In this document: piece after piece, positions 1-64,000 of the stretch | Layout of the letters: each line of letters starts with the position of its first letter | Numbering within the stretch: the first letter of the stretch is position 1 | Origin: Methanosphaera sp. | GTDB lineage: Archaea; Methanobacteriota; Methanobacteria; Methanobacteriales; Methanobacteriaceae | Direction: 5' to 3' | Assembly: GCF_022768985.1 (NCBI RefSeq) | Contig: NZ_JALEKL010000004.1 | Location: forward strand, 1-64,000 | Length of the DNA stretch: 64,000 nucleotides | Made by a program: the position numbers and the translations under genes | Notes under the pieces: model-generated | The model's input: only the letters and a program-made list of their open reading frames with translations | Told to the model about the DNA's origin: nothing | Database searches by the model: none

Positions 1-1947
1 GATGGAAAACCTGTGGAAAATGTGACAGTAGTAGATGGAAAAGTAAACATAACAATACCAACTGATACATTACCAGCTGGAGAACACAATATAACACTAG
101 ATGTAAAAGAAAACGAAGAATACAACAACAAAACAATAGAAACAAAAGTAATTGTTGAAAATAGAGATGCAACAATTGACATAGTTGATGTAAACAATCC
201 TGTTGAAATTGGTGGACAACTATCAATAAACACAACAATAGTAGATACAGAAGGAAAACCAGTAGACCAAGGAAAAGTAACATTTAAAATAAATGGAACA
301 ACAATAGCAACAGTAGATGTAAAAGAAGGAACAGCAAACATAACATACACACTACCTGAAGAATACAAAGCAGGAGAATACCAAGTAACAGCAGAATTTG
401 AAGATGAATACTACAACCCAGCAGAAGATAATAAAACATTTACAATCCAAAAACATGACATAGCAGATGTAACAATACCAGAACAGACAATAAAAACACA
501 GACAAACACAACAATAGAAGTACAACTTAATGATACAAACGGTAACCCAATAGAAGGAAATACAACAGTAGAAGTAATAGTGGATGGAAAACCTGTAGAA
601 AATGTGACAGTAGTAGATGGAAAAGTAAACATTACAGTGCCAACTGACACATTACCAGCAGGAGAACATAACATAACACTAGATGTAAAAGAAAACGAAA
701 AATACAACAATAAAACAATTGAAACAAAAGTAATTGTTGAAAATAGAAATGCTATAATTGATATTGTTGGTGTAAATACTCCTTATGCTATTAGTGATTT
801 ATTCATTAACACAACAATTGTTGATGAAGATGGAAGTATCATTAAAGATGGAGTTGTGATCTTTAAAATTAATGGTAAAACACTTAAAGATGCAAATAAT
901 GAAACAGTTCGTATATCTGTGCATGATGGTGTTGCAAATATTAAATATTTACTCCCTTCATCTATAGGTGGTGCAAGATATAATGTAACTGCTGTATTTT
1001 CAAATAAATATTATAATAGAGCAGAAGATAATGATAACTTAACAATTCTTAAATATGCAATTGAAAATAAAACATTTGATCCTATTGTTATTAAAACACA
1101 TCAGAATGCTACTATTAATATGACTCTTAAAGATGAGTTTGGAAATACTATTGTAACTGAAACTAATGTTACAATTAAAATTAATAATAAGACATTTACT
1201 AAAACTACAATTAAAGATGGAGTATTAAATATTGAACTTGATGTTGAAAATCTAAAAGCTAATAATTACACAATTGATGTTATTTATGGTGAAAACCAAA
1301 TTTATCTCAGAGGAGAAAATAGTATCCAGTTAAATATTGTTAACCGTAGTGTAACTATTGATCTTGATACTAATGCTACACATACTAATGGTCAAATACC
1401 TATTCATGCAACTATTACTGATGATGTGGATGGTAAATTAGTTGATAATGGTACTGTTACATTTAAAATTAATGGTATTACACAGCTTGATGAGAATGGT
1501 AATGCTATTAGATTTGAAATTAAAGATGGTATTATTGATGCTACATACAACTTACCACCTACTATAGCAGCTCGTAGTCATAATATGACTCTTGTATATT
1601 CAAATGAAGGATATGATAGATGTGAAGAAACTACAAATTATACTGTTATAAAAAGTGATATTGCAGATCTTAAAGTTTCAAATATTACAACCAAATATGG
1701 TGAAAATACTACTATTTCAACTATTATTTGTGATGAAGATGGTAAAGCTGTTAGTGCTGCTACAAAAATTGCAGTTAAAGTTGATGGTAGAACTCTTATT
1801 CATGATGTAGTTGAAAATGGAGTTGTTAATATTACAGTTGATACTGATGATCTTTTCATTGGAGATCATAAGATTGATATTGTATTTGGTGAAAATAGTT
1901 TCTATAATGAAAAACGTGTAGAAATTCCACTCATAATTGAGGAGTAA
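1..1947 (+). CDS. Adhesin-like Ig-repeat surface protein, 3' part
   Basis: The reading frame is open from base 1, so the gene begins upstream of the window and only its last ~648 codons are seen. The protein is a string of Ig-like beta-sandwich repeats of roughly 90-100 residues, rich in Asn, Thr, Val and Ile, with many N-x-T/S sequons and recurring motifs such as VTFKING and NITLDVKENE. This is the style of the large adhesin-like proteins of gut Methanobacteriales, which are exported and may mediate attachment. The segment 1-175 is repeated almost exactly at 583-757 (offset 582 nt, 194 residues). No transmembrane anchor follows the last repeat; the protein ends IIEE. Codon use changes abruptly near 760, from A-ending to T-ending codons. 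The ligand is unknown. Family call is firm, function inferred. Confidence 0.85.
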   Translation, partial: DGKPVENVTVVDGKVNITIPTDTLPAGEHNITLDVKENEEYNNKTIETKVIVENRDATIDIVDVNNPVEIGGQLSINTTIVDTEGKPVDQGKVTFKINGTTIATVDVKEGTANITYTLPEEYKAGEYQVTAEFEDEYYNPAEDNKTFTIQKHDIADVTIPEQTIKTQTNTTIEVQLNDTNGNPIEGNTTVEVIVDGKPVENVTVVDGKVNITVPTDTLPAGEHNITLDVKENEKYNNKTIETKVIVENRNAIIDIVGVNTPYAISDLFINTTIVDEDGSIIKDGVVIFKINGKTLKDANNETVRISVHDGVANIKYLLPSSIGGARYNVTAVFSNKYYNRAEDNDNLTILKYAIENKTFDPIVIKTHQNATINMTLKDEFGNTIVTETNVTIKINNKTFTKTTIKDGVLNIELDVENLKANNYTIDVIYGENQIYLRGENSIQLNIVNRSVTIDLDTNATHTNGQIPIHATITDDVDGKLVDNGTVTFKINGITQLDENGNAIRFEIKDGIIDATYNLPPTIAARSHNMTLVYSNEGYDRCEETTNYTVIKSDIADLKVSNITTKYGENTTISTIICDEDGKAVSAATKIAVKVDGRTLIHDVVENGVVNITVDTDDLFIGDHKIDIVFGENSFYNEKRVEIPLIIEE

Positions 1948-1987
1948 TTATTATACATCAAAATATATCCCATTTCTTCCCCTCCCC

Positions 1988-2007
1988 TTTATTTTTTTTC
2001 TTTTTTT
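1988..2007 (+). terminator. Poly-T terminator after the adhesin
   Basis: A T-rich tract of two runs of 7-8 T separated by a C begins about 45 bases after the adhesin stop codon. Archaeal RNA polymerase commonly terminates at such oligo-T stretches without a hairpin. Inferred from sequence only. Confidence 0.45.
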
Positions 2008-2014
2008 ATAAATA

Positions 2015-2078
2015 TTTACACTTGCAATATACCCCTATACACTTGCAACACACCCCTATACACTTGCAATGCACCTTT
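2015..2078 (+). repeat. Three tandem origin-type boxes at 21-bp spacing
   Basis: The core ACACTTGCAA starts at 2018, 2039 and 2060, exactly 21 bp apart (two helical turns), each followed by a (T/C)(A/G)CACC- or TATACC-like tail. The same core occurs many times in the putative origin at 4714-6366, where it resembles the Orc1/Cdc6 binding box of Methanobacteriales. This cluster lies between two convergent genes, 1.5 kb beyond the orc1/cdc6 gene and outside the main origin. Confidence 0.7.
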
Positions 2079-2167
2079 AATTAATAAAAATATTTAAAAA
2101 AAATAGTAACTAAATTCCAAAAAAAAGTAATAAATTGGGAGGTGAAAAAAAAATAAATTAGAAAATT

Positions 2168-3268
2168 CTATTCATCATCAAGTTCAAAGCAACGTTGATA
2201 GTCTTCATTTCTTGTTTTATAGATTGTTGCACGTCTAAGTTTAAGTAATTGTTTTTTCTTACGATCAAAGTCTTCCATGGAGTGAATATTTTCTTTTACA
2301 AAGTCTAGTATTTCATCAACAACTTTATCATTATGGATCCAGTTACAATCTTTACAGTTCCATACATCTTTATCTGTTATCCATTTACCATTTGTTGCTC
2401 CATCACCACATGGATAGATTGGACAGTAGCAGAATGTACAGTTTTCTTGTTTTTCATGGCATGGGAAGTATTCACAGTCTGTATTTTGTCCTTCCCGAAT
2501 TTCTCCATTAAAGAATTTTTCATAGAATTCTTCTGTTTGTGGTGGAAGTTCTGCTTTTGTTTTATATCCTCTAGGTGTTATCATTTTACCTTTTTTAACG
2601 TATGTTAGTGAGTTTCCAATGATAATTGTTGTTGACATGTGAATATCTTGATTTTCTAGGTCTTTGAGTTTGCAGATTTCTACTATTGTATCTGTTCCTT
2701 CTGTTTTTACAATTCCTACTGGTGTTTCAGGGTTACGATTTTCATTTAATATTCTACATGCACTTTCAAATGGTTCTACTCTTGTTTTACTTTTTGGGTT
2801 GTAGAATACTATTACCATATCTGCTATTGCTGCATGTTCGATTTTACGTTCAATTTCTTCTAGTGGTGTTAGAAGATCACTTAGACTTATTATTGCAAGA
2901 TCGTGTAATGGTGCACCTAGTGCACTTGCTGCATATGTTGCTGCTGTTACACCTGGTATTACTTCAAATTCTAAATCTGAGTATTTATCAATAATTTGGA
3001 AGTATACATTTGCCATTCCATAGATTCCTGGATCTCCTGAGCTTATAATTGCAACTTTTTTTCCTTCTTTTTCTTTTTCAATTGCAAGTTCTACTCTTTC
3101 CATTTCATCTCCCATTCCACGTCTTAGTACTTCTTTTCCTTCTATTAAGTCTTCGATGTGTTCAAGGTATGGTTTATATGCTATTATTACATCTGCTTCT
3201 TTAATTCTATCTGCAGCTTTTAATGTCATGTGTTCTCTTTTTGAGCCTATTCCTATCAAGCTTATCAT
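2168..3268 (-). CDS. cbiH: Cobalt-precorrin-3B C17-methyltransferase with Cys-rich tail
   Basis: The first ~240 residues are an SAM-dependent tetrapyrrole methylase of the CobJ/CbiH type, starting MISLIGIGSK and carrying SSGDPGIYGMA (around residue 96) and IPGVTAATYAAS. It would methylate C17 and contract the ring in anaerobic (cobalt-early) cobamide synthesis. The last ~110 residues are an extra domain with a dense cysteine cluster (C-x4-C ... C-x2-C-x-C ... C-x2-C), matching the small Cys-rich domain found in some archaeal CbiH proteins and likely binding metal or an Fe-S cluster. The gene reads away from the origin, downstream of orc1/cdc6 with a 290-bp gap, so it probably has its own promoter. 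cbiB and cbiG lie across the origin. Confidence 0.9.
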   Translation of the reverse strand: MISLIGIGSKREHMTLKAADRIKEADVIIAYKPYLEHIEDLIEGKEVLRRGMGDEMERVELAIEKEKEGKKVAIISSGDPGIYGMANVYFQIIDKYSDLEFEVIPGVTAATYAASALGAPLHDLAIISLSDLLTPLEEIERKIEHAAIADMVIVFYNPKSKTRVEPFESACRILNENRNPETPVGIVKTEGTDTIVEICKLKDLENQDIHMSTTIIIGNSLTYVKKGKMITPRGYKTKAELPPQTEEFYEKFFNGEIREGQNTDCEYFPCHEKQENCTFCYCPIYPCGDGATNGKWITDKDVWNCKDCNWIHNDKVVDEILDFVKENIHSMEDFDRKKKQLLKLRRATIYKTRNEDYQRCFELDDE

Positions 3269-3379
3269 TATTAAAACCCCTAATTATTGTTAAAGTTTCA
3301 TATAAATTTTTTTTTATATTGTGATTGAATTATATTGTATTTGTTTTTATATTTATTTTTAAGGATTAAATTTTCATGA

Positions 3380-3401
3380 TTTATCTATTTTAGTAGATAA
3401 A
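3380..3401. promoter_or_regulatory. Inverted repeat upstream of cbiH
   Basis: TTTATCTA and TAGATAAA form perfect 8-bp arms around a 6-bp spacer, about 110 bp upstream of the cbiH start on the minus strand. It could be an operator. No specific regulator is recognisable. Confidence 0.3.
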
Positions 3402-3496
3402 ATAACGATTATACTTTATTTTAGAGGGTATTAGGGCATGTGAAATTGATTTTTATTGATGTTTTTTAATTTAAAATTGAATTAGATAAGGCTAAA

Positions 3497-3524
3497 TTAT
3501 AAGTTATAACTTATAAGTTATAAG
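3497..3524. repeat. Heptamer array TTATAA(G/C), four units
   Basis: Four contiguous 7-bp units: TTATAAG, TTATAAC, TTATAAG, TTATAAG. The array lies about 35 bp past the 3' end of orc1/cdc6, beyond a poly-T run on the minus strand. Five similar arrays occur elsewhere in the window, always between genes. Confidence 0.75.
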
Positions 3525-3558
3525 TAAATATTTTATAAAAAAAGAGAATTTAAAGAAT

Positions 3559-4713
3559 TTAATCTTTAAATATTAATGCTTTAGATATTAGATCAATATC
3601 ACATTGTAGTGTTATAATATTTGTTCGTCCACGTCCACGTCCACGAGAGACTGTTTTTGTAGAGATTAATCCAAGCATTTCAAGTTCATTTACAAAGTCA
3701 AAAAGTCTACGATATGATACAGAATCATTCTTTGATAAGTCCTGATATACCTCATATAGTCTTCCTGATGTAATTTCCTCATTTTTCTCTGTTAGATATG
3801 CAATAGTTTCAAGTACTTTTTGTTGTTGTAATGGAAGTGTTACTACAACATCAAATACCTTATTGTGTTCTATTCTATCTTTTGATTCTTTTACAAATCC
3901 TTCCTCAATTTTATTTACTCCACGTTCATCTGCAATTTCACCTGATGATTTTAGAAGATCAAGAGCATAACGTGCATCTCCTTCTTCTTTTGCAGCAAGT
4001 GCAGAACAGAGTGCTATTACACCATCTGATATTGATCCATCTTTAAATGATACATGTGATCTTTCAGTTAATATATCAATTAATTGTTCTGCATTATATG
4101 GTGGAAATACTATTTCACGATCACGTAGACTACTTCTTACTCTAGGTTTTATGAATTGTTTAAAGTCTACATAGTTACTTATTGATGTTATTGACACGTT
4201 ATTTGTACGTGTGAGTGTGTAGAGAATGTTATCTCCATCATTTTTTAGTATGACATCTACTTCATCTAAAATTACAATAAGTATTAGATCTTCACCTAGT
4301 ATGTTTTTGCTGAAGAGATTTCTGAATGTATTTACTACTTCAGCTTTTGTCCATCCCCTATATGGTACTGGTTTTCCTAGTTGTTGACATAGTCGTGCTA
4401 GTAGTTGATATTCTGTGTTGTAGTCTGTGCATCTGATGTATTCTATTTTGATGTTTAGATTTCTTTCTGCTGCTATTTCTTCTAATTGTTTTTTTGCATA
4501 TAGTGCTACTGATGTTTTTCCTGTTCCTGTTTTTCCGTAGATTGTTATGTCTGGTGGTGTTATTCCATTGAGTGCTTCTACCCAGTATTTTGCTATGGAT
4601 TCTATTTGTTCACTTCTGTGAGGTAAGGTTTCAGGTATAAATCTATGGTCTAGGTAATCTTTGGTTTTAAATATTGTTTCTCTATCATCGAGTTTTTGGA
4701 ATATATTTTCCAT
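3559..4713 (-). CDS. cdc6: Orc1/Cdc6 replication initiator
   Basis: An archaeal Orc1/Cdc6 AAA+ ATPase of normal length (384 aa). It binds origin boxes and helps load the MCM helicase. Walker A is GKTGTGKT at residues 60-67 and Walker B is VILDEVD at 147-153; a sensor-2-like segment [10 protein letters not shown] sits near residue 255. The last ~95 residues look like the winged-helix DNA-binding domain, with an Arg/Gly-rich wing ([10 protein letters not shown]). The gene reads away from a 1.65-kb gene-free region full of ACACTTG(A/C)A boxes, the usual arrangement of an initiator next to its own origin. The start ATG at 4713 follows an AAAGAGGTAT ribosome binding site. Confidence 0.95.
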
Positions 4714-5384
4714 ATGATACCTCTTTTTTTGTTTTTAAGTTTTCTTTATTATTTTTTTAGTCGGAATCTTTCACTTGAAATCCTATTATTTCAAGTGTAA
4801 ATATGTACTATTTCTTTATATTTTTCATATTATAAAAACATTTAGATGTTTTAGAAAAATTAATTCAAAGATATACGAACTAATTTTAAAATAAATTTAA
4901 AACATTTACACTTGAAATAGAGCTTTAAAAATTTATAAAACTATAAAATAAGATTAACTAATTATTTACACTTGCAGTACATCTTTTTAAAAAAATAATT
5001 TAGATTAATTTCAAGTGTATAATTTTAATTTTAAAAAATAACAAAAATTATTATTTATTTTTACACTTGCAAGCCATGTTTCAATTATTTCAAACTAAAA
5101 AACAAGTATTTCAATTACTTTAAAAATTTAACATTTCTGATAAATTAAAATGATCTGTTGCAACTGTAAATAACGTTTCCTTTTAGGGTAGTTTTGGCAA
5201 AGAGAGAGAGGTGTATTGCAAGTGTAACGCTCAGAGGGTACCCCCTACCCTGATGCATAAAACACCAAAAAGTCATGCAACAAAATCATTTTTAAAACAT
5301 CCATTTCAAGTGTAACAAAATTAAAACAAGTTACAGTTGTAAAACACCACTAAAACAACTCTGACAGTATAAATAACAACAATA

Positions 5385-5467
5385 TACCTATAATATATAA
5401 TATAATTAATAATAATATAATAATATAATAAATAAATAATAATAATAATAAATTTAATTAATTTAAT
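5385..5467. other. Candidate duplex-unwinding element
   Basis: About 80 bp of almost uninterrupted A and T, made of short AAT/TAA repeats, in the centre of the box-rich region, with boxes on either side. Low melting stability is the expected property of a strand-opening site. Confidence 0.55.
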
Positions 5468-6170
5468 TGCTTTAATTGTGAAAAAACATTTTTTTTGAGC
5501 TTTTTTCTGCGGATATAAATAAGTATTACTAAAATACTTTAAAGTATTATTGTATTACTTTTTTAGACAAATTTACGATACAGTGGAAATTTACCAACAT
5601 ACTTTCAAAAAATTTTGAAATTATAAAATTTTTCAATTTACATTTGAAATCCACCTCTTTTTCCATATTTTTGCTAAATTTTTACAAATGTTACACTTGC
5701 AACACACCTTTATTTTTAGGGGGGGGTGTACCTTTTTCATGTTACACTTGCAATATACCCCCCTCTCTCTTAAAAATTGCATCTGAAAAAAGTCACATTT
5801 TAAAGGTGTATTTCAAGTGATAGAAAATAGTATATACTTTATTTTAAAAAATAAGATATAATGTAAAATAATCAATGAAAATAAATTAAAATTTTTCTTT
5901 AATTATTAAATTAAACTAAACTAAATAATGATTAATAAAATACAAAATAAATAAACATTGTTAAATAAAAAAACAATTAAATAAAACTATTTTTTAGAAA
6001 ATATTGCAATTTATAAAATATTTTTAAATTTTAAATAAAATTAAAACTTAAAGAAGTATTTCAAGTGTTAATATCATGTTTTATTTTTCAATTTTTTGAA
6101 ATTTTTTACAACAACAAAAACTTCTATTTACTACATTACTAGTGCTGTAAGTAGTCTAATTGCTCTTATA

Positions 6171-6200
6171 TACACTTGCAATGGTATGCTTTCAAGTGTA
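6171..6200. repeat. Facing pair of origin boxes
   Basis: TACACTTGCA at 6171-6180 faces TTCAAGTGTA at 6191-6200 across a 10-bp centre, forming a near-perfect inverted pair. A further forward box with the full ATATACCTTTAAA tail follows at 6236. Paired facing boxes are typical of Orc1/Cdc6 binding at archaeal origins. Confidence 0.65.
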
Positions 6201-6366
6201 TTTTTTTATAAAAAACACTAAAAAATACCCACATGTTACACTTGCAATATACCTTTAAATACTTTTAAATCATAAAAACTAACTGGAAATCAAATAAAAA
6301 TAGAAAAAAACCAAACAAAAATTACATAAAACTTATAATTACTTAAAAAATAATAAATAAGATATA

Positions 6367-7326
6367 ATGATTTATGAAAGCTTAATATACTCTGTCATAA
6401 TAATAGTACTGGCAGTAGTAATAGACACAATATTTGGAGAAGTACCAGATAAGATACATCCTGTAATCTACATGGGAAATGTAATAGAAAAACTAAAAAA
6501 CTATCTTCCCAAAACAAGATTTTCAGGCTTGCTAACAATAATAACAACAAACTTCATATTTGTAACACTAACACTACTATTGCTCATAATATCACTCTTT
6601 ATCAACAAATACCTCTACATAATAATAGCCGCAATAATACTATCAACAACATTTTCAATAAAATTCCTAATACAATCAGTAAAAGATATACAAATACAAC
6701 TAAAAAAAGACATAAACATAGCACGAAAATCAATGTCATACCTAGTAAGTCGTGACACAGAACAACTAACAGAAGCAAGAATCGCATCAGCTGCAATTGA
6801 AACACTAACAGAAAACATAACAGATAGTATAATATCACCACTATTTTATGTACTAGTATTTTCAATACCATTTGGAATGATACCAGCAATACTAATAGGT
6901 GTAATATATCGTGTATCAAATACAATGGATGCAATGTTAGGATATCAAACAGAAGAATTAATAGATATAGGACGCTACCCTGCATTACTTGATGATGTAC
7001 TAAACTATATACCAGCAAGAATAACAGGAATCTATGTAATAATAGCATCAGCACTACTAAGATATGACTACAAATCATCATATACTATGATGCGAAAATA
7101 TGCAACAAAAACACCAAGTCCAAATAGTGGATATTCAATGGCAGCAACAGCAGGAGCACTAAATATCACACTAGTAAAAGAAGGAGTATACACACTAGGA
7201 GAAGGAACAGAAGAGTTAACTGGTGATAAAATACAACAAGCAATAGAAATAACAAAACTTACATCAGTACTTTTCATACTAACAATGCTGGTAATATACT
7301 TCATAGCAGCAATGCTAATAATATAA
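6367..7326 (+). CDS. cbiB: Adenosylcobinamide-phosphate synthase (CbiB/CobD family)
   Basis: An integral membrane enzyme that joins adenosylcobyric acid to the aminopropanol (phosphate) arm in cobamide synthesis. At 319 aa it has the family length. The N-terminus has the family pattern DTIFGEVPDKIHPVIYMGNVI, the centre has the conserved AAIETLTENITDSIISPLFY and YRVSNTMDAMLGY, and the C-terminal third has TPSPNSGYSMAATAGALNI. Several hydrophobic helices are visible (about 5-22, 55-95, 155-180, 295-318). It is the first gene on the right of the origin and is followed after 22 bp by cbiG, so the two form an operon. Codons end overwhelmingly in A (ATA, ACA, CTA). No clear ribosome binding site precedes the ATG. 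Confidence 0.95.
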   Translation: MIYESLIYSVIIIVLAVVIDTIFGEVPDKIHPVIYMGNVIEKLKNYLPKTRFSGLLTIITTNFIFVTLTLLLLIISLFINKYLYIIIAAIILSTTFSIKFLIQSVKDIQIQLKKDINIARKSMSYLVSRDTEQLTEARIASAAIETLTENITDSIISPLFYVLVFSIPFGMIPAILIGVIYRVSNTMDAMLGYQTEELIDIGRYPALLDDVLNYIPARITGIYVIIASALLRYDYKSSYTMMRKYATKTPSPNSGYSMAATAGALNITLVKEGVYTLGEGTEELTGDKIQQAIEITKLTSVLFILTMLVIYFIAAMLII

Positions 7327-7348
7327 TCATAAAATTAGGAGAAAAAAT

Positions 7349-8341
7349 ATGAATGTAGCAATAATATCAATAACACAACAAGGAAAAGACATATCAGATA
7401 AAATAACACAAAAACTACAACAAGATCCACAAATAATACACATAAAACAATACCATAAAAATGTAAAAGATGCAATAGCAGAGAGCTTTAATACATACGA
7501 TGCAATAATAGCAATAATGGCATCAGGCATAATAATACGCTCAATAGCACCATATGTCACATCAAAACTATCAGATCCAGCAGTAGTACTGGTAGATGAC
7601 AATGCAAACCATGCAATAAGCCTGTTAAGTGGACACTTTGGAGGAGCAAATCCACTAACACACAAAATAGCAGATCTACTTGGTGCTGATGCTGTAATAA
7701 CCACATCAACAGATGTAAATAAAAAAACAGGAATAGACTCAATAGCACAAAACTACTACTTCAAACTAGAAAATCCAAAAAATATACGCTACATAAACCG
7801 TGCATTAGTAGATGACAGACTTGTTGAGTTAAAAATGCCACATAAATACTCATACATCCTAGATGATGAAATAAAAAAATCATACAATATAACATATGAT
7901 GACATGCAAGATACAATAGTTGCAACTGTAGATGGACATGATGTAATACTAACACCAAGAAATGTTGTGATGGGAATAGGAGCAAGACGTGACATAGCAC
8001 AAGCTAAAGTTGAAAATGCAGTAAAATGTGCATGCCAAATACTTAATATAAAACCCCAAAGAATAGATTCATTTGCAACAGTAGATGTAAAAGAAAATGA
8101 AAAAGGAATACTAGATACAGTTGCAATGTATGACAAACCACTAAAAATCATAACAAAAGATGAAATAAAAAACTTCACAGACAATGAATGTTCAAAATCA
8201 GACTTTGTAATGAAACAATTTGGAATAAAAGGAGTATGTGAACCAACAGCACTACTTGCAAATCATGAAAACTCCCACCTAATCTTCAAAAAAACAGCAT
8301 ATAATGGAGTTACAATAGCAGTATCATTATCTGATAAATAA
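7349..8341 (+). CDS. cbiG: Cobalt-precorrin-5A hydrolase
   Basis: CbiG opens the ring lactone and releases the C20 fragment (acetaldehyde) in the anaerobic cobamide pathway. The N-terminal domain has the family signatures IIAIMASGIIIRSIAPYV and VVLVDDNANHAISLLSGHFGG (around residues 50-95). The C-terminal domain has VVMGIGARRDI and FATVDVKENEKGI. The length, 330 aa, is normal and the two halves are joined by a linker near residue 135. It follows cbiB with a ribosome binding site TTAGGAGAA just before the ATG. It keeps the strong A-ending codon preference of cbiB. Confidence 0.95.
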   Translation: MNVAIISITQQGKDISDKITQKLQQDPQIIHIKQYHKNVKDAIAESFNTYDAIIAIMASGIIIRSIAPYVTSKLSDPAVVLVDDNANHAISLLSGHFGGANPLTHKIADLLGADAVITTSTDVNKKTGIDSIAQNYYFKLENPKNIRYINRALVDDRLVELKMPHKYSYILDDEIKKSYNITYDDMQDTIVATVDGHDVILTPRNVVMGIGARRDIAQAKVENAVKCACQILNIKPQRIDSFATVDVKENEKGILDTVAMYDKPLKIITKDEIKNFTDNECSKSDFVMKQFGIKGVCEPTALLANHENSHLIFKKTAYNGVTIAVSLSDK

Positions 8342-8370
8342 ATCATATTTACTTCTCTAAATTCAACCCT

Positions 8371-8386
8371 CTTTTACTTTTTTTTA
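8371..8386 (+). terminator. Poly-T terminator of the cbiBG operon
   Basis: Thirty bases after the cbiG stop there is CTTTTAC followed by eight T. This is a typical archaeal oligo-T terminator. Confidence 0.45.
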
Positions 8387-8592
8387 ATTATTTTATTATA
8401 CTTATTTTATATATAACATAATTAACATAAATATTATAAATTGAATCTAAAATTTAATTATTATTAATTTTCTTTTTAAAAATAAATTTATTTTATATAA
8501 GAGATGTTTAAATATACATTCTTATTTTATCTAGATAAAAATGATTAAAAGAATAAATTTTAATGTGGAAATTTAAAAGAGGAGTGATATCT

Positions 8593-8847
8593 ATGGATAA
8601 TGATCAAATATTTGAAAGTTGTGTTGGAACATTAGAACAATTAATTAATGATACAAGCGTACCAAGAAACATAAGAAAAGCAGCAGAAGATTCTATTGCA
8701 CTATTGCAGAAAGATGAAGAGCCAACACTTAAGGCTAGCTCTGTAATCTCAATACTTGATGATATAAGTAACGATCCAAACATACCAATCCATGCAAGAA
8801 TTCTTATATGGAACATTTTAAGTGAACTTGAATCAGTTAAAGATTAA
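8593..8847 (+). CDS. UPF0147 family protein
   Basis: A small acidic helical protein of 84 aa, matching the archaeal UPF0147 family (motifs [14 protein letters not shown] and [10 protein letters not shown]). Its function is unknown. The frame stays open back to an ATG at 8563, but an AAAGAGGAGTGAT ribosome binding site lies just before the internal ATG at 8593, and the family begins at the equivalent point, so 8593 is preferred. The 3' end overlaps the convergent aldolase gene by 11 bp. Confidence 0.85.
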
Positions 8848-9415
8848 GTGTAGATGTAATATATTGTGTTTTAGCTATAGCTTCTATATATTCACATAGA
8901 AGTGTAGCTTCCTCAATATCTTTTCCAACCCCAATAATACCATGATTTTTAAGAAGTGCAGCATCCTCATTTTTAAGAACTTCAGCTGTATTTTGAGCTA
9001 ATTTTTTACTTCCCGGTGGATAATAATTTACCTCAGCTACATATTCACCTGTAATTTCACCAAAACCTTCCTGTTGATACAATCTTTTTTTACTAAATGC
9101 AAAACCTGTAGCATATGGTGAGTGAACATGTACAACACTTCCAACATCAGATCTATTTTTATATACACCAATATGTAAGTCTGTCTCCATTGATGGAATG
9201 CGTCCTGCTGTTGATTCATAGCTTAAATCATCAATTTTAACTTTAAGAACATCTTCATATACTAGTTCTTTAAAGTTTGTACCACTTGCTGTAATATAAA
9301 CATACTCTCCACTATCATCTATTACACTTATATTACCTGATTTACCAATTGTTAAATCCTTACTATACATATAATGTGCTGTTTTTACAATTTTATCAAT
9401 AATATCATTATTCAT
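8837..9415 (-). CDS. Class II (fuculose-phosphate type) aldolase
   Basis: A 192-aa class II aldolase/adducin-fold enzyme. Zinc ligands are visible as HVH (His96, His98) and His158 in KNHGIIGVG, and the catalytic acid corresponds to Glu77 in PSMETDLH. The phosphate site SGTNF lies near residue 45. Relatives in methanogens are annotated as L-fuculose-1-phosphate aldolase; in Methanocaldococcus such an enzyme makes lactaldehyde that can feed coenzyme F420 synthesis. That role is plausible here but the substrate cannot be read from sequence. It ends inside the convergent UPF0147 gene and starts 54 bp downstream of the polD small-subunit gene, so the two are probably cotranscribed. Confidence 0.85.
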
Positions 9416-9469
9416 TTAATACACCTTCTTATATTTTTTTTTAATTAACTACCATATTTCTTTTGTCAT

Positions 9470-10930
9470 CTAGCTTGAAAAGTCAAGAACACGCATCTTA
9501 CCATTACTAAGTATAGGAACCTGACCACATGTAGGAACAATATTATAAACCTTCTGGAACTCTGTTTGTTTCTGGAATGTACCAGAATTAAGAAGATGAA
9601 TACCTTTATACTTTGCATAAGAATTTATATGAACATGCCCTGTATGAATAACATCAGGAACCTCATCAAGAACCATATAATCTTCAAATTCACTAGCAAG
9701 AGCTGTACGTTCACCATAAATAGGTGCAAGATGTCTTTTTTCAACGAGAAGCTTCATAATTTCATCAGTATCAGCATGTGTAAGATTCATAGCCATAACC
9801 ATATCATCAAAACTACGACCATGATAAACTACAACTTTCACACCATCAAGGTCAACAACAGATGGATTACTTACCATTTCAATATTTTTCTGATTACACA
9901 AATCTTTTGCATATTTCTCAGTAATTGCAGGCTGTGGTTCTGCAAGACGTGTAGCATCGTGGTTACCAGGAGATAAGATGATTGGAATATCTGTTATGTC
10001 ACCAAGAAGTCTTGCAGCCTCCTCATATTGACCATAAATATCCTTAATTTCAAGTTCTTTCTCCTGGTTAGGATAGATTCCAATACCATCAACAAGGTCA
10101 CCACCAATAACAAGATAACGTAGAGAGTTTGCAAGATCCTCATCACCCTCATTTCCATTAACCCACTTAATAAACCTATTAAATGCATTAGAATCAAACT
10201 GTTTACTTCCAATATGAACATCAGATATAAATGCAATAGAGAAATCCATCTCTTTATCATCTGCTGTGTTAAATCTTTGAACACCAGGATGTACAATGTC
10301 ATCAGCTTTTATAAGATTACCATTTGTACTACCAGTAATTCCTATTACTTCATCTTTTACAAGATTTTTACTCTCAGCAATTAAGTCTTCATCATCTTTA
10401 AGAACAATAACACTACCATCACCTGTTGGATCTTCAATTTCAATTATAACATGCCCATTTTTAGTATTTGAAATAGAATTTACAATACCAATAGCATGAA
10501 GTTGATCAATTGCCTGTTTTGTTGTCTTTAGATCATTAACACTTTTAAATTCAGGATTTTGTTGTATAATTTTTCTGAGCTTTTCATAACGGCTATTGAA
10601 GTACTTGTTAAGATCATTTATATCTCCATCTGTATATGACTTATTTGTAACATCAAGAAGAATCTCATATGGCATTGACTGATTTTCACGTATTTTACGT
10701 GTTTGTGGATTTTCCTTAATTTCTTCATGTATTCTTTGTCTTTCCTTCATTTGATAGTTACGAATAGTTTGTGTTGTAATAATATATTCATTATCACCAT
10801 TATTTTCTACATATTCAATAAGTTCATCAATTAAGTAGTCATACTCATCATTTCCCTGTATTTCTGAGTATGCATTGTAGTTAACAAGTATGTCTGCTTT
10901 CTGGAATTTCTTAATAATATCATTTAACAT
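9470..10930 (-). CDS. polB: DNA polymerase D small subunit (DP1)
   Basis: The small, exonuclease subunit of the euryarchaeal replicative polymerase PolD (486 aa). An N-terminal helical region is followed by an OB-fold (about 155-215) and a calcineurin-like phosphoesterase domain. Metal-binding motifs are complete: DVH at 237-239, GGD at 277-279, GNHD at 322-325, His370, and GHVH at 431-434. It is therefore predicted to be an active 3'-5' proofreading nuclease. The partner large subunit (DP2) is not in this window. It lies about 3 kb from the putative origin. The UPF0147 and aldolase genes lie just downstream. Confidence 0.95.
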   Translation of the reverse strand: MLNDIIKKFQKADILVNYNAYSEIQGNDEYDYLIDELIEYVENNGDNEYIITTQTIRNYQMKERQRIHEEIKENPQTRKIRENQSMPYEILLDVTNKSYTDGDINDLNKYFNSRYEKLRKIIQQNPEFKSVNDLKTTKQAIDQLHAIGIVNSISNTKNGHVIIEIEDPTGDGSVIVLKDDEDLIAESKNLVKDEVIGITGSTNGNLIKADDIVHPGVQRFNTADDKEMDFSIAFISDVHIGSKQFDSNAFNRFIKWVNGNEGDEDLANSLRYLVIGGDLVDGIGIYPNQEKELEIKDIYGQYEEAARLLGDITDIPIILSPGNHDATRLAEPQPAITEKYAKDLCNQKNIEMVSNPSVVDLDGVKVVVYHGRSFDDMVMAMNLTHADTDEIMKLLVEKRHLAPIYGERTALASEFEDYMVLDEVPDVIHTGHVHINSYAKYKGIHLLNSGTFQKQTEFQKVYNIVPTCGQVPILSNGKMRVLDFSS

Positions 10931-11124
10931 TTAAAATCAGCCACAAGTAAGTTGTTTTTTCATAGTGAAATTTTACTTTTATTTTATATTAATATTATAG
11001 TTTTTCTAGTAATTATAAATAATATATAATAATTATTATCAACTTAATATAATAATAGAATATAATAATTTATATTAAAAAAATTTAATTGGGACAATAT
11101 AAATCATAAGGGAGGTTATTTTTT

Positions 11125-11736
11125 GTGTCAAGGATATTAAAAGTACTTATCTTTATAGTTGGTATTTTTGTATTTTTTGAAGTAGGATTATTTGCATCAT
11201 ATAGTGTAATATCCTCAGATGGAGTTAATGTTGATGAAATTATATCAACACAGATAGATGAAGTAAATGATTTCATTGGATCATTAACTGGTAAGAAAAC
11301 ATTATCAGAACAGGAAACACTTAATGTTACAAACGATGATAAGGTTGCATTAATTCTTAATAATATGACAAATTTAAGTGTAAATCTGGGATCAGTTACA
11401 GCAAAGGTATCATCAGGTGATGATGGAAATCAAACAGTAACTCTCACTGCAATAGCAACAAAAGATACACAGATAACATCAGGTGGAGCAATTCTTATTG
11501 TACCTGAGCAAACATACAGTATCACAGCAACAGCTACAGGTGAGGTTTATTCATCTGGAAAAGTTGAAATTGATACGACAACAATTGCACTTAAAGAGAA
11601 AATGGTATTATACAACCAAAATAGTACAAATACAGCAGGTGGATCAATAGATAACCTGGTACAGTATGCTCAAAACAATACAACAAACAACAATACAACA
11701 ATGGCAAATAACACTACAAAGAAAACAAGAGCATAA
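11125..11736 (+). CDS. Membrane-anchored extracellular protein, unknown
   Basis: A 203-aa protein that I do not recognise. The first ~28 residues hold one hydrophobic segment (VLIFIVGIFVFFEVGLFASY), a signal anchor. The outer part is a beta-rich stretch of Thr/Val strands (about 60-170) with many N-x-T/S sequons, followed by an Asn/Thr tail (NNTTNNNTTMANNTT) and a short basic end. It begins with GTG at 11125, 9 bp after a strong GGAGGT. It is transcribed alone, diverging from polB. A surface or secretion-related role is inferred from topology only. Confidence 0.6.
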   Translation: MSRILKVLIFIVGIFVFFEVGLFASYSVISSDGVNVDEIISTQIDEVNDFIGSLTGKKTLSEQETLNVTNDDKVALILNNMTNLSVNLGSVTAKVSSGDDGNQTVTLTAIATKDTQITSGGAILIVPEQTYSITATATGEVYSSGKVEIDTTTIALKEKMVLYNQNSTNTAGGSIDNLVQYAQNNTTNNNTTMANNTTKKTRA

Positions 11737-11877
11737 AATTTAATTTTAATTAGAAGGTTTAATTTCCTTCTATAACTTTTTTTTTAAATAAACTTATTTT
11801 TTTTATAAAATTAATTTTCTAAAATCCTATAATAAAAAAAAATTAGTATGGGGTGGAGATTTAATATATTATTTTTT

Positions 11878-12795
11878 TTAGTCTTTGATTATTGAATCAA
11901 GAAGTGCCATACGAACAGGAACTCCATTAAATGCCTGTTTGAAATACATTGCATTTTTAAGTTTATCAACATCAAAGTTTATTTCATCAACACGAGGAAG
12001 AGGATGCATCACAATTGCATCATTATCTTTAAGATTTGCAGCTTTTAGACGATATTTACCTTTAACTTTTGCATATTCTTTAGGATCTGGGAATCTTTCT
12101 TTCTGAATTCTTGTCATGTAGATAACATCAACATCATCAATATTATCAAGAAGTGTTGTTTCAATTGAATATTTACAGTTAAGTTTTCTTAGATCATCAA
12201 GAATTTCAGGGGGCATTTGAAGTTCATCAGGTGCAATGAACTTAATTTCTACATTATACATTGCAAGTGCATATACAAGACTGTGTACTGTACGACCATA
12301 TTTAAGATCACCAACAATTGCAATTTTAAGATTGTTAAGTTCACCAATTTCACTTTTCATTGTGTAGAGGTCAAGAAGTGTTTGTGTTGGATGTTGTCCT
12401 GGACCATCACCAGCATTAACAACAGGAATATCAACATTTTGTGATATGAAACGTGCAGCACCTGCCATGTCATGACGTAGTACTATTGCATCAGCATACT
12501 GTGATATGATCTGTGCTGTATCATAGAGAACTTCACCTTTTTCCACACTTGTTCCCTGTTTTTGGTTAAATCCTATTACATCTCCACCAAGTCTTTTCAT
12601 TGCAGTTTCAAATGAAAGTCTTGTTCTTGTTGATGGTTCATAAAACATTACACCAAGAAGTTTTCCATCCTTTTTATGACATACCTGTTGTGATTTTGCA
12701 ATTGGCACCATTTCATCTGCAAGATCTAGTATATAATCAACATCACTCTTTTTAAAATCGCGTATAGATATAATATTTTCTAAATTAAAGCTCAT
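11878..12795 (-). CDS. pyrB: Aspartate carbamoyltransferase catalytic chain
   Basis: Catalyses carbamoylation of aspartate in pyrimidine synthesis. The carbamoyl-phosphate site [17 protein letters not shown] is near residue 55, [11 protein letters not shown] is near 135, and HPLPRVDEI is near 265, which distinguishes it from ornithine carbamoyltransferase. Length (305 aa) is normal. The regulatory chain pyrI is not adjacent. The gene follows trmI on the same strand with a 54-bp gap. The argF paralogue is at 41752 and has the HCLP version of the motif. Confidence 0.95.
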
Positions 12796-12849
12796 AATAA
12801 TAACATTCCTTTTATATTCATTTTATTTTTTTCCAAATTCATATTTTTT

Positions 12850-13584
12850 TTATAGTTTTCGTCCAAAGCTAATATATCCTGTATGTCCTGCAACTCTACT
12901 ACATGGTCTTGTACCATTTTTTCTAATTTCAAGTTCACGAACATTACCTTCTCTGATTTTAATATCTTTAAATCCACAACGTCTAAGAACCTTATTTACA
13001 ACTTGGAACTGTTCAACATATGGAGTATATACTGCAATAAAACCACCAGTTTTAAGGATACGATGAGCATCCTCAATTACATCAGCAGGCTTTGGAAGAT
13101 CAAGAAATACTAGATCTGTTGAGTTATCCTCTTCATTAAATCCTTCAGTTACATCTTGATGATTTAAGGTAATATTATTAAAGTGTGTACCTTCAATGTT
13201 TTTCTGGATTGTTTCAATGAAATCTTCACGTATTTCATAACTTGAAATATGACCTTGCTGTCCTATTATATTTGCAAAAAATAGTAAGCTTCCACCTGCT
13301 CCACTACCAGATTCAACAATGTGGCTTCCATTTCCTATACCACAAAATGCTACAATTAATCCAAGATCCTGTGGAAGTACAATAGCACAATTTCTCTTCA
13401 TTAAGTCAATATAATCGTTAATATTAGGCTCAATTACTGTGTATTTCTTACCAAGATGAGTTTCAAGAACATCTCCAACTTTAGCATTTATGATGTCATC
13501 TTTTGGAATTATACCCTTTTCTGTGTGAAAATCTTCATCTTGTGCAATATATTTCCTGTTTTTTTTATCTATTAAAATCTTCAT
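12850..13584 (-). CDS. trmI: tRNA (adenine-N1)-methyltransferase TrmI
   Basis: An SAM-dependent enzyme that methylates A57/A58 in the T-loop of tRNAs. The N-terminal region (about 1-75) contains IDYIDLMKRNCAIVLPQDLGLIV. The Rossmann domain has VESGSGAGGSLLFFANIIG (around 90) and the catalytic-site strand DLVFLDLPKP (around 155). The length of 244 aa fits archaeal TrmI, which works as a homotetramer. It is probably cotranscribed with pyrB. Confidence 0.92.
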   Translation of the reverse strand: MKILIDKKNRKYIAQDEDFHTEKGIIPKDDIINAKVGDVLETHLGKKYTVIEPNINDYIDLMKRNCAIVLPQDLGLIVAFCGIGNGSHIVESGSGAGGSLLFFANIIGQQGHISSYEIREDFIETIQKNIEGTHFNNITLNHQDVTEGFNEEDNSTDLVFLDLPKPADVIEDAHRILKTGGFIAVYTPYVEQFQVVNKVLRRCGFKDIKIREGNVRELEIRKNGTRPCSRVAGHTGYISFGRKL

Positions 13585-13740
13585 AATAACCCCTTTTAGT
13601 ATTATTTATTATATTTAGATTAGATAAGTAATAAAATTATATATTTACAGGTAAAATATTTGATGTGTTTTTGTATCAATTTGAATGGTTTATCTAGTGA
13701 TGCCTTCTCCTCTTTTTTTTATTTATAAATTATATTAAAA

Positions 13741-13775
13741 TTATAAGTTATAACTTATAACTTATTAGTTATAAC
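13741..13775. repeat. Heptamer array TTATAA(G/C), five units
   Basis: Units read TTATAAG, TTATAAC, TTATAAC, TTATTAG, TTATAAC, then TAATC. The array sits in the spacer between trmI and the adhesin pseudogene, 48 bp from an origin-type box. Confidence 0.75.
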
Positions 13776-13822
13776 TAATCTATTATATAAAAAAAGAAAA
13801 ACTAGCAAATACCCCACCAAAA

Positions 13823-13845
13823 TACACTTGCAATATACCTTTAAA
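13823..13845 (+). repeat. Isolated origin-type box
   Basis: TACACTTGCAATATACC followed by TTTAAA, the same extended box that occurs at 6236-6259 in the putative origin, here about 7.5 kb from it. It lies in a 313-bp spacer with a heptamer array and no gene. Confidence 0.6.
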
Positions 13846-13897
13846 ATAATTATTTAAAAAAAATAAAAAAAGAGGAGGAGAAAGAGAATGTGAAATA

Positions 13898-15680
13898 CTA
13901 CATTTTCACATCTTCTATTGTAAGTGGAATAGTTGTTCTAAGCTGATTATACCAACTATTAGGACCTACAATTACATCAATTTTATGATTTCCAACTTTA
14001 AGATATGATGTATCGAGTGTGAAATTAAGATTTCCATCAGTAATTTCTGTTTCATTAACCTGTGTTTTACCATCAACTTTTATTGAAACTTTATTTACAC
14101 CCTTAAGTTGCATACCTGTTGTATCTAAAATTGTTGTATTAATTGTTGTGTTATGTTTAACTTCTGTTGTAAGATTTTCAATAGTTACATTTGCAATATC
14201 ACGTTTTGTAAGTGTAAAGCTTTCAGTAGCCTCTGCACGATCATATCCAACATTTGAATATACAGCTGTGATATTGTATCCTTTAGCTGCCATTGCCTGT
14301 GGAAGTGTGTAGTTAAGATGTGCAACACCATCAACAACACTAAATTTAATAGCTTTACCATCAGCATCAACTATTGTTTTACCATTGATTTTAAAGACAA
14401 CAGTACCATTTCTTATTGCTGTTCCATCATCTTCTACTACTGAAATATTCATGTTAAGATCTGACATTACAGTTGTATTTGTAATATCTCCAATTGTTAC
14501 ATTTACACGACGGTTAACTACATTTAATGTAATGTCACGTCTTTGTTGGTTGTAAAGACTGTTATGGTCAAATATTACACTTATAGTGTAGCTTCCAGCT
14601 TCAGCTCTTTGCATGTCAACTGTGAAACTTACAGTACCATCAACTGTTGTTGTATTAATGTATGTTTTATTATCAACTTTTACAACAATTTTTGTATCTT
14701 TCTGTATAATATTTCCATATTCATCTTTAACTGTAAAGTTAAATGTAGCATTATTTCCTGTTTTAATTTCAACAGGAGTTACTGTTATGTTTTCAAGATC
14801 ACTTCTAATAACTATAAGATCATCAACTGTACATCTTTGTGTGTTGTAATATTTATCATTTGAATAAACTGCTGTAAGGTTATATTTACCATATCCAATT
14901 GTTTTAGGAAGTAGGTATTGGAGTTTTACAACACCATCTACAACTTTAAGTTTAATTTCATTACCATCAACATCTATAAGTGTTACACCTTGATTTTAAA
15001 TCCAACTTTTCCACCATTTACTAGGCTTCCATTTACATCTTTAACTGTTACTGTTGCATTTACCATGTTAAGTGTTTTTGTATCGTTTTTAACAATATCA
15101 ATTGTTACATCACGTTTTATGATTGTAACTTTCATGTCAATTGTTTTATTGTTATAGTTTTCATTTTCACGGATGATAATTGTAATGTTATGTTCTCCTG
15201 CAGGTTGAGTATCTGTAGGGATAGTAATGTTAAGTTTACCATCAGTAATTGTTACATTTTCAACAACTTTACCATCAATTACCACATCAACTGTAGAATT
15301 ACCATATACAGGATTTCCATTTGTATCATTAAGTTGAACATCAACAGTTACATTAGTAAGTGATTCTATAGTTTTATCAGGAATAATTACATCTGCAATA
15401 TCACCTTTTAATACGACAACATCACTATCTTTTGTTGTATCATCATATTTATCAGCACTAAATAGAGCTGTTAATGTGTAGTTTCCTGCTTTATCTGATG
15501 GTTGTAATGTATAGTTATAATCTGCATGACCATCCACTACATTTACAGTTGCAATTGTTGTTCCATTAGTTTATATACAACACTTCCTTCTGTTACTTTA
15601 TTTCCTTTTTCATCAAGGATTGTATTTGTAATTTCAAGAACTCCAAGAACTTTAATAGGTGAATTTGTAGCTATTTCCAT
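13898..15680 (-). pseudogene. Decayed adhesin-like protein (5' truncated, two frameshifts)
   Basis: Three consecutive reading frames on the minus strand code for one continuous Ig-repeat adhesin like that at 1-1947. Frame breaks lie near 15570 (GSVVYK is expected to continue ING but one base is missing) and near 14989 (GFKI should continue NG but reads K; AATGGT has become AAGGT). Adding one base at each point would give about 594 continuous codons. There is no signal peptide: the coding similarity starts at about 15680, only 15 bp after the stop codon of the upstream helicase, so the 5' end is lost. The 3' end (IPLTIEDVKM) is intact and resembles the end of the first adhesin. The largest open piece is 13898-14990. 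Likely a non-functional remnant, unless the shifts are errors. Confidence 0.85.
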
Positions 15681-15694
15681 TGAAGTTTTGTGAT

Positions 15695-18490
15695 TTATTT
15701 ATTTCCACTTATTATGTATTCATAGATGTCATCACGTACAGGGTATTTAAGTTTTAAATCAAAATACACGGTAGGTTTAACATCACCTTTTGTGTTTGTA
15801 AGTGTTCCCTGTTTTGGATTTACTGGCTTTACAGGACCCATATAATAGAAGTCACGTCCATCATCATTGTTTTTCTTAATGAAAAGTAGAAACTCGATTT
15901 CATTATTTTTTTCTATGATATTTTTTATATCCTTACTTTGTAGTGTTCTTGGTGTTGTTGTAACCCAGCTTATTGTTTGTTTATCTTTAAATTCATTTAC
16001 ATGATCATAATGGTCATATGTTACACATATTGGACATGTAATTTTTCCATCTAGTGGATTTTCTTTTATTACATATCCATAGACTGGGTCTCGCTCATAC
16101 CAGTTGAGTAGACATGCCATGTCCCATTTTGAGTATTTCTTATATAATTGGAAGTTTACACAGTCAAGGTATGTGTTTGTAAAGTTATCTTCATAGTATT
16201 TTAGTGATAATTCTAGCAGGTCTTCTATTTCATTTCTAAATCTTGGATTTTCATCTAGCATCATCTTAAATTGTGGGTGTATGCATATAAATCCAAAAGC
16301 ATCTTTTTTAATTAAGTTCATATCACTGAAATATTTAAATTCAGGTGGCTTAAAATAGGACTTATCAAGCTTACGTATTGCATGATGTATTGTAGTTTCA
16401 TTATCATTAAAGCCATAGTTTTTATCAATAAATTTAATTAACTCATCTACATTAACCATACCTTTTTCTATAATTTCCTTAAGAATTAACACTTCATGAA
16501 CACGCTTTGCATTAAAAACATTCAATGTAAGAAATTCAAGATATAACAATTCACAACTATTAAAGTCCATATGATAATCACAGTCAAGACGTTCAACAAG
16601 ACATGGATAACACTTACCCTCAACATTCTTTTTAATATAACCTACAATAAGTGCAGGGTCAAGCTGATTATAATAATCAAAATCAGAAAGCATAGGAATA
16701 CATCCTAGTTTATCTTTAAGATTTACATACTCATTTCTAAAGAAGTTAATATTAAATTTAACCTTATCAATAGATGAATAAATACGTTCTTTTGCCACAC
16801 TATCAAAGTTAACAGTAGATGAACCAACAATCATATTATTATGATCAAACATAAATCTACGAAGCTTATCCTTATTGTATGTAACATCACCACTAAGGGC
16901 AATAGGAATCATAAAATTACTCCTATAATTACCAATAAAATCAACAATTACAACAAACTCCTTACCATCACATTTTCTAAGTCCACGACCAAGCTGTTGT
17001 GTGAAGATAATACTTGATTTTGTCTCACGAAGCATAACAATCTGGTTAATCTCTGAAATATCAACACCCTCATTGAAAATATCAACTGTAAAGATATAAT
17101 CAAGAATATCACCATTTACATCATCTGATATTAAGCGTTTAATCTGCTCTTCACGTTCACTTTGGCTATTTGAACCACTAAGATATGTGGTTTTATATCC
17201 ATGTTCATTAAATTTCTCAGATAAAGCACGAGCATTACTTACTGAATTACAAAATACTAAGCCCTTCAGGCGACTTCCACTATAGCCATAAAATTCAATA
17301 TTTTCAATAATATATTCAACACGTTCATCTGATGTATCATTAACATCAAGAGCATTGTCAGTTACTCCATAATAATTAAAATTACAAAGTAATTCCTCCT
17401 CCATTGCATCTTTAAGTCGTATTTCATAGATTATATTATGATCAAAAAGAGTGTAAATATCAAATTCATCACTACGCTCTGGTGTTGCTGTCATTCCAAG
17501 ATAAAAACGTGGAGTAAAATAGTCCATAATCTTCTGATATGAACTTGCACCTGCATGGTGAACTTCATCAATTACAATAATATCAAATTCATCAGGTGCA
17601 TACTTCATGTAAATATCAGGCTTTGACATCATCTGTACTGTTGAAAATATAAAATCACAATAGTAGTCATGATTTGTACCTGATATTAAACCCATAGACT
17701 TATCCTTAAAAACACGCATATATGACATCATTGCCTGTTTTGCAATCTGTTCACGATGAACAAGAAAGAGTACTTTTTGTGGTTTTACATCCCTTATTGC
17801 AAATGCTGATGCAAGTGTTTTACCAGTACCTGTTGCACTAATGAAAAGTCCACGCCTTTCACCCATTGAGTAGATATCATTAAATCTTCTGATAAACTCA
17901 CGTTGTACCTTATTAGGCTTAAAGTCGGCTGGTCGTGGCTTAATCCAACTGTTTTTCTGTATTTCAAGATTTTTCTCATAAATCTCCTCATATGCATCAA
18001 TACAATCTTCTATATCTATTGCCTCATCCCAGTAGGTGTTAAATTCATCAAGAATTTCACATGTAACATCACCCATATCTTCTTGACATAACAAGTTCCA
18101 TTCCTTATTTACAGTTAATGCCTTATGTGTAAGATTTGAACTTCCAATAAGGATAGAATATTTATCATCAAAGTTTTTAAAGATATAACCCTTTGTATGG
18201 AAACCATAATCTTTTGAATCAACACTATAAAGACGTATGCTAATATTGCTAAATTTATTTAGTTTACGCAAAGCCTTTGGCTGACTAAAAAACAGGTAAT
18301 CTGATGTAATAATACGTCCTTTAATATCTTGTTTTTCTAGTTGTTTTAGTGTTTGAAGAAGTGGTGCAACTCCACTTTCTGTAATAAATGCAACAGATAT
18401 AGCAAATTCCTTGCAGTTATTTAGTTGTTTTTGAAGTGTTGTTATAACTTTTATATTTGAATTATTTGCAATTAACTTAAAATCTGACAT
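15695..18490 (-). CDS. PLD nuclease - SF2 helicase - DUF3427 protein
   Basis: A large (about 931 aa) multidomain protein. Residues ~10-140 form a phospholipase D-type nuclease domain with HTK and a GSSN motif (HTKGYIF ... LIGSSNLT). Residues ~195-530 form a superfamily 2 helicase with Walker A ATGTGKT, DEVH box, MTATPER and motif VI QLGRGLRK. The C-terminal region resembles DUF3427 (YYMGPVKPVNPKQGT). Proteins of this layout are known in bacteria and archaea and are usually suspected to act in DNA repair or defence; no specific function is established here. ATG codons at 18520 and 18508 are also in frame, but AAGGGAT precedes the ATG at 18490 (MSDFKLIANN). It follows Hef directly, so the two are cotranscribed. 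Confidence 0.85.
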   Translation of the reverse strand: MSDFKLIANNSNIKVITTLQKQLNNCKEFAISVAFITESGVAPLLQTLKQLEKQDIKGRIITSDYLFFSQPKALRKLNKFSNISIRLYSVDSKDYGFHTKGYIFKNFDDKYSILIGSSNLTHKALTVNKEWNLLCQEDMGDVTCEILDEFNTYWDEAIDIEDCIDAYEEIYEKNLEIQKNSWIKPRPADFKPNKVQREFIRRFNDIYSMGERRGLFISATGTGKTLASAFAIRDVKPQKVLFLVHREQIAKQAMMSYMRVFKDKSMGLISGTNHDYYCDFIFSTVQMMSKPDIYMKYAPDEFDIIVIDEVHHAGASSYQKIMDYFTPRFYLGMTATPERSDEFDIYTLFDHNIIYEIRLKDAMEEELLCNFNYYGVTDNALDVNDTSDERVEYIIENIEFYGYSGSRLKGLVFCNSVSNARALSEKFNEHGYKTTYLSGSNSQSEREEQIKRLISDDVNGDILDYIFTVDIFNEGVDISEINQIVMLRETKSSIIFTQQLGRGLRKCDGKEFVVIVDFIGNYRSNFMIPIALSGDVTYNKDKLRRFMFDHNNMIVGSSTVNFDSVAKERIYSSIDKVKFNINFFRNEYVNLKDKLGCIPMLSDFDYYNQLDPALIVGYIKKNVEGKCYPCLVERLDCDYHMDFNSCELLYLEFLTLNVFNAKRVHEVLILKEIIEKGMVNVDELIKFIDKNYGFNDNETTIHHAIRKLDKSYFKPPEFKYFSDMNLIKKDAFGFICIHPQFKMMLDENPRFRNEIEDLLELSLKYYEDNFTNTYLDCVNFQLYKKYSKWDMACLLNWYERDPVYGYVIKENPLDGKITCPICVTYDHYDHVNEFKDKQTISWVTTTPRTLQSKDIKNIIEKNNEIEFLLFIKKNNDDGRDFYYMGPVKPVNPKQGTLTNTKGDVKPTVYFDLKLKYPVRDDIYEYIISGNK

Positions 18491-18520
18491 AATATCCCTT
18501 ATCAACATCCCCCATTTCAT

Positions 18521-20782
18521 CTATAGTTCATTATATTCTGATTCAATAACATTAAGCATTCCAGCTGCAGTTTTTTCACCTATTCCTTCAACTTCTTTAA
18601 GTTCATCCTTTGTTGCATTAAGCATTGCCTTAACTGACTTGAAATGGTTAAGCAGGCTTTTTGCAGATACAGGTCCTATTCCTGGAAGACTTTCTGTTAT
18701 GAAGAGTTGTTGTTCTTTTAGTGTTACAGGCTTGGTTTTTGTACGTACACTTATTTCTTTTTTTGATTCATCATCTTTTTGTTCACGTTTTGCTATTGTT
18801 TTAAGCATGTATGCTGTGTCTGTTTCATCTTTTGTTTGAATAATTGGTATTTTAAAGTCAACTGTTAGTGATGCTATGGCTCCTCTTATTGCATTAGGGT
18901 GAAGGAAGCTGTTATATACATTTTCTCCTTCAATTATGATGAGTGGTTTTCTTGCATTTGATGTAAGTTCTTTTGCCTGCACATATAGTCTTTTGTCAAC
19001 TATTGATTTGCTAAAATCATCTACTGTTTTTCTTTCAATTATTACATCATCACTTACCTGGTAGTCACCAACACTCATTGATTGTACCTTAATTTCACAT
19101 CCTATCTTGTCAAGTTCACGCATTATATTTGAGTTTTTTTCACGATAGTCAACATAGATTAATGCTTCATTTGTATCTTGAATATCATCAAATGATGGTG
19201 TTGTTGTTGGATTGTATGATTTCACATCCTCTGGCTTTGCAACGTAGTTGTCAAGTGTAAATTTATTGTCACTATATGATTTGTAGATGTTTGACTTCAT
19301 TGCTTTTTCTTTTCTTTGACTTGACCAGTAGTATGATTCATCTATTGTTCCTTTTGTCATTAATATAAACATTTCACCTTTATGTTTACGTCCTGTACGT
19401 CCACGTCTTTGTATCATACGTATCTCTGATGGTACAGGTTCATAGAGTATTACATAGTCTACTGATGGTATGTCAATTCCTTCTTCTGCAACACTTGTTG
19501 AAATAAGAATATTATAATCCTCATTTTTAAATGATTCTATTGTTGCTATCTGTTTTTTCTGTGATAGTCCTTTTTCATTCTCACGACTTGCTTGTCCATA
19601 GAATCTGAGAGCTTTAAGTTTATGATCACAACAGTAGTCATAAATTACCTTTGTTGTATCTCTAAATTGACTAAATATTATTATCTTATTTTCAGGGTCT
19701 TCTTTTAGTATTTGATGTATTAGTTCAATTAAACGTTTCATCTTTGGATGATCTATACCTGATGCTTCATAGCGGCGTGTAAGCATTACTGCTTTGTTAA
19801 ATTTATAGTCATTTTTAAGTGATTTTGATGCCTTGGTTTTCTTCTTTTCAAGCTTGTTGAAGTAGTTATTAAGTGTCTTAATAGTCTGTGTTTCTAGTAG
19901 TTCTTGTGAGTGCATTATGTTAATTACTTCAGTTAATATTGATACTGCTTTAAATAATTCCTTCTGTGGACTTGCACTTGATGCTATTTTTTGCTGTACT
20001 CTTTTTTGTTCAACTAGTATTTCACGTTTTGAAGGCTTTGCAATTGAATCGATTATGCCAAGTTTTTTTAGTGTTTTAAGTCGTATTTTAAGAGTTTCAT
20101 TTAGTAGTTTTTTTATCTCTTCAAGTTCATCATTTAGTTTTATTTTTATCCATTTAACTTCTATTGGGTTAAAATATGGTGCAACATCCGGGTCATCTTC
20201 TGATTTTATTACTACATTGTTGATGTATAGGTTGTGTGCTACCTCTTTTATCTTACTTTCCTCCCATCCTGGACTTGCTGTAAGACCTAGTATTAGTTGA
20301 TTTTCTGCTTTTTGCATGTATTTCTGGGCAAGATATACATATGAGTATGATCCTACAGCATGGTGACATTCATCAAATATTATGAGTGATACATCACTAA
20401 AGTCATATTCCTGTGAGATTATGTCTGATTCTATTGTCTGGGGTGTTGCACAGATTATCTGATTTTCATTCCATAATTTTTTTCTTTCCTTTGGTCTGTT
20501 ATTTCCTGTTAGACTTGCAACAGTTGTATTCATAAAGTCATTTAAACTGTTTTCATGTTGTATTGTTAGTGGTTTACTTGGTGCAAGAAATAGTATTTTA
20601 CTTCCCTCATATTGCCTTAATCGTTCTGCTATTACTAGTGCTGCTATTACTGTTTTTCCCATTGCTGTTGGTGCAATGATCATTGTGTTTTCTTTTAGTG
20701 CATCTGTTGCTAGTTTTTGTTGGTATATTCTTCCTTCTATCTTATTTTTCTTTAAGTATTGATGATCGATCCAATTTTTCAT
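18521..20782 (-). CDS. hef: Hef helicase-nuclease (XPF/FANCM family)
   Basis: Archaeal Hef processes stalled forks and branched DNA. The N-terminal SF2 helicase has Walker A APTAMGKT (about residue 38), DECH box (FDECHHAVGSY), LTASPGW and a motif VI QRRGRTGR. The XPF-type nuclease domain (about 545-680) carries the YVDYREK acid and the hallmark ERKTVDDF. Two helix-hairpin-helix motifs close the protein (LPGIGPVSAKSLL and VEGIGEKTAAGML). At 753 aa it is full length. The PLD-helicase gene starts within or just after its stop, suggesting a joint role at damaged or foreign DNA. Confidence 0.95.
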   Translation of the reverse strand: MKNWIDHQYLKKNKIEGRIYQQKLATDALKENTMIIAPTAMGKTVIAALVIAERLRQYEGSKILFLAPSKPLTIQHENSLNDFMNTTVASLTGNNRPKERKKLWNENQIICATPQTIESDIISQEYDFSDVSLIIFDECHHAVGSYSYVYLAQKYMQKAENQLILGLTASPGWEESKIKEVAHNLYINNVVIKSEDDPDVAPYFNPIEVKWIKIKLNDELEEIKKLLNETLKIRLKTLKKLGIIDSIAKPSKREILVEQKRVQQKIASSASPQKELFKAVSILTEVINIMHSQELLETQTIKTLNNYFNKLEKKKTKASKSLKNDYKFNKAVMLTRRYEASGIDHPKMKRLIELIHQILKEDPENKIIIFSQFRDTTKVIYDYCCDHKLKALRFYGQASRENEKGLSQKKQIATIESFKNEDYNILISTSVAEEGIDIPSVDYVILYEPVPSEIRMIQRRGRTGRKHKGEMFILMTKGTIDESYYWSSQRKEKAMKSNIYKSYSDNKFTLDNYVAKPEDVKSYNPTTTPSFDDIQDTNEALIYVDYREKNSNIMRELDKIGCEIKVQSMSVGDYQVSDDVIIERKTVDDFSKSIVDKRLYVQAKELTSNARKPLIIIEGENVYNSFLHPNAIRGAIASLTVDFKIPIIQTKDETDTAYMLKTIAKREQKDDESKKEISVRTKTKPVTLKEQQLFITESLPGIGPVSAKSLLNHFKSVKAMLNATKDELKEVEGIGEKTAAGMLNVIESEYNEL

Positions 20783-20832
20783 ATACTTATTTTTGAATTT
20801 AAATTCTTAAATTACTATCTAATAAATAAAAA

Positions 20833-20860
20833 TTATAACTTATTAGTTATAACTTATAAC
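20833..20860. repeat. Heptamer array TTATAA(G/C), four units
   Basis: Units read TTATAAC, TTATTAG, TTATAAC, TTATAAC, then TAAAC. It lies between hef and the aconitase X gene, 56 bp from an origin-type box. Confidence 0.75.
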
Positions 20861-20915
20861 TAAACTATCTAAAAAATAAAAAAGCATCATATAAGGGTAA
20901 ATTACCCCCATACAA

Positions 20916-20937
20916 TACACTTGCAACACACCTTTAA
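20916..20937 (+). repeat. Isolated origin-type box
   Basis: TACACTTGCAACACACC followed by TTTAA, matching the extended box at 5691-5712 in the putative origin. It sits 25 bp beyond the stop codon of the aconitase X gene. Confidence 0.6.
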
Positions 20938-20962
20938 GTTACAAGATTTCATCAAATATGAT

Positions 20963-22162
20963 CTATTCTGATATCATATCAATAAGATTTTCAACACTAT
21001 CATAAACTACATCAAGCTTACACATACTAGGAACATAGTTTGCAGCTTTAGCAGAATTTACACCAATAACTTCATAGCTAAGATCCTCAACAGGAGCTAC
21101 AACCATACAAGTATCAGATACAATCTTACCACCAGCAGCTTCAATAATGTCAAGATATCCACACTGTTCACTCATAGCCTTAATTGCTTTTGATGTACAA
21201 ATCCAAAGATCAGCCTTAAGTTTACGACCAGAGATGAGATTTGCAACTTCCTTAATTTCACTAATTGATGCATGAGGACAACCAAGACATACAAGATCTG
21301 GCATCTTATCTGTAGTATTAAGCTTTAAAATAGTATCTTCAATATCACTTGCTTCAATATCTACAACTTCAAGTTCACCAAATGAATCACAACAACTTGC
21401 ATAGTCAGCTTCAGGTGTAACACCTTCAATGTGATAAAGACTTACAGCACCACTAGATGCAAGAGCAGCACCAAGTAATTTAAGATTGTTACGTGAAACC
21501 TTATCATTTAATCTGAAATATGGCTTTTTATCATTAACAATCTGTCCTGTAAAGTATCCAAGAGCACCATAATCAATTGAATCTTTAAAGTCATAGTCAA
21601 CATTAAATATCATGTCAGCCTGACGATTTTCAAGAATATGATTACCATAATATGGAGTTCTTCCAACAATAGCAGCAAGAAGTGCACTAGGTCCACCTTC
21701 TCTGTTACTTCTAGCACCAATAGCACTATTTACATAACAAACAGCTGATGATTCAGACCATGCAACATGCTCATTAATAAGAGGACTGTTACCTACAAGA
21801 TATGGGGTACATGTACATGTACTCATAACACCAATACTTTCATATCCCTCTATAATATCAACCTGTTTTTTACTAAATTCTTCACTAAAACCTAGCTCCT
21901 GCCAATTTTCAATGTCAACACCAGCAGGGTTAAGCATGGTTTCAAGCATTACATCACATTTCTTTCCTAAATCAACAACAAAGTCAAGACCAGCATCACC
22001 AATGGTTTTATATGATACACCAGATACTTGTGCTGATGTAATAGGAACCATACATTCAGCATCATAAATCTTACCAAGACTCATAAGTATTTCCATACAT
22101 TCAGCCTTACCTTCACCATATTCACCATCATACATGTCTTGTTCATATTTTGTAAGTTGCAT
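20963..22162 (-). CDS. Aconitase X, phosphomevalonate dehydratase large subunit
   Basis: A 399-aa AcnX (DUF521) protein. In archaea this family is the large subunit of phosphomevalonate dehydratase, an Fe-S enzyme that makes trans-anhydromevalonate 5-phosphate in the modified mevalonate pathway to isoprenoid lipids. Family features are the N-terminal LTKYEQDMYDGEYGEGKAECMEIL, the Cys-rich VMSTCTCTPYLVGN near residue 115, ESSAVCYVNSAIGARSNREGGPSAL and VCLGCPHAS. The small subunit is often a neighbour or fused but is not adjacent here. It is a separate unit between the RecJ-like gene and hef. Confidence 0.88.
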   Translation of the reverse strand: MQLTKYEQDMYDGEYGEGKAECMEILMSLGKIYDAECMVPITSAQVSGVSYKTIGDAGLDFVVDLGKKCDVMLETMLNPAGVDIENWQELGFSEEFSKKQVDIIEGYESIGVMSTCTCTPYLVGNSPLINEHVAWSESSAVCYVNSAIGARSNREGGPSALLAAIVGRTPYYGNHILENRQADMIFNVDYDFKDSIDYGALGYFTGQIVNDKKPYFRLNDKVSRNNLKLLGAALASSGAVSLYHIEGVTPEADYASCCDSFGELEVVDIEASDIEDTILKLNTTDKMPDLVCLGCPHASISEIKEVANLISGRKLKADLWICTSKAIKAMSEQCGYLDIIEAAGGKIVSDTCMVVAPVEDLSYEVIGVNSAKAANYVPSMCKLDVVYDSVENLIDMISE

Positions 22163-22232
22163 AATCCATACACTCCCAATTATTAAAAATTCTCTTTTAA
22201 AATTTTCTTAGTTATGATAATATTTATCTAAT

Positions 22233-23606
22233 CTAGTTATTATTTATTTGATATGCTACCATTTCATCAACAAGGTTAATGAAGTTATCCATCTGATTTG
22301 CAGGAATTGTAGCACCAGCTGCAATATTATGACCTCCACCACTACCATTGAAGTTCTGTGATGCCTGGTTCATAATAACACCAAGATTAACACCTTTTTC
22401 TATCATATTATCAGTTGTACGTGATGAAACCTTAACCAGGTTATCCATACGCATAAGTGATAATATAGGCTTATCAGGTACAAATCCAAGTTCTATACCA
22501 ATACTACTTACTGCTGCTGCAACTTTCTTCTGCTCTTTGTCTTCTGTGTAGATGTATTGAATGTTATCTTTTTGAATACTACCTTCACGTTTAATCCATT
22601 CAACACCACTTTGCATACCAGATGCATACTTACCAAGTAAGTTAAGAGCAAAGTCCATCTGCTGGTATTTACCAAGCTGAATACCTACAGCTGCTGTATA
22701 TTCCTTATTTTTACCACAACTATTAAGAAGATTAGAGTACTCCTCAACATTACTAAGTTCACGTCTTATATTATTAATCTTATAAACCTCACCAAACACA
22801 TCACTATTTACAGAGATAAGTTGCTCTTTAAGAGTTTCATATTCATCACTACTAAGATCAGCTAGGTATTTATCTTTAGAAATACCATTTTCACTAAGAA
22901 ACTCAGATGATTTTTCAATATCTGCAGATAGTCCACTAAGAGGAGGTGTGTATGTATATGCTATAGATTTATATAATGGCTGAGTATTGCTATAGGCAAG
23001 TTTAAGGTCATCTTTAACTTCAATAACATTACGTTCAACAGCCTCATCGCGTATCAATTCATTAATACCACTAACTCCACCTTTAAGTTGCATATCACCA
23101 CATGCACCAACAAGTGCTAAAGATGCAAGTTCATAGTATTTAAAATCATGTACTGATAAGTATGAAAGACCTGAACCACTAACATCACGGGTTCCATCTA
23201 TATCAAAAAGATGTGGGTTTACGTGAACAAATTCTTTACTTTCAGATTCTACTTCAAAATCAGCATCCTCTTCGGGTATCTGATGGTGATCTGCTACTAT
23301 TACATCACCTTTAAGTTTTGAAATATTTCTTAATTCTCCACTTCCCATATCAGAAAAAATAAAAAGTTTATAACGGGATTTGCTAAGTTCTTTAACATTA
23401 CTACCTCTAAGACGTGGTAGTATTGTAACATGGAATCTTCCACCTGCTTTCTTAATTGCATTAGCAAAAATTCCAGCAGATGTAAGTCCATCGGTATCGT
23501 TGTGAGAAACAATTCTCACAACATGCCCTTGATCAATATGTGACCTGAGAAGGTCACAGGCTTCATCAGCCCTATTTAACAAGCAGTGCTGCTGTTTTTG
23601 GATCAT
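22233..23606 (-). CDS. RecJ-like DHH family phosphoesterase
   Basis: A single-strand nuclease-like DHH/DHHA1 protein (about 457 aa). The N-terminal DHH domain has [18 protein letters not shown] and [10 protein letters not shown]; the C-terminal DHHA1 part ends with the glycine-rich [17 protein letters not shown] that binds nucleic acid. Archaeal members include the GINS-associated nuclease (GAN) and other RecJ homologues; which one this is cannot be decided. An upstream in-frame start at 23630 exists, but GGAGAT lies just before the ATG at 23606. It overlaps the 3' end of rps15 by 35 bp, so the two are translationally linked, a common archaeal arrangement. Confidence 0.88.
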
Positions 23607-23973
23607 ATCTCCATCCTTCTGGAAGAACATTGTTTTTGGTGTAGTATTTTACAAGTCTTCTGATTTTAGATTCAATTTTAATTAATCCTCTTTTTGAGTG
23701 GATATCTTTTGGGTTTTCATCTAAGTGTTCTCTTATGTTTATTGCTCTTTTAATTAAGTTAAGAAGGTCTTCTGGGTATTCAAATGTTGTACCATTTTTT
23801 TCAAGAATTTCTGTGATTTTTGCTCCCATTACAGATTTTGTACTAGGAATTCCGTATTGGTCTCTGAGTGTGATACCAATTTGGCTGGTACTTTGTCCTT
23901 CTTTGTATAATTTTACGATTAATTCTTCGATTTCTTCTGGGTTTTGTTCTACCCATTCAGGTGCGTTTGCCAT
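23572..23973 (-). CDS. rps15: 30S ribosomal protein S15
   Basis: Archaeal/eukaryotic-type uS15 of 133 aa with the N-terminal extension ([22 protein letters not shown]) absent from bacterial S15. The RNA-binding core has [22 protein letters not shown], and the protein ends [27 protein letters not shown] ribosome binding site precedes the ATG. Its 3' end overlaps the RecJ-like gene. Confidence 0.97.
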
Positions 23974-24081
23974 GTTTTAATATCTCCATTAAATTTTCTT
24001 TTATTAAATAAAAAGATTCCTATGCATATATGTAAAATTAGAATTTTAAATATGTAGTTATTCTATCTTTCTATAAATTAT

Positions 24082-24642
24082 CTATTCACATTTTTCTTCA
24101 GAATACCATTTGGCAAATTTTTCCATTGATAATCTTCTATGTGAACATTCATTTTTTTCATCAGTTGTAAGTTCGCCGTATGTTTTATCATATTTTTCTA
24201 CATAAAATAGTGGATCGTATGCAAAACCATTGTCGCCTTTTTCTTCTGATAAAATTTCTCCACTAACAGTGCCTAAAAAAGTCTTGGGTTCACATTTGGG
24301 TTCACAATACCCAATACATGACCTGAATTCGGCGTATCTGTCGGGTTCATCTTCCATTAGTTTTATAATGCCCTTGTTTGTCAGAGTTTCCTGGACGTAA
24401 GATGAATAAGTTCCTGGGAAGTCTCCTAAGGCACGTATAAACAAGCCTGTATCATCTACTATAACTGGTTTTTGAAGCAGTTCTGCAACGTATTTTGCTC
24501 CGTATGCTGCAACTTCCTCAATTGAGCCTTGTACTTCAGGATATCCTGGGTTTTCATGCTCAACATCAAAACCAAATTTTTCAAAGATACCTCTTGCCTC
24601 TTTTACTTTATGTTCATTTCCAGTTATAAATGTTACTAGCAT
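24082..24642 (-). CDS. XTP/dITP diphosphatase (Ham1/RdgB)
   Basis: House-cleaning pyrophosphatase that hydrolyses non-canonical purine triphosphates (186 aa). It has the family opening [12 protein letters not shown], the catalytic VDDTGLFI near residue 63, FPGTYSSYV and [10 protein letters not shown]. The ATG is preceded only by an A/T stretch with no ribosome binding site, so the mRNA may be leaderless. It is followed on the minus strand by rps15. Confidence 0.95.
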
Positions 24643-24713
24643 ATTTATATTTATATTACTTTTTTATAATATACTTATGCTTTTATTTATTTTTGTGTTG
24701 TTCACATAAAGAG

Positions 24714-24733
24714 ATGCTTTGCAAGTGTATTGG
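24714..24733 (-). repeat. Isolated origin-type box (minus orientation)
   Basis: On the minus strand CCAATACACTTGCAAAGCAT, containing the ACACTTGCAA core. It lies in the 163-bp spacer between the cobT-like gene and the Ham1 gene, about 18 kb from the putative origin. Confidence 0.5.
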
Positions 24734-24805
24734 TTCATAAAACATGAAAAAAAAAAGAAAATAAAAAAAAAGGGTGTGTGAAGAATAGAATCTGAAGATA
24801 TAATT

Positions 24806-25873
24806 TTAGAAGTGTTTTTCTGTAATTTCTTCAGCTTTCTTAATATATTCAGGTGATGTTACACCTTTAATGTATGCATAGAATATTGCTCCACCTGCAC
24901 CTACACCTTCTTTGATGTTTCCACGTGCATAGTTTTGAAGACCTACAACATCAGAGTTTTGAAGTAGTGGATCTGCTGCAAATACATTAATATCAGCAAT
25001 TTGATTTACAATATCAAGAAGATTTGCTGTTTCATCGTTTGCAACATATGTTGTTGTTGCAATACAAATATTATCAAAGTTAAAGTCAGCATCTAGTGCT
25101 TTAACAATTGCACATGGTGCTGTCATCTGACTTCCACCTGCAAGAATAACAGGTACATCTGCTCCCATCATAAGACCTGCAATAGCAATCATTGTAGGAT
25201 CACCTGCAATTTCAACAGCTTTAAATGGATCATCAGCTAGATCTCCAGGTTTAACATTATTTTTCTCAAGAGCTGCATCTACAACACTATTTTTAAGTTC
25301 ATGAGGATTTGTAACCATACATCCACTTACCTTATTTTTAGCATCATATCCAAGTGCTACAAGTAGTCCAAGTGTTGTGGTTGTACCAGCAGGTGTTGAT
25401 TCTCCAATAATAATATGATCTACACATTTTGATAGAACTTCTGCATATTTTTTAGCATTTTCAAATATAATTTGTGGATCTTTTACACCTACTCCTTCTC
25501 TTAGATCTCCACCTGGAACTCCTCCAAGTTCAACATATGGTACTTTTGGTGTAACTTCAAGACCTGCATTTATTGGTATAAATGGAATGTTAAGTAAGTC
25601 AATTGTTGCTTTTGTAAGAAGTGCTGGTGATGGTGCTGAAAGTTCATCAGCATCTGTTGATGCAATATTTGGAAGTGATAATGCCATATCTTTAAGTATA
25701 ACTTCAGCATCAAGAGCAGGAGTGTATGATGTAAATTCTGGTGATCCTGCACCTGTAATTTTTGGTATTTTTGATACTGCTGTATTTGACATTACACATA
25801 AAAATGCTGGATTTTCTTTTTGTTGGATTGTTTTGATCATTTCATCTGACCCGAATACTTTAATATTTTCCAT
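24806..25873 (-). CDS. cobT: CobT-like nicotinate mononucleotide phosphoribosyltransferase (UPF0284)
   Basis: Archaeal CobT-type protein (355 aa) that would activate the lower-ligand base for cobamide assembly. Features include ITGAGSPEFTSYTPALDAE, LGGVPGGDLREGVGV, IIGESTPAGTTTTLGLLVALGYD and a late GVGAGGAIFYAY, all typical of the archaeal branch (UPF0284/TIGR00303). The exact base is unknown; methanogens usually use 5-hydroxybenzimidazole. It is a single gene with its own promoter, diverging from the Kae1-Bud32 gene. A GGAGAAATT ribosome binding site precedes the ATG. Confidence 0.88.
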   Translation of the reverse strand: MENIKVFGSDEMIKTIQQKENPAFLCVMSNTAVSKIPKITGAGSPEFTSYTPALDAEVILKDMALSLPNIASTDADELSAPSPALLTKATIDLLNIPFIPINAGLEVTPKVPYVELGGVPGGDLREGVGVKDPQIIFENAKKYAEVLSKCVDHIIIGESTPAGTTTTLGLLVALGYDAKNKVSGCMVTNPHELKNSVVDAALEKNNVKPGDLADDPFKAVEIAGDPTMIAIAGLMMGADVPVILAGGSQMTAPCAIVKALDADFNFDNICIATTTYVANDETANLLDIVNQIADINVFAADPLLQNSDVVGLQNYARGNIKEGVGAGGAIFYAYIKGVTSPEYIKKAEEITEKHF

Positions 25874-26034
25874 TGTATAATTTCTCCTTGTTTTTTGTTA
25901 GTTAAGAATTTTTTTTTATTATCCTTTTATAATATTAATTTTAAATATAATTATATCCTAAAAATTTTAATAAAAATTATTATTAAATCTATTTTTACTA
26001 TTATTAATAATCATAGGGGAGAGAGTAAAATAAA

Positions 26035-27651
26035 ATGATTGCTTTAGGAATAGAAGGAACAGCTGAAAAAACAGGAATAGGAATTGTGGATTCAGATGGA
26101 AATATTCTTGCAACATGTGGAGATCAATTATATCCAGAAGTTGGAGGAATCCATCCAAGAGATGCTGCAGAATTTCATGCACAGCATTTCATACCACTCA
26201 TAAAAGATGCACTATGTGAGGCAAACTTAACACTAAATGATATTGATCTTGTATCATTTTCAAAAGGACCAGGACTAGGACCTGCTCTTAGAACAACAGC
26301 AACAGCAGCAAGAAGTCTTGCATTAAATATAGATGTTCCACTTATCGGTGTAAATCATTGTATTGGACATGTGGAAATTGGAAAACTAACAACAGGTGCA
26401 ACAGATCCTGTAACACTATATACAAGTGGTGGAAATACACAGATTATAAGCTATGAGGCAGGACGTTATAGAATAATTGGTGAAACACTTGACATTGCAA
26501 TAGGTAATTGTCTTGACCAGTTTTCACGTGATATAGGACTTGGACATCCTGGAGGTCCTGTAGTTGAATCACATGCACAAAATACAGATGAAACAGTAAA
26601 GCTTCCATACGTTGTAAAAGGTATGGATTTATCATTTTCTGGAATTCTTACAAGTGCAATTAATAAGTATAAATCAGGTGTTGATCTTGATGTTATATGT
26701 AATAGTTTCCAGCAGACATGTTTTGCAATGCTTTGTGAGGTAACAGAACGTGCAATAAGTTATACTAAAAAAGATGAAGTTCTTCTTTGTGGAGGAGTTG
26801 CAGCAAATAAAACACTGCGTAGTATGCTTAAGCAGATGTGTGATGAACACTATGTTGACTTTTATATGCCTCCTATGAAGTATTGTGGAGATAATGGTTC
26901 AATGATTGCACGTCTTGGTCTTCTTGCATATGATGAAAAGCTTTGTGGTATAAAAAATAGTTATATTAATCCAAAATTCAGAACAGATCAGATGGAAGTT
27001 ACATGGATTAAAGATGAAACAAAACATAACATAAAACTACCAGAGGATATGATAGATAAGGGTGCTGAAGCTGATATAATAGATGCTACTTGGAATGGAA
27101 AAGATGCAATTATAAAACATCGTGTTAAAAAGAATTATCGTATAGATGAAATTGATGATAAGCTAAGATCAGAACGCCTAAAACAGGAAGCAAAACTGAT
27201 ACATGATGCAAAAAATGCTGGTATCAGGACACCATACATCTATGATATTGACCTTAAAAATAAGTCATTAGTACTTCAAAAAATAGATGCAGTACAACTT
27301 AATGATATAATCATGAATACAACAGATTCAACACAATTGTATGACTTATTTATACAAATAGGATCTGATGTAGCATGTATGCATAGATGTGGTATTATTC
27401 ATGGTGATCTTACAACAGCAAACATACTAATTGATTGTGATATGAATCCATACTTTATAGACTTTGGTCTTGGACGCTATAGTGAGCTTCTTGAAGATCA
27501 AGGAGTAGATCTTCTTGTATTTAAAAAATCATTAAAAACATTAAAACCAGAAATTTCAGATGAACTATTTAATAAAGTTCTTAAGGGTTATGATGATGTA
27601 AAAATAAAAAATAAGATTGATGAAATTGAAAAAAGAGGAAGATATCTATAA
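26035..27651 (+). CDS. KEOPS Kae1-Bud32 fusion protein
   Basis: Combines the tRNA threonylcarbamoyltransferase Kae1 (residues ~1-325) with the Bud32 kinase/ATPase (about 340-538), which together make t6A37 on ANN-decoding tRNAs within KEOPS. Kae1 has the metal-binding NHCIGHVEIG (His108, His112), YTSGGNTQI, and CGDNGSMIARLG. Bud32 has the kinase-like HGDLTTANILI and FIDFGLGRYSE, and ends with the basic KRGRYL tail of the family. The fusion is standard in many euryarchaea. A GGGGAGAG ribosome binding site precedes the ATG. Confidence 0.97.
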   Translation: MIALGIEGTAEKTGIGIVDSDGNILATCGDQLYPEVGGIHPRDAAEFHAQHFIPLIKDALCEANLTLNDIDLVSFSKGPGLGPALRTTATAARSLALNIDVPLIGVNHCIGHVEIGKLTTGATDPVTLYTSGGNTQIISYEAGRYRIIGETLDIAIGNCLDQFSRDIGLGHPGGPVVESHAQNTDETVKLPYVVKGMDLSFSGILTSAINKYKSGVDLDVICNSFQQTCFAMLCEVTERAISYTKKDEVLLCGGVAANKTLRSMLKQMCDEHYVDFYMPPMKYCGDNGSMIARLGLLAYDEKLCGIKNSYINPKFRTDQMEVTWIKDETKHNIKLPEDMIDKGAEADIIDATWNGKDAIIKHRVKKNYRIDEIDDKLRSERLKQEAKLIHDAKNAGIRTPYIYDIDLKNKSLVLQKIDAVQLNDIIMNTTDSTQLYDLFIQIGSDVACMHRCGIIHGDLTTANILIDCDMNPYFIDFGLGRYSELLEDQGVDLLVFKKSLKTLKPEISDELFNKVLKGYDDVKIKNKIDEIEKRGRYL

Positions 27652-27717
27652 AAGGATACTAAAATTTCTTCTTTTATTTTTTACTCTCCCATTTTATACT
27701 TTTTCACTATTTTTTCC

Positions 27718-28548
27718 TTAGAACATTACAGTTGCAAGTATTGTTATGATACCAATTATCCAACAGTAAAATGCAAATATGTCAAGACTCCATCCTTCAA
27801 TCATTTTAAGCAGTAGTTTGATTGATAAATATCCAAATATTACTGATGATAAAAATCCTGCAACAAGTACAAATGCTGATACATCGATTGTAACAATGTC
27901 TTTTATTTGTATTAATCCTGCACCAAGTACTGCTGGTATTGAAAGTATAAAGCTGTATCTTGCAGCATATTCACGGTTTAATCCTGCAAATAATCCTGCT
28001 GAAATTGTTGCACCTGATCTTGAAATACCAGGTAAAACAGCAAGACCTTGACATACACCTAAAGCTATTGCCTGTTTAAATGTCATGTCACGTTCTGTAA
28101 TACTACCTGATTTATGTCTTTCTGACATGTATAGTAGTATACCTGTAATTATAAGGAAAACTCCAATAAAGAGTGTACCTCTAAATATTGTTTCAATAGC
28201 ATCTTTAAATAATATTCCCATTATTCCTGTAGGGATTGTTGCTACAATTAATAGCCATGCAAATCTCTTTGCTGGAACCTCACGTATACCTTTAAGGAAC
28301 ACTTCTTTTGACTCTGTAAGGTCAAGAATACTTAGTATAAATCCCTTCAAGATATTGACAATATCCTTCCAGAAAACACTAAATATTGCAACTAGTGTAC
28401 CAAGGTGAAGTATTGTATCAAATACTAGTGATGTTTCAACACCAAGAAGGTGTGGTACTAATACAAGATGTGCAGAACTACTAATTGGTAGAAATTCACT
28501 TATTCCTTGAACTGCTCCAAGGATAATTGCACTAATTAGATCTATCAA
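27718..28548 (-). CDS. uppP: Undecaprenyl-diphosphatase-like membrane phosphatase (UppP/BacA)
   Basis: An integral membrane polyprenyl-diphosphate phosphatase (276 aa, about eight helices). The two catalytic motifs are GISEFLPISSSAHL (about 15-28) and PGISRSGAT (about 172-180). In archaea it probably recycles the lipid carrier used for pseudomurein or surface glycan assembly. It converges with the Kae1-Bud32 gene. Confidence 0.93.
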   Translation of the reverse strand: MIDLISAIILGAVQGISEFLPISSSAHLVLVPHLLGVETSLVFDTILHLGTLVAIFSVFWKDIVNILKGFILSILDLTESKEVFLKGIREVPAKRFAWLLIVATIPTGIMGILFKDAIETIFRGTLFIGVFLIITGILLYMSERHKSGSITERDMTFKQAIALGVCQGLAVLPGISRSGATISAGLFAGLNREYAARYSFILSIPAVLGAGLIQIKDIVTIDVSAFVLVAGFLSSVIFGYLSIKLLLKMIEGWSLDIFAFYCWIIGIITILATVMF

Positions 28549-28766
28549 TTAATTTATCCTCCTTTATTTATGTATTATAAAGAGAAGAATTTAAAATAAA
28601 TATTTTTTTTAATAAATTCTAGAATTTTTATAATTGATAATAGTTTTCTTTGTTATTTTATTCATATGTTTTTATAATAGTAGGTTTTATCAATTAATTT
28701 CATAACTAGAGTAATTAATATAAAAAAAGTAAAAAAAAGTTGGGTGTTGAAGAGGTAGTATTAGAC

Positions 28767-29687
28767 TTATAAGAAGTCTAACCATCCATATTTATCTTCA
28801 ACTTTGTTATTTAATACATCAAAGAATGCATCTTGGATTTTTTTAGTTACAGGGCCACGTTTTCCTTTTCCTATTTTTATTTGATCTATTGATCTTATAG
28901 GTGAAAGTTCTGCTGCTGATCCTGTGAAGAATACTTCATCAGCAAGATATAATCTTTCTCTTGAGATTGTTTCTTCTTTTATTTCATATCCAAGATCTGT
29001 TGCAATTTTCATTACTGAATCTCTTGTAATTCCTCTAAGTACTGATGATCCAAGATCTGGTGTGTATAGTGTTTCATCTTCTACTAGGAATATGTTTTCA
29101 CCTGATCCTTCTGCAACGTTTCCTGAGTAGTTTAGAAGTACACATTCTTTGTATCCATTGAGTGTTGCTTCCATTTTTGCAAGTTGTGAGTTCATGTAGT
29201 TTGATCCTGCTTTTGCAATGTTTGGCATTGTATCTGGTGCCATTTTTCTCCAGGATGATGTGCATACATCGATTCCTTGTTCGAGTGCATCTTCACCTAG
29301 GTATTGTCCCCAGCCCCATACAGCAATTACTGTTTCAACAGGACAGTTTAGTGGGTAAACTCCTAGTTCATTAAGTCCTCTAAATGCTATAGGACGGATG
29401 TAACATGATTTTATGTTGTTTATGTTTATTGTGTCTTTTACAGCTTCACAGAGTTCATCTACAGTGTATGGTATGTCCATTCTGTAAACTTTAGCTGAGT
29501 CGTGTAGTCTTTTCATGTGATCTTTTAGTCTAAATACTGCTGGACCATTTTCTGTATCATAACATCTTAATCCTTCAAATACGCTACTTCCGTAGTGAAC
29601 TACGTGTGATAGTACGTGTATTTGTGCATCTTTCCAGTCAACTAATTCTCCGTTAAACCATATTTTTCCTGTTTCATCGAATGCCAT
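28767..29687 (-). CDS. ilvE: Branched-chain amino acid aminotransferase
   Basis: Fold-type IV PLP aminotransferase (306 aa) making Leu, Ile and Val from their keto acids. The PLP lysine lies in NIAKAGSNYMNSQLAK (about 157-172); SCYIRPIAFRG and the C-terminal EVFFTGSAAELSPI are family signatures. The other pathway genes ilvC (33345) and two ilvBH pairs (35319-39755) are on the same strand within 11 kb but not contiguous. Confidence 0.95.
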   Translation of the reverse strand: MAFDETGKIWFNGELVDWKDAQIHVLSHVVHYGSSVFEGLRCYDTENGPAVFRLKDHMKRLHDSAKVYRMDIPYTVDELCEAVKDTININNIKSCYIRPIAFRGLNELGVYPLNCPVETVIAVWGWGQYLGEDALEQGIDVCTSSWRKMAPDTMPNIAKAGSNYMNSQLAKMEATLNGYKECVLLNYSGNVAEGSGENIFLVEDETLYTPDLGSSVLRGITRDSVMKIATDLGYEIKEETISRERLYLADEVFFTGSAAELSPIRSIDQIKIGKGKRGPVTKKIQDAFFDVLNNKVEDKYGWLDFL

Positions 29688-29850
29688 TTTTATTGTTTCC
29701 TTTAAATTTTTATTATGTTTTTATATATGTTTTTTGTATAATATATAATTCTTTTAAAAAATTGTATTTTTTATAGTTTATTTGGTGTTTTTGTTTTTTA
29801 TTTTAATCAATGTCTAAATTTTATTTTTTTATTCCTATTTTTTCTAGAAA

Positions 29851-29870
29851 ACAGAAACCTTTATATATAA
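29851..29870 (+). promoter_or_regulatory. BRE/TATA promoter of tRNA-Val
   Basis: ACAGAAACCT followed by TTATATATAA, a purine-rich BRE-like element and a TATA box. Transcription would begin about 25 bp downstream, giving a ~40-nt leader before the tRNA at 29932. Confidence 0.55.
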
Positions 29871-29931
29871 CTTAAGATAAATTATTGAATAGAGCTTAAT
29901 TTAAGCTCAAATTGAAAGTTATTTTTACACT

Positions 29932-30003
29932 GGGCTGGTGGTCTAGGGGTATGATACCTCCCTTACAAGGAGGGGATCAGGAGTTCAAATCTCCTCCGGC
30001 CCA
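29932..30003 (+). tRNA. tRNA-Val (anticodon UAC)
   Basis: A complete cloverleaf of 72 nt. The acceptor stem GGGCTGG pairs with CCGGCCC (one G-U), the anticodon stem is CCTCC/GGAGG around the loop CTTACAA with anticodon TAC, and the T-arm is AGGAG TTCAAAT CTCCT. The discriminator is A and no CCA is encoded. It is by far the most GC-rich stretch around, as expected for a tRNA in an AT-rich genome. Confidence 0.96.
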
Positions 30004-30082
30004 TTATACTTATAAAACTTATTTTAAATTCTAATTTTATATTGATTATTGTTTCAAATTCATTTTTTTATAGACTCTTTAG

Positions 30083-30117
30083 TTATAACTAATAAGTTAT
30101 AACTTATAACTTATAAT
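30083..30117. repeat. Heptamer array TTATAA(G/C), five units
   Basis: Units read TTATAAC, TAATAAG, TTATAAC, TTATAAC, TTATAAT. It lies 80 bp after the tRNA-Val gene, in the spacer before the end of the Mrr-like gene. Confidence 0.72.
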
Positions 30118-30259
30118 AAACTAAATATTTACAAAAACAGATAAAAACTACTCTAAATATCATATAAACTATCTAATAAAAGATTTTAAAAAAAATAAAA
30201 AAAAAGAATGAAATAAATATTTCTCCAGAGAAAAAACATTTAATTAACTAATCCACATT

Positions 30260-31147
30260 TTACATAGTCAAAGTTACAATTGAAATAATAATTGAAATGA
30301 AAAATATTATTCCACCTTTAAATATAAGATCTGAAACATTTCTATTAACAAGTGCCAGACCACCAAAACATACAATAGCACTAGTACAGATTCTACCAAG
30401 ACCAGTATAAGGACCTGATGTAATCATACTAAAGATGTAAGATACAGCAGATGCAATAACAATAAGTAAAATCATATAAACAATCATATGTTCTTTGAAA
30501 AACTCAAAAGTTCCACTAAGATCAACACTAGATGCAGCATTTCTCACACCAGATGTATTAACACTAGGTCTATTAAAGCTAAATCCACTACCTGATGATC
30601 TTCTGCTAGATTTACTTCTGCTTCCTCCACCACGATTTAAACTAGGCATTCTACTACGAGCAGAATCAAAAGCATGAGATGAGCTACTACTATGTGAATC
30701 TAGACGTGCAGGACGACTAGGGGGTGTGTATGTATCATCATAATATCCATCATCATCATAGTCAACAGTAGGTTCAGATACAACAGTACGTTTTTGTGCA
30801 TAATTTTTAGCAATCTTAATTAATCCTTTCCTATCAACTAATTTAATATTACGTTTCTGAGCATATAATGCACATCCATGAGTATAACTGCTGGTGGTAA
30901 AGATAATAATTTTTGATGCTCTAAGATTTCTGGCAGCTTTCTCCATATCCTTAATAACATCTAATCCAACCTTCCATGGTTCTTCATAGTTTTTACATGC
31001 AACAACCACGCCAACTTCACCAACATTTGTACTAAGGGTTCCATAAATATCAATAGTTTGATTTGCAACTCTGTAATTTTTAGTTACATTAAATCCACTA
31101 TCATCCATAACAGCGGCAATAAATTTAATTAATTGTTCTTTTTCCAA
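30260..31147 (-). CDS. Mrr-like restriction-endonuclease-fold membrane protein
   Basis: A 295-aa protein. Residues ~1-120 resemble the Mrr/PD-(D/E)xK fold: IDIYG (Asp33) then VVVACKNYEEPW (Lys53), an alpha helix and KIIIFTTSSYTHGCALYAQKRNIKLVD. The usual Glu/Gln two residues before the Lys is Ala here, so catalytic activity is doubtful. A Ser/Arg-rich linker (about 140-205) leads to three hydrophobic helices at the C-terminus (about 222-295). Membrane tethering of this fold is known in archaea and bacteria; the role is unknown (DNA surveillance, or a non-catalytic function). Confidence 0.65.
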   Translation of the reverse strand: MEKEQLIKFIAAVMDDSGFNVTKNYRVANQTIDIYGTLSTNVGEVGVVVACKNYEEPWKVGLDVIKDMEKAARNLRASKIIIFTTSSYTHGCALYAQKRNIKLVDRKGLIKIAKNYAQKRTVVSEPTVDYDDDGYYDDTYTPPSRPARLDSHSSSSSHAFDSARSRMPSLNRGGGSRSKSSRRSSGSGFSFNRPSVNTSGVRNAASSVDLSGTFEFFKEHMIVYMILLIVIASAVSYIFSMITSGPYTGLGRICTSAIVCFGGLALVNRNVSDLIFKGGIIFFISIIISIVTLTM

Positions 31148-31331
31148 AGTTTTCCCTCATTATACTTTTTGTTAATGTTAATTGAAGATTTAACATTTAA
31201 GTTGATTTATATCTTTATTTCTTTAAGTATTATATATTATCTATAATTTATATTAGATGGGAATTCATTATTCAAAAAATCATAATAAAAAACTAAACCA
31301 TAATAAAACACCTAATAATAAAAATAATAAT

Positions 31332-32102
31332 ATGAAAATCTTAATAACTAACGATGATGGACTCAGCTCAGATGGAATACTTGCAGTAAAACAGGCAGTA
31401 GAAGATCTTGGTGAAACAACAGTAGTAGCACCACAATCACAACAAAGTGGAGTAGGACATGCAATAACACTAATGAAACCACTTCGTGTATTTAAAACAA
31501 AACTAAAAGATGGCTCATACGGCTATGCTGTAACTGGAACACCAACAGATTCACTAATAATGGGATCAAAATTCATAGTAGAAGGTGGACCTGACCTTGT
31601 AATATCAGGAATAAATGTTGGAGAAAATCTATCACGTTCCATAACAACATCAGGAACACTAGGTGCAACATTTGAAGCAGCATCATTTAAAATACCATCA
31701 ATTGCAGTATCACTTGAAATTGACAGAGAAGATCTTAAATTTAAAAATGGACCTGAAGATATAGATTTCAGCTTTGCACAGAAAATTCTAAAAAAAGTAG
31801 CACGTAACGTTATAAAACATGGAATGCCAGAAGGAGCTGATATTCTTAACTTAAATATACCAGCAAATCCAGAATCTGAGGAAATTATACAGACAAAACT
31901 AGCAAATCGTATGTATTCAACAACTGTAGAAGAACGTCAAGATCCATATGGACATAACTATTACTGGATAAAAGGTGACATGTTAAAACAAGATGGTGAA
32001 GGAACAGATGTAAATACACTACACCAGCTACATCAACCTGTAATAACACCACTATCTGTTGATATGACAGCAGATGTTGATGTTAAAAAATGGATAGAAT
32101 AG
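31332..32102 (+). CDS. surE: 5'/3'-nucleotidase SurE
   Basis: Metal-dependent nucleoside monophosphate phosphatase (about 256 aa). The N-terminal MKILITNDDGLSSDGI holds the metal-binding DD pair; APQSQQSGVGHAIT, SGINVGENL and YSGT-like TSGTLGATFEA segments are conserved. The frame stays open upstream to an ATG at 31257, but that extension is low-complexity Asn/Lys and the family begins at MKILITNDDG, so 31332 is chosen. It diverges from the Mrr-like gene. Confidence 0.93.
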   Translation: MKILITNDDGLSSDGILAVKQAVEDLGETTVVAPQSQQSGVGHAITLMKPLRVFKTKLKDGSYGYAVTGTPTDSLIMGSKFIVEGGPDLVISGINVGENLSRSITTSGTLGATFEAASFKIPSIAVSLEIDREDLKFKNGPEDIDFSFAQKILKKVARNVIKHGMPEGADILNLNIPANPESEEIIQTKLANRMYSTTVEERQDPYGHNYYWIKGDMLKQDGEGTDVNTLHQLHQPVITPLSVDMTADVDVKKWIE

Positions 32103-32151
32103 ATGAAAAATCTAAACTATTCTCCTTAAAATTACTTTTTTTTATAATTAC

Positions 32152-33162
32152 TTATTTTCTTACATTAATTCCCATAATATTATCATAGTTATTTTTAGCT
32201 ATATCATATGCAATATATGCACTACCTATTGCACAGCTTTTTGATGTCATAATCTTAACTTCTGCAAGATCCTTAATTTGATCACTAATCATTCCTGCAA
32301 TATCAATAGGCTTTCTCATACATCCACCAGATCCTGTTAATATTATACCATCAACAGGCTTTTTACTAATTCCATAAAGACCATAGATTTCCATAACAAT
32401 ACTCATAACCATACAGTCAATAGCAACAAGAGCATCTTTATCACCATTTGCTGCTTTTGATATAATTTCATCTTTAACTTTTGTAACCTTTGAATCTACT
32501 CCCGCAATTTTTGACACTCCTGCATGTGAGAAGCATTCATTTGATGTTTTAAGACCAGCATCAATTTGGCGCATCATTTCAAGGTCAATAGGACCATGAA
32601 TAAAACCCATAGCACCAAGACATGCATCAATAGCACCACGTATCTTACCATCTTCAACTAGAATAGAGACAGTATTTGAGCTAATATCTGCAATTATCAT
32701 ATTTTTAAATCCTGTCTGTTTATATGCATAGTATGAAAGACTTACCTTCTCTGCACTTGCACAGTGTGAATAGCTTAATCTAAAACGTTCATCAAGCCAT
32801 TTGCAGTCTCTGTGAAGACCTGGAAGCATAACTGTTTTAATACCTAATCTTTCAATATCCTCATAAACTTTACTTCCACCACCAACACGTTTACCAATAC
32901 CATTTATTGATTTTATTCCACGTTCTTTAACATCACCAAGTGGTGTTATTTCTGTAAGATCATCACCCATAGAGTATGTCATACAAAGAAGGTTAATATC
33001 ATCAATGTCAATAAATTTTGTTATTTCATCATAAAATGTAACATCACCACATGCTAGTTTATCACGTGCAAGTTTAAAAAATCCAGCATCACATCCATCC
33101 TCATCTAGTATCTGAAATGACACTGCTGTTGTACTATGATCCATTCCAACATAATATCCCAT
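32152..33162 (-). CDS. Methanogenesis marker protein 12
   Basis: A 336-aa ASKHA-fold (kinase-like) protein of the methanogenesis marker 12 family, which is nearly restricted to methanogens and of unknown reaction. The N-terminal GYYVGMDHSTTAVSF is the phosphate-1 loop. MIIADISSNTVSILVEDGKIRGAIDACLGAMGFIHGPIDLE and GIILTGSGGCMRKP are further nucleotide-fold segments. It converges with surE. Confidence 0.85.
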   Translation of the reverse strand: MGYYVGMDHSTTAVSFQILDEDGCDAGFFKLARDKLACGDVTFYDEITKFIDIDDINLLCMTYSMGDDLTEITPLGDVKERGIKSINGIGKRVGGGSKVYEDIERLGIKTVMLPGLHRDCKWLDERFRLSYSHCASAEKVSLSYYAYKQTGFKNMIIADISSNTVSILVEDGKIRGAIDACLGAMGFIHGPIDLEMMRQIDAGLKTSNECFSHAGVSKIAGVDSKVTKVKDEIISKAANGDKDALVAIDCMVMSIVMEIYGLYGISKKPVDGIILTGSGGCMRKPIDIAGMISDQIKDLAEVKIMTSKSCAIGSAYIAYDIAKNNYDNIMGINVRK

Positions 33163-33344
33163 AATAATTCTATTCTCCTAGTTTATTTTTTTTGTAGTAA
33201 AGTAATTTATTTTATTAAAAATTAGTTTTTTCTTTTAGTTTAAAATTATATTTTTTAATTAAGTTTCATTTAAAAATTAGATCTAATTAATTATTGGGGT
33301 TTAAAGTTTTTAAGTAGTAAAAAAAAGAGAAAATAGAAGTTAAT

Positions 33345-34337
33345 CTATTCTTCTTTTTGTAATCCACAAGCAATTCTTAATTGTTTACCTACGGTTTCGA
33401 TTTGTTCTTCACTTTCGATTCTTCTTTGTGTGTATAATCTTGGGTATGCATTTTCACTGTCTACAGCGAATTCTGTTGCAAATGTACCGTCTTGGATTTC
33501 TTTAAGAATTTCTTTCATGTTAGCTTTTGCTTCTTCTGTAATTACTCTGTCTCTTCTTGTAAGTCCACCGAATTCTGCGGTGTTACTTACATCATGCCAC
33601 ATGTTTCCGAATCCTTTTTCATAGATTAAATCTACGATAAGTTTCATTTCGTGACAGGTTTCAAAGTATGCCATTTCTGGTTTGTATCCAGCTTCTACAA
33701 GGGTTTCAAATCCAGCTTTGATAAGTGCTGTTAATCCACCACAAAGAACTGCTTGTTCTCCGAATAAATCTGTTTCAGTTTCTTCTCTGAATGTTGTTTC
33801 TACTACTCCAGCTCTTGTAAGTCCTGTTGCTTTTGCCATTTCTATTGCAATATCGAATGCGTTTCCTGTTGCATCTTGTTCGATAGCTATGAGACCAGGA
33901 ATTCCGAATCCTTCTTCGTATGTTTGTCTTACTTTTGATCCAGGACCTTTAGGTGCTACCATTGTTACGTTTACATCTTCAGGTACTCTTATACGATTAA
34001 AGTGGATGTTGTATCCGTGTGAGAATGAAATTGTGTTACCTGCTTCGAGGTTGTCTTTGATTTGGTTTTCAAATACATCTTTTTGAATTTCATCAGGGAT
34101 AAGTATGTGTATGATGTCTGCTTCTTTTGCTGCTTCTTCGATTGTTTTTACTGTTAATCCGTCAGCTTCTGCTTTTTTCCATGAGTTTCCGCCTTCTCTT
34201 AATCCCATAACAACGTTTAATCCGCTGTCTTTCATGTTAAGAGATTGACCTCTTCCTTGACTTCCATATCCAATAACTGCTACTGTTTTATCTGCTAAAA
34301 CATTTGTGTTTACATCGTCATCATAATAAAGTTTCAT
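33345..34337 (-). CDS. ilvC: Ketol-acid reductoisomerase
   Basis: Second step of valine/isoleucine synthesis. The N-terminal Rossmann domain has [19 protein letters not shown] (about 22-40), and the C-terminal knotted domain has the Mg-binding [17 protein letters not shown] (about 186-202). This is the short, class I form of 330 aa. Upstream spacing suggests its own promoter; other ilv genes lie nearby on the same strand. Confidence 0.97.
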
Positions 34338-34541
34338 TTTATCGAGTACTCCTTTTAAGTTTAAATAAAATCTCTAGATTTATTTTTATTATAATTTTAT
34401 ATTCCAAATTAAATTGTATATAAATTTTATTGTATACAAAATATACTATGTTTTTTAAGTTATATAAAACAATTTACTAAAATATAAAAATTAAATAAAA
34501 CCTATGAAAGAATACTTAATTAAACATTAAAAATAAATTAT

Positions 34542-35243
34542 ATGATTTATATGAAAAACTTAAAATTAAACAATCAATATGACACAAAAAACATACGTAA
34601 TCATCCAACAATAAGACAGGTACAGATAATTGAAAATAAGCCAAATTTTCCAATAAGTTGGCTTAATATCCAGGGCTATTGTGAATATTGTCTGTATCTT
34701 GAAAAGTTTCAGGGAATAACTAGATCTGCAACAAAGCAAATGATTGCAGGAACAAAACAACATAACAAACTAGAGGCTGAATTTAAAGAAGATGCTGAAG
34801 TTAAAACACTTGATGAGATAATAACACAATCACAAAGTGAATCTGTTCTTTCTCGTGAATTTTTTGTAATAAGTCCAAAATATGGAATACGTGGATTTAT
34901 CGATGAAATATGGCTTGAACCTGATCGAATTGTAATAATTGATGATAAACCATCAGATAAGGCATATATGTCAATGAAAAATCAGGTATATGCATATGCT
35001 CTTGCATATGAAGATATGATGGATGTAGATGATCGAGATATTACAGTTGCACTTAGAACATCAACAACAGGTGAAATATTCTGGTCTGATAAATTTAGTA
35101 GTGAAAATAGGGAGCATATTAAAGGTGTAGTTGAACATGTGCAAAATCTTATTTCTATGAAAGATGAGTTTATTTCAACTGAAAATCCTAATAAATGTAA
35201 TGCTTGCCGTTTTAATGATGTGTGTAATCAGATGCAAAATTAG
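34542..35243 (+). CDS. Stand-alone Cas4-like PD-(D/E)xK nuclease
   Basis: A 233-aa protein of the Cas4/Dna2-type nuclease family. An N-terminal Cys pair (Cys47, Cys50) and C-terminal CNACRFNDVC supply the Fe-S cluster ligands. His74 in GTKQHNKLE, GFIDEIW, IVIIDDKPS (D-x-K) and QVYAYALAYE form the nuclease core. No other cas gene or CRISPR array is present nearby, so it more likely serves general DNA repair. ATG codons at 34542 and 34551 are both possible. It points toward, and converges with, the first ilvH gene. Confidence 0.82.
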   Translation: MIYMKNLKLNNQYDTKNIRNHPTIRQVQIIENKPNFPISWLNIQGYCEYCLYLEKFQGITRSATKQMIAGTKQHNKLEAEFKEDAEVKTLDEIITQSQSESVLSREFFVISPKYGIRGFIDEIWLEPDRIVIIDDKPSDKAYMSMKNQVYAYALAYEDMMDVDDRDITVALRTSTTGEIFWSDKFSSENREHIKGVVEHVQNLISMKDEFISTENPNKCNACRFNDVCNQMQN

Positions 35244-35318
35244 ATAATAATCATAAAAATAGTTTTACAAAAAAAAAGGTGGATAAAATAAAAAAATAGT
35301 AAAAAAGAGAGTTAAACC

Positions 35319-35816
35319 CTATAATGTATTAGGTCCTCTTTTTATTGCTGTTACTCCTGTTTTAACAACTTCTTTTAGTCCATATGGACGTATTAGGTCA
35401 AGAAGTGCATTGATTTTTGATGGTTCTCCTGTAATTTCAATTGTTAATGATTCAGGTGTTACATCAACAATATGTCCACGGAAGATTTCTGCATACTGAA
35501 TAACTTCAGATTTAGCTTTTTCATCTTCTGCACTAACCTTAATTAATACAAGTTCTCTTTTTATTGTAGTTTCAGGTGTAAGTTCACGTACTTTAATAAC
35601 TTCTATAAGTTTATTTAATTGTTTTGTGATCTGTTCTACTACCTGTTCATCACCTGTTGTTGTTATTGTAATTCTTGATATTGCAGGATCATCAGTTTTT
35701 CCAACAGTAATGTTGTCAATATTAAATTTTCGTCTTGTAAATAGTCCTGATACTCTTTGAAGTACTCCAGGTTTATTTTCTACAAGTATACTTATTGTAT
35801 GTTTTTCATTATTCAT
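35319..35816 (-). CDS. ilvH: Acetolactate synthase small subunit, copy 1
   Basis: Regulatory subunit (about 166 aa) with an N-terminal ACT domain ([28 protein letters not shown]). It binds valine and stimulates the catalytic subunit. It lies 18 bp after the first ilvB. In-frame starts exist at 35825 and 35816; the latter aligns with copy 2. It is about four-fifths identical by eye to the copy at 37588, much closer than the two large subunits are to each other. Confidence 0.95.
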   Translation of the reverse strand: MNNEKHTISILVENKPGVLQRVSGLFTRRKFNIDNITVGKTDDPAISRITITTTGDEQVVEQITKQLNKLIEVIKVRELTPETTIKRELVLIKVSAEDEKAKSEVIQYAEIFRGHIVDVTPESLTIEITGEPSKINALLDLIRPYGLKEVVKTGVTAIKRGPNTL

Positions 35817-35834
35817 CTTTAACATCCCACAATT

Positions 35835-37511
35835 TTAATCCTCAGTTTTATATGTACCGAGTATGTTTGTAATTTTCTCACCAGGTGGTGCCATTGGAAG
35901 AAGTTCTGATGGATCGATAATTGCATCAATTACTGTAGGTTCTCTGTTTTTAAATGCAGTTTCTATTGCTTCTTTTAGTTCACCAGGACGTTCTATACGT
36001 ACACCTTCTATTCCATATGAATCTGCAAGTTTTACAAAGTCAGGTTTTGGTGTCATTTTTGTCTGTGATATTCTGTTGTTGTAGTAGAGTACCTGCCATT
36101 GATATACCATTCCAAGGTATCTGTTATCAAGTATACATGTTACAACTGGAAGATCATATTCTTCTATTGTTGCAAGTTCTTGAAGTACCATCTGGAATCC
36201 TCCATCTCCAACTACTGCAAGTACATTTTCATCAGGTTTTGCAACTTGTGCTCCTATTGCTGCTGGGAATCCATATCCCATTGTTCCAAGTCCTCCTGAT
36301 GATAGGAATGTTCTTGGATTTTTAGCTTTAAAGTAGTGTGCCATCCACATCTGGTTTTGTCCAACATCTGTTGATACGATTGTTGTTGGTGTTATTGCTT
36401 CCATTATTTCTTTAATACATTCTTGTGGTTTTAGTATTCCATCATCAAATGTCATCTTAGGATGGTATGCTTGGTTGTTTGCAACTACTTTATCTGTCCA
36501 TCCATTGTTGTTTGGATTTCTTATTTCATTGTTAAGATCACATAGTACTTCTTTTGCATCTCCTACAATAGGATAGTCTACTGGTATGTTTTTACCTATT
36601 TCTGCAGGGTCAATGTCAATTTGTATTTTAACTGCATTTTTTGCAAATTCTGATACTTTTCCTGTTGTACGATCTGAGAATCTGCATCCTATTGCAATTA
36701 GACAGTCACAGTCTACTACTGCATTGTTTGTTGATTCAAGTCCGTGCATTCCAAGATGTCCTATTGCTAGTGGATGATCTTCATCAATTGCTCCTTTTCC
36801 CATGAGTGTTGTTGCAACAGCAATATTTGCTGCTTCTGCAAATTTAAGAAGTTCTTCTGATGCATCAGAGTTTATTACTCCTCCACCTGCAATTATTATT
36901 GGTTTTTGACTTTCTTCTATTACTTTTATTACTCTTTTAATTTGTCTTGGATTTCCAACTATTGTAGGATTGTATCCTGGAATATCAAATAGACGTTCCA
37001 TGTCCTCTTTTGTTACTTCATTTTCAAGTACATCTTTTGGTACATCAACTACAACTACTCCTTTTCTTCCTGTTGATGCAATGTGGAATGCTGCATCTAT
37101 TGTTTCTGGTAGTTTTTCTGATTTTCTTGGCTGGAAATTTGCCTTTGTTATTGGCATTGTAAGTCCTATTGTGTCAACTTCCTGGAATCCATCTGTTCCT
37201 ATGAAGTTTGAATTTACCTGTCCTGTTATTGCAACAACTGGTACAGAGTCAATATTTGCTGTTGCAATTCCTGTTAGTAGGTTTGTTGCTCCAGGTCCTG
37301 ATGTTGCAAAACATACTCCTGGTTTTCCTGATACTTTTGCATATCCATCTGCAGCATGTGCTGCTGCTTGTTCATGTCTTACTAGGATGTGTTTAAGGTC
37401 TGAGTCATATAGTGCATCATATAGTGGTAGGAGTGATCCTCCTGGATATCCAAAGACTGTATCTGTACCATTTTGTTTTAGTTTTTCTAGTAGTGCTTCA
37501 CTTCCATTCAT
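35835..37511 (-). CDS. ilvB: Acetolactate synthase large subunit, copy 1
   Basis: ThDP-dependent enzyme (558 aa) forming acetolactate or acetohydroxybutyrate. The N-terminal domain has FGYPGGSLLPLYDAL and the catalytic Glu in [15 protein letters not shown]. The C-terminal ThDP/Mg motif is [15 protein letters not shown] ending at ILDNRYLG. An FAD-binding middle domain is intact. GGAGAT precedes the ATG. It is the upstream partner of ilvH copy 1. Confidence 0.96.
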   Translation of the reverse strand: MNGSEALLEKLKQNGTDTVFGYPGGSLLPLYDALYDSDLKHILVRHEQAAAHAADGYAKVSGKPGVCFATSGPGATNLLTGIATANIDSVPVVAITGQVNSNFIGTDGFQEVDTIGLTMPITKANFQPRKSEKLPETIDAAFHIASTGRKGVVVVDVPKDVLENEVTKEDMERLFDIPGYNPTIVGNPRQIKRVIKVIEESQKPIIIAGGGVINSDASEELLKFAEAANIAVATTLMGKGAIDEDHPLAIGHLGMHGLESTNNAVVDCDCLIAIGCRFSDRTTGKVSEFAKNAVKIQIDIDPAEIGKNIPVDYPIVGDAKEVLCDLNNEIRNPNNNGWTDKVVANNQAYHPKMTFDDGILKPQECIKEIMEAITPTTIVSTDVGQNQMWMAHYFKAKNPRTFLSSGGLGTMGYGFPAAIGAQVAKPDENVLAVVGDGGFQMVLQELATIEEYDLPVVTCILDNRYLGMVYQWQVLYYNNRISQTKMTPKPDFVKLADSYGIEGVRIERPGELKEAIETAFKNREPTVIDAIIDPSELLPMAPPGEKITNILGTYKTED

Positions 37512-37587
37512 TTTAATTTATCTCCATCTGTATTTTTTTTGTGTTATCTCTCTTATTTATTAAAAAAATTGTTTATTATTTTCCCCT

Positions 37588-38085
37588 TTATAGTGGTTTT
37601 GCTCCTCTTGTTATTGCAGTTATTCCTGTTTTAACTACTTCTTTTATTCCATATGGACGAATTAAGTCTGTCAAGGCATTAATTTTTGGTACATCTCCTG
37701 TTATTTGTATTGTAACTGTTTTTGGTGTTACATCTACAACTTGTCCACGGAAGATTTTGGTATACTGGATTACTTCAGATTTAGCTTTTTCATCTGGCGT
37801 ATTTACTTTAATTAATGCAAGCTCTCTTTTTATTGTATTTTCAGGACAAAGTTCACGTACTTTAATAACTTCTATAAGTTTGTTTAATTGTTTTGTGATC
37901 TGTTCAAGTACATGATCATCACCTGTTGTTGTTATTGTAATTCTTGATATTGCAGGATCATCAGTTTTTCCAACTGTAATACTGTCAATGTTAAATTTTC
38001 GTCTTGTAAAAAGTCCTGATACTCTTTGGAGTACTCCAGGCTTGTTTTCTACAATTACACTTATTGTATGTTTATGATCTGTCAT
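37588..38085 (-). CDS. ilvH: Acetolactate synthase small subunit, copy 2
   Basis: ACT-domain regulatory subunit (about 165 aa), nearly colinear with the copy at 35319 (shared [19 protein letters not shown] and [10 protein letters not shown]). GAGGTG lies 10 bp before the ATG at 38085; an in-frame GTG at 38097 is less likely. It overlaps or abuts ilvB copy 2 within a few bases and is 76 bp upstream of ilvB copy 1, so four ilv genes may form one transcript. Confidence 0.95.
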
Positions 38086-38099
38086 TTTTCTATTCACCT

Positions 38100-39755
38100 C
38101 TATTTAAAGTTGTACTGCATATTGTCAAGCTTATCTCCTGGTGGTACAATAGGTACAAGTTCATCTTCATCTATTGCAATTTCAATTACTGCAGCTTCAC
38201 GTGATTTTACAACATCTTTTAATGTTTCTTGAAGTTCTCCAGGTTTTGTTACTACCTCACCCCTAATTTTATATGCTTCTGCAAGCTTTACAAAGTCTGG
38301 TGTTTGTGTAAGTTTTGTTGCATATACATGGTCATTGAAGAGTCTTTGAAGTTGTGATACCATTCCAAGATATCTGTTGTTTAAAACACATATTATGACA
38401 GGCAAGTCATTTTCACGTATTGTTGCAAGTTCTTGTGATACCATCTGGAATCCTCCATCACCTACTATTGAAACAACAGTTTCATCAGGTTTTGCAAACT
38501 GTGCTCCTATTGCTGCTGGAATTCCAAATCCCATTGTTCCAAGACCACCTGAGGATATGAATGTTCTAGGTTTTCTACTTTTAAAGTAGTGTGACATCCA
38601 CATCTGGTTTTGTCCTACATCTGTTGTGATGATTGTATTTTCATCTAATGCATCCATTAAATCTTGAATTACACGTTGTGGTTTTAGTGGAATGTCTGTG
38701 TAGTTTGTGAAGTCTTCAGGATAGTCTACATTTGTTATGTGTTCATTCCATGTAGGTTTTTTAACTTCCATCTGCTCAATTAACTCTGTAAGTACTACTT
38801 TTGCATCTCCTACTATTGGTATGTCAATTTCTATTGTTTTTCCAATTTCTGCTGGATCTACATCAATTTGTATTCTTGTTGCATTTGGCGTGAAATCTTC
38901 TATTGAACTTACACTTCTATCTGAAAATCTGCATCCTATTGTTATTAGACAATCACATTCAACAAGTGTTTTATTTGCACTGTTTCGTCCATGCATTCCT
39001 ATTGTTCCAAGTGCTAATGGATGTGTTTCATCCATTGCTCCTTTTCCCATAAGTGTTGTTGCAACAGGTATGTTTGTCATTTCTGAGAATTTTCTTAATT
39101 CATTATATGAATTTGATAGAATTACTCCTCCACCTGCTAGTATTACTGGTTTTTTAGATTCCTTAATTGCTTCTATTGCTTTTCTTAACTGTTTTTTATG
39201 CCCTTTCATTGTTGGCTTATATCCTGGTAAGGCTGTGTTAGGCTTGATGCTTTCATCTACTTCTTCTTTAAGTACATTTGCTGGGAAGTCTATAACTACA
39301 GCTCCTGGTCTTCCTGTTGATGCAATATAGAATGATTTATCAACGATTTCATTGATTTTATTTACATCTCTTGGCTGGTAGTTGTGTTTACTTATAGGCA
39401 TTGTTATTCCTATTGTGTCAACTTCTTGAAATACATCTTTTCCAATTAAGTTTGTTGCAACTTGTCCTGTTAGTGCCACTATTGGTGATGAGTCCATGTG
39501 TGCTGTTGCAATTCCTGTAATTGTATTTGTCACCCCAGGTCCTGATGTTGACAAGCACACACCGACTTTTCCTGATGCTCTTGCATATCCATCTGCAGCA
39601 TGAGCTGCTGCTTGTTCGTGTCTTACTAGTATGTGATCAATATCTGATTCACATAGTGCATCATAAAATGGAAGCAATACTCCTCCTGGATATCCAAAGA
39701 TTGTATCTACTCCATTTTCTTTAAGTTTTTTAATTAATAGTTGGCTACCATTCAA
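38100..39755 (-). CDS. ilvB: Acetolactate synthase large subunit, copy 2
   Basis: Second ThDP-dependent large subunit (about 551 aa), with [30 protein letters not shown] and [15 protein letters not shown]. It is clearly related to but more diverged from copy 1 than the small subunits are, so the duplication is old. The family begins MNGS, which corresponds to a TTG at 39755 preceded by AGGTGT; the GTG at 39764 is an alternative start. Confidence 0.94.
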
Positions 39756-40084
39756 TTTTAACACCTAATTTAAAAAAATTTATAAATTTTTAAGGTTTTA
39801 TTTTATTATATATTTACATCTGTTTTTTATAAGAATTATATTTTAACTATAATATTATGTCTCTAACTTTTTTTTTGTGAAGTTTCATATTTTTTCATGT
39901 TTATGATATAAAATTAAAAATAGAACATAAAATAAACATATATATTAATAGATTATAGAAATTGAATATTTTTTCTTTATTTAATAATAGAAAGAATAAT
40001 ATTTTATTCTATAAATAGAAAAATGAAAAAAATTATTAATTTTAAAAATAAATTATGGAATCCAAAGTTGTGGAGTGTGAATAA

Positions 40085-41401
40085 ATGAAGATATTAGTTG
40101 TTGGTAGCGGTGCAAGAGAACATGTTATTGCTAAAAAATTAAGTGAAAATGCAGATGTTTATACATATATGGGACGTAAAAATCCTGGACTACGTGATGT
40201 ATCAGTAGATTATATGGTAAATGATGAATCAGACTTTGATGCTATTGTTAAATTTGCAAAAGATATGGAAGTTGACATTGCATTTATTGGACCTGAAGCA
40301 CCTCTTGAAATGGGTATTGTAGATACTCTTAAAGCTGAAGGTATTGAATCTGTAGGGCCTGTAAAAAGTGCAGCACAAATTGAAACAAACAAAGCATTCA
40401 TGAGAGAATTATTTGAAACATATGATATACCAGGATCAATTAAATATGGTACATTCTATGACCTAGATGATGCATATGCATTTATTGATGATTTTAATGA
40501 ACCTGTTGTAATAAAACCTATTGGATTAACAGGTGGAAAAGGAGTTAAAATCGTTGGTGATCAACTCAAAGATAATGAAGAAGCAAAAGAATATGTAAAA
40601 GAAATCTTTGACCAGAAAATGGGAGGATTCAGTGGAGTAGTAATAGAAGAATTACTAATAGGTGAAGAATACACAATCCAAGCATTTGTAGATGGAAAAA
40701 ATCTAGTTCCAATGCCAGCAGCACAAGATCATCCACATGCATTTGAAGGAAATAAAGGACCAATAACAGGTGGAATGGGATCATACACAGATACAGGAGC
40801 TCTTCTTCCATTTTTAACACAAGAAGAATATGATCAATCAGTAGAAATCATGCAAAAAACAATTGATGCAATAGCACAACAAGAAGAACCATACAAAGGA
40901 ATCTTATATGGACAGTTCATGATAACAAAAGATGGACCAAAAGTAATAGAATACAATGCAAGATTTGGAGATCCAGAATCAATGAATGTATTAAGTCTTC
41001 TTGATGATGATCTATCAAAAATAGCACAACAAATAGTAGATGGAACACTTGAAGATGTTAAATTTATGGACAAAGCATCAGTATGTAAATATGTAGTACC
41101 AGATAACTATCCTGCAACAAAAGCAGCAGATACAATAGTTGAAGTAGATAGTGATGCAATAGCACAAAAAGATGCAGATCTTTTCTATGCAGCAGTATAT
41201 GCAGATGAAAATGATGATGTAAAACTTACATCTTCAAGAGCAATGGCAGTACTTGCAATACGTGATACAATAGATGAAGCAGAAGCAGCATGTGAAGAAG
41301 CAATAGGCTTTATTGATGGTGAAGTATATCACAGATCAGATGTTGCAACAAAAGCATTACTTGATGAGAAAATGGAACATATGAAAAATGTAAGAGGATA
41401 A
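40085..41401 (+). CDS. purD: Phosphoribosylamine-glycine ligase
   Basis: ATP-grasp enzyme of purine synthesis (438 aa). The N-terminal MKILVVGSGAREHVIAKKL, PIGLTGGKGVKIV (ATP loop, about 154-166), PAAQDHPHAFEGNKGPITGGMGSYT and EYNARFGDPESM are all present. A 320-bp leader spacer upstream has a TATA-like stretch near 39940 but no other feature. Codon use changes inside the gene: T-ending codons are common up to about 40560, A-ending codons dominate after that. Confidence 0.96.
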   Translation: MKILVVGSGAREHVIAKKLSENADVYTYMGRKNPGLRDVSVDYMVNDESDFDAIVKFAKDMEVDIAFIGPEAPLEMGIVDTLKAEGIESVGPVKSAAQIETNKAFMRELFETYDIPGSIKYGTFYDLDDAYAFIDDFNEPVVIKPIGLTGGKGVKIVGDQLKDNEEAKEYVKEIFDQKMGGFSGVVIEELLIGEEYTIQAFVDGKNLVPMPAAQDHPHAFEGNKGPITGGMGSYTDTGALLPFLTQEEYDQSVEIMQKTIDAIAQQEEPYKGILYGQFMITKDGPKVIEYNARFGDPESMNVLSLLDDDLSKIAQQIVDGTLEDVKFMDKASVCKYVVPDNYPATKAADTIVEVDSDAIAQKDADLFYAAVYADENDDVKLTSSRAMAVLAIRDTIDEAEAACEEAIGFIDGEVYHRSDVATKALLDEKMEHMKNVRG

Positions 41402-41751
41402 GATTAAGGGGAAGATTTATTTAAGATTTTCAACACCTCTTCTCTTTTTCTCTTTTTATAACATTTTAATTTAGCAAATCATAATTTTCATATCGTATTT
41501 TTTAAAATAAAAACAACTATCATTTAATTTTCATAAAAATTAAGTAATGAATTATAAAATGTTTATTAAAAGAAGACTAACAAATATAAATATTATTTAT
41601 TAAATAAAACTATAATTTCAAATTAATAATTTTATACTTTGACATGCGAAAAAATCTGAACTTTAAAAGGGGAATTTTTCACAAAAATAAGGGGAAATAA
41701 AAAAAACACTATATTTAACACAAAAAATAACTTTTAAGGATGTAATAGAAT
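41402..41751. other. Gene-free spacer before argF
   Basis: A 350-bp AT-rich spacer. It begins with pyrimidine-rich T tracts after purD (possible terminator at about 41438-41460) and has an A/T-rich promoter-like tract around 41580-41610. I see no RNA gene or repeat. Confidence 0.4.
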
Positions 41752-42660
41752 ATGAAACATTTATTATCAATGTCTGATGTAAAAGACGATGTAGAAACAA
41801 TACTAAGCATAGCTGAAGATCTTAAATCAGGAAAAATCAATGAAAAACCACTAGAGGATAAATATCTTGGAATGATCTTTGAGAAATCTTCAACAAGAAC
41901 AAGAGTATCATTTGAAGTAGGTATGCATCAACTTGGAGGAACACCACTATATCTTTCAAGTAAAGACTTACAACTTAACCGTGGAGAACCAATATCTGAT
42001 ACAGCACGTGTACTTTCAAGATTCCTAGATTGTATAATGATTCGTGCAAAAAGCCATGCAAATGTAGAAGAACTTGCAAAATATGCAACAATACCCGTAA
42101 TTAGTGGACTTACAGATAAAGAACATCCATGTCAAGCATTTGCAGATCTTCTTACAATTAAAGAATACAAAGGAGATTTCAATCGTAAACTTGTATTTGT
42201 TGGTGATGGAAACAATGTATGTAACTCACTTCTTCTTGCATCAGCATATGTAGGAATGGATATGACAGTAGCATGTCCAGAAGGATATGAACCTGATGAG
42301 GAAATATTTAATGAAGCAGTAAGTGAAGCTGAAAAAACAGGTGCAAAAATAGAAGTAGAACACGATATAAACAAGGCAGTTGAAGGTGCAGATATACTCT
42401 ATACTGATGTATGGGTAAGTATGGGTGATGAAGCAGAACAACAAGAACGTGAAGAAGTTTTCAAACCTTTCCAAATCAATGCTCAACTACTATCTCAGGC
42501 AAATGATGGTGCAATAGTAATGCATTGTCTTCCTGCAATACGTGACCAGGAAATTACAGATGAAGTAATGACATCACAACAATCTGCAATATGGGATCAA
42601 GCAGAAAACAGACTACATGCACAAAAGGCAATATTATATCACATACTAAAAGAAGAATAA
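41752..42660 (+). CDS. argF: Ornithine carbamoyltransferase
   Basis: Converts ornithine and carbamoyl phosphate to citrulline in arginine synthesis (302 aa). The carbamoyl-phosphate motif is [19 protein letters not shown] (about 45-63), with [12 protein letters not shown] near 125 and the ornithine-type [11 protein letters not shown] near 265. It is monocistronic; argD lies at 47160. Confidence 0.96.
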
Positions 42661-42705
42661 GAAAAACTACTTTCTTTTAGATACTATCTTAACCTTCACC
42701 CCTTA

Positions 42706-42729
42706 TTTTTTTTTAATAACTTTTTTTTT
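42706..42729 (+). terminator. Double poly-T terminator of argF
   Basis: Two runs of nine T separated by AATAAC, 45-70 bases after the argF stop codon, a strong archaeal-type terminator signature. Confidence 0.5.
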
Positions 42730-42816
42730 AAGATAAAAATTGTAAAATAAGATTTTTTTTTATAGAAATAAAAATAGAATCAAAAAAAAAGAAAAAATAT
42801 TTGAAGTTTTTAATAT

Positions 42817-43152
42817 TTATTTATGTGCAGCATCATTTCCAAAGTTATAATGACATTTATAGCAATAATATGGATATTCTTTTCCACAAACACGTATAAC
42901 ACTTCTACTTTTACATGATGGACATATTCTTACCTCATCACAATCACTTTTTTGTGTTGAAAATGCTACTTCTGATGCAACATGATTAAGACCATGACTT
43001 TCAAGAGTACTAATTATACTATCTGGTGGTGTAGTTGTGTCTGTTGATATAGTATTACTTCCATCCATAGTTGCTGCTGCTGTCATACCCATCATCATCA
43101 AAGAAAAAAGTATAACAGCCATGATAGTAGTGATTTTATTTAATTTAACCAT
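42817..43152 (-). CDS. Secreted small Cys-rich (zinc-ribbon-like) protein
   Basis: A 111-aa protein with an N-terminal signal peptide: positive start MVKLNK, hydrophobic TTIMAVILFSLMMMGMTA and a plausible cleavage after AAA. The mature part has a Thr/Ser linker and a C-terminal domain with C-P-S-C ... C ... C-Y-K-C, the layout of a zinc ribbon or rubredoxin-like metal site. I do not recognise the family. A metal-binding ribbon outside the cell is unusual. GAGAGGTG precedes the ATG. Confidence 0.6.
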   Translation of the reverse strand: MVKLNKITTIMAVILFSLMMMGMTAAATMDGSNTISTDTTTPPDSIISTLESHGLNHVASEVAFSTQKSDCDEVRICPSCKSRSVIRVCGKEYPYYCYKCHYNFGNDAAHK

Positions 43153-43463
43153 ATTTTTTCACCTCTCAGATTGAAAAAACTATTTTTAAATGTTTATATT
43201 CAATATATGAAAAAGTAACAACTTTTTTTCATCTAATTACAAGTATATACTTACTTTTTATTATAAATAAGGGATTAATTGTTGATAAATTAAGGATTAT
43301 TAAATTTTTTCTATAAACTTTTTTTAAAATACTTTAATATAAATAATCTATTTACTAAATAAAAGATAAAAAAATAAAATATAGAAGACTTTTATCTTAA
43401 AGTGCTTTACTTTTTTTATATATAGAATAAAAAAATTGAATATATTAAGGGTGAAAAATTAGA
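43153..43463. other. Divergent promoter spacer
   Basis: A 311-bp AT-rich spacer between the divergent secreted-protein and hisF genes. Several TATA-like tracts are present (for example about 43325-43345 and 43415-43425). No RNA gene or repeat is seen. Confidence 0.4.
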
Positions 43464-44288
43464 ATGTTATCAAAAAGAATTATTCCATGTCTTGACTGTG
43501 ATTTACAAGTACCAGAAGGACGTGTAGTTAAAGGAGTTGAATTTAAGGAAATTAAGTATGCGGGAAATCCTGTAGAACTTGCAACACGTTACTACAATGA
43601 AGGTGCTGATGAAATTGTACTTCTTGATATTACAGCATCACATGAACGTAGATCTACAATGGTAGATGTTATAGAAAAAACTGTTGAAAATGTATTTGTA
43701 CCAATCTGTGTTGGTGGAGGAATACGTGAAGTTGATGATTATGTACGTATGCTTAAAGCAGGGGCAGATAAATGTTCAACAAATACATCAGCAATCAAAG
43801 ATCCAACACTTATAAATCGTGCATCAGAAGTTGTTGGAAGTCAAGCATGTGTTATTGCAATTGATGCAAAAAGACGCTATGTGGAAGATCCAAAGGAATC
43901 TGATGAACATAATATTGTAGAAACAGATGAAGGATACTGCTGGTTTGACTGTAGTATTTATGGTGGACGTGAATTTACATCAATTGATGCAATCAACTGG
44001 GCTATTGAATGTGAAGAACGTGGTGCTGGTGAAATTCTTCTTACAAGTATGGATGGAGATGGAACAAAAGCAGGATATGATCTTGAACTTACACGTGCAA
44101 TAAGTGAAAATGTATCAATACCTGTTATTGCATCAGGTGGAGTTGGAAATCCAGAACATATCTATGAAGCATTTAGTGAAGCTAAAGCTGATGCTGCTCT
44201 TGCTGCAAGTATCTTCCACTTCCATGAATATTCTATTGGAGAAGTTAAAGAATACTTAAAACAGAAAAATATACCTGTAAGAATATAA
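43464..44288 (+). CDS. hisF: Imidazole glycerol phosphate synthase subunit HisF
   Basis: TIM-barrel cyclase of histidine synthesis (274 aa). The catalytic Asp is in [19 protein letters not shown], and phosphate-binding loops are [11 protein letters not shown] and [27 protein letters not shown] holds the second catalytic Asp. There is a small insertion relative to the usual CLDV(K/R)DGRVVKG start. The partner HisH is not adjacent. GGGTG precedes the ATG. Confidence 0.95.
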
Positions 44289-44345
44289 AAACTTAAATTC
44301 AAATAATCATATAAAAATTAAAAAAAAAATAGTTAGTGATTGACA

Positions 44346-45266
44346 ATGACACTTATAGTAAACATACCAACATATGAAGGAATCGTAGTAGCAGCAGATA
44401 GTAAACAAGTACAAACACAAAACGGAATGCTAATGCGAGCTTCAACAAACATAACAAAGATATTTGAAATAAACAATAAAACAATAGCATCACTTGCTGG
44501 TCTTGCATTTTTTGAAAGAACACCTGGTAGATATGATAATGTAGCAGATTATATCAATGAATATGCACAAACAACAGATGATACAACAACAGTAAAAGAG
44601 ATTGCACAGGGATTATATCAATATATTCTTGATCGTTATCCTATAGAAAAACAGATGGAAATAGCAGAAGAAACACTTAAAACACAGGCTGCTATGGCTG
44701 GTGATGAAATTATATCTATTACCAGATTCTGTCAATCTCTTAAATTTAAAGCACAAGATAATGAAGGAAATATAAAGGAAGGATATTATAACTTAGAACC
44801 TGTAAATATCATGGTTAGTGGATATAATGAAAATAATGAAACTGAAGTTTATGAGATGAGAATTCCAGGTTCTATTGAATTAAAACGTGGACCTAATGAT
44901 TATGGTTGTACATGGATTGGACAGGGTGATGTTGTAGCACGTTTAGTTCTAGGATATGATGGACGTATGCTTAATACACCAATTTTCCAGGAAATACTAC
45001 AAACACACAGCCAAGAAGAACTTATTGGACAGATAAGAAATGTTGAATATAATGTTTCATGGAATCTTCTACCTCTTCAAGATGCAATTGACATGGCAGT
45101 ATTTCTAATTAAGACAACAGAAACTATGCAGAAGTTCTCCTGTGGAATTATTGGTGAAAATACTGAAATTCCAGCAGTTGGTGGTCCTATTGATGTTGCA
45201 GTAATCACAAAAAATGATGGAATTAAGTGGATTAATCGCAAAGAACCATACTTCCCTGATGAATAA
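44346..45266 (+). CDS. Proteasome-beta-like Ntn hydrolase, stand-alone
   Basis: A 306-aa protein whose N-terminal half resembles proteasome beta subunits. With the ATG at 44346 (a TTG at 44340 is a poor alternative), Met removal exposes Thr1. The strand TLIVNIPTYEGIVVAADSKQ puts Asp at position 17 exactly as in beta subunits. ITKIFEINNKTIASLAGLA supplies the Lys33 equivalent (Lys37, just before IF) and the following glycine loop. The C-terminal ~100 residues are extra. It is not near other proteasome genes. Distant proteasome relatives in methanogens include the connectase ligases, but I cannot assign this protein to that group. Function unknown; fold call moderate. Confidence 0.6.
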   Translation: MTLIVNIPTYEGIVVAADSKQVQTQNGMLMRASTNITKIFEINNKTIASLAGLAFFERTPGRYDNVADYINEYAQTTDDTTTVKEIAQGLYQYILDRYPIEKQMEIAEETLKTQAAMAGDEIISITRFCQSLKFKAQDNEGNIKEGYYNLEPVNIMVSGYNENNETEVYEMRIPGSIELKRGPNDYGCTWIGQGDVVARLVLGYDGRMLNTPIFQEILQTHSQEELIGQIRNVEYNVSWNLLPLQDAIDMAVFLIKTTETMQKFSCGIIGENTEIPAVGGPIDVAVITKNDGIKWINRKEPYFPDE

Positions 45267-45299
45267 AAGAAAATATTTGATCTTCCCTTCTCCCTAAAC

Positions 45300-45316
45300 T
45301 TTTTTTCTTTTTTTTT
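45300..45316 (+). terminator. Poly-T terminator
   Basis: Two long T runs broken by a single C, 34 bases after the stop codon of the proteasome-like gene. Confidence 0.45.
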
Positions 45317-45366
45317 GTGAATTTCATATTTTTTAATATAAACTTTTAAAGGATGGTAATGATATT

Positions 45367-46290
45367 TTGATAGAAAATAATTTTAGTATAGATTCATGTG
45401 AATATAGTGGAGATTTTAATTTAAAGTTAACACTCATGACAGGTCAAACATCACAAGTTCCATGGACTAGGTATGATGATGCATATTATGAGGTATTATG
45501 TGTAGATGGATGTGACATTTTAGTTAAAATAAAACAAGAGAATGTAAATAATACACTGGAGGTATCATATTTTAGCCGTGAATATGATGTAGATGATGAA
45601 TTAGTAAGGCAGAAACTATTCTACTTATTTGACTTAGACTACCAGATGGATGATTTCTATGGATTTCTAGATGAAAATCCTGAAATATCACAAATATCAC
45701 AATTTAACAAGGGACTTAGAATATTTAAGGCAGAAAGTCCATTTGAATGTATAATATCATCAATATCATCAGCAAACAACTCAATAAAAAGATGGACAAA
45801 ATCAATGCAACAAATACGACAAAATCATGGAAACTACATAGAATATGGAAATAGAAAATACCATAAATTTCCAGATGAGACAACATTCCTAAAAATAGCA
45901 GAAGAAGATCTTAAAAGTTATGGAGTAGGATATAGAAGTCCATACATGATAAATACAACAAAACAAATACTAGAAGATGATAATTTTCATAATGAAATAT
46001 TTAACATGACATATCCTGATGCATATAAAAAACTACTACAACTACCTGGTGTAGGACCTAAAGTTGCAGACTGCATACTACTATATGGATATGATAAACC
46101 ACAAGCATATCCTACAGATGTATGGATTAATAGAATAACAACACACATCTACTTTGATGATGCGAAAATATCAAATAAAAAGATTATGAAATTTGCACAA
46201 GAGAAATTTGGAAAATATGCAGGATATGTACAATTATATCTTTTCAATTATGCACGAAACTCAAAACTACTAGATAAACTTAAAAAATAG
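45367..46290 (+). CDS. 8-oxoguanine DNA glycosylase/AP lyase (OGG1 type)
   Basis: A base-excision repair enzyme of 307 aa. The HhH-GPD signature is LPGVGPKVADCILLYGYDKPQAYPTDVWI (about 224-252): the Lys of PKVADC is the catalytic lysine and the Asp of PTDVW the second catalytic residue, in the OGG1 order. The N-terminal TATA-fold domain is present. The first codon is TTG at 45367, with AAGGATGG upstream; no ATG fits. Codons switch from T-ending to strongly A-ending near 45600. Confidence 0.9.
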   Translation: MIENNFSIDSCEYSGDFNLKLTLMTGQTSQVPWTRYDDAYYEVLCVDGCDILVKIKQENVNNTLEVSYFSREYDVDDELVRQKLFYLFDLDYQMDDFYGFLDENPEISQISQFNKGLRIFKAESPFECIISSISSANNSIKRWTKSMQQIRQNHGNYIEYGNRKYHKFPDETTFLKIAEEDLKSYGVGYRSPYMINTTKQILEDDNFHNEIFNMTYPDAYKKLLQLPGVGPKVADCILLYGYDKPQAYPTDVWINRITTHIYFDDAKISNKKIMKFAQEKFGKYAGYVQLYLFNYARNSKLLDKLKK

Positions 46291-46465
46291 CCATAATTAA
46301 ATTTTAATTTAAAATAAAAATAAAGAAATGTATTTTAGGGGGTGAAGGGAATTCAGAATGAATAGTTCATAAATTCTAATATGTAGTTATATAATTAATA
46401 GTATATTAATCTTATTGATTTTTTATCAACTTTTTTTTAAATAAATATAAAAATTAAATACTTAT

Positions 46466-46897
46466 TTATTCATCTGTTATGATAACTTTTTCCATAACAT
46501 CGCCAGCTCTTATTGCGAAAACAACATCCATACCTTCAATAACTTGTCCAAATACTGTGTGAACTCCGTCAAGGTGTGGTTGTGGGCTGTGTGTTATAAA
46601 GAATTGACTTCCACCTGTATCTTTACCAGCATGTGCCATTGATAATGCTCCTGCTGTGTGTTTGTGTGGGTTGTTTTCTGTTTCACATTTAATTGTGTAA
46701 CCAGGTCCACCTGTACCGTCTCCTCTTGGACATCCACCTTGGATTACAAAGTCAGGAATAACTCTGTGGAATGTAAGTCCATCATAAAATCCTTCTTTTG
46801 CTAATTTTTCAAAGTTTGCTACAGTTCCAGGTGCTTCATTAGGGAATAATTCTAATGTAATGTCACCTTTTTGTGTTTTAATAACAGCTTTTTTCAT
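46466..46897 (-). CDS. Cyclophilin-type peptidyl-prolyl isomerase
   Basis: A compact 143-aa cyclophilin that speeds proline isomerisation in the cytoplasm; no signal peptide. Conserved parts are [44 protein letters not shown] and [24 protein letters not shown] precedes the ATG. Confidence 0.96.
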
Positions 46898-47159
46898 TAT
46901 ATTATTTCTCCTGTATAAATTTATATTAATATTATATTTGTTTATATAAGTTTATTTTTATATATTATTACAGTTTTTTAGTAAATTTTATACTTAATTG
47001 AAAATAAAATATTAATTATCATGGCAAATCACATAAATAATACTATAATATGATAAATATGGGAAGAGATTTGACCATTAAATAAAATATTAAAAGAAAA
47101 AAAAGTTTTTAGCAATAAATCGATAAAAGCGAAGAATTTAAAAATTGGAGGTAATTTTT

Positions 47160-48326
47160 TTGAATTCTAAAGAAATAAAAGACACAACAAATAACTATGT
47201 AATGAACACATATGGACGTTATGACCTAGTTATTGATCATGCACATGGAAGTGTAGTGTATGATAAAGATGGAAATGAATACATAGACACTGTAGCTGGT
47301 ATAGCTGTTAACAACATTGGACACACACACCCAAAAGTAGCAGAAGTAATTAAACAACAAGCAGAAAAAATGATACATGTTTCAAACCTCTACTACACAC
47401 AAGAACAGGCAGACTATGCAAGACGATTAGTTGAAAAATCACCACATGACAAAGTATTTTTTGCAAACAGTGGAGCAGAAGCAAATGAAGCTGCAATAAA
47501 ACTTGCACGTAAATACACACATAAAGGTGAAATTATATCAATGATTGATTCCTTCCACGGAAGAACACTTACAACAATCACAGCAACAGGACAGCCTAAA
47601 TACCAGAAAGGATTCGAACCATTACCAGCAGGATTTAAACACGTAGAATATAACAACATAAAACAAGTAGAAGATGCAATAACAGATCAAACAGCAGCAG
47701 TGCTTGTAGAACCAATCCAGGGAGAAAGTGGTGTACGTGTACCTGATGAAGATTATCTTCCAAAACTAAGACAATTATGTGATGAAAAAGGAATACTTCT
47801 CATATTTGATGAAGTACAAACAGGATTTGGACGTACAGGTAAATTCTTTGCATCAGAAATTACAGGTGTAGTACCTGATATTACAACATCAGCAAAAGCA
47901 ATAGCAGGTGGAATTCCAATGGGAGCAATGCTTGCAAGTGATAAAGTAGCATCAGCATTTAAACCTGGAGATCATGCATCAACATTTGGTGGAACAGCAC
48001 TAGCATGTAGCGTTGCATCATGTGTACTTGACATCTTTGAAGAAGAAGAACTTGTTAAAAAATCACATGAAAATGGTATTTACTTCAGAGAAAAACTCAA
48101 TGCATTAAAAGAAAAACATTCATGCATCAAAGATGTACGTGGACACGGTCTAATGAATGGTGTAGAAGTAGATGCAGACTGTTCTGAATTTGTAGCAGAA
48201 GCACAAAAAAGAGGAGTTTTAATCAATGTTGCAAATGGTAATGTAATAAGATTAGTACCACCTCTTAACATTACAAGAGAACAACTTGATAAAGTTGTAG
48301 ATGTAATTGATGAAATACTACCATAA
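47160..48326 (+). CDS. argD: Acetylornithine aminotransferase
   Basis: Class III PLP aminotransferase of arginine (and possibly lysine) synthesis, 388 aa. The PLP lysine is in TTSAKAIAGGIPMGA; FANSGAEANEAAIKLAR and IFDEVQTGFGRTG are hallmark segments. The start is TTG at 47160, 8 bp after GGAGGT; a TTG at 47145 overlaps the ribosome binding site and is rejected. Confidence 0.95.
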   Translation: MNSKEIKDTTNNYVMNTYGRYDLVIDHAHGSVVYDKDGNEYIDTVAGIAVNNIGHTHPKVAEVIKQQAEKMIHVSNLYYTQEQADYARRLVEKSPHDKVFFANSGAEANEAAIKLARKYTHKGEIISMIDSFHGRTLTTITATGQPKYQKGFEPLPAGFKHVEYNNIKQVEDAITDQTAAVLVEPIQGESGVRVPDEDYLPKLRQLCDEKGILLIFDEVQTGFGRTGKFFASEITGVVPDITTSAKAIAGGIPMGAMLASDKVASAFKPGDHASTFGGTALACSVASCVLDIFEEEELVKKSHENGIYFREKLNALKEKHSCIKDVRGHGLMNGVEVDADCSEFVAEAQKRGVLINVANGNVIRLVPPLNITREQLDKVVDVIDEILP

Positions 48327-48449
48327 CTACAACAAAGAACAAGATTTTTATCTATAAAAAAAGGAAGAAGTTGAGAAGTTGAAATAATTAATTTTCTATT
48401 TTTCAATTATTTCTTTTAAAACTATTTTTTTTTATTATTAAATTATTTT

Positions 48450-48794
48450 TTATTCATCATCCCAGATTATGATCTTTTCAAATTCTGGATATTTTTCCAC
48501 AAATTCAATAGTATAATCAAGTGGAAGTCTAAATTTCTCAGATTCTCTATACTCTTTATGTGTTTTCATATGAGGTTCTGATGTATTCATAAGAGTTTTC
48601 ATCTGCTTATTGAATGAATCATCACTATATGGGGAATGGAAACCCCAGAAAGCATAAGGAACAAGCACATCAGGATGTTCAAGTTGGAAGATATAAATCT
48701 TATCCTTAATTTCCTCAAAATACTTCCAGTTAACCTTAAATCTAAGTGGATCTTCTTTTGCATTTTCAGAATATAATTGTCTATGTTTTCCCAT
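48450..48794 (-). CDS. Hypothetical protein
   Basis: A 114-aa soluble, charged protein (opening MGKHRQLYSENAKEDPLRFK), with aromatic-rich YAFWGFHSPYS in the middle and an acidic end IIIWDDE. No signal peptide, membrane segment or motif I recognise. GAGGTGATTTTTC precedes the ATG, so it is a credible gene. A heptamer array lies about 140 bp upstream. Confidence 0.6.
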   Translation of the reverse strand: MGKHRQLYSENAKEDPLRFKVNWKYFEEIKDKIYIFQLEHPDVLVPYAFWGFHSPYSDDSFNKQMKTLMNTSEPHMKTHKEYRESEKFRLPLDYTIEFVEKYPEFEKIIIWDDE

Positions 48795-48932
48795 GAAAAA
48801 TCACCTCTGTATATACAATAAATATAACCATCAAAGCATATTATCTTTTGTATTTAAGAGGAAATACCAAAAAATAATTCTTATAAATGGACTTTATATG
48901 CTTATTAGGAGATGTTTTAGCTAATTTAGTTA

Positions 48933-48967
48933 TTATAACTTTTAACTTATAAGTTATAACTTATAAC
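48933..48967. repeat. Heptamer array TTATAA(G/C), five units
   Basis: Units read TTATAAC, TTTTAAC, TTATAAG, TTATAAC, TTATAAC, then TAAATT. Confidence 0.72.
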
Positions 48968-49453
48968 TAAATTAAAAATAAAAAAAAGTCATAAAATCAG
49001 CTTAGAAATAAAAAATCAATAAATAAAATTTCTTTAAAATAAGTTAGTTATTATTATATATTTTTGTTGTTCTTTGTATTTATATTTTTTCTTTGTTTTC
49101 ATAAAAAATATTGCATATAGTCTTTAATTGTTTATTTTCTGATAAAATTAGTTTTTATCTCTATTTTCGTCGATTAAGTTGTTTATTTTTGTTAAAATTA
49201 ATATAAATTAAATATCTTCAAAATAAGTAAGTAATTATATTATATGTTTATTGTTTTTAATATTTATATTTTTAGTTAATTTATAAAAGAAATGTAGATT
49301 TTATGTTAATTATTTTATCTTTGGAGAAATTTAGAATAAAAGAGTAGTTTATTAGGTAAATTTATGTATTGATAATAGTAAGTATTAATAAAAAGAGTGT
49401 TCATACTATAAGTAGCAACCCTGAATTTAGAGTTAAATTTTCAGAGTTGAATC

Positions 49454-49500
49454 TTAAATAAGGAGCCTTTTTTTAACGGATCTTAAGACTCCTTATTTAA
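49454..49500. other. Perfect 12-bp inverted repeat in the spacer
   Basis: TTAAATAAGGAG at 49454-49465 and CTCCTTATTTAA at 49489-49500 can form a 12-bp stem with a 23-nt loop that holds a T-rich tract. It is a GC-containing island in an AT-rich spacer and could be a transcript hairpin, terminator or binding site. Confidence 0.45.
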
Positions 49501-49944
49501 ATAGTATAATGTAATTAAAGTAGAACTTCTACATTACATATAATAGTTTAGTAATCTCTATTATATACTATTATTGTTAATGTTGAAACTACTTTTTTTG
49601 CTTACTTCTATGAGTTAATTTGGAATTTATAAAAGATAAATAGGAAACATATCTAGATTTTAGAATGTATTGGTATTGTCATGTAATATTCAAATTAATA
49701 TCTAATCTATATAATTTTATTACATTTTAGTAAAAATTATAGTAATTAATTTCAATAAGTTAGAGTTAAAATTAAAAAATTAAAATTCTAACTGTTAATA
49801 AAATTCTTTGAACTTGATTAAAATCTTAGAATCCAATATTAATAAAAAGTGTTGAAGTTACATAAAAATAAAAGATCTGTTTTTAATAAAATGATGTTGA
49901 ATCAAAAAATAAAAAATTCACATCATAATCAAGGATAGATTAAA

Positions 49945-50538
49945 ATGAACAATAAAAATAGAGGAATACGTTTTAGTGGAACATATAGTGAGTTAAATTG
50001 TAAAAGATTCAAAGTTTTTAAAGAAAAAACAGGAAAAAATATATCTGATATTATTGAATTAGTTGGTATGCATTTACCTGGATTATATTCAGAAAATAAA
50101 ATATATGAACAAACAATTTTAGAAAGAGATCTTTATCATTATAAAAAAGCTTTAAATGATTCTAAAAAATATGTAAAAAATATGGAAAATAAAGTCTTTA
50201 AAACTGAAGCTAGATTAAAAGCAATAAGTAATGACTTTGATGATTTTAAAAATAAATTAACTGATAAAGAGGAAGAAGCTATAAAACATGTAATTAAAAT
50301 TTTATCTTATAAATTAAAAATAAAATTAGAACATAATATCTCTTTATATGATCCTGAATTAAGAAATTTTGCTAAAGAACAGTGTATTCGATGGAATTCT
50401 AATTTAAATCAAGTAAATTTCATTGTTGAAAATATTTTAAATGGATCTATTGATATTGACGATGTTTTAACATCTTCATTTGAAAATATTGAATTAGAAG
50501 ATAGTAATTTAGAGGAAATTTTAACTAAAAAAGTATGA
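49945..50538 (+). CDS. Coiled-coil protein, paralogue of the MvhD-fused domain
   Basis: A 197-aa Lys/Glu/Asn-rich protein I do not recognise. It has a short N-terminal region (RFSGTYSELNCKRFKVFKEKTGKNISDII) that could be a ribbon-helix-helix-like or helical element, a predicted coiled coil (about 55-115) and a C-terminal helical domain (KEQCIRWNSNLNQVNFIVENILNGSIDIDDVL). The same three parts in the same order occur at 54750-55341, fused to the end of an MvhD-like gene. It stands alone between two long gene-free spacers. Codon use is more T-ending than in most neighbours. A regulatory or mobile-element role is possible. Confidence 0.6.
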   Translation: MNNKNRGIRFSGTYSELNCKRFKVFKEKTGKNISDIIELVGMHLPGLYSENKIYEQTILERDLYHYKKALNDSKKYVKNMENKVFKTEARLKAISNDFDDFKNKLTDKEEEAIKHVIKILSYKLKIKLEHNISLYDPELRNFAKEQCIRWNSNLNQVNFIVENILNGSIDIDDVLTSSFENIELEDSNLEEILTKKV

Positions 50539-51125
50539 TTATGAAAATATTTCATACATTATTTGTGAAAGTATATGTGACAGAATCATCTTGAATAATT
50601 ATTCAAGTTCAATTTTATTAATTATTCATTTAGAAATGACCCCACATATATTCGCTGGTATAGTAATAATAAATAATATATTTTGTATTATTTTTATTAT
50701 TATATTATTTTTTTTGTCATGAAATATTAACAATTGTTATACTTTGTTCTGAAAAAATAAAATTAAATTTTAAAGTTAAAAATTTCCATAAAAAAAATAG
50801 ATTTCAAAATAAGTTTTCATTAAAATAAGTAATTAATTATATAAAATATTTGTTGTTTATATTATTTATATTTTTTGTTAATTTTAATAAAAAATAACAC
50901 TTTTTTTAAAGAAATGATCTAATTTTCTTATTTTTTAGTTAATAATTGCTAAATTCCAAAAAAATAGTGCTAAGATGTGTTGTTTTTTGATTTAAATACA
51001 TATATATGTAAATTTTACAAATAGTATAATATACATTGTAAGTCAACATAAATTTCAATTTTTAAAAATCAAAGATTAATTTATGCCAACTTCATTTAAT
51101 TAAAAAAGATAACTATGGTGATATT
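50539..51125. other. Gene-free spacer with palindrome and diverged repeat
   Basis: 587 bp with no gene. It has an 18-bp perfect palindrome (CTTGAATAATTATTCAAG, 50590-50607) about 50 bp after the coiled-coil gene and a third copy of the diverged T-rich repeat (about 50806-50890). Confidence 0.5.
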
Positions 51126-51530
51126 ATGGGACTATTTAATAAAATGATGGGATATGCAGATACTGGTGGAGATGTTTCAATTGTGGAAGAATATCTTGCT
51201 CCAGGTGAAGAAGTTATCCAATCGTTCCATTTTTTAAGAGATTGTGTCATCTTAACTAATTATGGAATATACACAGTAGATGTACAAGGTGTTAGTGGTA
51301 AAAAGGTAGAAGTTAAATTTTTCCCTAAAGATGCTATTCAAACTATTTCCTTTGAAACTGCAGGTACTCTGGATTTTGATGTAGATATTAAAATTGGTGT
51401 AACTAACAATCCAATTGTATTGGCTAATGGAGGTTCTATGAACGTACCAATTTCATTTAAAGTTCCAAGAGAACAGACAGAAGAGGCAAAAACAATAGTA
51501 CATTTAGTAAAAGAGCACTACTTACTATGA
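51126..51530 (+). CDS. Bacterial-type PH domain protein
   Basis: A 134-aa single-domain protein matching the bPH_1 family of small pleckstrin-homology-like proteins. LRDCVILTNYGIYTVDVQGVSGKKVEVKFFPKDAIQTISFETAGTLDFDVDIKI follows the family pattern (RDxIxFTN ... DxQGxTGKK ... SIxxFSxExAG ... DxDxxLKI). Function in prokaryotes is unknown; stress or membrane-associated scaffolding has been suggested. It stands alone with 590-600 bp gene-free on each side. Confidence 0.8.
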   Translation: MGLFNKMMGYADTGGDVSIVEEYLAPGEEVIQSFHFLRDCVILTNYGIYTVDVQGVSGKKVEVKFFPKDAIQTISFETAGTLDFDVDIKIGVTNNPIVLANGGSMNVPISFKVPREQTEEAKTIVHLVKEHYLL

Positions 51531-52132
51531 GTTTTACCACATATAAACTCCTCATCTCCCCATTATTTTAACTACTCTTACTTTAGAGAAAGTTGTGTTA
51601 TCATCTAGTATGAATACTTGAGAAATGTACTTTTTTTAAAAAATTATTATTTAATTTATTTTATTGGTTTTTACTTTAATTTTCATTATTTTTTAATTAG
51701 AATTTTTTTTAGATGATTATTTGTAAAAATACCATTATTTAGGCTTAATTTAGTTTATTCTAGCTGTTTAAATTAAGTTTTTATTGATGTTGAAAAAGTA
51801 TTATTTTTTTAAAAAATAGTGATTATTATTTAATTTATCATAATTAATCATTATAAATTTTAATTACTAAAAATAGAACCAGAATAGTCCTAACTCGTTA
51901 AAATAACTAAATTTTGTCTATTTTCGATAATAACAATATTTATATTATTATTAGTACATACTAGTTAATCATAAGACTTATTTAATTAAAAATAAGTTAT
52001 ACTATTGGTTATTTAAGCTTAAGTTAAATATTCTACTTTTGCTTAAATAAAAAGTAATAATTAGAAAAAAAAATTCACAACGTGAATGAAATTAAGATTA
52101 TGTTTTGAAGTTTATACTAGGTGGTGATATAT
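51531..52132. other. Gene-free spacer before the flp-like genes
   Basis: About 600 bp, very AT-rich, no gene found. The last part holds a perfect inverted repeat (52073-52087) just upstream of the flpC-like start. Confidence 0.5.
52073..52087. promoter_or_regulatory. Inverted repeat upstream of the flpC-like gene
   Basis: ATTCAC-AAC-GTGAAT, 6-bp perfect arms and a 3-bp centre, 46 bp upstream of the GTG start. Its position fits an operator overlapping the transcript start. The regulator is unknown. Confidence 0.4.
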
Positions 52133-53195
52133 GTGTTAGAAATTAAACACACCATTTGCCCTTCATGTAGTGTAGGATGTGGTATTAGTGTGGTCATTAA
52201 AGATGAAAAAGTCGTAGGAACATACCCCTACAGACGAGATCCTATAAATGAAGGAAAAAACTGTTTAAATTCAAAAAATGCTATAAATTCAGAAAATAAA
52301 CTAAGTGAAGCAAAAATTGATAAAAAAAACTGTAGAAGTAAATAAATCAATTAATGAAGTTTCAAACAGACTCAAATCAATGAGTAATGATAAAGTAACT
52401 GTAATATGTTCTGGAAACAATAGCAACGAAGAAATTGAAGCTATTAAAGAGTTTGCTAAAGCAAACAATTACAACTTAGCACTATATACAGATAATTTTA
52501 CTAATTATGATGGTGAAGTTGCAACGTATGATGATGTTGATAATGCATCTTTTATTTTTATTATAGGGGAAATATTTGACAATCCTTTAGTAGCTAGGAG
52601 AGTTATCCATGCACATAGAAAAGGAACTGAGATTTGTGCAATTGGAGACTTAGAAAACTGTGTGACAAAAACACTCTCTGATTATACTTGTGTCGAATCA
52701 ATTTCTGAGTATTTAGATAATTTTAATCTAGATCAATTAGATGAAAATTCAGTTATTCTTTTCAATAAAATCGAATCCCCTGATGATTTTGAAAAGATTA
52801 AAACAATAGCTGGAAAATATAATTCTAAAATACTGCCCGTATTTAGTAAAAGTAACTCTAAAGGAGCATTAGAATTTGTTGAAGCTAAATCAAAAGAAGA
52901 AATGATTGATTTAATTACAAATAGTGGATTGTTATTAATTTTTAACGATGATATATTAACTGAATTTAATTTATCTCCAAACGATGTAACTACCATGATA
53001 AGTATTTCACCAGTCATAAATGATACAGTTGAAGCATCAGAAGTAGTCGTTCCAACGGCTAACTGGCTTGAATGTGAAGGTAGCTTTACAAATGCAATGG
53101 GAACAACTAAATATATTAATCCAGTAATTGAAGCTGCTGATGATATTTTAACAGGAATTGAAATAATTAATCAAATACAAGAGGAGTTAAAATGA
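52133..53195 (+). pseudogene. FlpC-like short formate-dehydrogenase-alpha homologue, frameshifted at A8
   Basis: Two overlapping frames make one protein. The first (52133-52345) has a ferredoxin-like cluster C-x2-C-x3-C ([11 protein letters not shown]) and a fourth Cys in GKNCLN, as in FdhA/FwdB. The second (from about 52322 to 53195) continues with the domain ending VVVPTANWLECEGSFTNAMG. The break is at a run of eight A (52322-52329); seven A would give one ORF of about 354 codons. This short form without the full molybdopterin region resembles FlpC of Methanothermobacter. It may be a pseudogene, a slippage-expressed gene or a sequence error. The start GTG at 52133 follows AGGTGGTGAT. flpB overlaps its stop by 4 bp. 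Confidence 0.75.
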
Positions 53196-54331
53196 AATAT
53201 ATATTAGCAAAATCTAAAGATTCACAAATACATAAAGCTGGAGAATGTGGTGGAGCTGTAACTAGTATTTTCAAATACTTATTAGAAAACAACCTTGTTG
53301 ATGCTGTTTTAGCTCTTAAACCTGGAGATGATGTTTATGATGGAGTTCCTACACTTGTAACAGACCCTGAAGATTTAATTAATACGGCAGGATCTTACCA
53401 CTGTGCACCAACATTAGCTGGTGATTTAATAAGAGCTTATCTTTCTGATATGAAAATTGCATTAACTGCAAAAGCTTGTGATATGAGATCGATTGATGAA
53501 CTTATAAAAAGACATAAAATTAATCCAGACAACATTATTACAATCGGTTTAAACTGTGGAGGTACTGTTTCTCCGATAAGTGGAAGAAAGATGATTGAAT
53601 TATTCTATGAAATTGATCCTGATGATGTTGTAAGTGAAGAAATAGATAAAGGAGAATTCATTGTTGAATTGGCTGACGGTACTGAAAAAGGTGTTAAAAT
53701 ACATCACTTAGAAAAAGAAGGTTTTGGTCGTCGTGAAAACTGTCAAAGATGTGATGTAAAAATACCTCGTGGTGCAAATATTGCTTGTGGTAACTGGGGA
53801 GCAGAAGAAGGATGGACTTTTATTGAAATTAACGATGAATTAGGTGAAAAAATCGTTGATGGTGCAATAAGTACTGGTTTTATTGAAACTAAAGATACAG
53901 CAGAACCTGCAATTAAAGCCAGATCAAAAGTTGAAAATATTATGATTAAAATGGCTAAGAAAAGCCAAAAAGCTAACTATGAAAAAGTTGGTGGATGTGA
54001 TATATGGCAGCAGTGTATAGCCTGCTTTGCATGTAGGGATATTTGTCCAATATGTTGGTGTTCTGATAGATGTGAAATGAAGAAAGATTACTTTGCAAAA
54101 GATGTTGAACTACCTATTAGTCCGCTTATCTACCATGGAAGTAGAATTTCTCATATTGGGCTTAGTTGTGTAAACTGTGGTCAGTGTGATGATGTATGTC
54201 CAAGTGATATTCCAATATCTTTAGTCTTTGATAAAGTACAAAAGAAATATGCTAAAAGAACAGGTTATAAAGCTGGTGTTAGCGATGTTGTTAAACCTCC
54301 TTTATACTCTTCAGAAAAAAGCGAACTATAA
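53192..54331 (+). CDS. FdhB/FlpB-like F420-dependent oxidoreductase beta subunit
   Basis: A 379-aa homologue of the formate dehydrogenase beta subunit (FdhB/FrhB family), which binds FAD and reduces or oxidises F420. The N-terminal half has HKAGECGGAVTSIFKYLL, NTAGSYHCAPT and TAKACDMRS. The C-terminal half has a ferredoxin domain with IACFACRDICPICWC and CVNCGQCDDVCPSDIP (two 4Fe-4S clusters). It overlaps the upstream flpC-like frame by ATGA-type coupling and is followed 13 bp later by the mvhD-like gene. The set resembles the flp (formate dehydrogenase-like) genes of Methanothermobacter. Confidence 0.9.
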   Translation: MKYILAKSKDSQIHKAGECGGAVTSIFKYLLENNLVDAVLALKPGDDVYDGVPTLVTDPEDLINTAGSYHCAPTLAGDLIRAYLSDMKIALTAKACDMRSIDELIKRHKINPDNIITIGLNCGGTVSPISGRKMIELFYEIDPDDVVSEEIDKGEFIVELADGTEKGVKIHHLEKEGFGRRENCQRCDVKIPRGANIACGNWGAEEGWTFIEINDELGEKIVDGAISTGFIETKDTAEPAIKARSKVENIMIKMAKKSQKANYEKVGGCDIWQQCIACFACRDICPICWCSDRCEMKKDYFAKDVELPISPLIYHGSRISHIGLSCVNCGQCDDVCPSDIPISLVFDKVQKKYAKRTGYKAGVSDVVKPPLYSSEKSEL

Positions 54332-54344
54332 AGGGTGATTTGAG

Positions 54345-54938
54345 ATGTCTGATGATATAAAAATTGTAGGTTTCTTATGTAATTGGTGTTGTTATGGGGG
54401 AGCAGATACTGCCGGAACTTCACGTTTGCAATATCCACCAAGTGTTAGAATTATACGTGTGATGTGTTCTGGAAGAGTTGATCCTTCAATGGTTTTCAAA
54501 GCATTTGAAGAAGGTGCTGATGGAGTATTTGTAGGTGGATGTCATATTGGTGATTGTCACTATGAGTCAGGAAACTATAAATGGTCTCGTAGAGCAAAAC
54601 TAACTCAAGATATTATTGAAGAATTTGGAATTGAAAAAGAAAGATTCAGATTTGAATGGATTTCTGCATCTGAAGGTGCAAAATTCCAGAAAACTATGAA
54701 AGAGTTTCATAAAACATTATCTGAATTAGGTCCTCTCAATCTATCTTCAAAAAAAAATAGAGAAAAAGAATTAAATGGAACATGTAGTGAAAAAACCTTT
54801 CAAAAATTAAAAGATTTTGAAGAAAAAACAGGAAATGATATTTCAGATGTTGATATGAATTTACCTGAAGATCTAATAAAAAAAAATTATCTTAGAAAGA
54901 GATCTCATGTATTATCAAGAAAGAGAAGAACTAATTAA
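54345..54938 (+). CDS. MvhD/FlpD-like subunit fused to a frameshifted C-terminal domain
   Basis: Residues 1-133 are a complete MvhD-type [2Fe-2S] protein that passes electrons to heterodisulfide reductase ([46 protein letters not shown]). Instead of stopping there, the frame runs on into [36 protein letters not shown], which matches the N-terminus of the protein at 49945. The match then leaves this frame at a run of nine A (54878-54886) and continues in the next frame to 55341. The ORF as read ends at 54938 with a basic tail (197 aa). The MvhD part should be functional. AAGGGTGATTTGAG precedes the ATG. Confidence 0.85.
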
Positions 54939-55341
54939 TAATGAAATAAAAGAATTAGAAGCTAAAATGAGGGAAATTACTCTAGAAATTGATAAAATTA
55001 AGTCTAAATCTCCTTTAAAAAATATAATTTTATTCAAATTTAAAAAATTTTTTAAAGGTAGAAAAGGTATTTCTGATGATTTTAAAAATCTAGGAGAAGA
55101 AGCTAAAATAAAATACATAATTCGAATATTATCTTACAATATTGAGGAAGAATTAGATGAATATTCTGAAGAAAGTTATGATATAGAAGCTCTTACTAAA
55201 GAACAATGTGAAATATGGGATGTTAATTTAGACAGAGCAATGTATGTAATAAATCTTATTTTAGATGGTTCAGTAAATATAGATGATATTTTAAATAATT
55301 CATTCGATGATATTGGTATCTATAATGATAAGGATGATTAA
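54887..55341 (+). pseudogene. Out-of-frame remainder of the coiled-coil domain
   Basis: Read from just after the A9 run, this frame gives [21 protein letters not shown], which aligns with ILERDLYHYKK of the protein at 49945, then ISDDF..., YIIRILSY and LTKEQCEIWDVNLDRAMYVINLILDGSVNIDDIL, matching its C-terminal domain. With eight A instead of nine it would be the in-frame continuation of the MvhD fusion (about 332 aa in all). Independent translation from the ATG at 54907 is possible but no ribosome binding site is evident. Confidence 0.7.
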
Positions 55342-55432
55342 TTTTTATCCTCTTTTCTTTTTTTCTATTTCCTCTATTATTGCTTGTCATTGTTTATTTG
55401 AGCTGGTATGCTACGTGATTGTATCTTTTTAA

Positions 55433-55467
55433 TTATAAGTTATTAGTTTTAAGTTATAAGTTATAAT
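55433..55467. repeat. Heptamer array TTATAA(G/C), five units
   Basis: Units read TTATAAG, TTATTAG, TTTTAAG, TTATAAG, TTATAAT. It lies in the 208-bp spacer between convergent genes. Confidence 0.72.
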
Positions 55468-55549
55468 TAATCTAAGAAAACATAATAAATTAACTTATTT
55501 AATCATTTAAAAAAAGAGTTTAAGAGATATTGATTGTTCAATATCCAAT

Positions 55550-57301
55550 TTAGTCGTATACTATTGCTTCTTTGAAGAATTCTGGTATGAGTGGTTTGTA
55601 TACTTTGCTGTTAAGTAGTGTTTGTATGTTTTTATCTAGTATGTAGGTTTCACAGTGGTCATTTTCTGCTCTCATTCCACGTCCATATGCTTGCATGAGT
55701 GTCATTACTGTTTTATATCCATACCATTGTTGGTCTATGTTTTTTCTTTCATTGATTTGTTTATCTCCCAGGTATGGGTATGGTACTTTGTAGATAATTT
55801 GGAATTGACATTTCTCATATGGAAGGTCTACTCCTTCACTCATTGATGGACTTACTAGTACGTTTGGTTTGGTTGATTTTTCAAATTCATGTAGTACTGC
55901 ATCACGTGTTTTTGGGGTATGTGATAGTATTCTTGGATCTTTGATGTGTTGTGTTATGTATTTCTGGCATTTGTAGCTGCTTGTGTGTATTAGTCCTTTT
56001 TCATTTTTGTGTTTTTGTAGTATTTCATTTAGTACTGGTATTGTTCTTGGTGCTGTATGCCATAGTGCACGTTTTGACATTGCTCCTACTAGTTTCATGT
56101 GTATTGGTCTGCGTTCTTTTTTAAATGGGCTGTCACATCGTATGTAGTGTACTTCATCTTCATCAATTCCCAGCCATTTGCAGAATAGACTTTTATCTAG
56201 TATTGTTGCACTCATAAAGAGTACTTTATCTGCATAGTCAAATAGCATTTTCTTTGCATATTTTTCAACTTTCAGTGGCTTAAATGATACATGATCATTT
56301 TCAACTGATACAATCCAGTCATCTGGGTCTGCTTTGATACTGTTTATTATTTCTTTTAGTCTTGTTTTTGTTGACTCGATTCTGTCTGCTTTCTGTTTTG
56401 AATACATGATTGTTTTTAGTTGATGATATGATTCAAATATTGCTTCAAGGAAGATGATCCATTCTGTTACATCATCATATTTTAGGAATTCTTTAGGTAT
56501 TCCCTGTTTTATATCTTTTTTTAGTTGTCTGTCATAGATGTTAAGTTCAAGTTTTTGCATGATCTTATTTTCTATGTTGTGTGCTTCATCAAGAATCATA
56601 AGATTTCTTTTCTGGAAGTGTTGAACATAGTTAAATTCAAGGTATGCATAGTCATAATTTAGAAGTGTTATTGGATCTTCTATTGCAGCTGATTTCTGAT
56701 TCCAGTATGGACATCTATTTGATGATTTAAATGTAAATGGTGTGTTGTAGTAGTCATTAGGATTTTCATCTGTCACATCTTTTTGTGTTGTTTTTTCAAT
56801 CTTTATACCATATGGACATGAAAAATCATCTCTTTGTCGTGATACCTGGCATGTTCCCATATCACAGTTGTTTATCATTCCACTTTCAAGACATGAGAAG
56901 TTATTTCTTCCCTTTACTTGTGAATATCCAAATTCATCAGCATATTGTCGTTGTAGTTGTTTTGTCATTGTAAGAATATATGCTGGTTGTAGAATTTGTC
57001 CAATTGTTGCTGCTATTGCAGATTTCCCTGTTCCTGTTCCAGCTTCAAGTATTACATATTTTTTATCTTCTGCTTCAAATGCATTGAGAATTTCCTCAAT
57101 AAGTTCAAGTTGGTTAGATCTTGCTTCTTTAAATGGGAAGTTTTCAATAATTTCATCATCAATATCTGGGTGTTGTTTTTGCAGAAGTTCTTTTTCTTCT
57201 TTTGTTGGCCTATTTACTGGTGCGTGTTTTTCTTCTTGGCTTTCTGAGCACACACACTTATTTTTTAACATTCCACATTTTGGACAAAATATCATATTCA
57301 T
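55550..57301 (-). CDS. Rad3/XPD-family (DinG-like) DNA helicase
   Basis: A 583-aa superfamily 2 helicase. An N-terminal zinc-ribbon-like CPKCGMLKNKCVC precedes Walker A EAGTGTGKS (about residue 85). A set of cysteines between motifs Ia and II (CLESGMINNC, CQVSRQRDDFSC, CPYW) is where XPD holds its 4Fe-4S cluster. The DEAH box is LMILDEAHNIE, and the C-terminal motif VI is QAYGRGMRAEND. Such proteins act in repair or restart of blocked DNA. Which XPD/DinG subgroup it belongs to is not certain. It converges with the flp-like set. Confidence 0.9.
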   Translation of the reverse strand: MNMIFCPKCGMLKNKCVCSESQEEKHAPVNRPTKEEKELLQKQHPDIDDEIIENFPFKEARSNQLELIEEILNAFEAEDKKYVILEAGTGTGKSAIAATIGQILQPAYILTMTKQLQRQYADEFGYSQVKGRNNFSCLESGMINNCDMGTCQVSRQRDDFSCPYGIKIEKTTQKDVTDENPNDYYNTPFTFKSSNRCPYWNQKSAAIEDPITLLNYDYAYLEFNYVQHFQKRNLMILDEAHNIENKIMQKLELNIYDRQLKKDIKQGIPKEFLKYDDVTEWIIFLEAIFESYHQLKTIMYSKQKADRIESTKTRLKEIINSIKADPDDWIVSVENDHVSFKPLKVEKYAKKMLFDYADKVLFMSATILDKSLFCKWLGIDEDEVHYIRCDSPFKKERRPIHMKLVGAMSKRALWHTAPRTIPVLNEILQKHKNEKGLIHTSSYKCQKYITQHIKDPRILSHTPKTRDAVLHEFEKSTKPNVLVSPSMSEGVDLPYEKCQFQIIYKVPYPYLGDKQINERKNIDQQWYGYKTVMTLMQAYGRGMRAENDHCETYILDKNIQTLLNSKVYKPLIPEFFKEAIVYD

Positions 57302-57584
57302 GTTTTCTATATTTCTTTTTCATTACATTTTTTAGTTTTTGTTATGATTTGAATAATTTTCAAATCAATTTGTTTTTAAATGTTTTTTTTTAATAAAATT
57401 CGCTCTTTTTTGTCTAAATTGGAGTTTATAAATTATATATGTAGACGTATATAGTATTAGTATAAATTGTATTGATAACTTAAAAGTAAGTTTTACTTTA
57501 ATTTACTTAAAAAATATGGATTTAAATGAGTTATTTTTTTCAAAATTATTAGATTATATATATTAAAATTTATGAGGAATTTTT

Positions 57585-58289
57585 ATGGCAATTGGAAAAT
57601 TATATGGAATTGGTGTAGGACCTGGTGATCCTGAACTTGTAACAATGAAAGCAGTAAGATTAATTAAGGAAACTGATATTGTATTTGCTCCACAATCAAG
57701 AAGTGGAAAACCTAGTGTTGCATTAAATATTGTTCAAAAATATGTTGATGAACGCGAAGATGAATGTGAAATATATCAGCCACTATTTCCAATGACAGAA
57801 GATAAAGAAGAACTTCACAGATCATGGGATGAAGCAACAGATGTATTATTTGAAAAACTTGAAAAAGGATTAAATGCAGTGTTTGTAACTCTTGGTGATC
57901 CTACAGTATTTAGTACATTTTCATATATTTCATCAAGACTTCAAAGTAAAGGTGTGGAAGTTGAACTTGTACCTGGTATTACATCATTTACAGCATGTGC
58001 TGCAAGATCTGGTATTCAGCTTACAGAACAAGATGATATAATGGTTGTTGTTCCACAAGTAAGTGAAAAATTAACAAAAATATTACCATATGTTGATACA
58101 GTAGTAGCTATGAAAACATCAAGACATCTTGATGTACTTGAAGATTGTATTAATCAAGATCCAAGAGAAAAAGAAATTGTATCTGTACAAAACTGTACAA
58201 TGGAAAATGAAAACATAGTTCAGGGATTTGTTGATAATAAAAGATACTTCTCAACAAGTATTATTAAATTTAAAAAAGATGAAGAATAG
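57585..58289 (+). CDS. cbiL: Cobalt-precorrin-2 C20-methyltransferase
   Basis: SAM-dependent methylase of the CobI/CbiL type (234 aa), an early step in cobamide synthesis. The N-terminal LYGIGVGPGDPELVTMKAVRLI is the family signature, with TLGDPTVFSTFSYI near residue 105 and VPGITSFTACAARSG near 130. It is a single gene with its own promoter (TATA-like tract near 57425-57440); GAGGAATTTTT precedes the ATG. Other cobamide genes are in different parts of the window. Confidence 0.93.
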   Translation: MAIGKLYGIGVGPGDPELVTMKAVRLIKETDIVFAPQSRSGKPSVALNIVQKYVDEREDECEIYQPLFPMTEDKEELHRSWDEATDVLFEKLEKGLNAVFVTLGDPTVFSTFSYISSRLQSKGVEVELVPGITSFTACAARSGIQLTEQDDIMVVVPQVSEKLTKILPYVDTVVAMKTSRHLDVLEDCINQDPREKEIVSVQNCTMENENIVQGFVDNKRYFSTSIIKFKKDEE

Positions 58290-58355
58290 ATTTATTAACA
58301 AAACTTTTCTTATTACTTTTTTTTTATAACAACTATTTTTTTTATATTCTAATTT

Positions 58356-59450
58356 TTATTGAAGTTTATCAGCTAACTTTTGAGATAAATTATCCCAACT
58401 GAAATTTTTATAGACTTTATCTTGTATATCATCTGGTTTTTGTTTAATATTATCCCAGTTTTTTGTTGTATATATGAGTGTATTTCTAAGATCTTCAATG
58501 TCATGTTTTATGAGTTTTCCATATCCTGTTGTGTTAATTATATCTTTTGAGCCACCAACATCTGTTGATATGATGTAGTTTCCATGATATGCAGCCTCTA
58601 GTGTTGATATTCCAAAGCTTTCCATAACTGATGTACAACAGTAGATGCTTGCTTTTGCATAGTATTTTGAGAGTAATTTTTTATCTGATATGTAGCCTTC
58701 AAAGATTATCTGATCTTTCATGTGGGGATTTTCTCTGAAGTATTCATCAATAAATTCATGCATATCATCTACAACCTCCCCTACAAGGACTAACTTCCAG
58801 CTTTTATCAACACCACTCATTGCATCAATTAGTAAATCTGTTGATTTATTCTTCTTTTCTATGTATCCTGCATAGAGTATGATATTTTCCTTACAATTAA
58901 CATCTACATCTGTTTTAATAACACCATTTGGTAGATATAAGAGCTTATTATCATCTACTACATTTGAATTTATAAGTTGTTTGTAGTTTCTTTTTGTTTC
59001 AATACTTATTACATCAATAAATCTAAATAGTATCTTTGTAAGAAGTCGTCTCATTGATGCTTTAAATCCCTTTCTCTGGGTTAGAAAATCAATAATATGA
59101 TTGTTTGCATCAAGTTTAAGATAGATTTTTGTCTTTGGATTTAATAGTTTAATATAGAAGATGTAGCATGCAAGATTTGAATATCTGAGATGATAGAATT
59201 GTATAACATCTATATCTTTAATATTTTCTTTAATGTATCTTTTTATGTCATCTTTTTCATTTCCACTATTTTCTATGAATTTAAGCTCTATTTGGTTATT
59301 AAATATCTCATTAAGATAGGTGTATTCATCATTGTTATAACTTATAAGTGATACGTTATAATTACTAGATAGTTTATATGGTATCATTCCAACATCCTTT
59401 GTTAACATGAAATTCTTAAGTGCTGGAAATATACATTGAAATTTTGCCAT
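58356..59450 (-). CDS. Family 4 glycosyltransferase (GT-B fold)
   Basis: A 364-aa GT-B glycosyltransferase. The C-terminal nucleotide-sugar domain has ILYAGYIEKKNKSTDLLIDAM, LVLVGEV and ASIYCCTSVMESFGISTLEAAYHGNYIISTDVGG (E-x7-E motif). It would act on the cytoplasmic side in surface glycan synthesis. The sugar donor and acceptor are unknown. It lies at the edge of a glycosyltransferase group but on the opposite strand. Confidence 0.85.
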   Translation of the reverse strand: MAKFQCIFPALKNFMLTKDVGMIPYKLSSNYNVSLISYNNDEYTYLNEIFNNQIELKFIENSGNEKDDIKRYIKENIKDIDVIQFYHLRYSNLACYIFYIKLLNPKTKIYLKLDANNHIIDFLTQRKGFKASMRRLLTKILFRFIDVISIETKRNYKQLINSNVVDDNKLLYLPNGVIKTDVDVNCKENIILYAGYIEKKNKSTDLLIDAMSGVDKSWKLVLVGEVVDDMHEFIDEYFRENPHMKDQIIFEGYISDKKLLSKYYAKASIYCCTSVMESFGISTLEAAYHGNYIISTDVGGSKDIINTTGYGKLIKHDIEDLRNTLIYTTKNWDNIKQKPDDIQDKVYKNFSWDNLSQKLADKLQ

Positions 59451-59644
59451 AAAAAGACTACACTCCTCTTATTTTTAGTAATTGTTTTGTTATTTAATTG
59501 TTTTAGTGTTAATTAGATATTAATTATATGGATAATGATTAGATTATTTATATTATAATAGAAAAGATAACATTATACAAAAAATAAATATAATGAATAA
59601 GTAAATTCTAAGAGATTTTATTAATAATAATGAATGTGATTACT

Positions 59645-59851
59645 ATGACAAAAAGATCTACAATTTCAAAATTAGGATTTTTCCTTTCAGGTATAGCTAT
59701 TGGTTATCAGATGAAAGAGATAATGGATACTGATGAATTTAAATACCTTAAAAGTGGAATTAAGGCAGCCTTTAGTAAGGAAGATATGATAGATGTTGAA
59801 ATTAAGGATGCAAAGGAATGCACCTATGAAAAAAATACACAAGATGATTAA
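59645..59851 (+). CDS. Small protein with one hydrophobic segment
   Basis: A 68-aa protein I do not recognise: a basic start MTKRSTISK, a short hydrophobic stretch LGFFLSGIAIGYQM (possible membrane association) and a charged tail. The frame begins at an ATG at 59630, but a GTGATT element precedes the ATG at 59645. It lies 97 bp upstream of the glycosyltransferase genes and may be cotranscribed. Confidence 0.5.
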   Translation: MTKRSTISKLGFFLSGIAIGYQMKEIMDTDEFKYLKSGIKAAFSKEDMIDVEIKDAKECTYEKNTQDD

Positions 59852-59947
59852 GTAAATATTTTTTTAGGTAATGATTAAATTCATTATCTAAAAATTTTTT
59901 TTTAAACTAAATTTTTTTTATTTAAAAGGGGATTATTTGGGGTTATT

Positions 59948-60892
59948 ATGAAAGCAAATAGTAAAATATCGCTGGTTTTATTAAATTGGAATGGTCATGA
60001 AGATAGTGTTGAATGTCTAAATTCATTACAAAATCTCAACTATGATAATTTTGATATTTATCTTGTAGATAATAACTCACAGCCTGAATCTGTTGAATAT
60101 ATTAAAAGCTACCTTCAACGTAGCAGCTACACATATGATGTCAAGGAGAAATGTGAACTTGACGGATACATAAAACCTGATAGTGTTGATGTTTTATTTA
60201 TTCTTAATGATGAAAATTCAGGCTTTGCATGTGGAAATAATGTAGCATTAAACTATATTCTTGCTACTAAAAATACTGATTATGTTCTTCTTTTAAATAA
60301 TGATACAACAGTTAAGCCAAACCTATTATCTGAGATGATATCTGAATATGTGAAGTATCCTGATACTGGTTTTATGGGTGTTAAGCATTACTATTATCAT
60401 GAACCAGGCAAGATTCAAACAATTGGTGGAGGACTAGTTGATAAAACTCATGGTGAGGCAATGGCAATAAGAGAACCTGGAGTGACAGACGTGTATGATT
60501 TTATTACAGGATCATGTATTTTAATGTCATTTGAGGTTTTAGAGACTGTTGGTGTGATGTATTGTGATTATTTCATGTACTGGGAGGATGTAGACTGGTC
60601 TGCTACAGCACGAGAATATGGATATAAATTAAGAATATGTGATAGGACATCTATCTATCATAAGGAAGGTGCATCAATAAAATCACTTAAGAGAATATAT
60701 TATCATACACGTAACAGGATATGGTATATGAAACGTCATAGTAGTCGAAATATTTACTATAAATTCCTAATTTACATAGTGTTGTATGTAATGAAGGAAT
60801 CAGTTATGAATATAGCAAAAAACACACAATATTCAAAGATATTAATAAAAGCATTAATTGATGGACTAAGAAATAAAAAAAGAATAATCTAA
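59948..60892 (+). CDS. Family 2 glycosyltransferase
   Basis: A 314-aa GT-A glycosyltransferase of the rhamnosyl/glucosyl type. Key parts are ISLVLLNWNGHEDSVECLNSL, LVDNNSQ, GFACGNNVALNYIL, YVLLLNNDTTV (acidic metal site), GSCILMSFEVLE and YWEDVDWSATAREYGYKL. C-terminal helices could lie on the membrane. It starts a run of three glycosyltransferase genes (59948-63156) with short gaps. Confidence 0.88.
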   Translation: MKANSKISLVLLNWNGHEDSVECLNSLQNLNYDNFDIYLVDNNSQPESVEYIKSYLQRSSYTYDVKEKCELDGYIKPDSVDVLFILNDENSGFACGNNVALNYILATKNTDYVLLLNNDTTVKPNLLSEMISEYVKYPDTGFMGVKHYYYHEPGKIQTIGGGLVDKTHGEAMAIREPGVTDVYDFITGSCILMSFEVLETVGVMYCDYFMYWEDVDWSATAREYGYKLRICDRTSIYHKEGASIKSLKRIYYHTRNRIWYMKRHSSRNIYYKFLIYIVLYVMKESVMNIAKNTQYSKILIKALIDGLRNKKRII

Positions 60893-60947
60893 AAAAAATT
60901 AGGGGATTAAATTTTTTTAAAGTAATTTTATAATGGGGATAATAAAA

Positions 60948-62183
60948 GTGAAGAAGAAATTAAAAATAGCAGTATTTCATAATCTTCCATCAGGAGGAGC
61001 AAAAAGATCACTATATACATACATAGACTACCTAACACAAAATGGACACACAGTAGATGTATACATACCATCAACAGCAAATGAAGACTACCTGCCACTT
61101 GAGCCAATAGCAACAAACATGTACATATACGATGTAAAACCAAGCTTTTGGCGTGAGAAAATCTACTCAATATTTTCATATGTACCAGCAATAATCAAGC
61201 GAGAATCAGTAAAAAATGTCTTCAAAGCAGAAAAACAAATAGCAGAAGATCTAAACAACTCAGACTATGACATAGTATACTGTGAACAAGATCAATTTAC
61301 AATGACACCAATAATCTTCAAATATCTAAAAGTACCAAATCTCTACTACTGTCAACAACCAGTAAGAGCAGATGTAATACTAAAGAAAGTAAATGATAAA
61401 AAGCCAAAATCAGGAATCTTTAATCATCCACTAATAAAGCCATTTGCACAGTACTACGTTGAATATGTAGAATCACAAAACTACCAACAAGACTATGACT
61501 TTGCACAGTACTCAGAAAATCTACTTGCAAATTCATACTTTAGTCATGAATCAATACTAAAACAGTATGGAAAAAATGCATATGTATCATATATTGGTGT
61601 TGATACAACAAAATTCAAGCCACTTGACCTTGAGCGTGAAAACTTTGTACTTTCTGTTGGAACATGCATACCACCAAAAGGATATGATTTTCTAATAAAT
61701 TCAATAGCAAAAATAGATGAAAAACAAAGACCAGAACTAGTGGTAGTAGGAAACAGTGGAGATGAAGGATGGGTAAACTATCTTAAAGATCTAGCCGAAA
61801 AACAGGGTGTGAAACTTGATATTATGTCAATGATATCAGATGAAGATCTTATACGTCTTTATAACATGGCAAAGGCTGTTGTATATGCACCATATCTTGA
61901 ACCATTCGGCTATGTGCCACTTGAGGCAATGGCATGTGGAACACCTGTTGTTGGTGTAAAAGAGGGTGGAATAAAAGAAACTGTAAAACATAACAAGACA
62001 GGAATTCTAACACAACGTGATGAACAAGACTTTGCAGATGCAATTGTTAAATTATTTAATGATAAACAACTATGGGATAAACTTGCAGCAAATGGTAAAG
62101 CATATGTAAATTCATTCTGGACACTAGATGCTGCAGGTGAAAGATTACTTAAAAATATGTATCGTATAATAGATAAAAAATAG
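60948..62183 (+). CDS. Family 4 glycosyltransferase
   Basis: A GT-B glycosyltransferase of about 411 aa. The N-terminal FHNLPSGGAKRSLYTYIDYL and the C-terminal LSVGTCIPPKGYDFLINSI and PYLEPFGYVPLEAMACGTPVVGVKEGG (donor-binding E-x7-E) are clear. The GTG at 60948 follows GGGGAT at an ideal spacing; the ATG at 60933 overlaps that element. Codons are A-ending up to about 61560 and mixed afterwards. It is the middle gene of the three-gene run. Confidence 0.87.
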   Translation: MKKKLKIAVFHNLPSGGAKRSLYTYIDYLTQNGHTVDVYIPSTANEDYLPLEPIATNMYIYDVKPSFWREKIYSIFSYVPAIIKRESVKNVFKAEKQIAEDLNNSDYDIVYCEQDQFTMTPIIFKYLKVPNLYYCQQPVRADVILKKVNDKKPKSGIFNHPLIKPFAQYYVEYVESQNYQQDYDFAQYSENLLANSYFSHESILKQYGKNAYVSYIGVDTTKFKPLDLERENFVLSVGTCIPPKGYDFLINSIAKIDEKQRPELVVVGNSGDEGWVNYLKDLAEKQGVKLDIMSMISDEDLIRLYNMAKAVVYAPYLEPFGYVPLEAMACGTPVVGVKEGGIKETVKHNKTGILTQRDEQDFADAIVKLFNDKQLWDKLAANGKAYVNSFWTLDAAGERLLKNMYRIIDKK

Positions 62184-62193
62184 GTGATAGGGT

Positions 62194-63156
62194 ATGAAGC
62201 CATTAGTTTCTATAATACTTCTTAACTGGAATGGATATGATGATACACTTGAAGCATTAGAGTCATTATATCAGATAAATTATCCAAATTATAATGTGAT
62301 TGTTGTTGATAATGCATCAAGTAACGATTCAATAGATAAAATATTAGACTATGCAAAAGGAAATATTGAAGTACAAACTAAGTATACAAACTACATTAAA
62401 GATACAAAGCCAATTGATGTTATAAGATTAGATGAAGATGAACTTAACCATAAAGTTGACTACACAACAGTTGGTGATGATAAAAAATTACTTTTAATTG
62501 AAAATCATGACAACTATGGTTTTGCACGTGGAAATAACATTGCAATTGACTATACAATGAAGTATGATGAGCCTGAATATGTGCTTCTTTTAAATAATGA
62601 TACAATTGTAGATCCTAACTTTCTTATTAGGATGATTGATGTTGCAACTGCTGATGAAACTATTGGTCTGCTTGGTCCTAAGTTTTATTATTATGACTAT
62701 GAAGGTTCACACAATGAAATATGGTGTGTTGGAAGTGTTGTAGATCTTGATCATTACCCAGGACATCATAGTATAATGGAGGAGGAAAACTATGATTTAT
62801 CACGTAGTGTTGTTGAATGTGACTGGGTTTCAGGTGCTGGTGCTTTAATTAAATCTGAGGCAATTAGTAATGGTGAATATCTTGATACTAACTTCTTCTT
62901 CGGATGTGAAGATGTTGATTTAGCTGTTCGTCTTAAAGAGGCAGGATACAGTGTAGTTACTGTTATGGATTCAATAATATGGCATAAGGTTGGTATGTCA
63001 CGCCATAAGAGTTCTGTATTTAAAAGAGAAAAAAATCATATTAAGACAAATCTTGCATTTATTAAAAAGCATAAGGACGATTACTACTTAAATCTTCCAA
63101 AGTATATCTTCCAGATTGCAATGAATTATGTAAGGGCTTTGCTTAATAAATTCTAA
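62194..63156 (+). CDS. Family 2 glycosyltransferase
   Basis: A 320-aa GT-A glycosyltransferase related to the one at 59948 (shared VSIILLNWNGYDD, VDNASS, GFARGNNIAIDY, LLLNNDTIVDPN, GCEDVDLAVRLKEAGY and a C-terminal HK...SS...R pattern). It follows the GT4 gene by 11 bp. The pair of GT2 genes probably arose by duplication around the GT4 gene. Confidence 0.88.
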   Translation: MKPLVSIILLNWNGYDDTLEALESLYQINYPNYNVIVVDNASSNDSIDKILDYAKGNIEVQTKYTNYIKDTKPIDVIRLDEDELNHKVDYTTVGDDKKLLLIENHDNYGFARGNNIAIDYTMKYDEPEYVLLLNNDTIVDPNFLIRMIDVATADETIGLLGPKFYYYDYEGSHNEIWCVGSVVDLDHYPGHHSIMEEENYDLSRSVVECDWVSGAGALIKSEAISNGEYLDTNFFFGCEDVDLAVRLKEAGYSVVTVMDSIIWHKVGMSRHKSSVFKREKNHIKTNLAFIKKHKDDYYLNLPKYIFQIAMNYVRALLNKF

Positions 63157-63170
63157 TCTCCCTCAACTAC

Positions 63171-63190
63171 TTTTTTTTATATTTTTATTT
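63171..63190 (+). terminator. Poly-T terminator of the glycosyltransferase run
   Basis: Eight T followed by further T tracts, 15 bases after the stop codon. Confidence 0.45.
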
Positions 63191-63261
63191 TATAATTTAT
63201 CATGAATTATCATACTAAATCTTGGTATTTTTCCAAAAATTTTACATAAATGTTGTGGATC

Positions 63262-63288
63262 TTCCCAAATTTATTGATATTTTGGGAA
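63262..63288. promoter_or_regulatory. Operator-like inverted repeat upstream of the Lrp gene
   Basis: TTCCCAAA (63262-63269) and TTTGGGAA (63281-63288), flanked by outer arms TTGGTATTTTTCC (from 63222) and GGAAATTTACCAA (to about 63297). A TATA-like tract (TTTATATT, about 63302) follows directly. This fits binding of the Lrp-family protein to its own promoter. Confidence 0.5.
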
Positions 63289-63367
63289 ATTTACCAACAT
63301 CTTTATATTAATTATGTAATATAAATAATATCTAAATAGATTTACTTTTTAAAGAGATGAAAAAATT

Positions 63368-63808
63368 ATGGATGAAACAGATGAAAAAATATTGGCAAAA
63401 CTAGTAGAAAATTCGAGAATGCCCATATCAAAAATATCTGCTCAAACAGGAATACCTGACTCAACAGTATCAAACAGACTAAAAAAACTAGAAAAAAGCA
63501 ATATAATCGATAAATACACAACAATCCTAAATCCAGAAGAATTAGGAATCAATGTAGCAGCAATCATAATCATACAAACAGAAACAGAAAAACATGAAAA
63601 TGTAGAAAAAGAACTACCAAAACTAACAGAAGTATCACAAGTATATAGTGTATCAGGTGAGTATGATATTTTAATAAAACTATGGGCACATTCACTAGAT
63701 GAGTTAAATGACATAATTAACTCAAAAATAAGAACAATTGATGGAATAGAAGAGTTAAGAGAATTAATAATAATGGATGTTTTAAAAGAAGAACAACTAT
63801 CAATTTAG
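63368..63808 (+). CDS. Lrp/AsnC family transcription regulator
   Basis: A 146-aa feast/famine regulator. The N-terminal winged helix-turn-helix is DETDEKILAKLVENSRMPISKISAQTGIPDSTVSNRLKKLEKSNII; the C-terminal RAM domain has VYSVSGEYDILIKLWAHSLDELNDII, a ligand-binding and oligomerisation domain. The target set is unknown; a nested inverted repeat lies in its own promoter. GAGATGA precedes the ATG. Confidence 0.93.
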   Translation: MDETDEKILAKLVENSRMPISKISAQTGIPDSTVSNRLKKLEKSNIIDKYTTILNPEELGINVAAIIIIQTETEKHENVEKELPKLTEVSQVYSVSGEYDILIKLWAHSLDELNDIINSKIRTIDGIEELRELIIMDVLKEEQLSI

Positions 63809-63930
63809 AAAATAAAATTTTAGAAGATCATCATAAAAAAAATAAAATAAAATTTTACACAAAATTCTCTAAACCCTAGATGTAAAATATAACAAAAAAA
63901 ATAAATTATGTGCGGTGGTGATCTTTCACA

Positions 63931-64000
63931 ATGTACCTTTCAGAACTTTTAAATAAAAAAGTAGTATCAGATGAAGATGAAAAATATGGAAAAGTAAAAG
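63931..64000 (+). CDS. PRC-barrel domain protein, 5' end only
   Basis: The first 23 codons of a gene that leaves the window. MYLSELLNKKVVSDEDEKYGKVK has the pattern of PRC-barrel proteins (SELLGKKVVD..G..IGKV), small archaeal proteins linked to RNA processing and cell division. GGTGGTGATC precedes the ATG. Confidence 0.6.
   Translation, partial: MYLSELLNKKVVSDEDEKYGKVK

What the first reader, a model, noticed from the sequence alone, without database searches (positions are those of the whole stretch)
44346..45266. Lone proteasome-like hydrolase with Thr exposed by Met removal
The start at 44346 gives M-T, so methionine aminopeptidase alone would expose Thr1. Asp17 and a Lys before IF (position 37) match proteasome active-site positions, and a glycine loop follows. 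The 100-residue C-terminal extension and absence of proteasome partners set it apart from true beta subunits. Methanogens have at least one other distant proteasome relative that acts as a protein ligase (connectase), so a new activity here is plausible.
Basis: partly seen in the sequence, partly recalled or inferred. Interest (0 to 1): 0.65.

Follow-up and report, generated by a model that had tools for sequence, protein, structure and literature searches.

The report
Orphan proteasome-like enzyme in Methanosphaera
This gut methane-producing microbe carries, besides its normal proteasome, a separate single-gene cousin of the proteasome with an intact-looking active site; it is a real, strongly conserved enzyme of a kind already described from sequence but never characterised, so its substrate is an open question rather than a new principle.

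Summary
The 306-aa protein starts M-T, keeps the proteasome catalytic residues (Thr1, Asp17, Lys33, Gly47 equivalents), passes the Pfam Proteasome cut-off, and is predicted (pLDDT 88.8) to have the 20S beta fold. Thr/Ser1, Asp and Lys are conserved in all 38 homologues aligned, with Thr in Methanosphaera and Ser in bacteria. Two details are corrected. There is no 100-residue C-terminal extension: the C-terminus is core fold, and the extra length is two internal insertions (about residues 100-151 and 204-241). The genome does have a canonical proteasome, elsewhere. The protein resembles the "proteasome homologs with multiple insertions" (PMI) of Fuchs, Alva and Lupas 2021 (architecture fits PMI-3; cluster identity not verifiable here). 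The gene lies between hisF and an OGG-type glycosylase in all 12 Methanosphaera loci compared, a position empty in relatives: a gain at the base of the genus. It is under purifying selection; relatives occur patchily in Patescibacteria, Atribacterota and Caldisericota. Connectase is absent from Methanosphaera and its KDPGA site in MtrA is degraded, so a connectase-like role on MtrA is unlikely. Side finding: the nearest archaeal paralogues are often followed by a small ORF and a ParE-type toxin gene.

The parts
44346..45266 (+). Proteasome-like Ntn hydrolase gene, 306 aa, stop at 45264-45266
   Evidence: ORF; PF00227 over cut-off; orthologues in 19 of 20 genomes of the genus; dN/dS 0.03-0.07 in the closer orthologue pairs
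44349..44351 (+). Thr codon (residue 2; mature Thr1, predicted nucleophile)
   Evidence: T in 16/16 Methanosphaera rows, S in 22/22 bacterial rows
44397..44399 (+). Asp (residue 18; Asp17 equivalent)
   Evidence: 38/38 conserved; aligned with position 17 of the family's psmB
44457..44459 (+). Lys (residue 38; Lys33 equivalent)
   Evidence: 38/38 conserved; aligned with psmB Lys33
44499..44501 (+). Gly (residue 52; Gly47 oxyanion-hole equivalent)
   Evidence: 37/38 conserved; aligned with psmB Gly47
44643..44798 (+). Insertion 1 (about residues 100-151): helix 100-117 plus three strands, after H1/H2
   Evidence: Absent from psmB in the profile alignment; AlphaFold2 secondary structure
44955..45068 (+). 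Insertion 2 (about residues 204-241), between H3 and H4
   Evidence: Absent from psmB; AlphaFold2 short helices 206-233
45177..45194 (+). V-G-G-P-I-D motif in the C-terminal core (residues 278-283), the family signature
   Evidence: V278, G279, G280 and D283 invariant in 38; shared with the ~270-aa and ~400-aa paralogues
43464..44288 (+). hisF, conserved upstream neighbour
   Evidence: Pfam His_biosynth; same place in 12/12 Methanosphaera loci
45367..46290 (+). OGG/HhH-GPD DNA glycosylase, conserved downstream neighbour
   Evidence: Pfam OGG_N and HhH-GPD; 12/12 Methanosphaera loci; directly follows hisF in relatives that lack the proteasome-like gene

Best explanation
A stand-alone, propeptide-free N-terminal-nucleophile (Ntn) hydrolase of the proteasome-like superfamily, of the kind with two internal insertions (PMI-type). 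Methionine aminopeptidase removes Met1; Thr1 Ogamma, activated by the Lys33 and Asp17 equivalents, attacks an amide carbonyl, giving an acyl-enzyme that water resolves. It works without the proteasome alpha/beta rings. The two insertions, one at the pore-loop side after H1/H2 and one between H3 and H4 where proteasome rings pack, make a 20S-like stack unlikely and probably select a narrow substrate, so a specific peptidase or amidase rather than a bulk protease. SHOWN: gene, fold prediction, conserved catalytic set, absence of a propeptide, insertion positions, purifying selection, and an extra gene between hisF and the glycosylase throughout Methanosphaera where relatives have none. INFERRED: Met removal, hydrolysis, substrate narrowness, oligomeric state. 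The substrate is unknown.
For: Pfam Proteasome over cut-off, 17/17 same-genus proteins. Thr/Ser1, Asp17 and Lys33 equivalents 38/38, Gly47 equivalent 37/38; the Thr/Ser swap keeps the nucleophile chemistry. AlphaFold2 pLDDT 88.8, pTM 0.86; Foldseek best PDB hits are 20S proteasome subunits, E 2e-8, probability 1.00. Profile-profile match to psmB E 4.7e-7 with two internal gaps. Gene kept in 19/20 genomes of the genus, fixed locus in 12/12, dN/dS 0.03-0.07 in the closer pairs. 16 of 17 bacterial carrier genomes show no second PF00227 match, so it does not need one. Insertion sites as described for PMI-3/PMI-4, and the argument that such insertions disfavour rings, from PMC8665760.
Against: No activity, structure or substrate is known for any close relative. 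Residue 193, near proteasome Ser129, is invariant Gln, not Ser. The Asp166 region is not clearly matched, and residue 266 (Asp in 35/38) is Cys in the window protein. No coordinates were available to check active-site geometry. Neither the 2021 paper nor this work found a genomic context pointing to a function for this subfamily. The window-L005 pair has a higher dN/dS (0.27).
Confidence: 0.68

Rival explanations
1. A protein or peptide ligase (transpeptidase) working like connectase: Thr1 forms a stable acyl/amide intermediate with a specific sequence and transfers it to another amine instead of water.
For: Same superfamily, exposed Thr1, narrow methanogen genus, insertions that could cover the active site. 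Connectase is absent from the genus (0/20) but present in 110/119 other Methanobacteriaceae, so a functional vacancy exists.
Against: Profile similarity to connectase stops after about residue 21; insertions differ in position from connectase's S3/S4 insertion (PMC8665760). The connectase site KDPGA is degraded in all 8 Methanosphaera MtrA proteins checked (NDPGA, EDPGC, EDPEV, NNPGA). Homologues occur in bacteria, which are not expected to have MtrA.
Confidence: 0.12
2. A ring-forming, self-compartmentalised general protease, like HslV or BPH, with the insertions forming a cap.
For: Proteasome beta fold; in bacterial carriers it is usually the only PF00227 member; the 2021 authors note such insertions could form a cap (PMC8665760).
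Against: The insertion between H3 and H4 lies at the ring-ring contact; no unfoldase or other partner recurs beside it; Methanosphaera already has a 20S proteasome.
Confidence: 0.12
3. A catalytically silent relative (scaffold or binding protein) that keeps the fold.
For: Gln in place of Ser129 and an altered loop 264-276 in the window protein.
Against: Thr/Ser1, Asp17 and Lys33 equivalents invariant across archaea and several bacterial phyla, hard to explain without catalysis.
Confidence: 0.08

Closest known systems
Proteasome homologs with Multiple Insertions (PMI-1 to PMI-6; Fuchs, Alva, Lupas 2021, PMC8665760), especially PMI-3
   Same: Proteasome beta-like core, catalytic triad, insertion after H1/H2 and between H3/H4 (the combination reported for PMI-3 and PMI-4); PMI-3 is listed in Proteobacteria, other bacteria and Euryarchaeota, as here.
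   Different: Cluster membership could not be tested: their alignments are in an external dataset. The PMI-3 reference sequence OGZ26396.1 belongs to an accession series I recall as Patescibacteria, from memory only. No function is known for any PMI.
~270-aa and ~400-aa proteasome-like paralogues of Methanobacteriaceae (L074-L080, L081-L084); the ~400-aa kind matches phage family phrog_5990
   Same: Same N-terminal Thr, Asp, Lys set and C-terminal VGGPID..ITK..GF.W signature; profile-profile E 7.6e-34 and 2e-15.
   Different: The ~270-aa kind lacks insertion 1, the ~400-aa kind has much longer insertions; both are often followed by a ParE-like toxin gene, which the window kind is not.
20S proteasome beta subunit (psmB)
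   Same: Fold and Thr1/Asp17/Lys33/Gly47 positions.
   Different: No propeptide, two insertions, Gln at residue 193 near Ser129; encoded on a different contig from psmA and psmB.
Connectase (PF09894 MJ0548_N)
   Same: Superfamily, exposed N-terminal Thr/Ser, methanogens.
   Different: Profile similarity only in the first ~21 residues; different insertions; complementary distribution within Methanobacteriaceae.

Membership tests
Proteasome-like superfamily (Ntn hydrolase clan, Pfam PF00227) | Sequence match over curated cut-off | tested here: met
   25.9 bits vs 22.4
Proteasome-like superfamily (Ntn hydrolase clan, Pfam PF00227) | Four-layer alpha-beta-beta-alpha fold | tested here: met
   Predicted only: AlphaFold2 pLDDT 88.8; Foldseek to 20S subunits E 2e-8, probability 1.00, TM-score by target up to about 0.70
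Proteasome-like superfamily (Ntn hydrolase clan, Pfam PF00227) | N-terminal Thr/Ser with Asp17, Lys33 and Gly47 | tested here: met
   38/38, 38/38, 38/38 and 37/38
20S proteasome beta subunit | High similarity to archaeal psmB (TIGR03634) | tested here: not met
   17.6 bits vs cut-off 224; genome has its own psmB on another contig
20S proteasome beta subunit | Assembly with alpha rings | not testable with these tools
   Needs protein work
Connectase | PF09894 (MJ0548_N) match | tested here: not met
   No PF09894 hit in the Pfam scan of the protein nor in the own genome
Connectase | Intact KDPGA substrate motif in MtrA of the same genome | tested here: not met
   Own MtrA has NDPGA (L116)
Connectase | Ligase activity | not testable with these tools
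   Needs assay
PMI-3 cluster of Fuchs et al. 2021 | Insertions after H1/H2 and between H3/H4 | tested here: met
   Profile alignment to psmB and AlphaFold2 secondary structure
PMI-3 cluster of Fuchs et al. 2021 | Clustering with reference sequence OGZ26396.1 | not testable with these tools
PHI cluster of Fuchs et al. 2021 | Insertion after H1/H2 and closeness to reference WP_012956871.1 (taken as M. ruminantium from a neighbouring accession) | tested here: inconclusive
   Insertion after H1/H2 present; but no window-type gene at E <= 1e-12 in G072, whose length of 2,937,203 bp I take for M. ruminantium M1 from memory, which speaks against PHI

The most novel reading that the evidence does not exclude
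The PMI clade is a set of Ntn hydrolases that began as the third part of ParE/RelE-type toxin-antitoxin cassettes (as the ~270-aa and ~400-aa archaeal relatives still suggest: hydrolase, small ORF, ParE-like toxin), and the window protein is a chromosomal, domesticated member without a toxin partner that became fixed between hisF and the glycosylase at the base of Methanosphaera.
Probability: 0.12. Interest if true: 0.72.

Novelty: new member of a known kind. Interest (0 to 1): 0.42.

Why it matters
Proteasome relatives range from bulk proteases to a protein ligase, and most of the clusters described in 2021 have no known substrate. This one is conserved across a genus of gut methanogens that includes a cultured species (M. 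stadtmanae), has no propeptide and is a single gene, so it should be easy to express and assay. The side finding (ParE-type toxin genes behind closely related proteasome homologues) would be, if it holds, a first genomic context for this group, where the 2021 survey reported none.

Tried and rejected
Connectase: tested by Pfam, profile alignment and genome distribution; rejected as identity, and unlikely as a replacement on MtrA because KDPGA is degraded. Canonical beta subunit: rejected (TIGR03634 far below cut-off; separate psmB). C-terminal extension domain: rejected (it is core). Viral origin: no window-type relative in IMG/VR with the patterns used, only weak C-terminal matches in phages and plasmids; the best viral fold match is a phage-encoded proteasome-like protein of 219 aa. 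Defence system: no PADLOC match. Conserved operon partner outside Methanosphaera: none recurring across phyla. Finding the PHI reference gene in the presumed M. ruminantium genome at 2.5-2.9 Mb: no candidate, so the Fuchs cluster name could not be fixed. A single-sequence genome-contig scan found nothing; the alignment-based scan worked. Direct phmmer against the PDB found nothing relevant; the profile search gave weak proteasome hits.

Full report
OBSERVATION. Window 44346-45266 (+) is an open reading frame of 306 aa. It starts ATG-ACA, Met-Thr; a TTG two codons upstream would give M-T-M-T, but the ATG is the start conserved in the homologues. Pfam Proteasome PF00227 matches at 25.9 bits against a cut-off of 22.4, the archaeal beta equivalog TIGR03634 only at 17.6 against 224. 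So it is a real proteasome-superfamily protein but not psmB. The window's genome (1.6 Mb, 15 contigs) has canonical alpha and beta genes on two other contigs. The genus is Methanosphaera: related loci found carry that name, and one genome of the genus (G014) has the single-contig length I remember for M. stadtmanae DSM 3091 (1,767,403 bp).

CONSERVATION. Orthologues occur in 19 of 20 genomes of the genus; the one without is 77% complete. A genome-contig scan with the alignment found 41 loci in all, including Patescibacteria of many lineages, Atribacterota, Caldisericota/Cryosericum and single records named Desulfobacteraceae, Fusobacteria, Actinomycetota and Dehalococcoidia; some single-record assignments could be binning errors. 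A sample of 380 genomes of one Patescibacteria phylum gave 8 carriers of the window type, one of them split over two contigs. Across 38 aligned proteins, residue 2 is Thr in all 16 Methanosphaera rows and Ser in all 22 bacterial rows; Asp18 and Lys38 are invariant, Gly52 is 37/38. With Met removed these are Thr/Ser1, Asp17, Lys37 (Lys33 equivalent) and Gly51 (Gly47 equivalent). No homologue shows a propeptide. Nei-Gojobori dN/dS is 0.03-0.07 for the four same-genus pairs other than window-L005 where dS could be estimated; window-L005 is 0.27.

FOLD AND ARCHITECTURE. AlphaFold2 with 17 sequences gave pLDDT 78.3, with 38 sequences 88.8 and pTM 0.86. Foldseek's best PDB matches to both are 20S proteasome subunits with probability 1.00. 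TM-score normalised by the target reaches about 0.7; by the query it is below 0.5, as expected from the insertions. Profile-profile alignment with the family's psmB (E 4.7e-7) runs through the whole beta subunit and leaves two main gaps, at about residues 100-151 and 204-241 of the window protein. The model puts a helix and three strands in the first and short helices in the second. The last 100 residues contain H4 and the final strands of the core: they are not an extension.

LOCUS HISTORY. In all 12 Methanosphaera loci compared the order is argF, hisF, proteasome-like gene, OGG/HhH-GPD glycosylase (Pfam). In genomes of the same family and order without the gene, hisF is directly followed by the glycosylase (G022, G149, G088, G094, G070, G066, G072 and the order-level G037 and G047). 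The simplest reading is one insertion in the Methanosphaera ancestor. The tree puts the Methanosphaera proteins in one clade (97/99) next to the bacterial ones, compatible with transfer from bacteria; direction is not proven, since two bacterial rows are unresolved and long branches meet near the outgroup.

CONNECTASE. Within the family, connectase (PF09894) is found in 0 of 20 Methanosphaera and 110 of 119 other genomes, the mirror image of the window gene. This is one clade, so one event, and no independent test of replacement. The connectase recognition motif KDPGA (PMC10154401) is kept in a MtrA of each of the three connectase-bearing relatives examined (one extra copy has KDSGA), but is NDPGA, EDPGC, EDPEV or NNPGA in eight Methanosphaera MtrA proteins. 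Thus the connectase-MtrA pair has decayed, and the window protein is unlikely to act on the same site.

LITERATURE. Fuchs, Alva and Lupas 2021 (PMC8665760) described 22 new proteasome-homologue clusters. [quoted passage not shown] they argue these could prevent ring or double-ring assembly, and report no informative genomic context. The window protein has both insertions; PMI-3 fits by architecture and distribution. The reference alignments could not be reached, so this is a lead, not a test. The ~400-aa archaeal paralogue matches phage family phrog_5990 over its full length (E 1.3e-78); PMI-4 is the only PMI cluster listed in phages, so that paralogue is probably PMI-4 (inference).

SIDE FINDING. 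The ~270-aa and ~400-aa paralogues in Methanobacteriaceae have the same Thr, Asp, Lys set and C-terminal signature. Downstream, on the same strand, 7 of 8 loci of the ~270-aa type and 6 loci of the ~400-aa type have a ParE-like ORF; a model built from seven of these toxins hit 13 of 30 paralogue loci against 1 of 106 control loci. Seven of the 13 are the training loci and two more are near copies, so only about four are independent. Pfam ParE_toxin is above its cut-off for four of seven tested directly. A small ORF of about 70-100 aa lies between in most. None was seen next to the window-type gene.

MECHANISM. Shown: gene, fold prediction, conserved catalytic residues, insertions, purifying selection, insertion site. 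Inferred: Met removal (from the established specificity of methionine aminopeptidase for small second residues), amide-bond hydrolysis, narrow substrate range, non-ring assembly. The substrate is unknown.

Noticed in passing
L166-L172, L083, L084 and loci L180-L209: ~270-aa and ~400-aa proteasome-like paralogues in other Methanobacteriaceae (and a few Methanosphaera) are often followed by a small ORF and a ParE/RelE-type toxin ORF (13 of 30 loci against 1 of 106 controls; about four of the 13 independent of the training set).
   Followed up: partly
L112-L124 (mtrA loci) and the genus as a whole: Connectase is absent from all 20 Methanosphaera genomes, and the KDPGA connectase site in MtrA is degraded in the 8 genomes checked.
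   Followed up: partly
window 45367-46290: OGG_N/HhH-GPD DNA glycosylase directly behind the gene, conserved in position in 12/12 Methanosphaera loci; adjacent to hisF in many other Methanobacteriales.
   Followed up: partly
L166 (G127:C31): In one other Methanobacteriaceae genome a ~270-aa proteasome-like paralogue with a ParE-like gene sits directly after the same hisF-glycosylase pair, on the other side of the glycosylase from the window-type insertion point.
   Followed up: no
L060, L061: The Cryosericum odellii and C. hinesii copies contain X or N runs followed by a frame change, probably assembly gaps.
   Followed up: no
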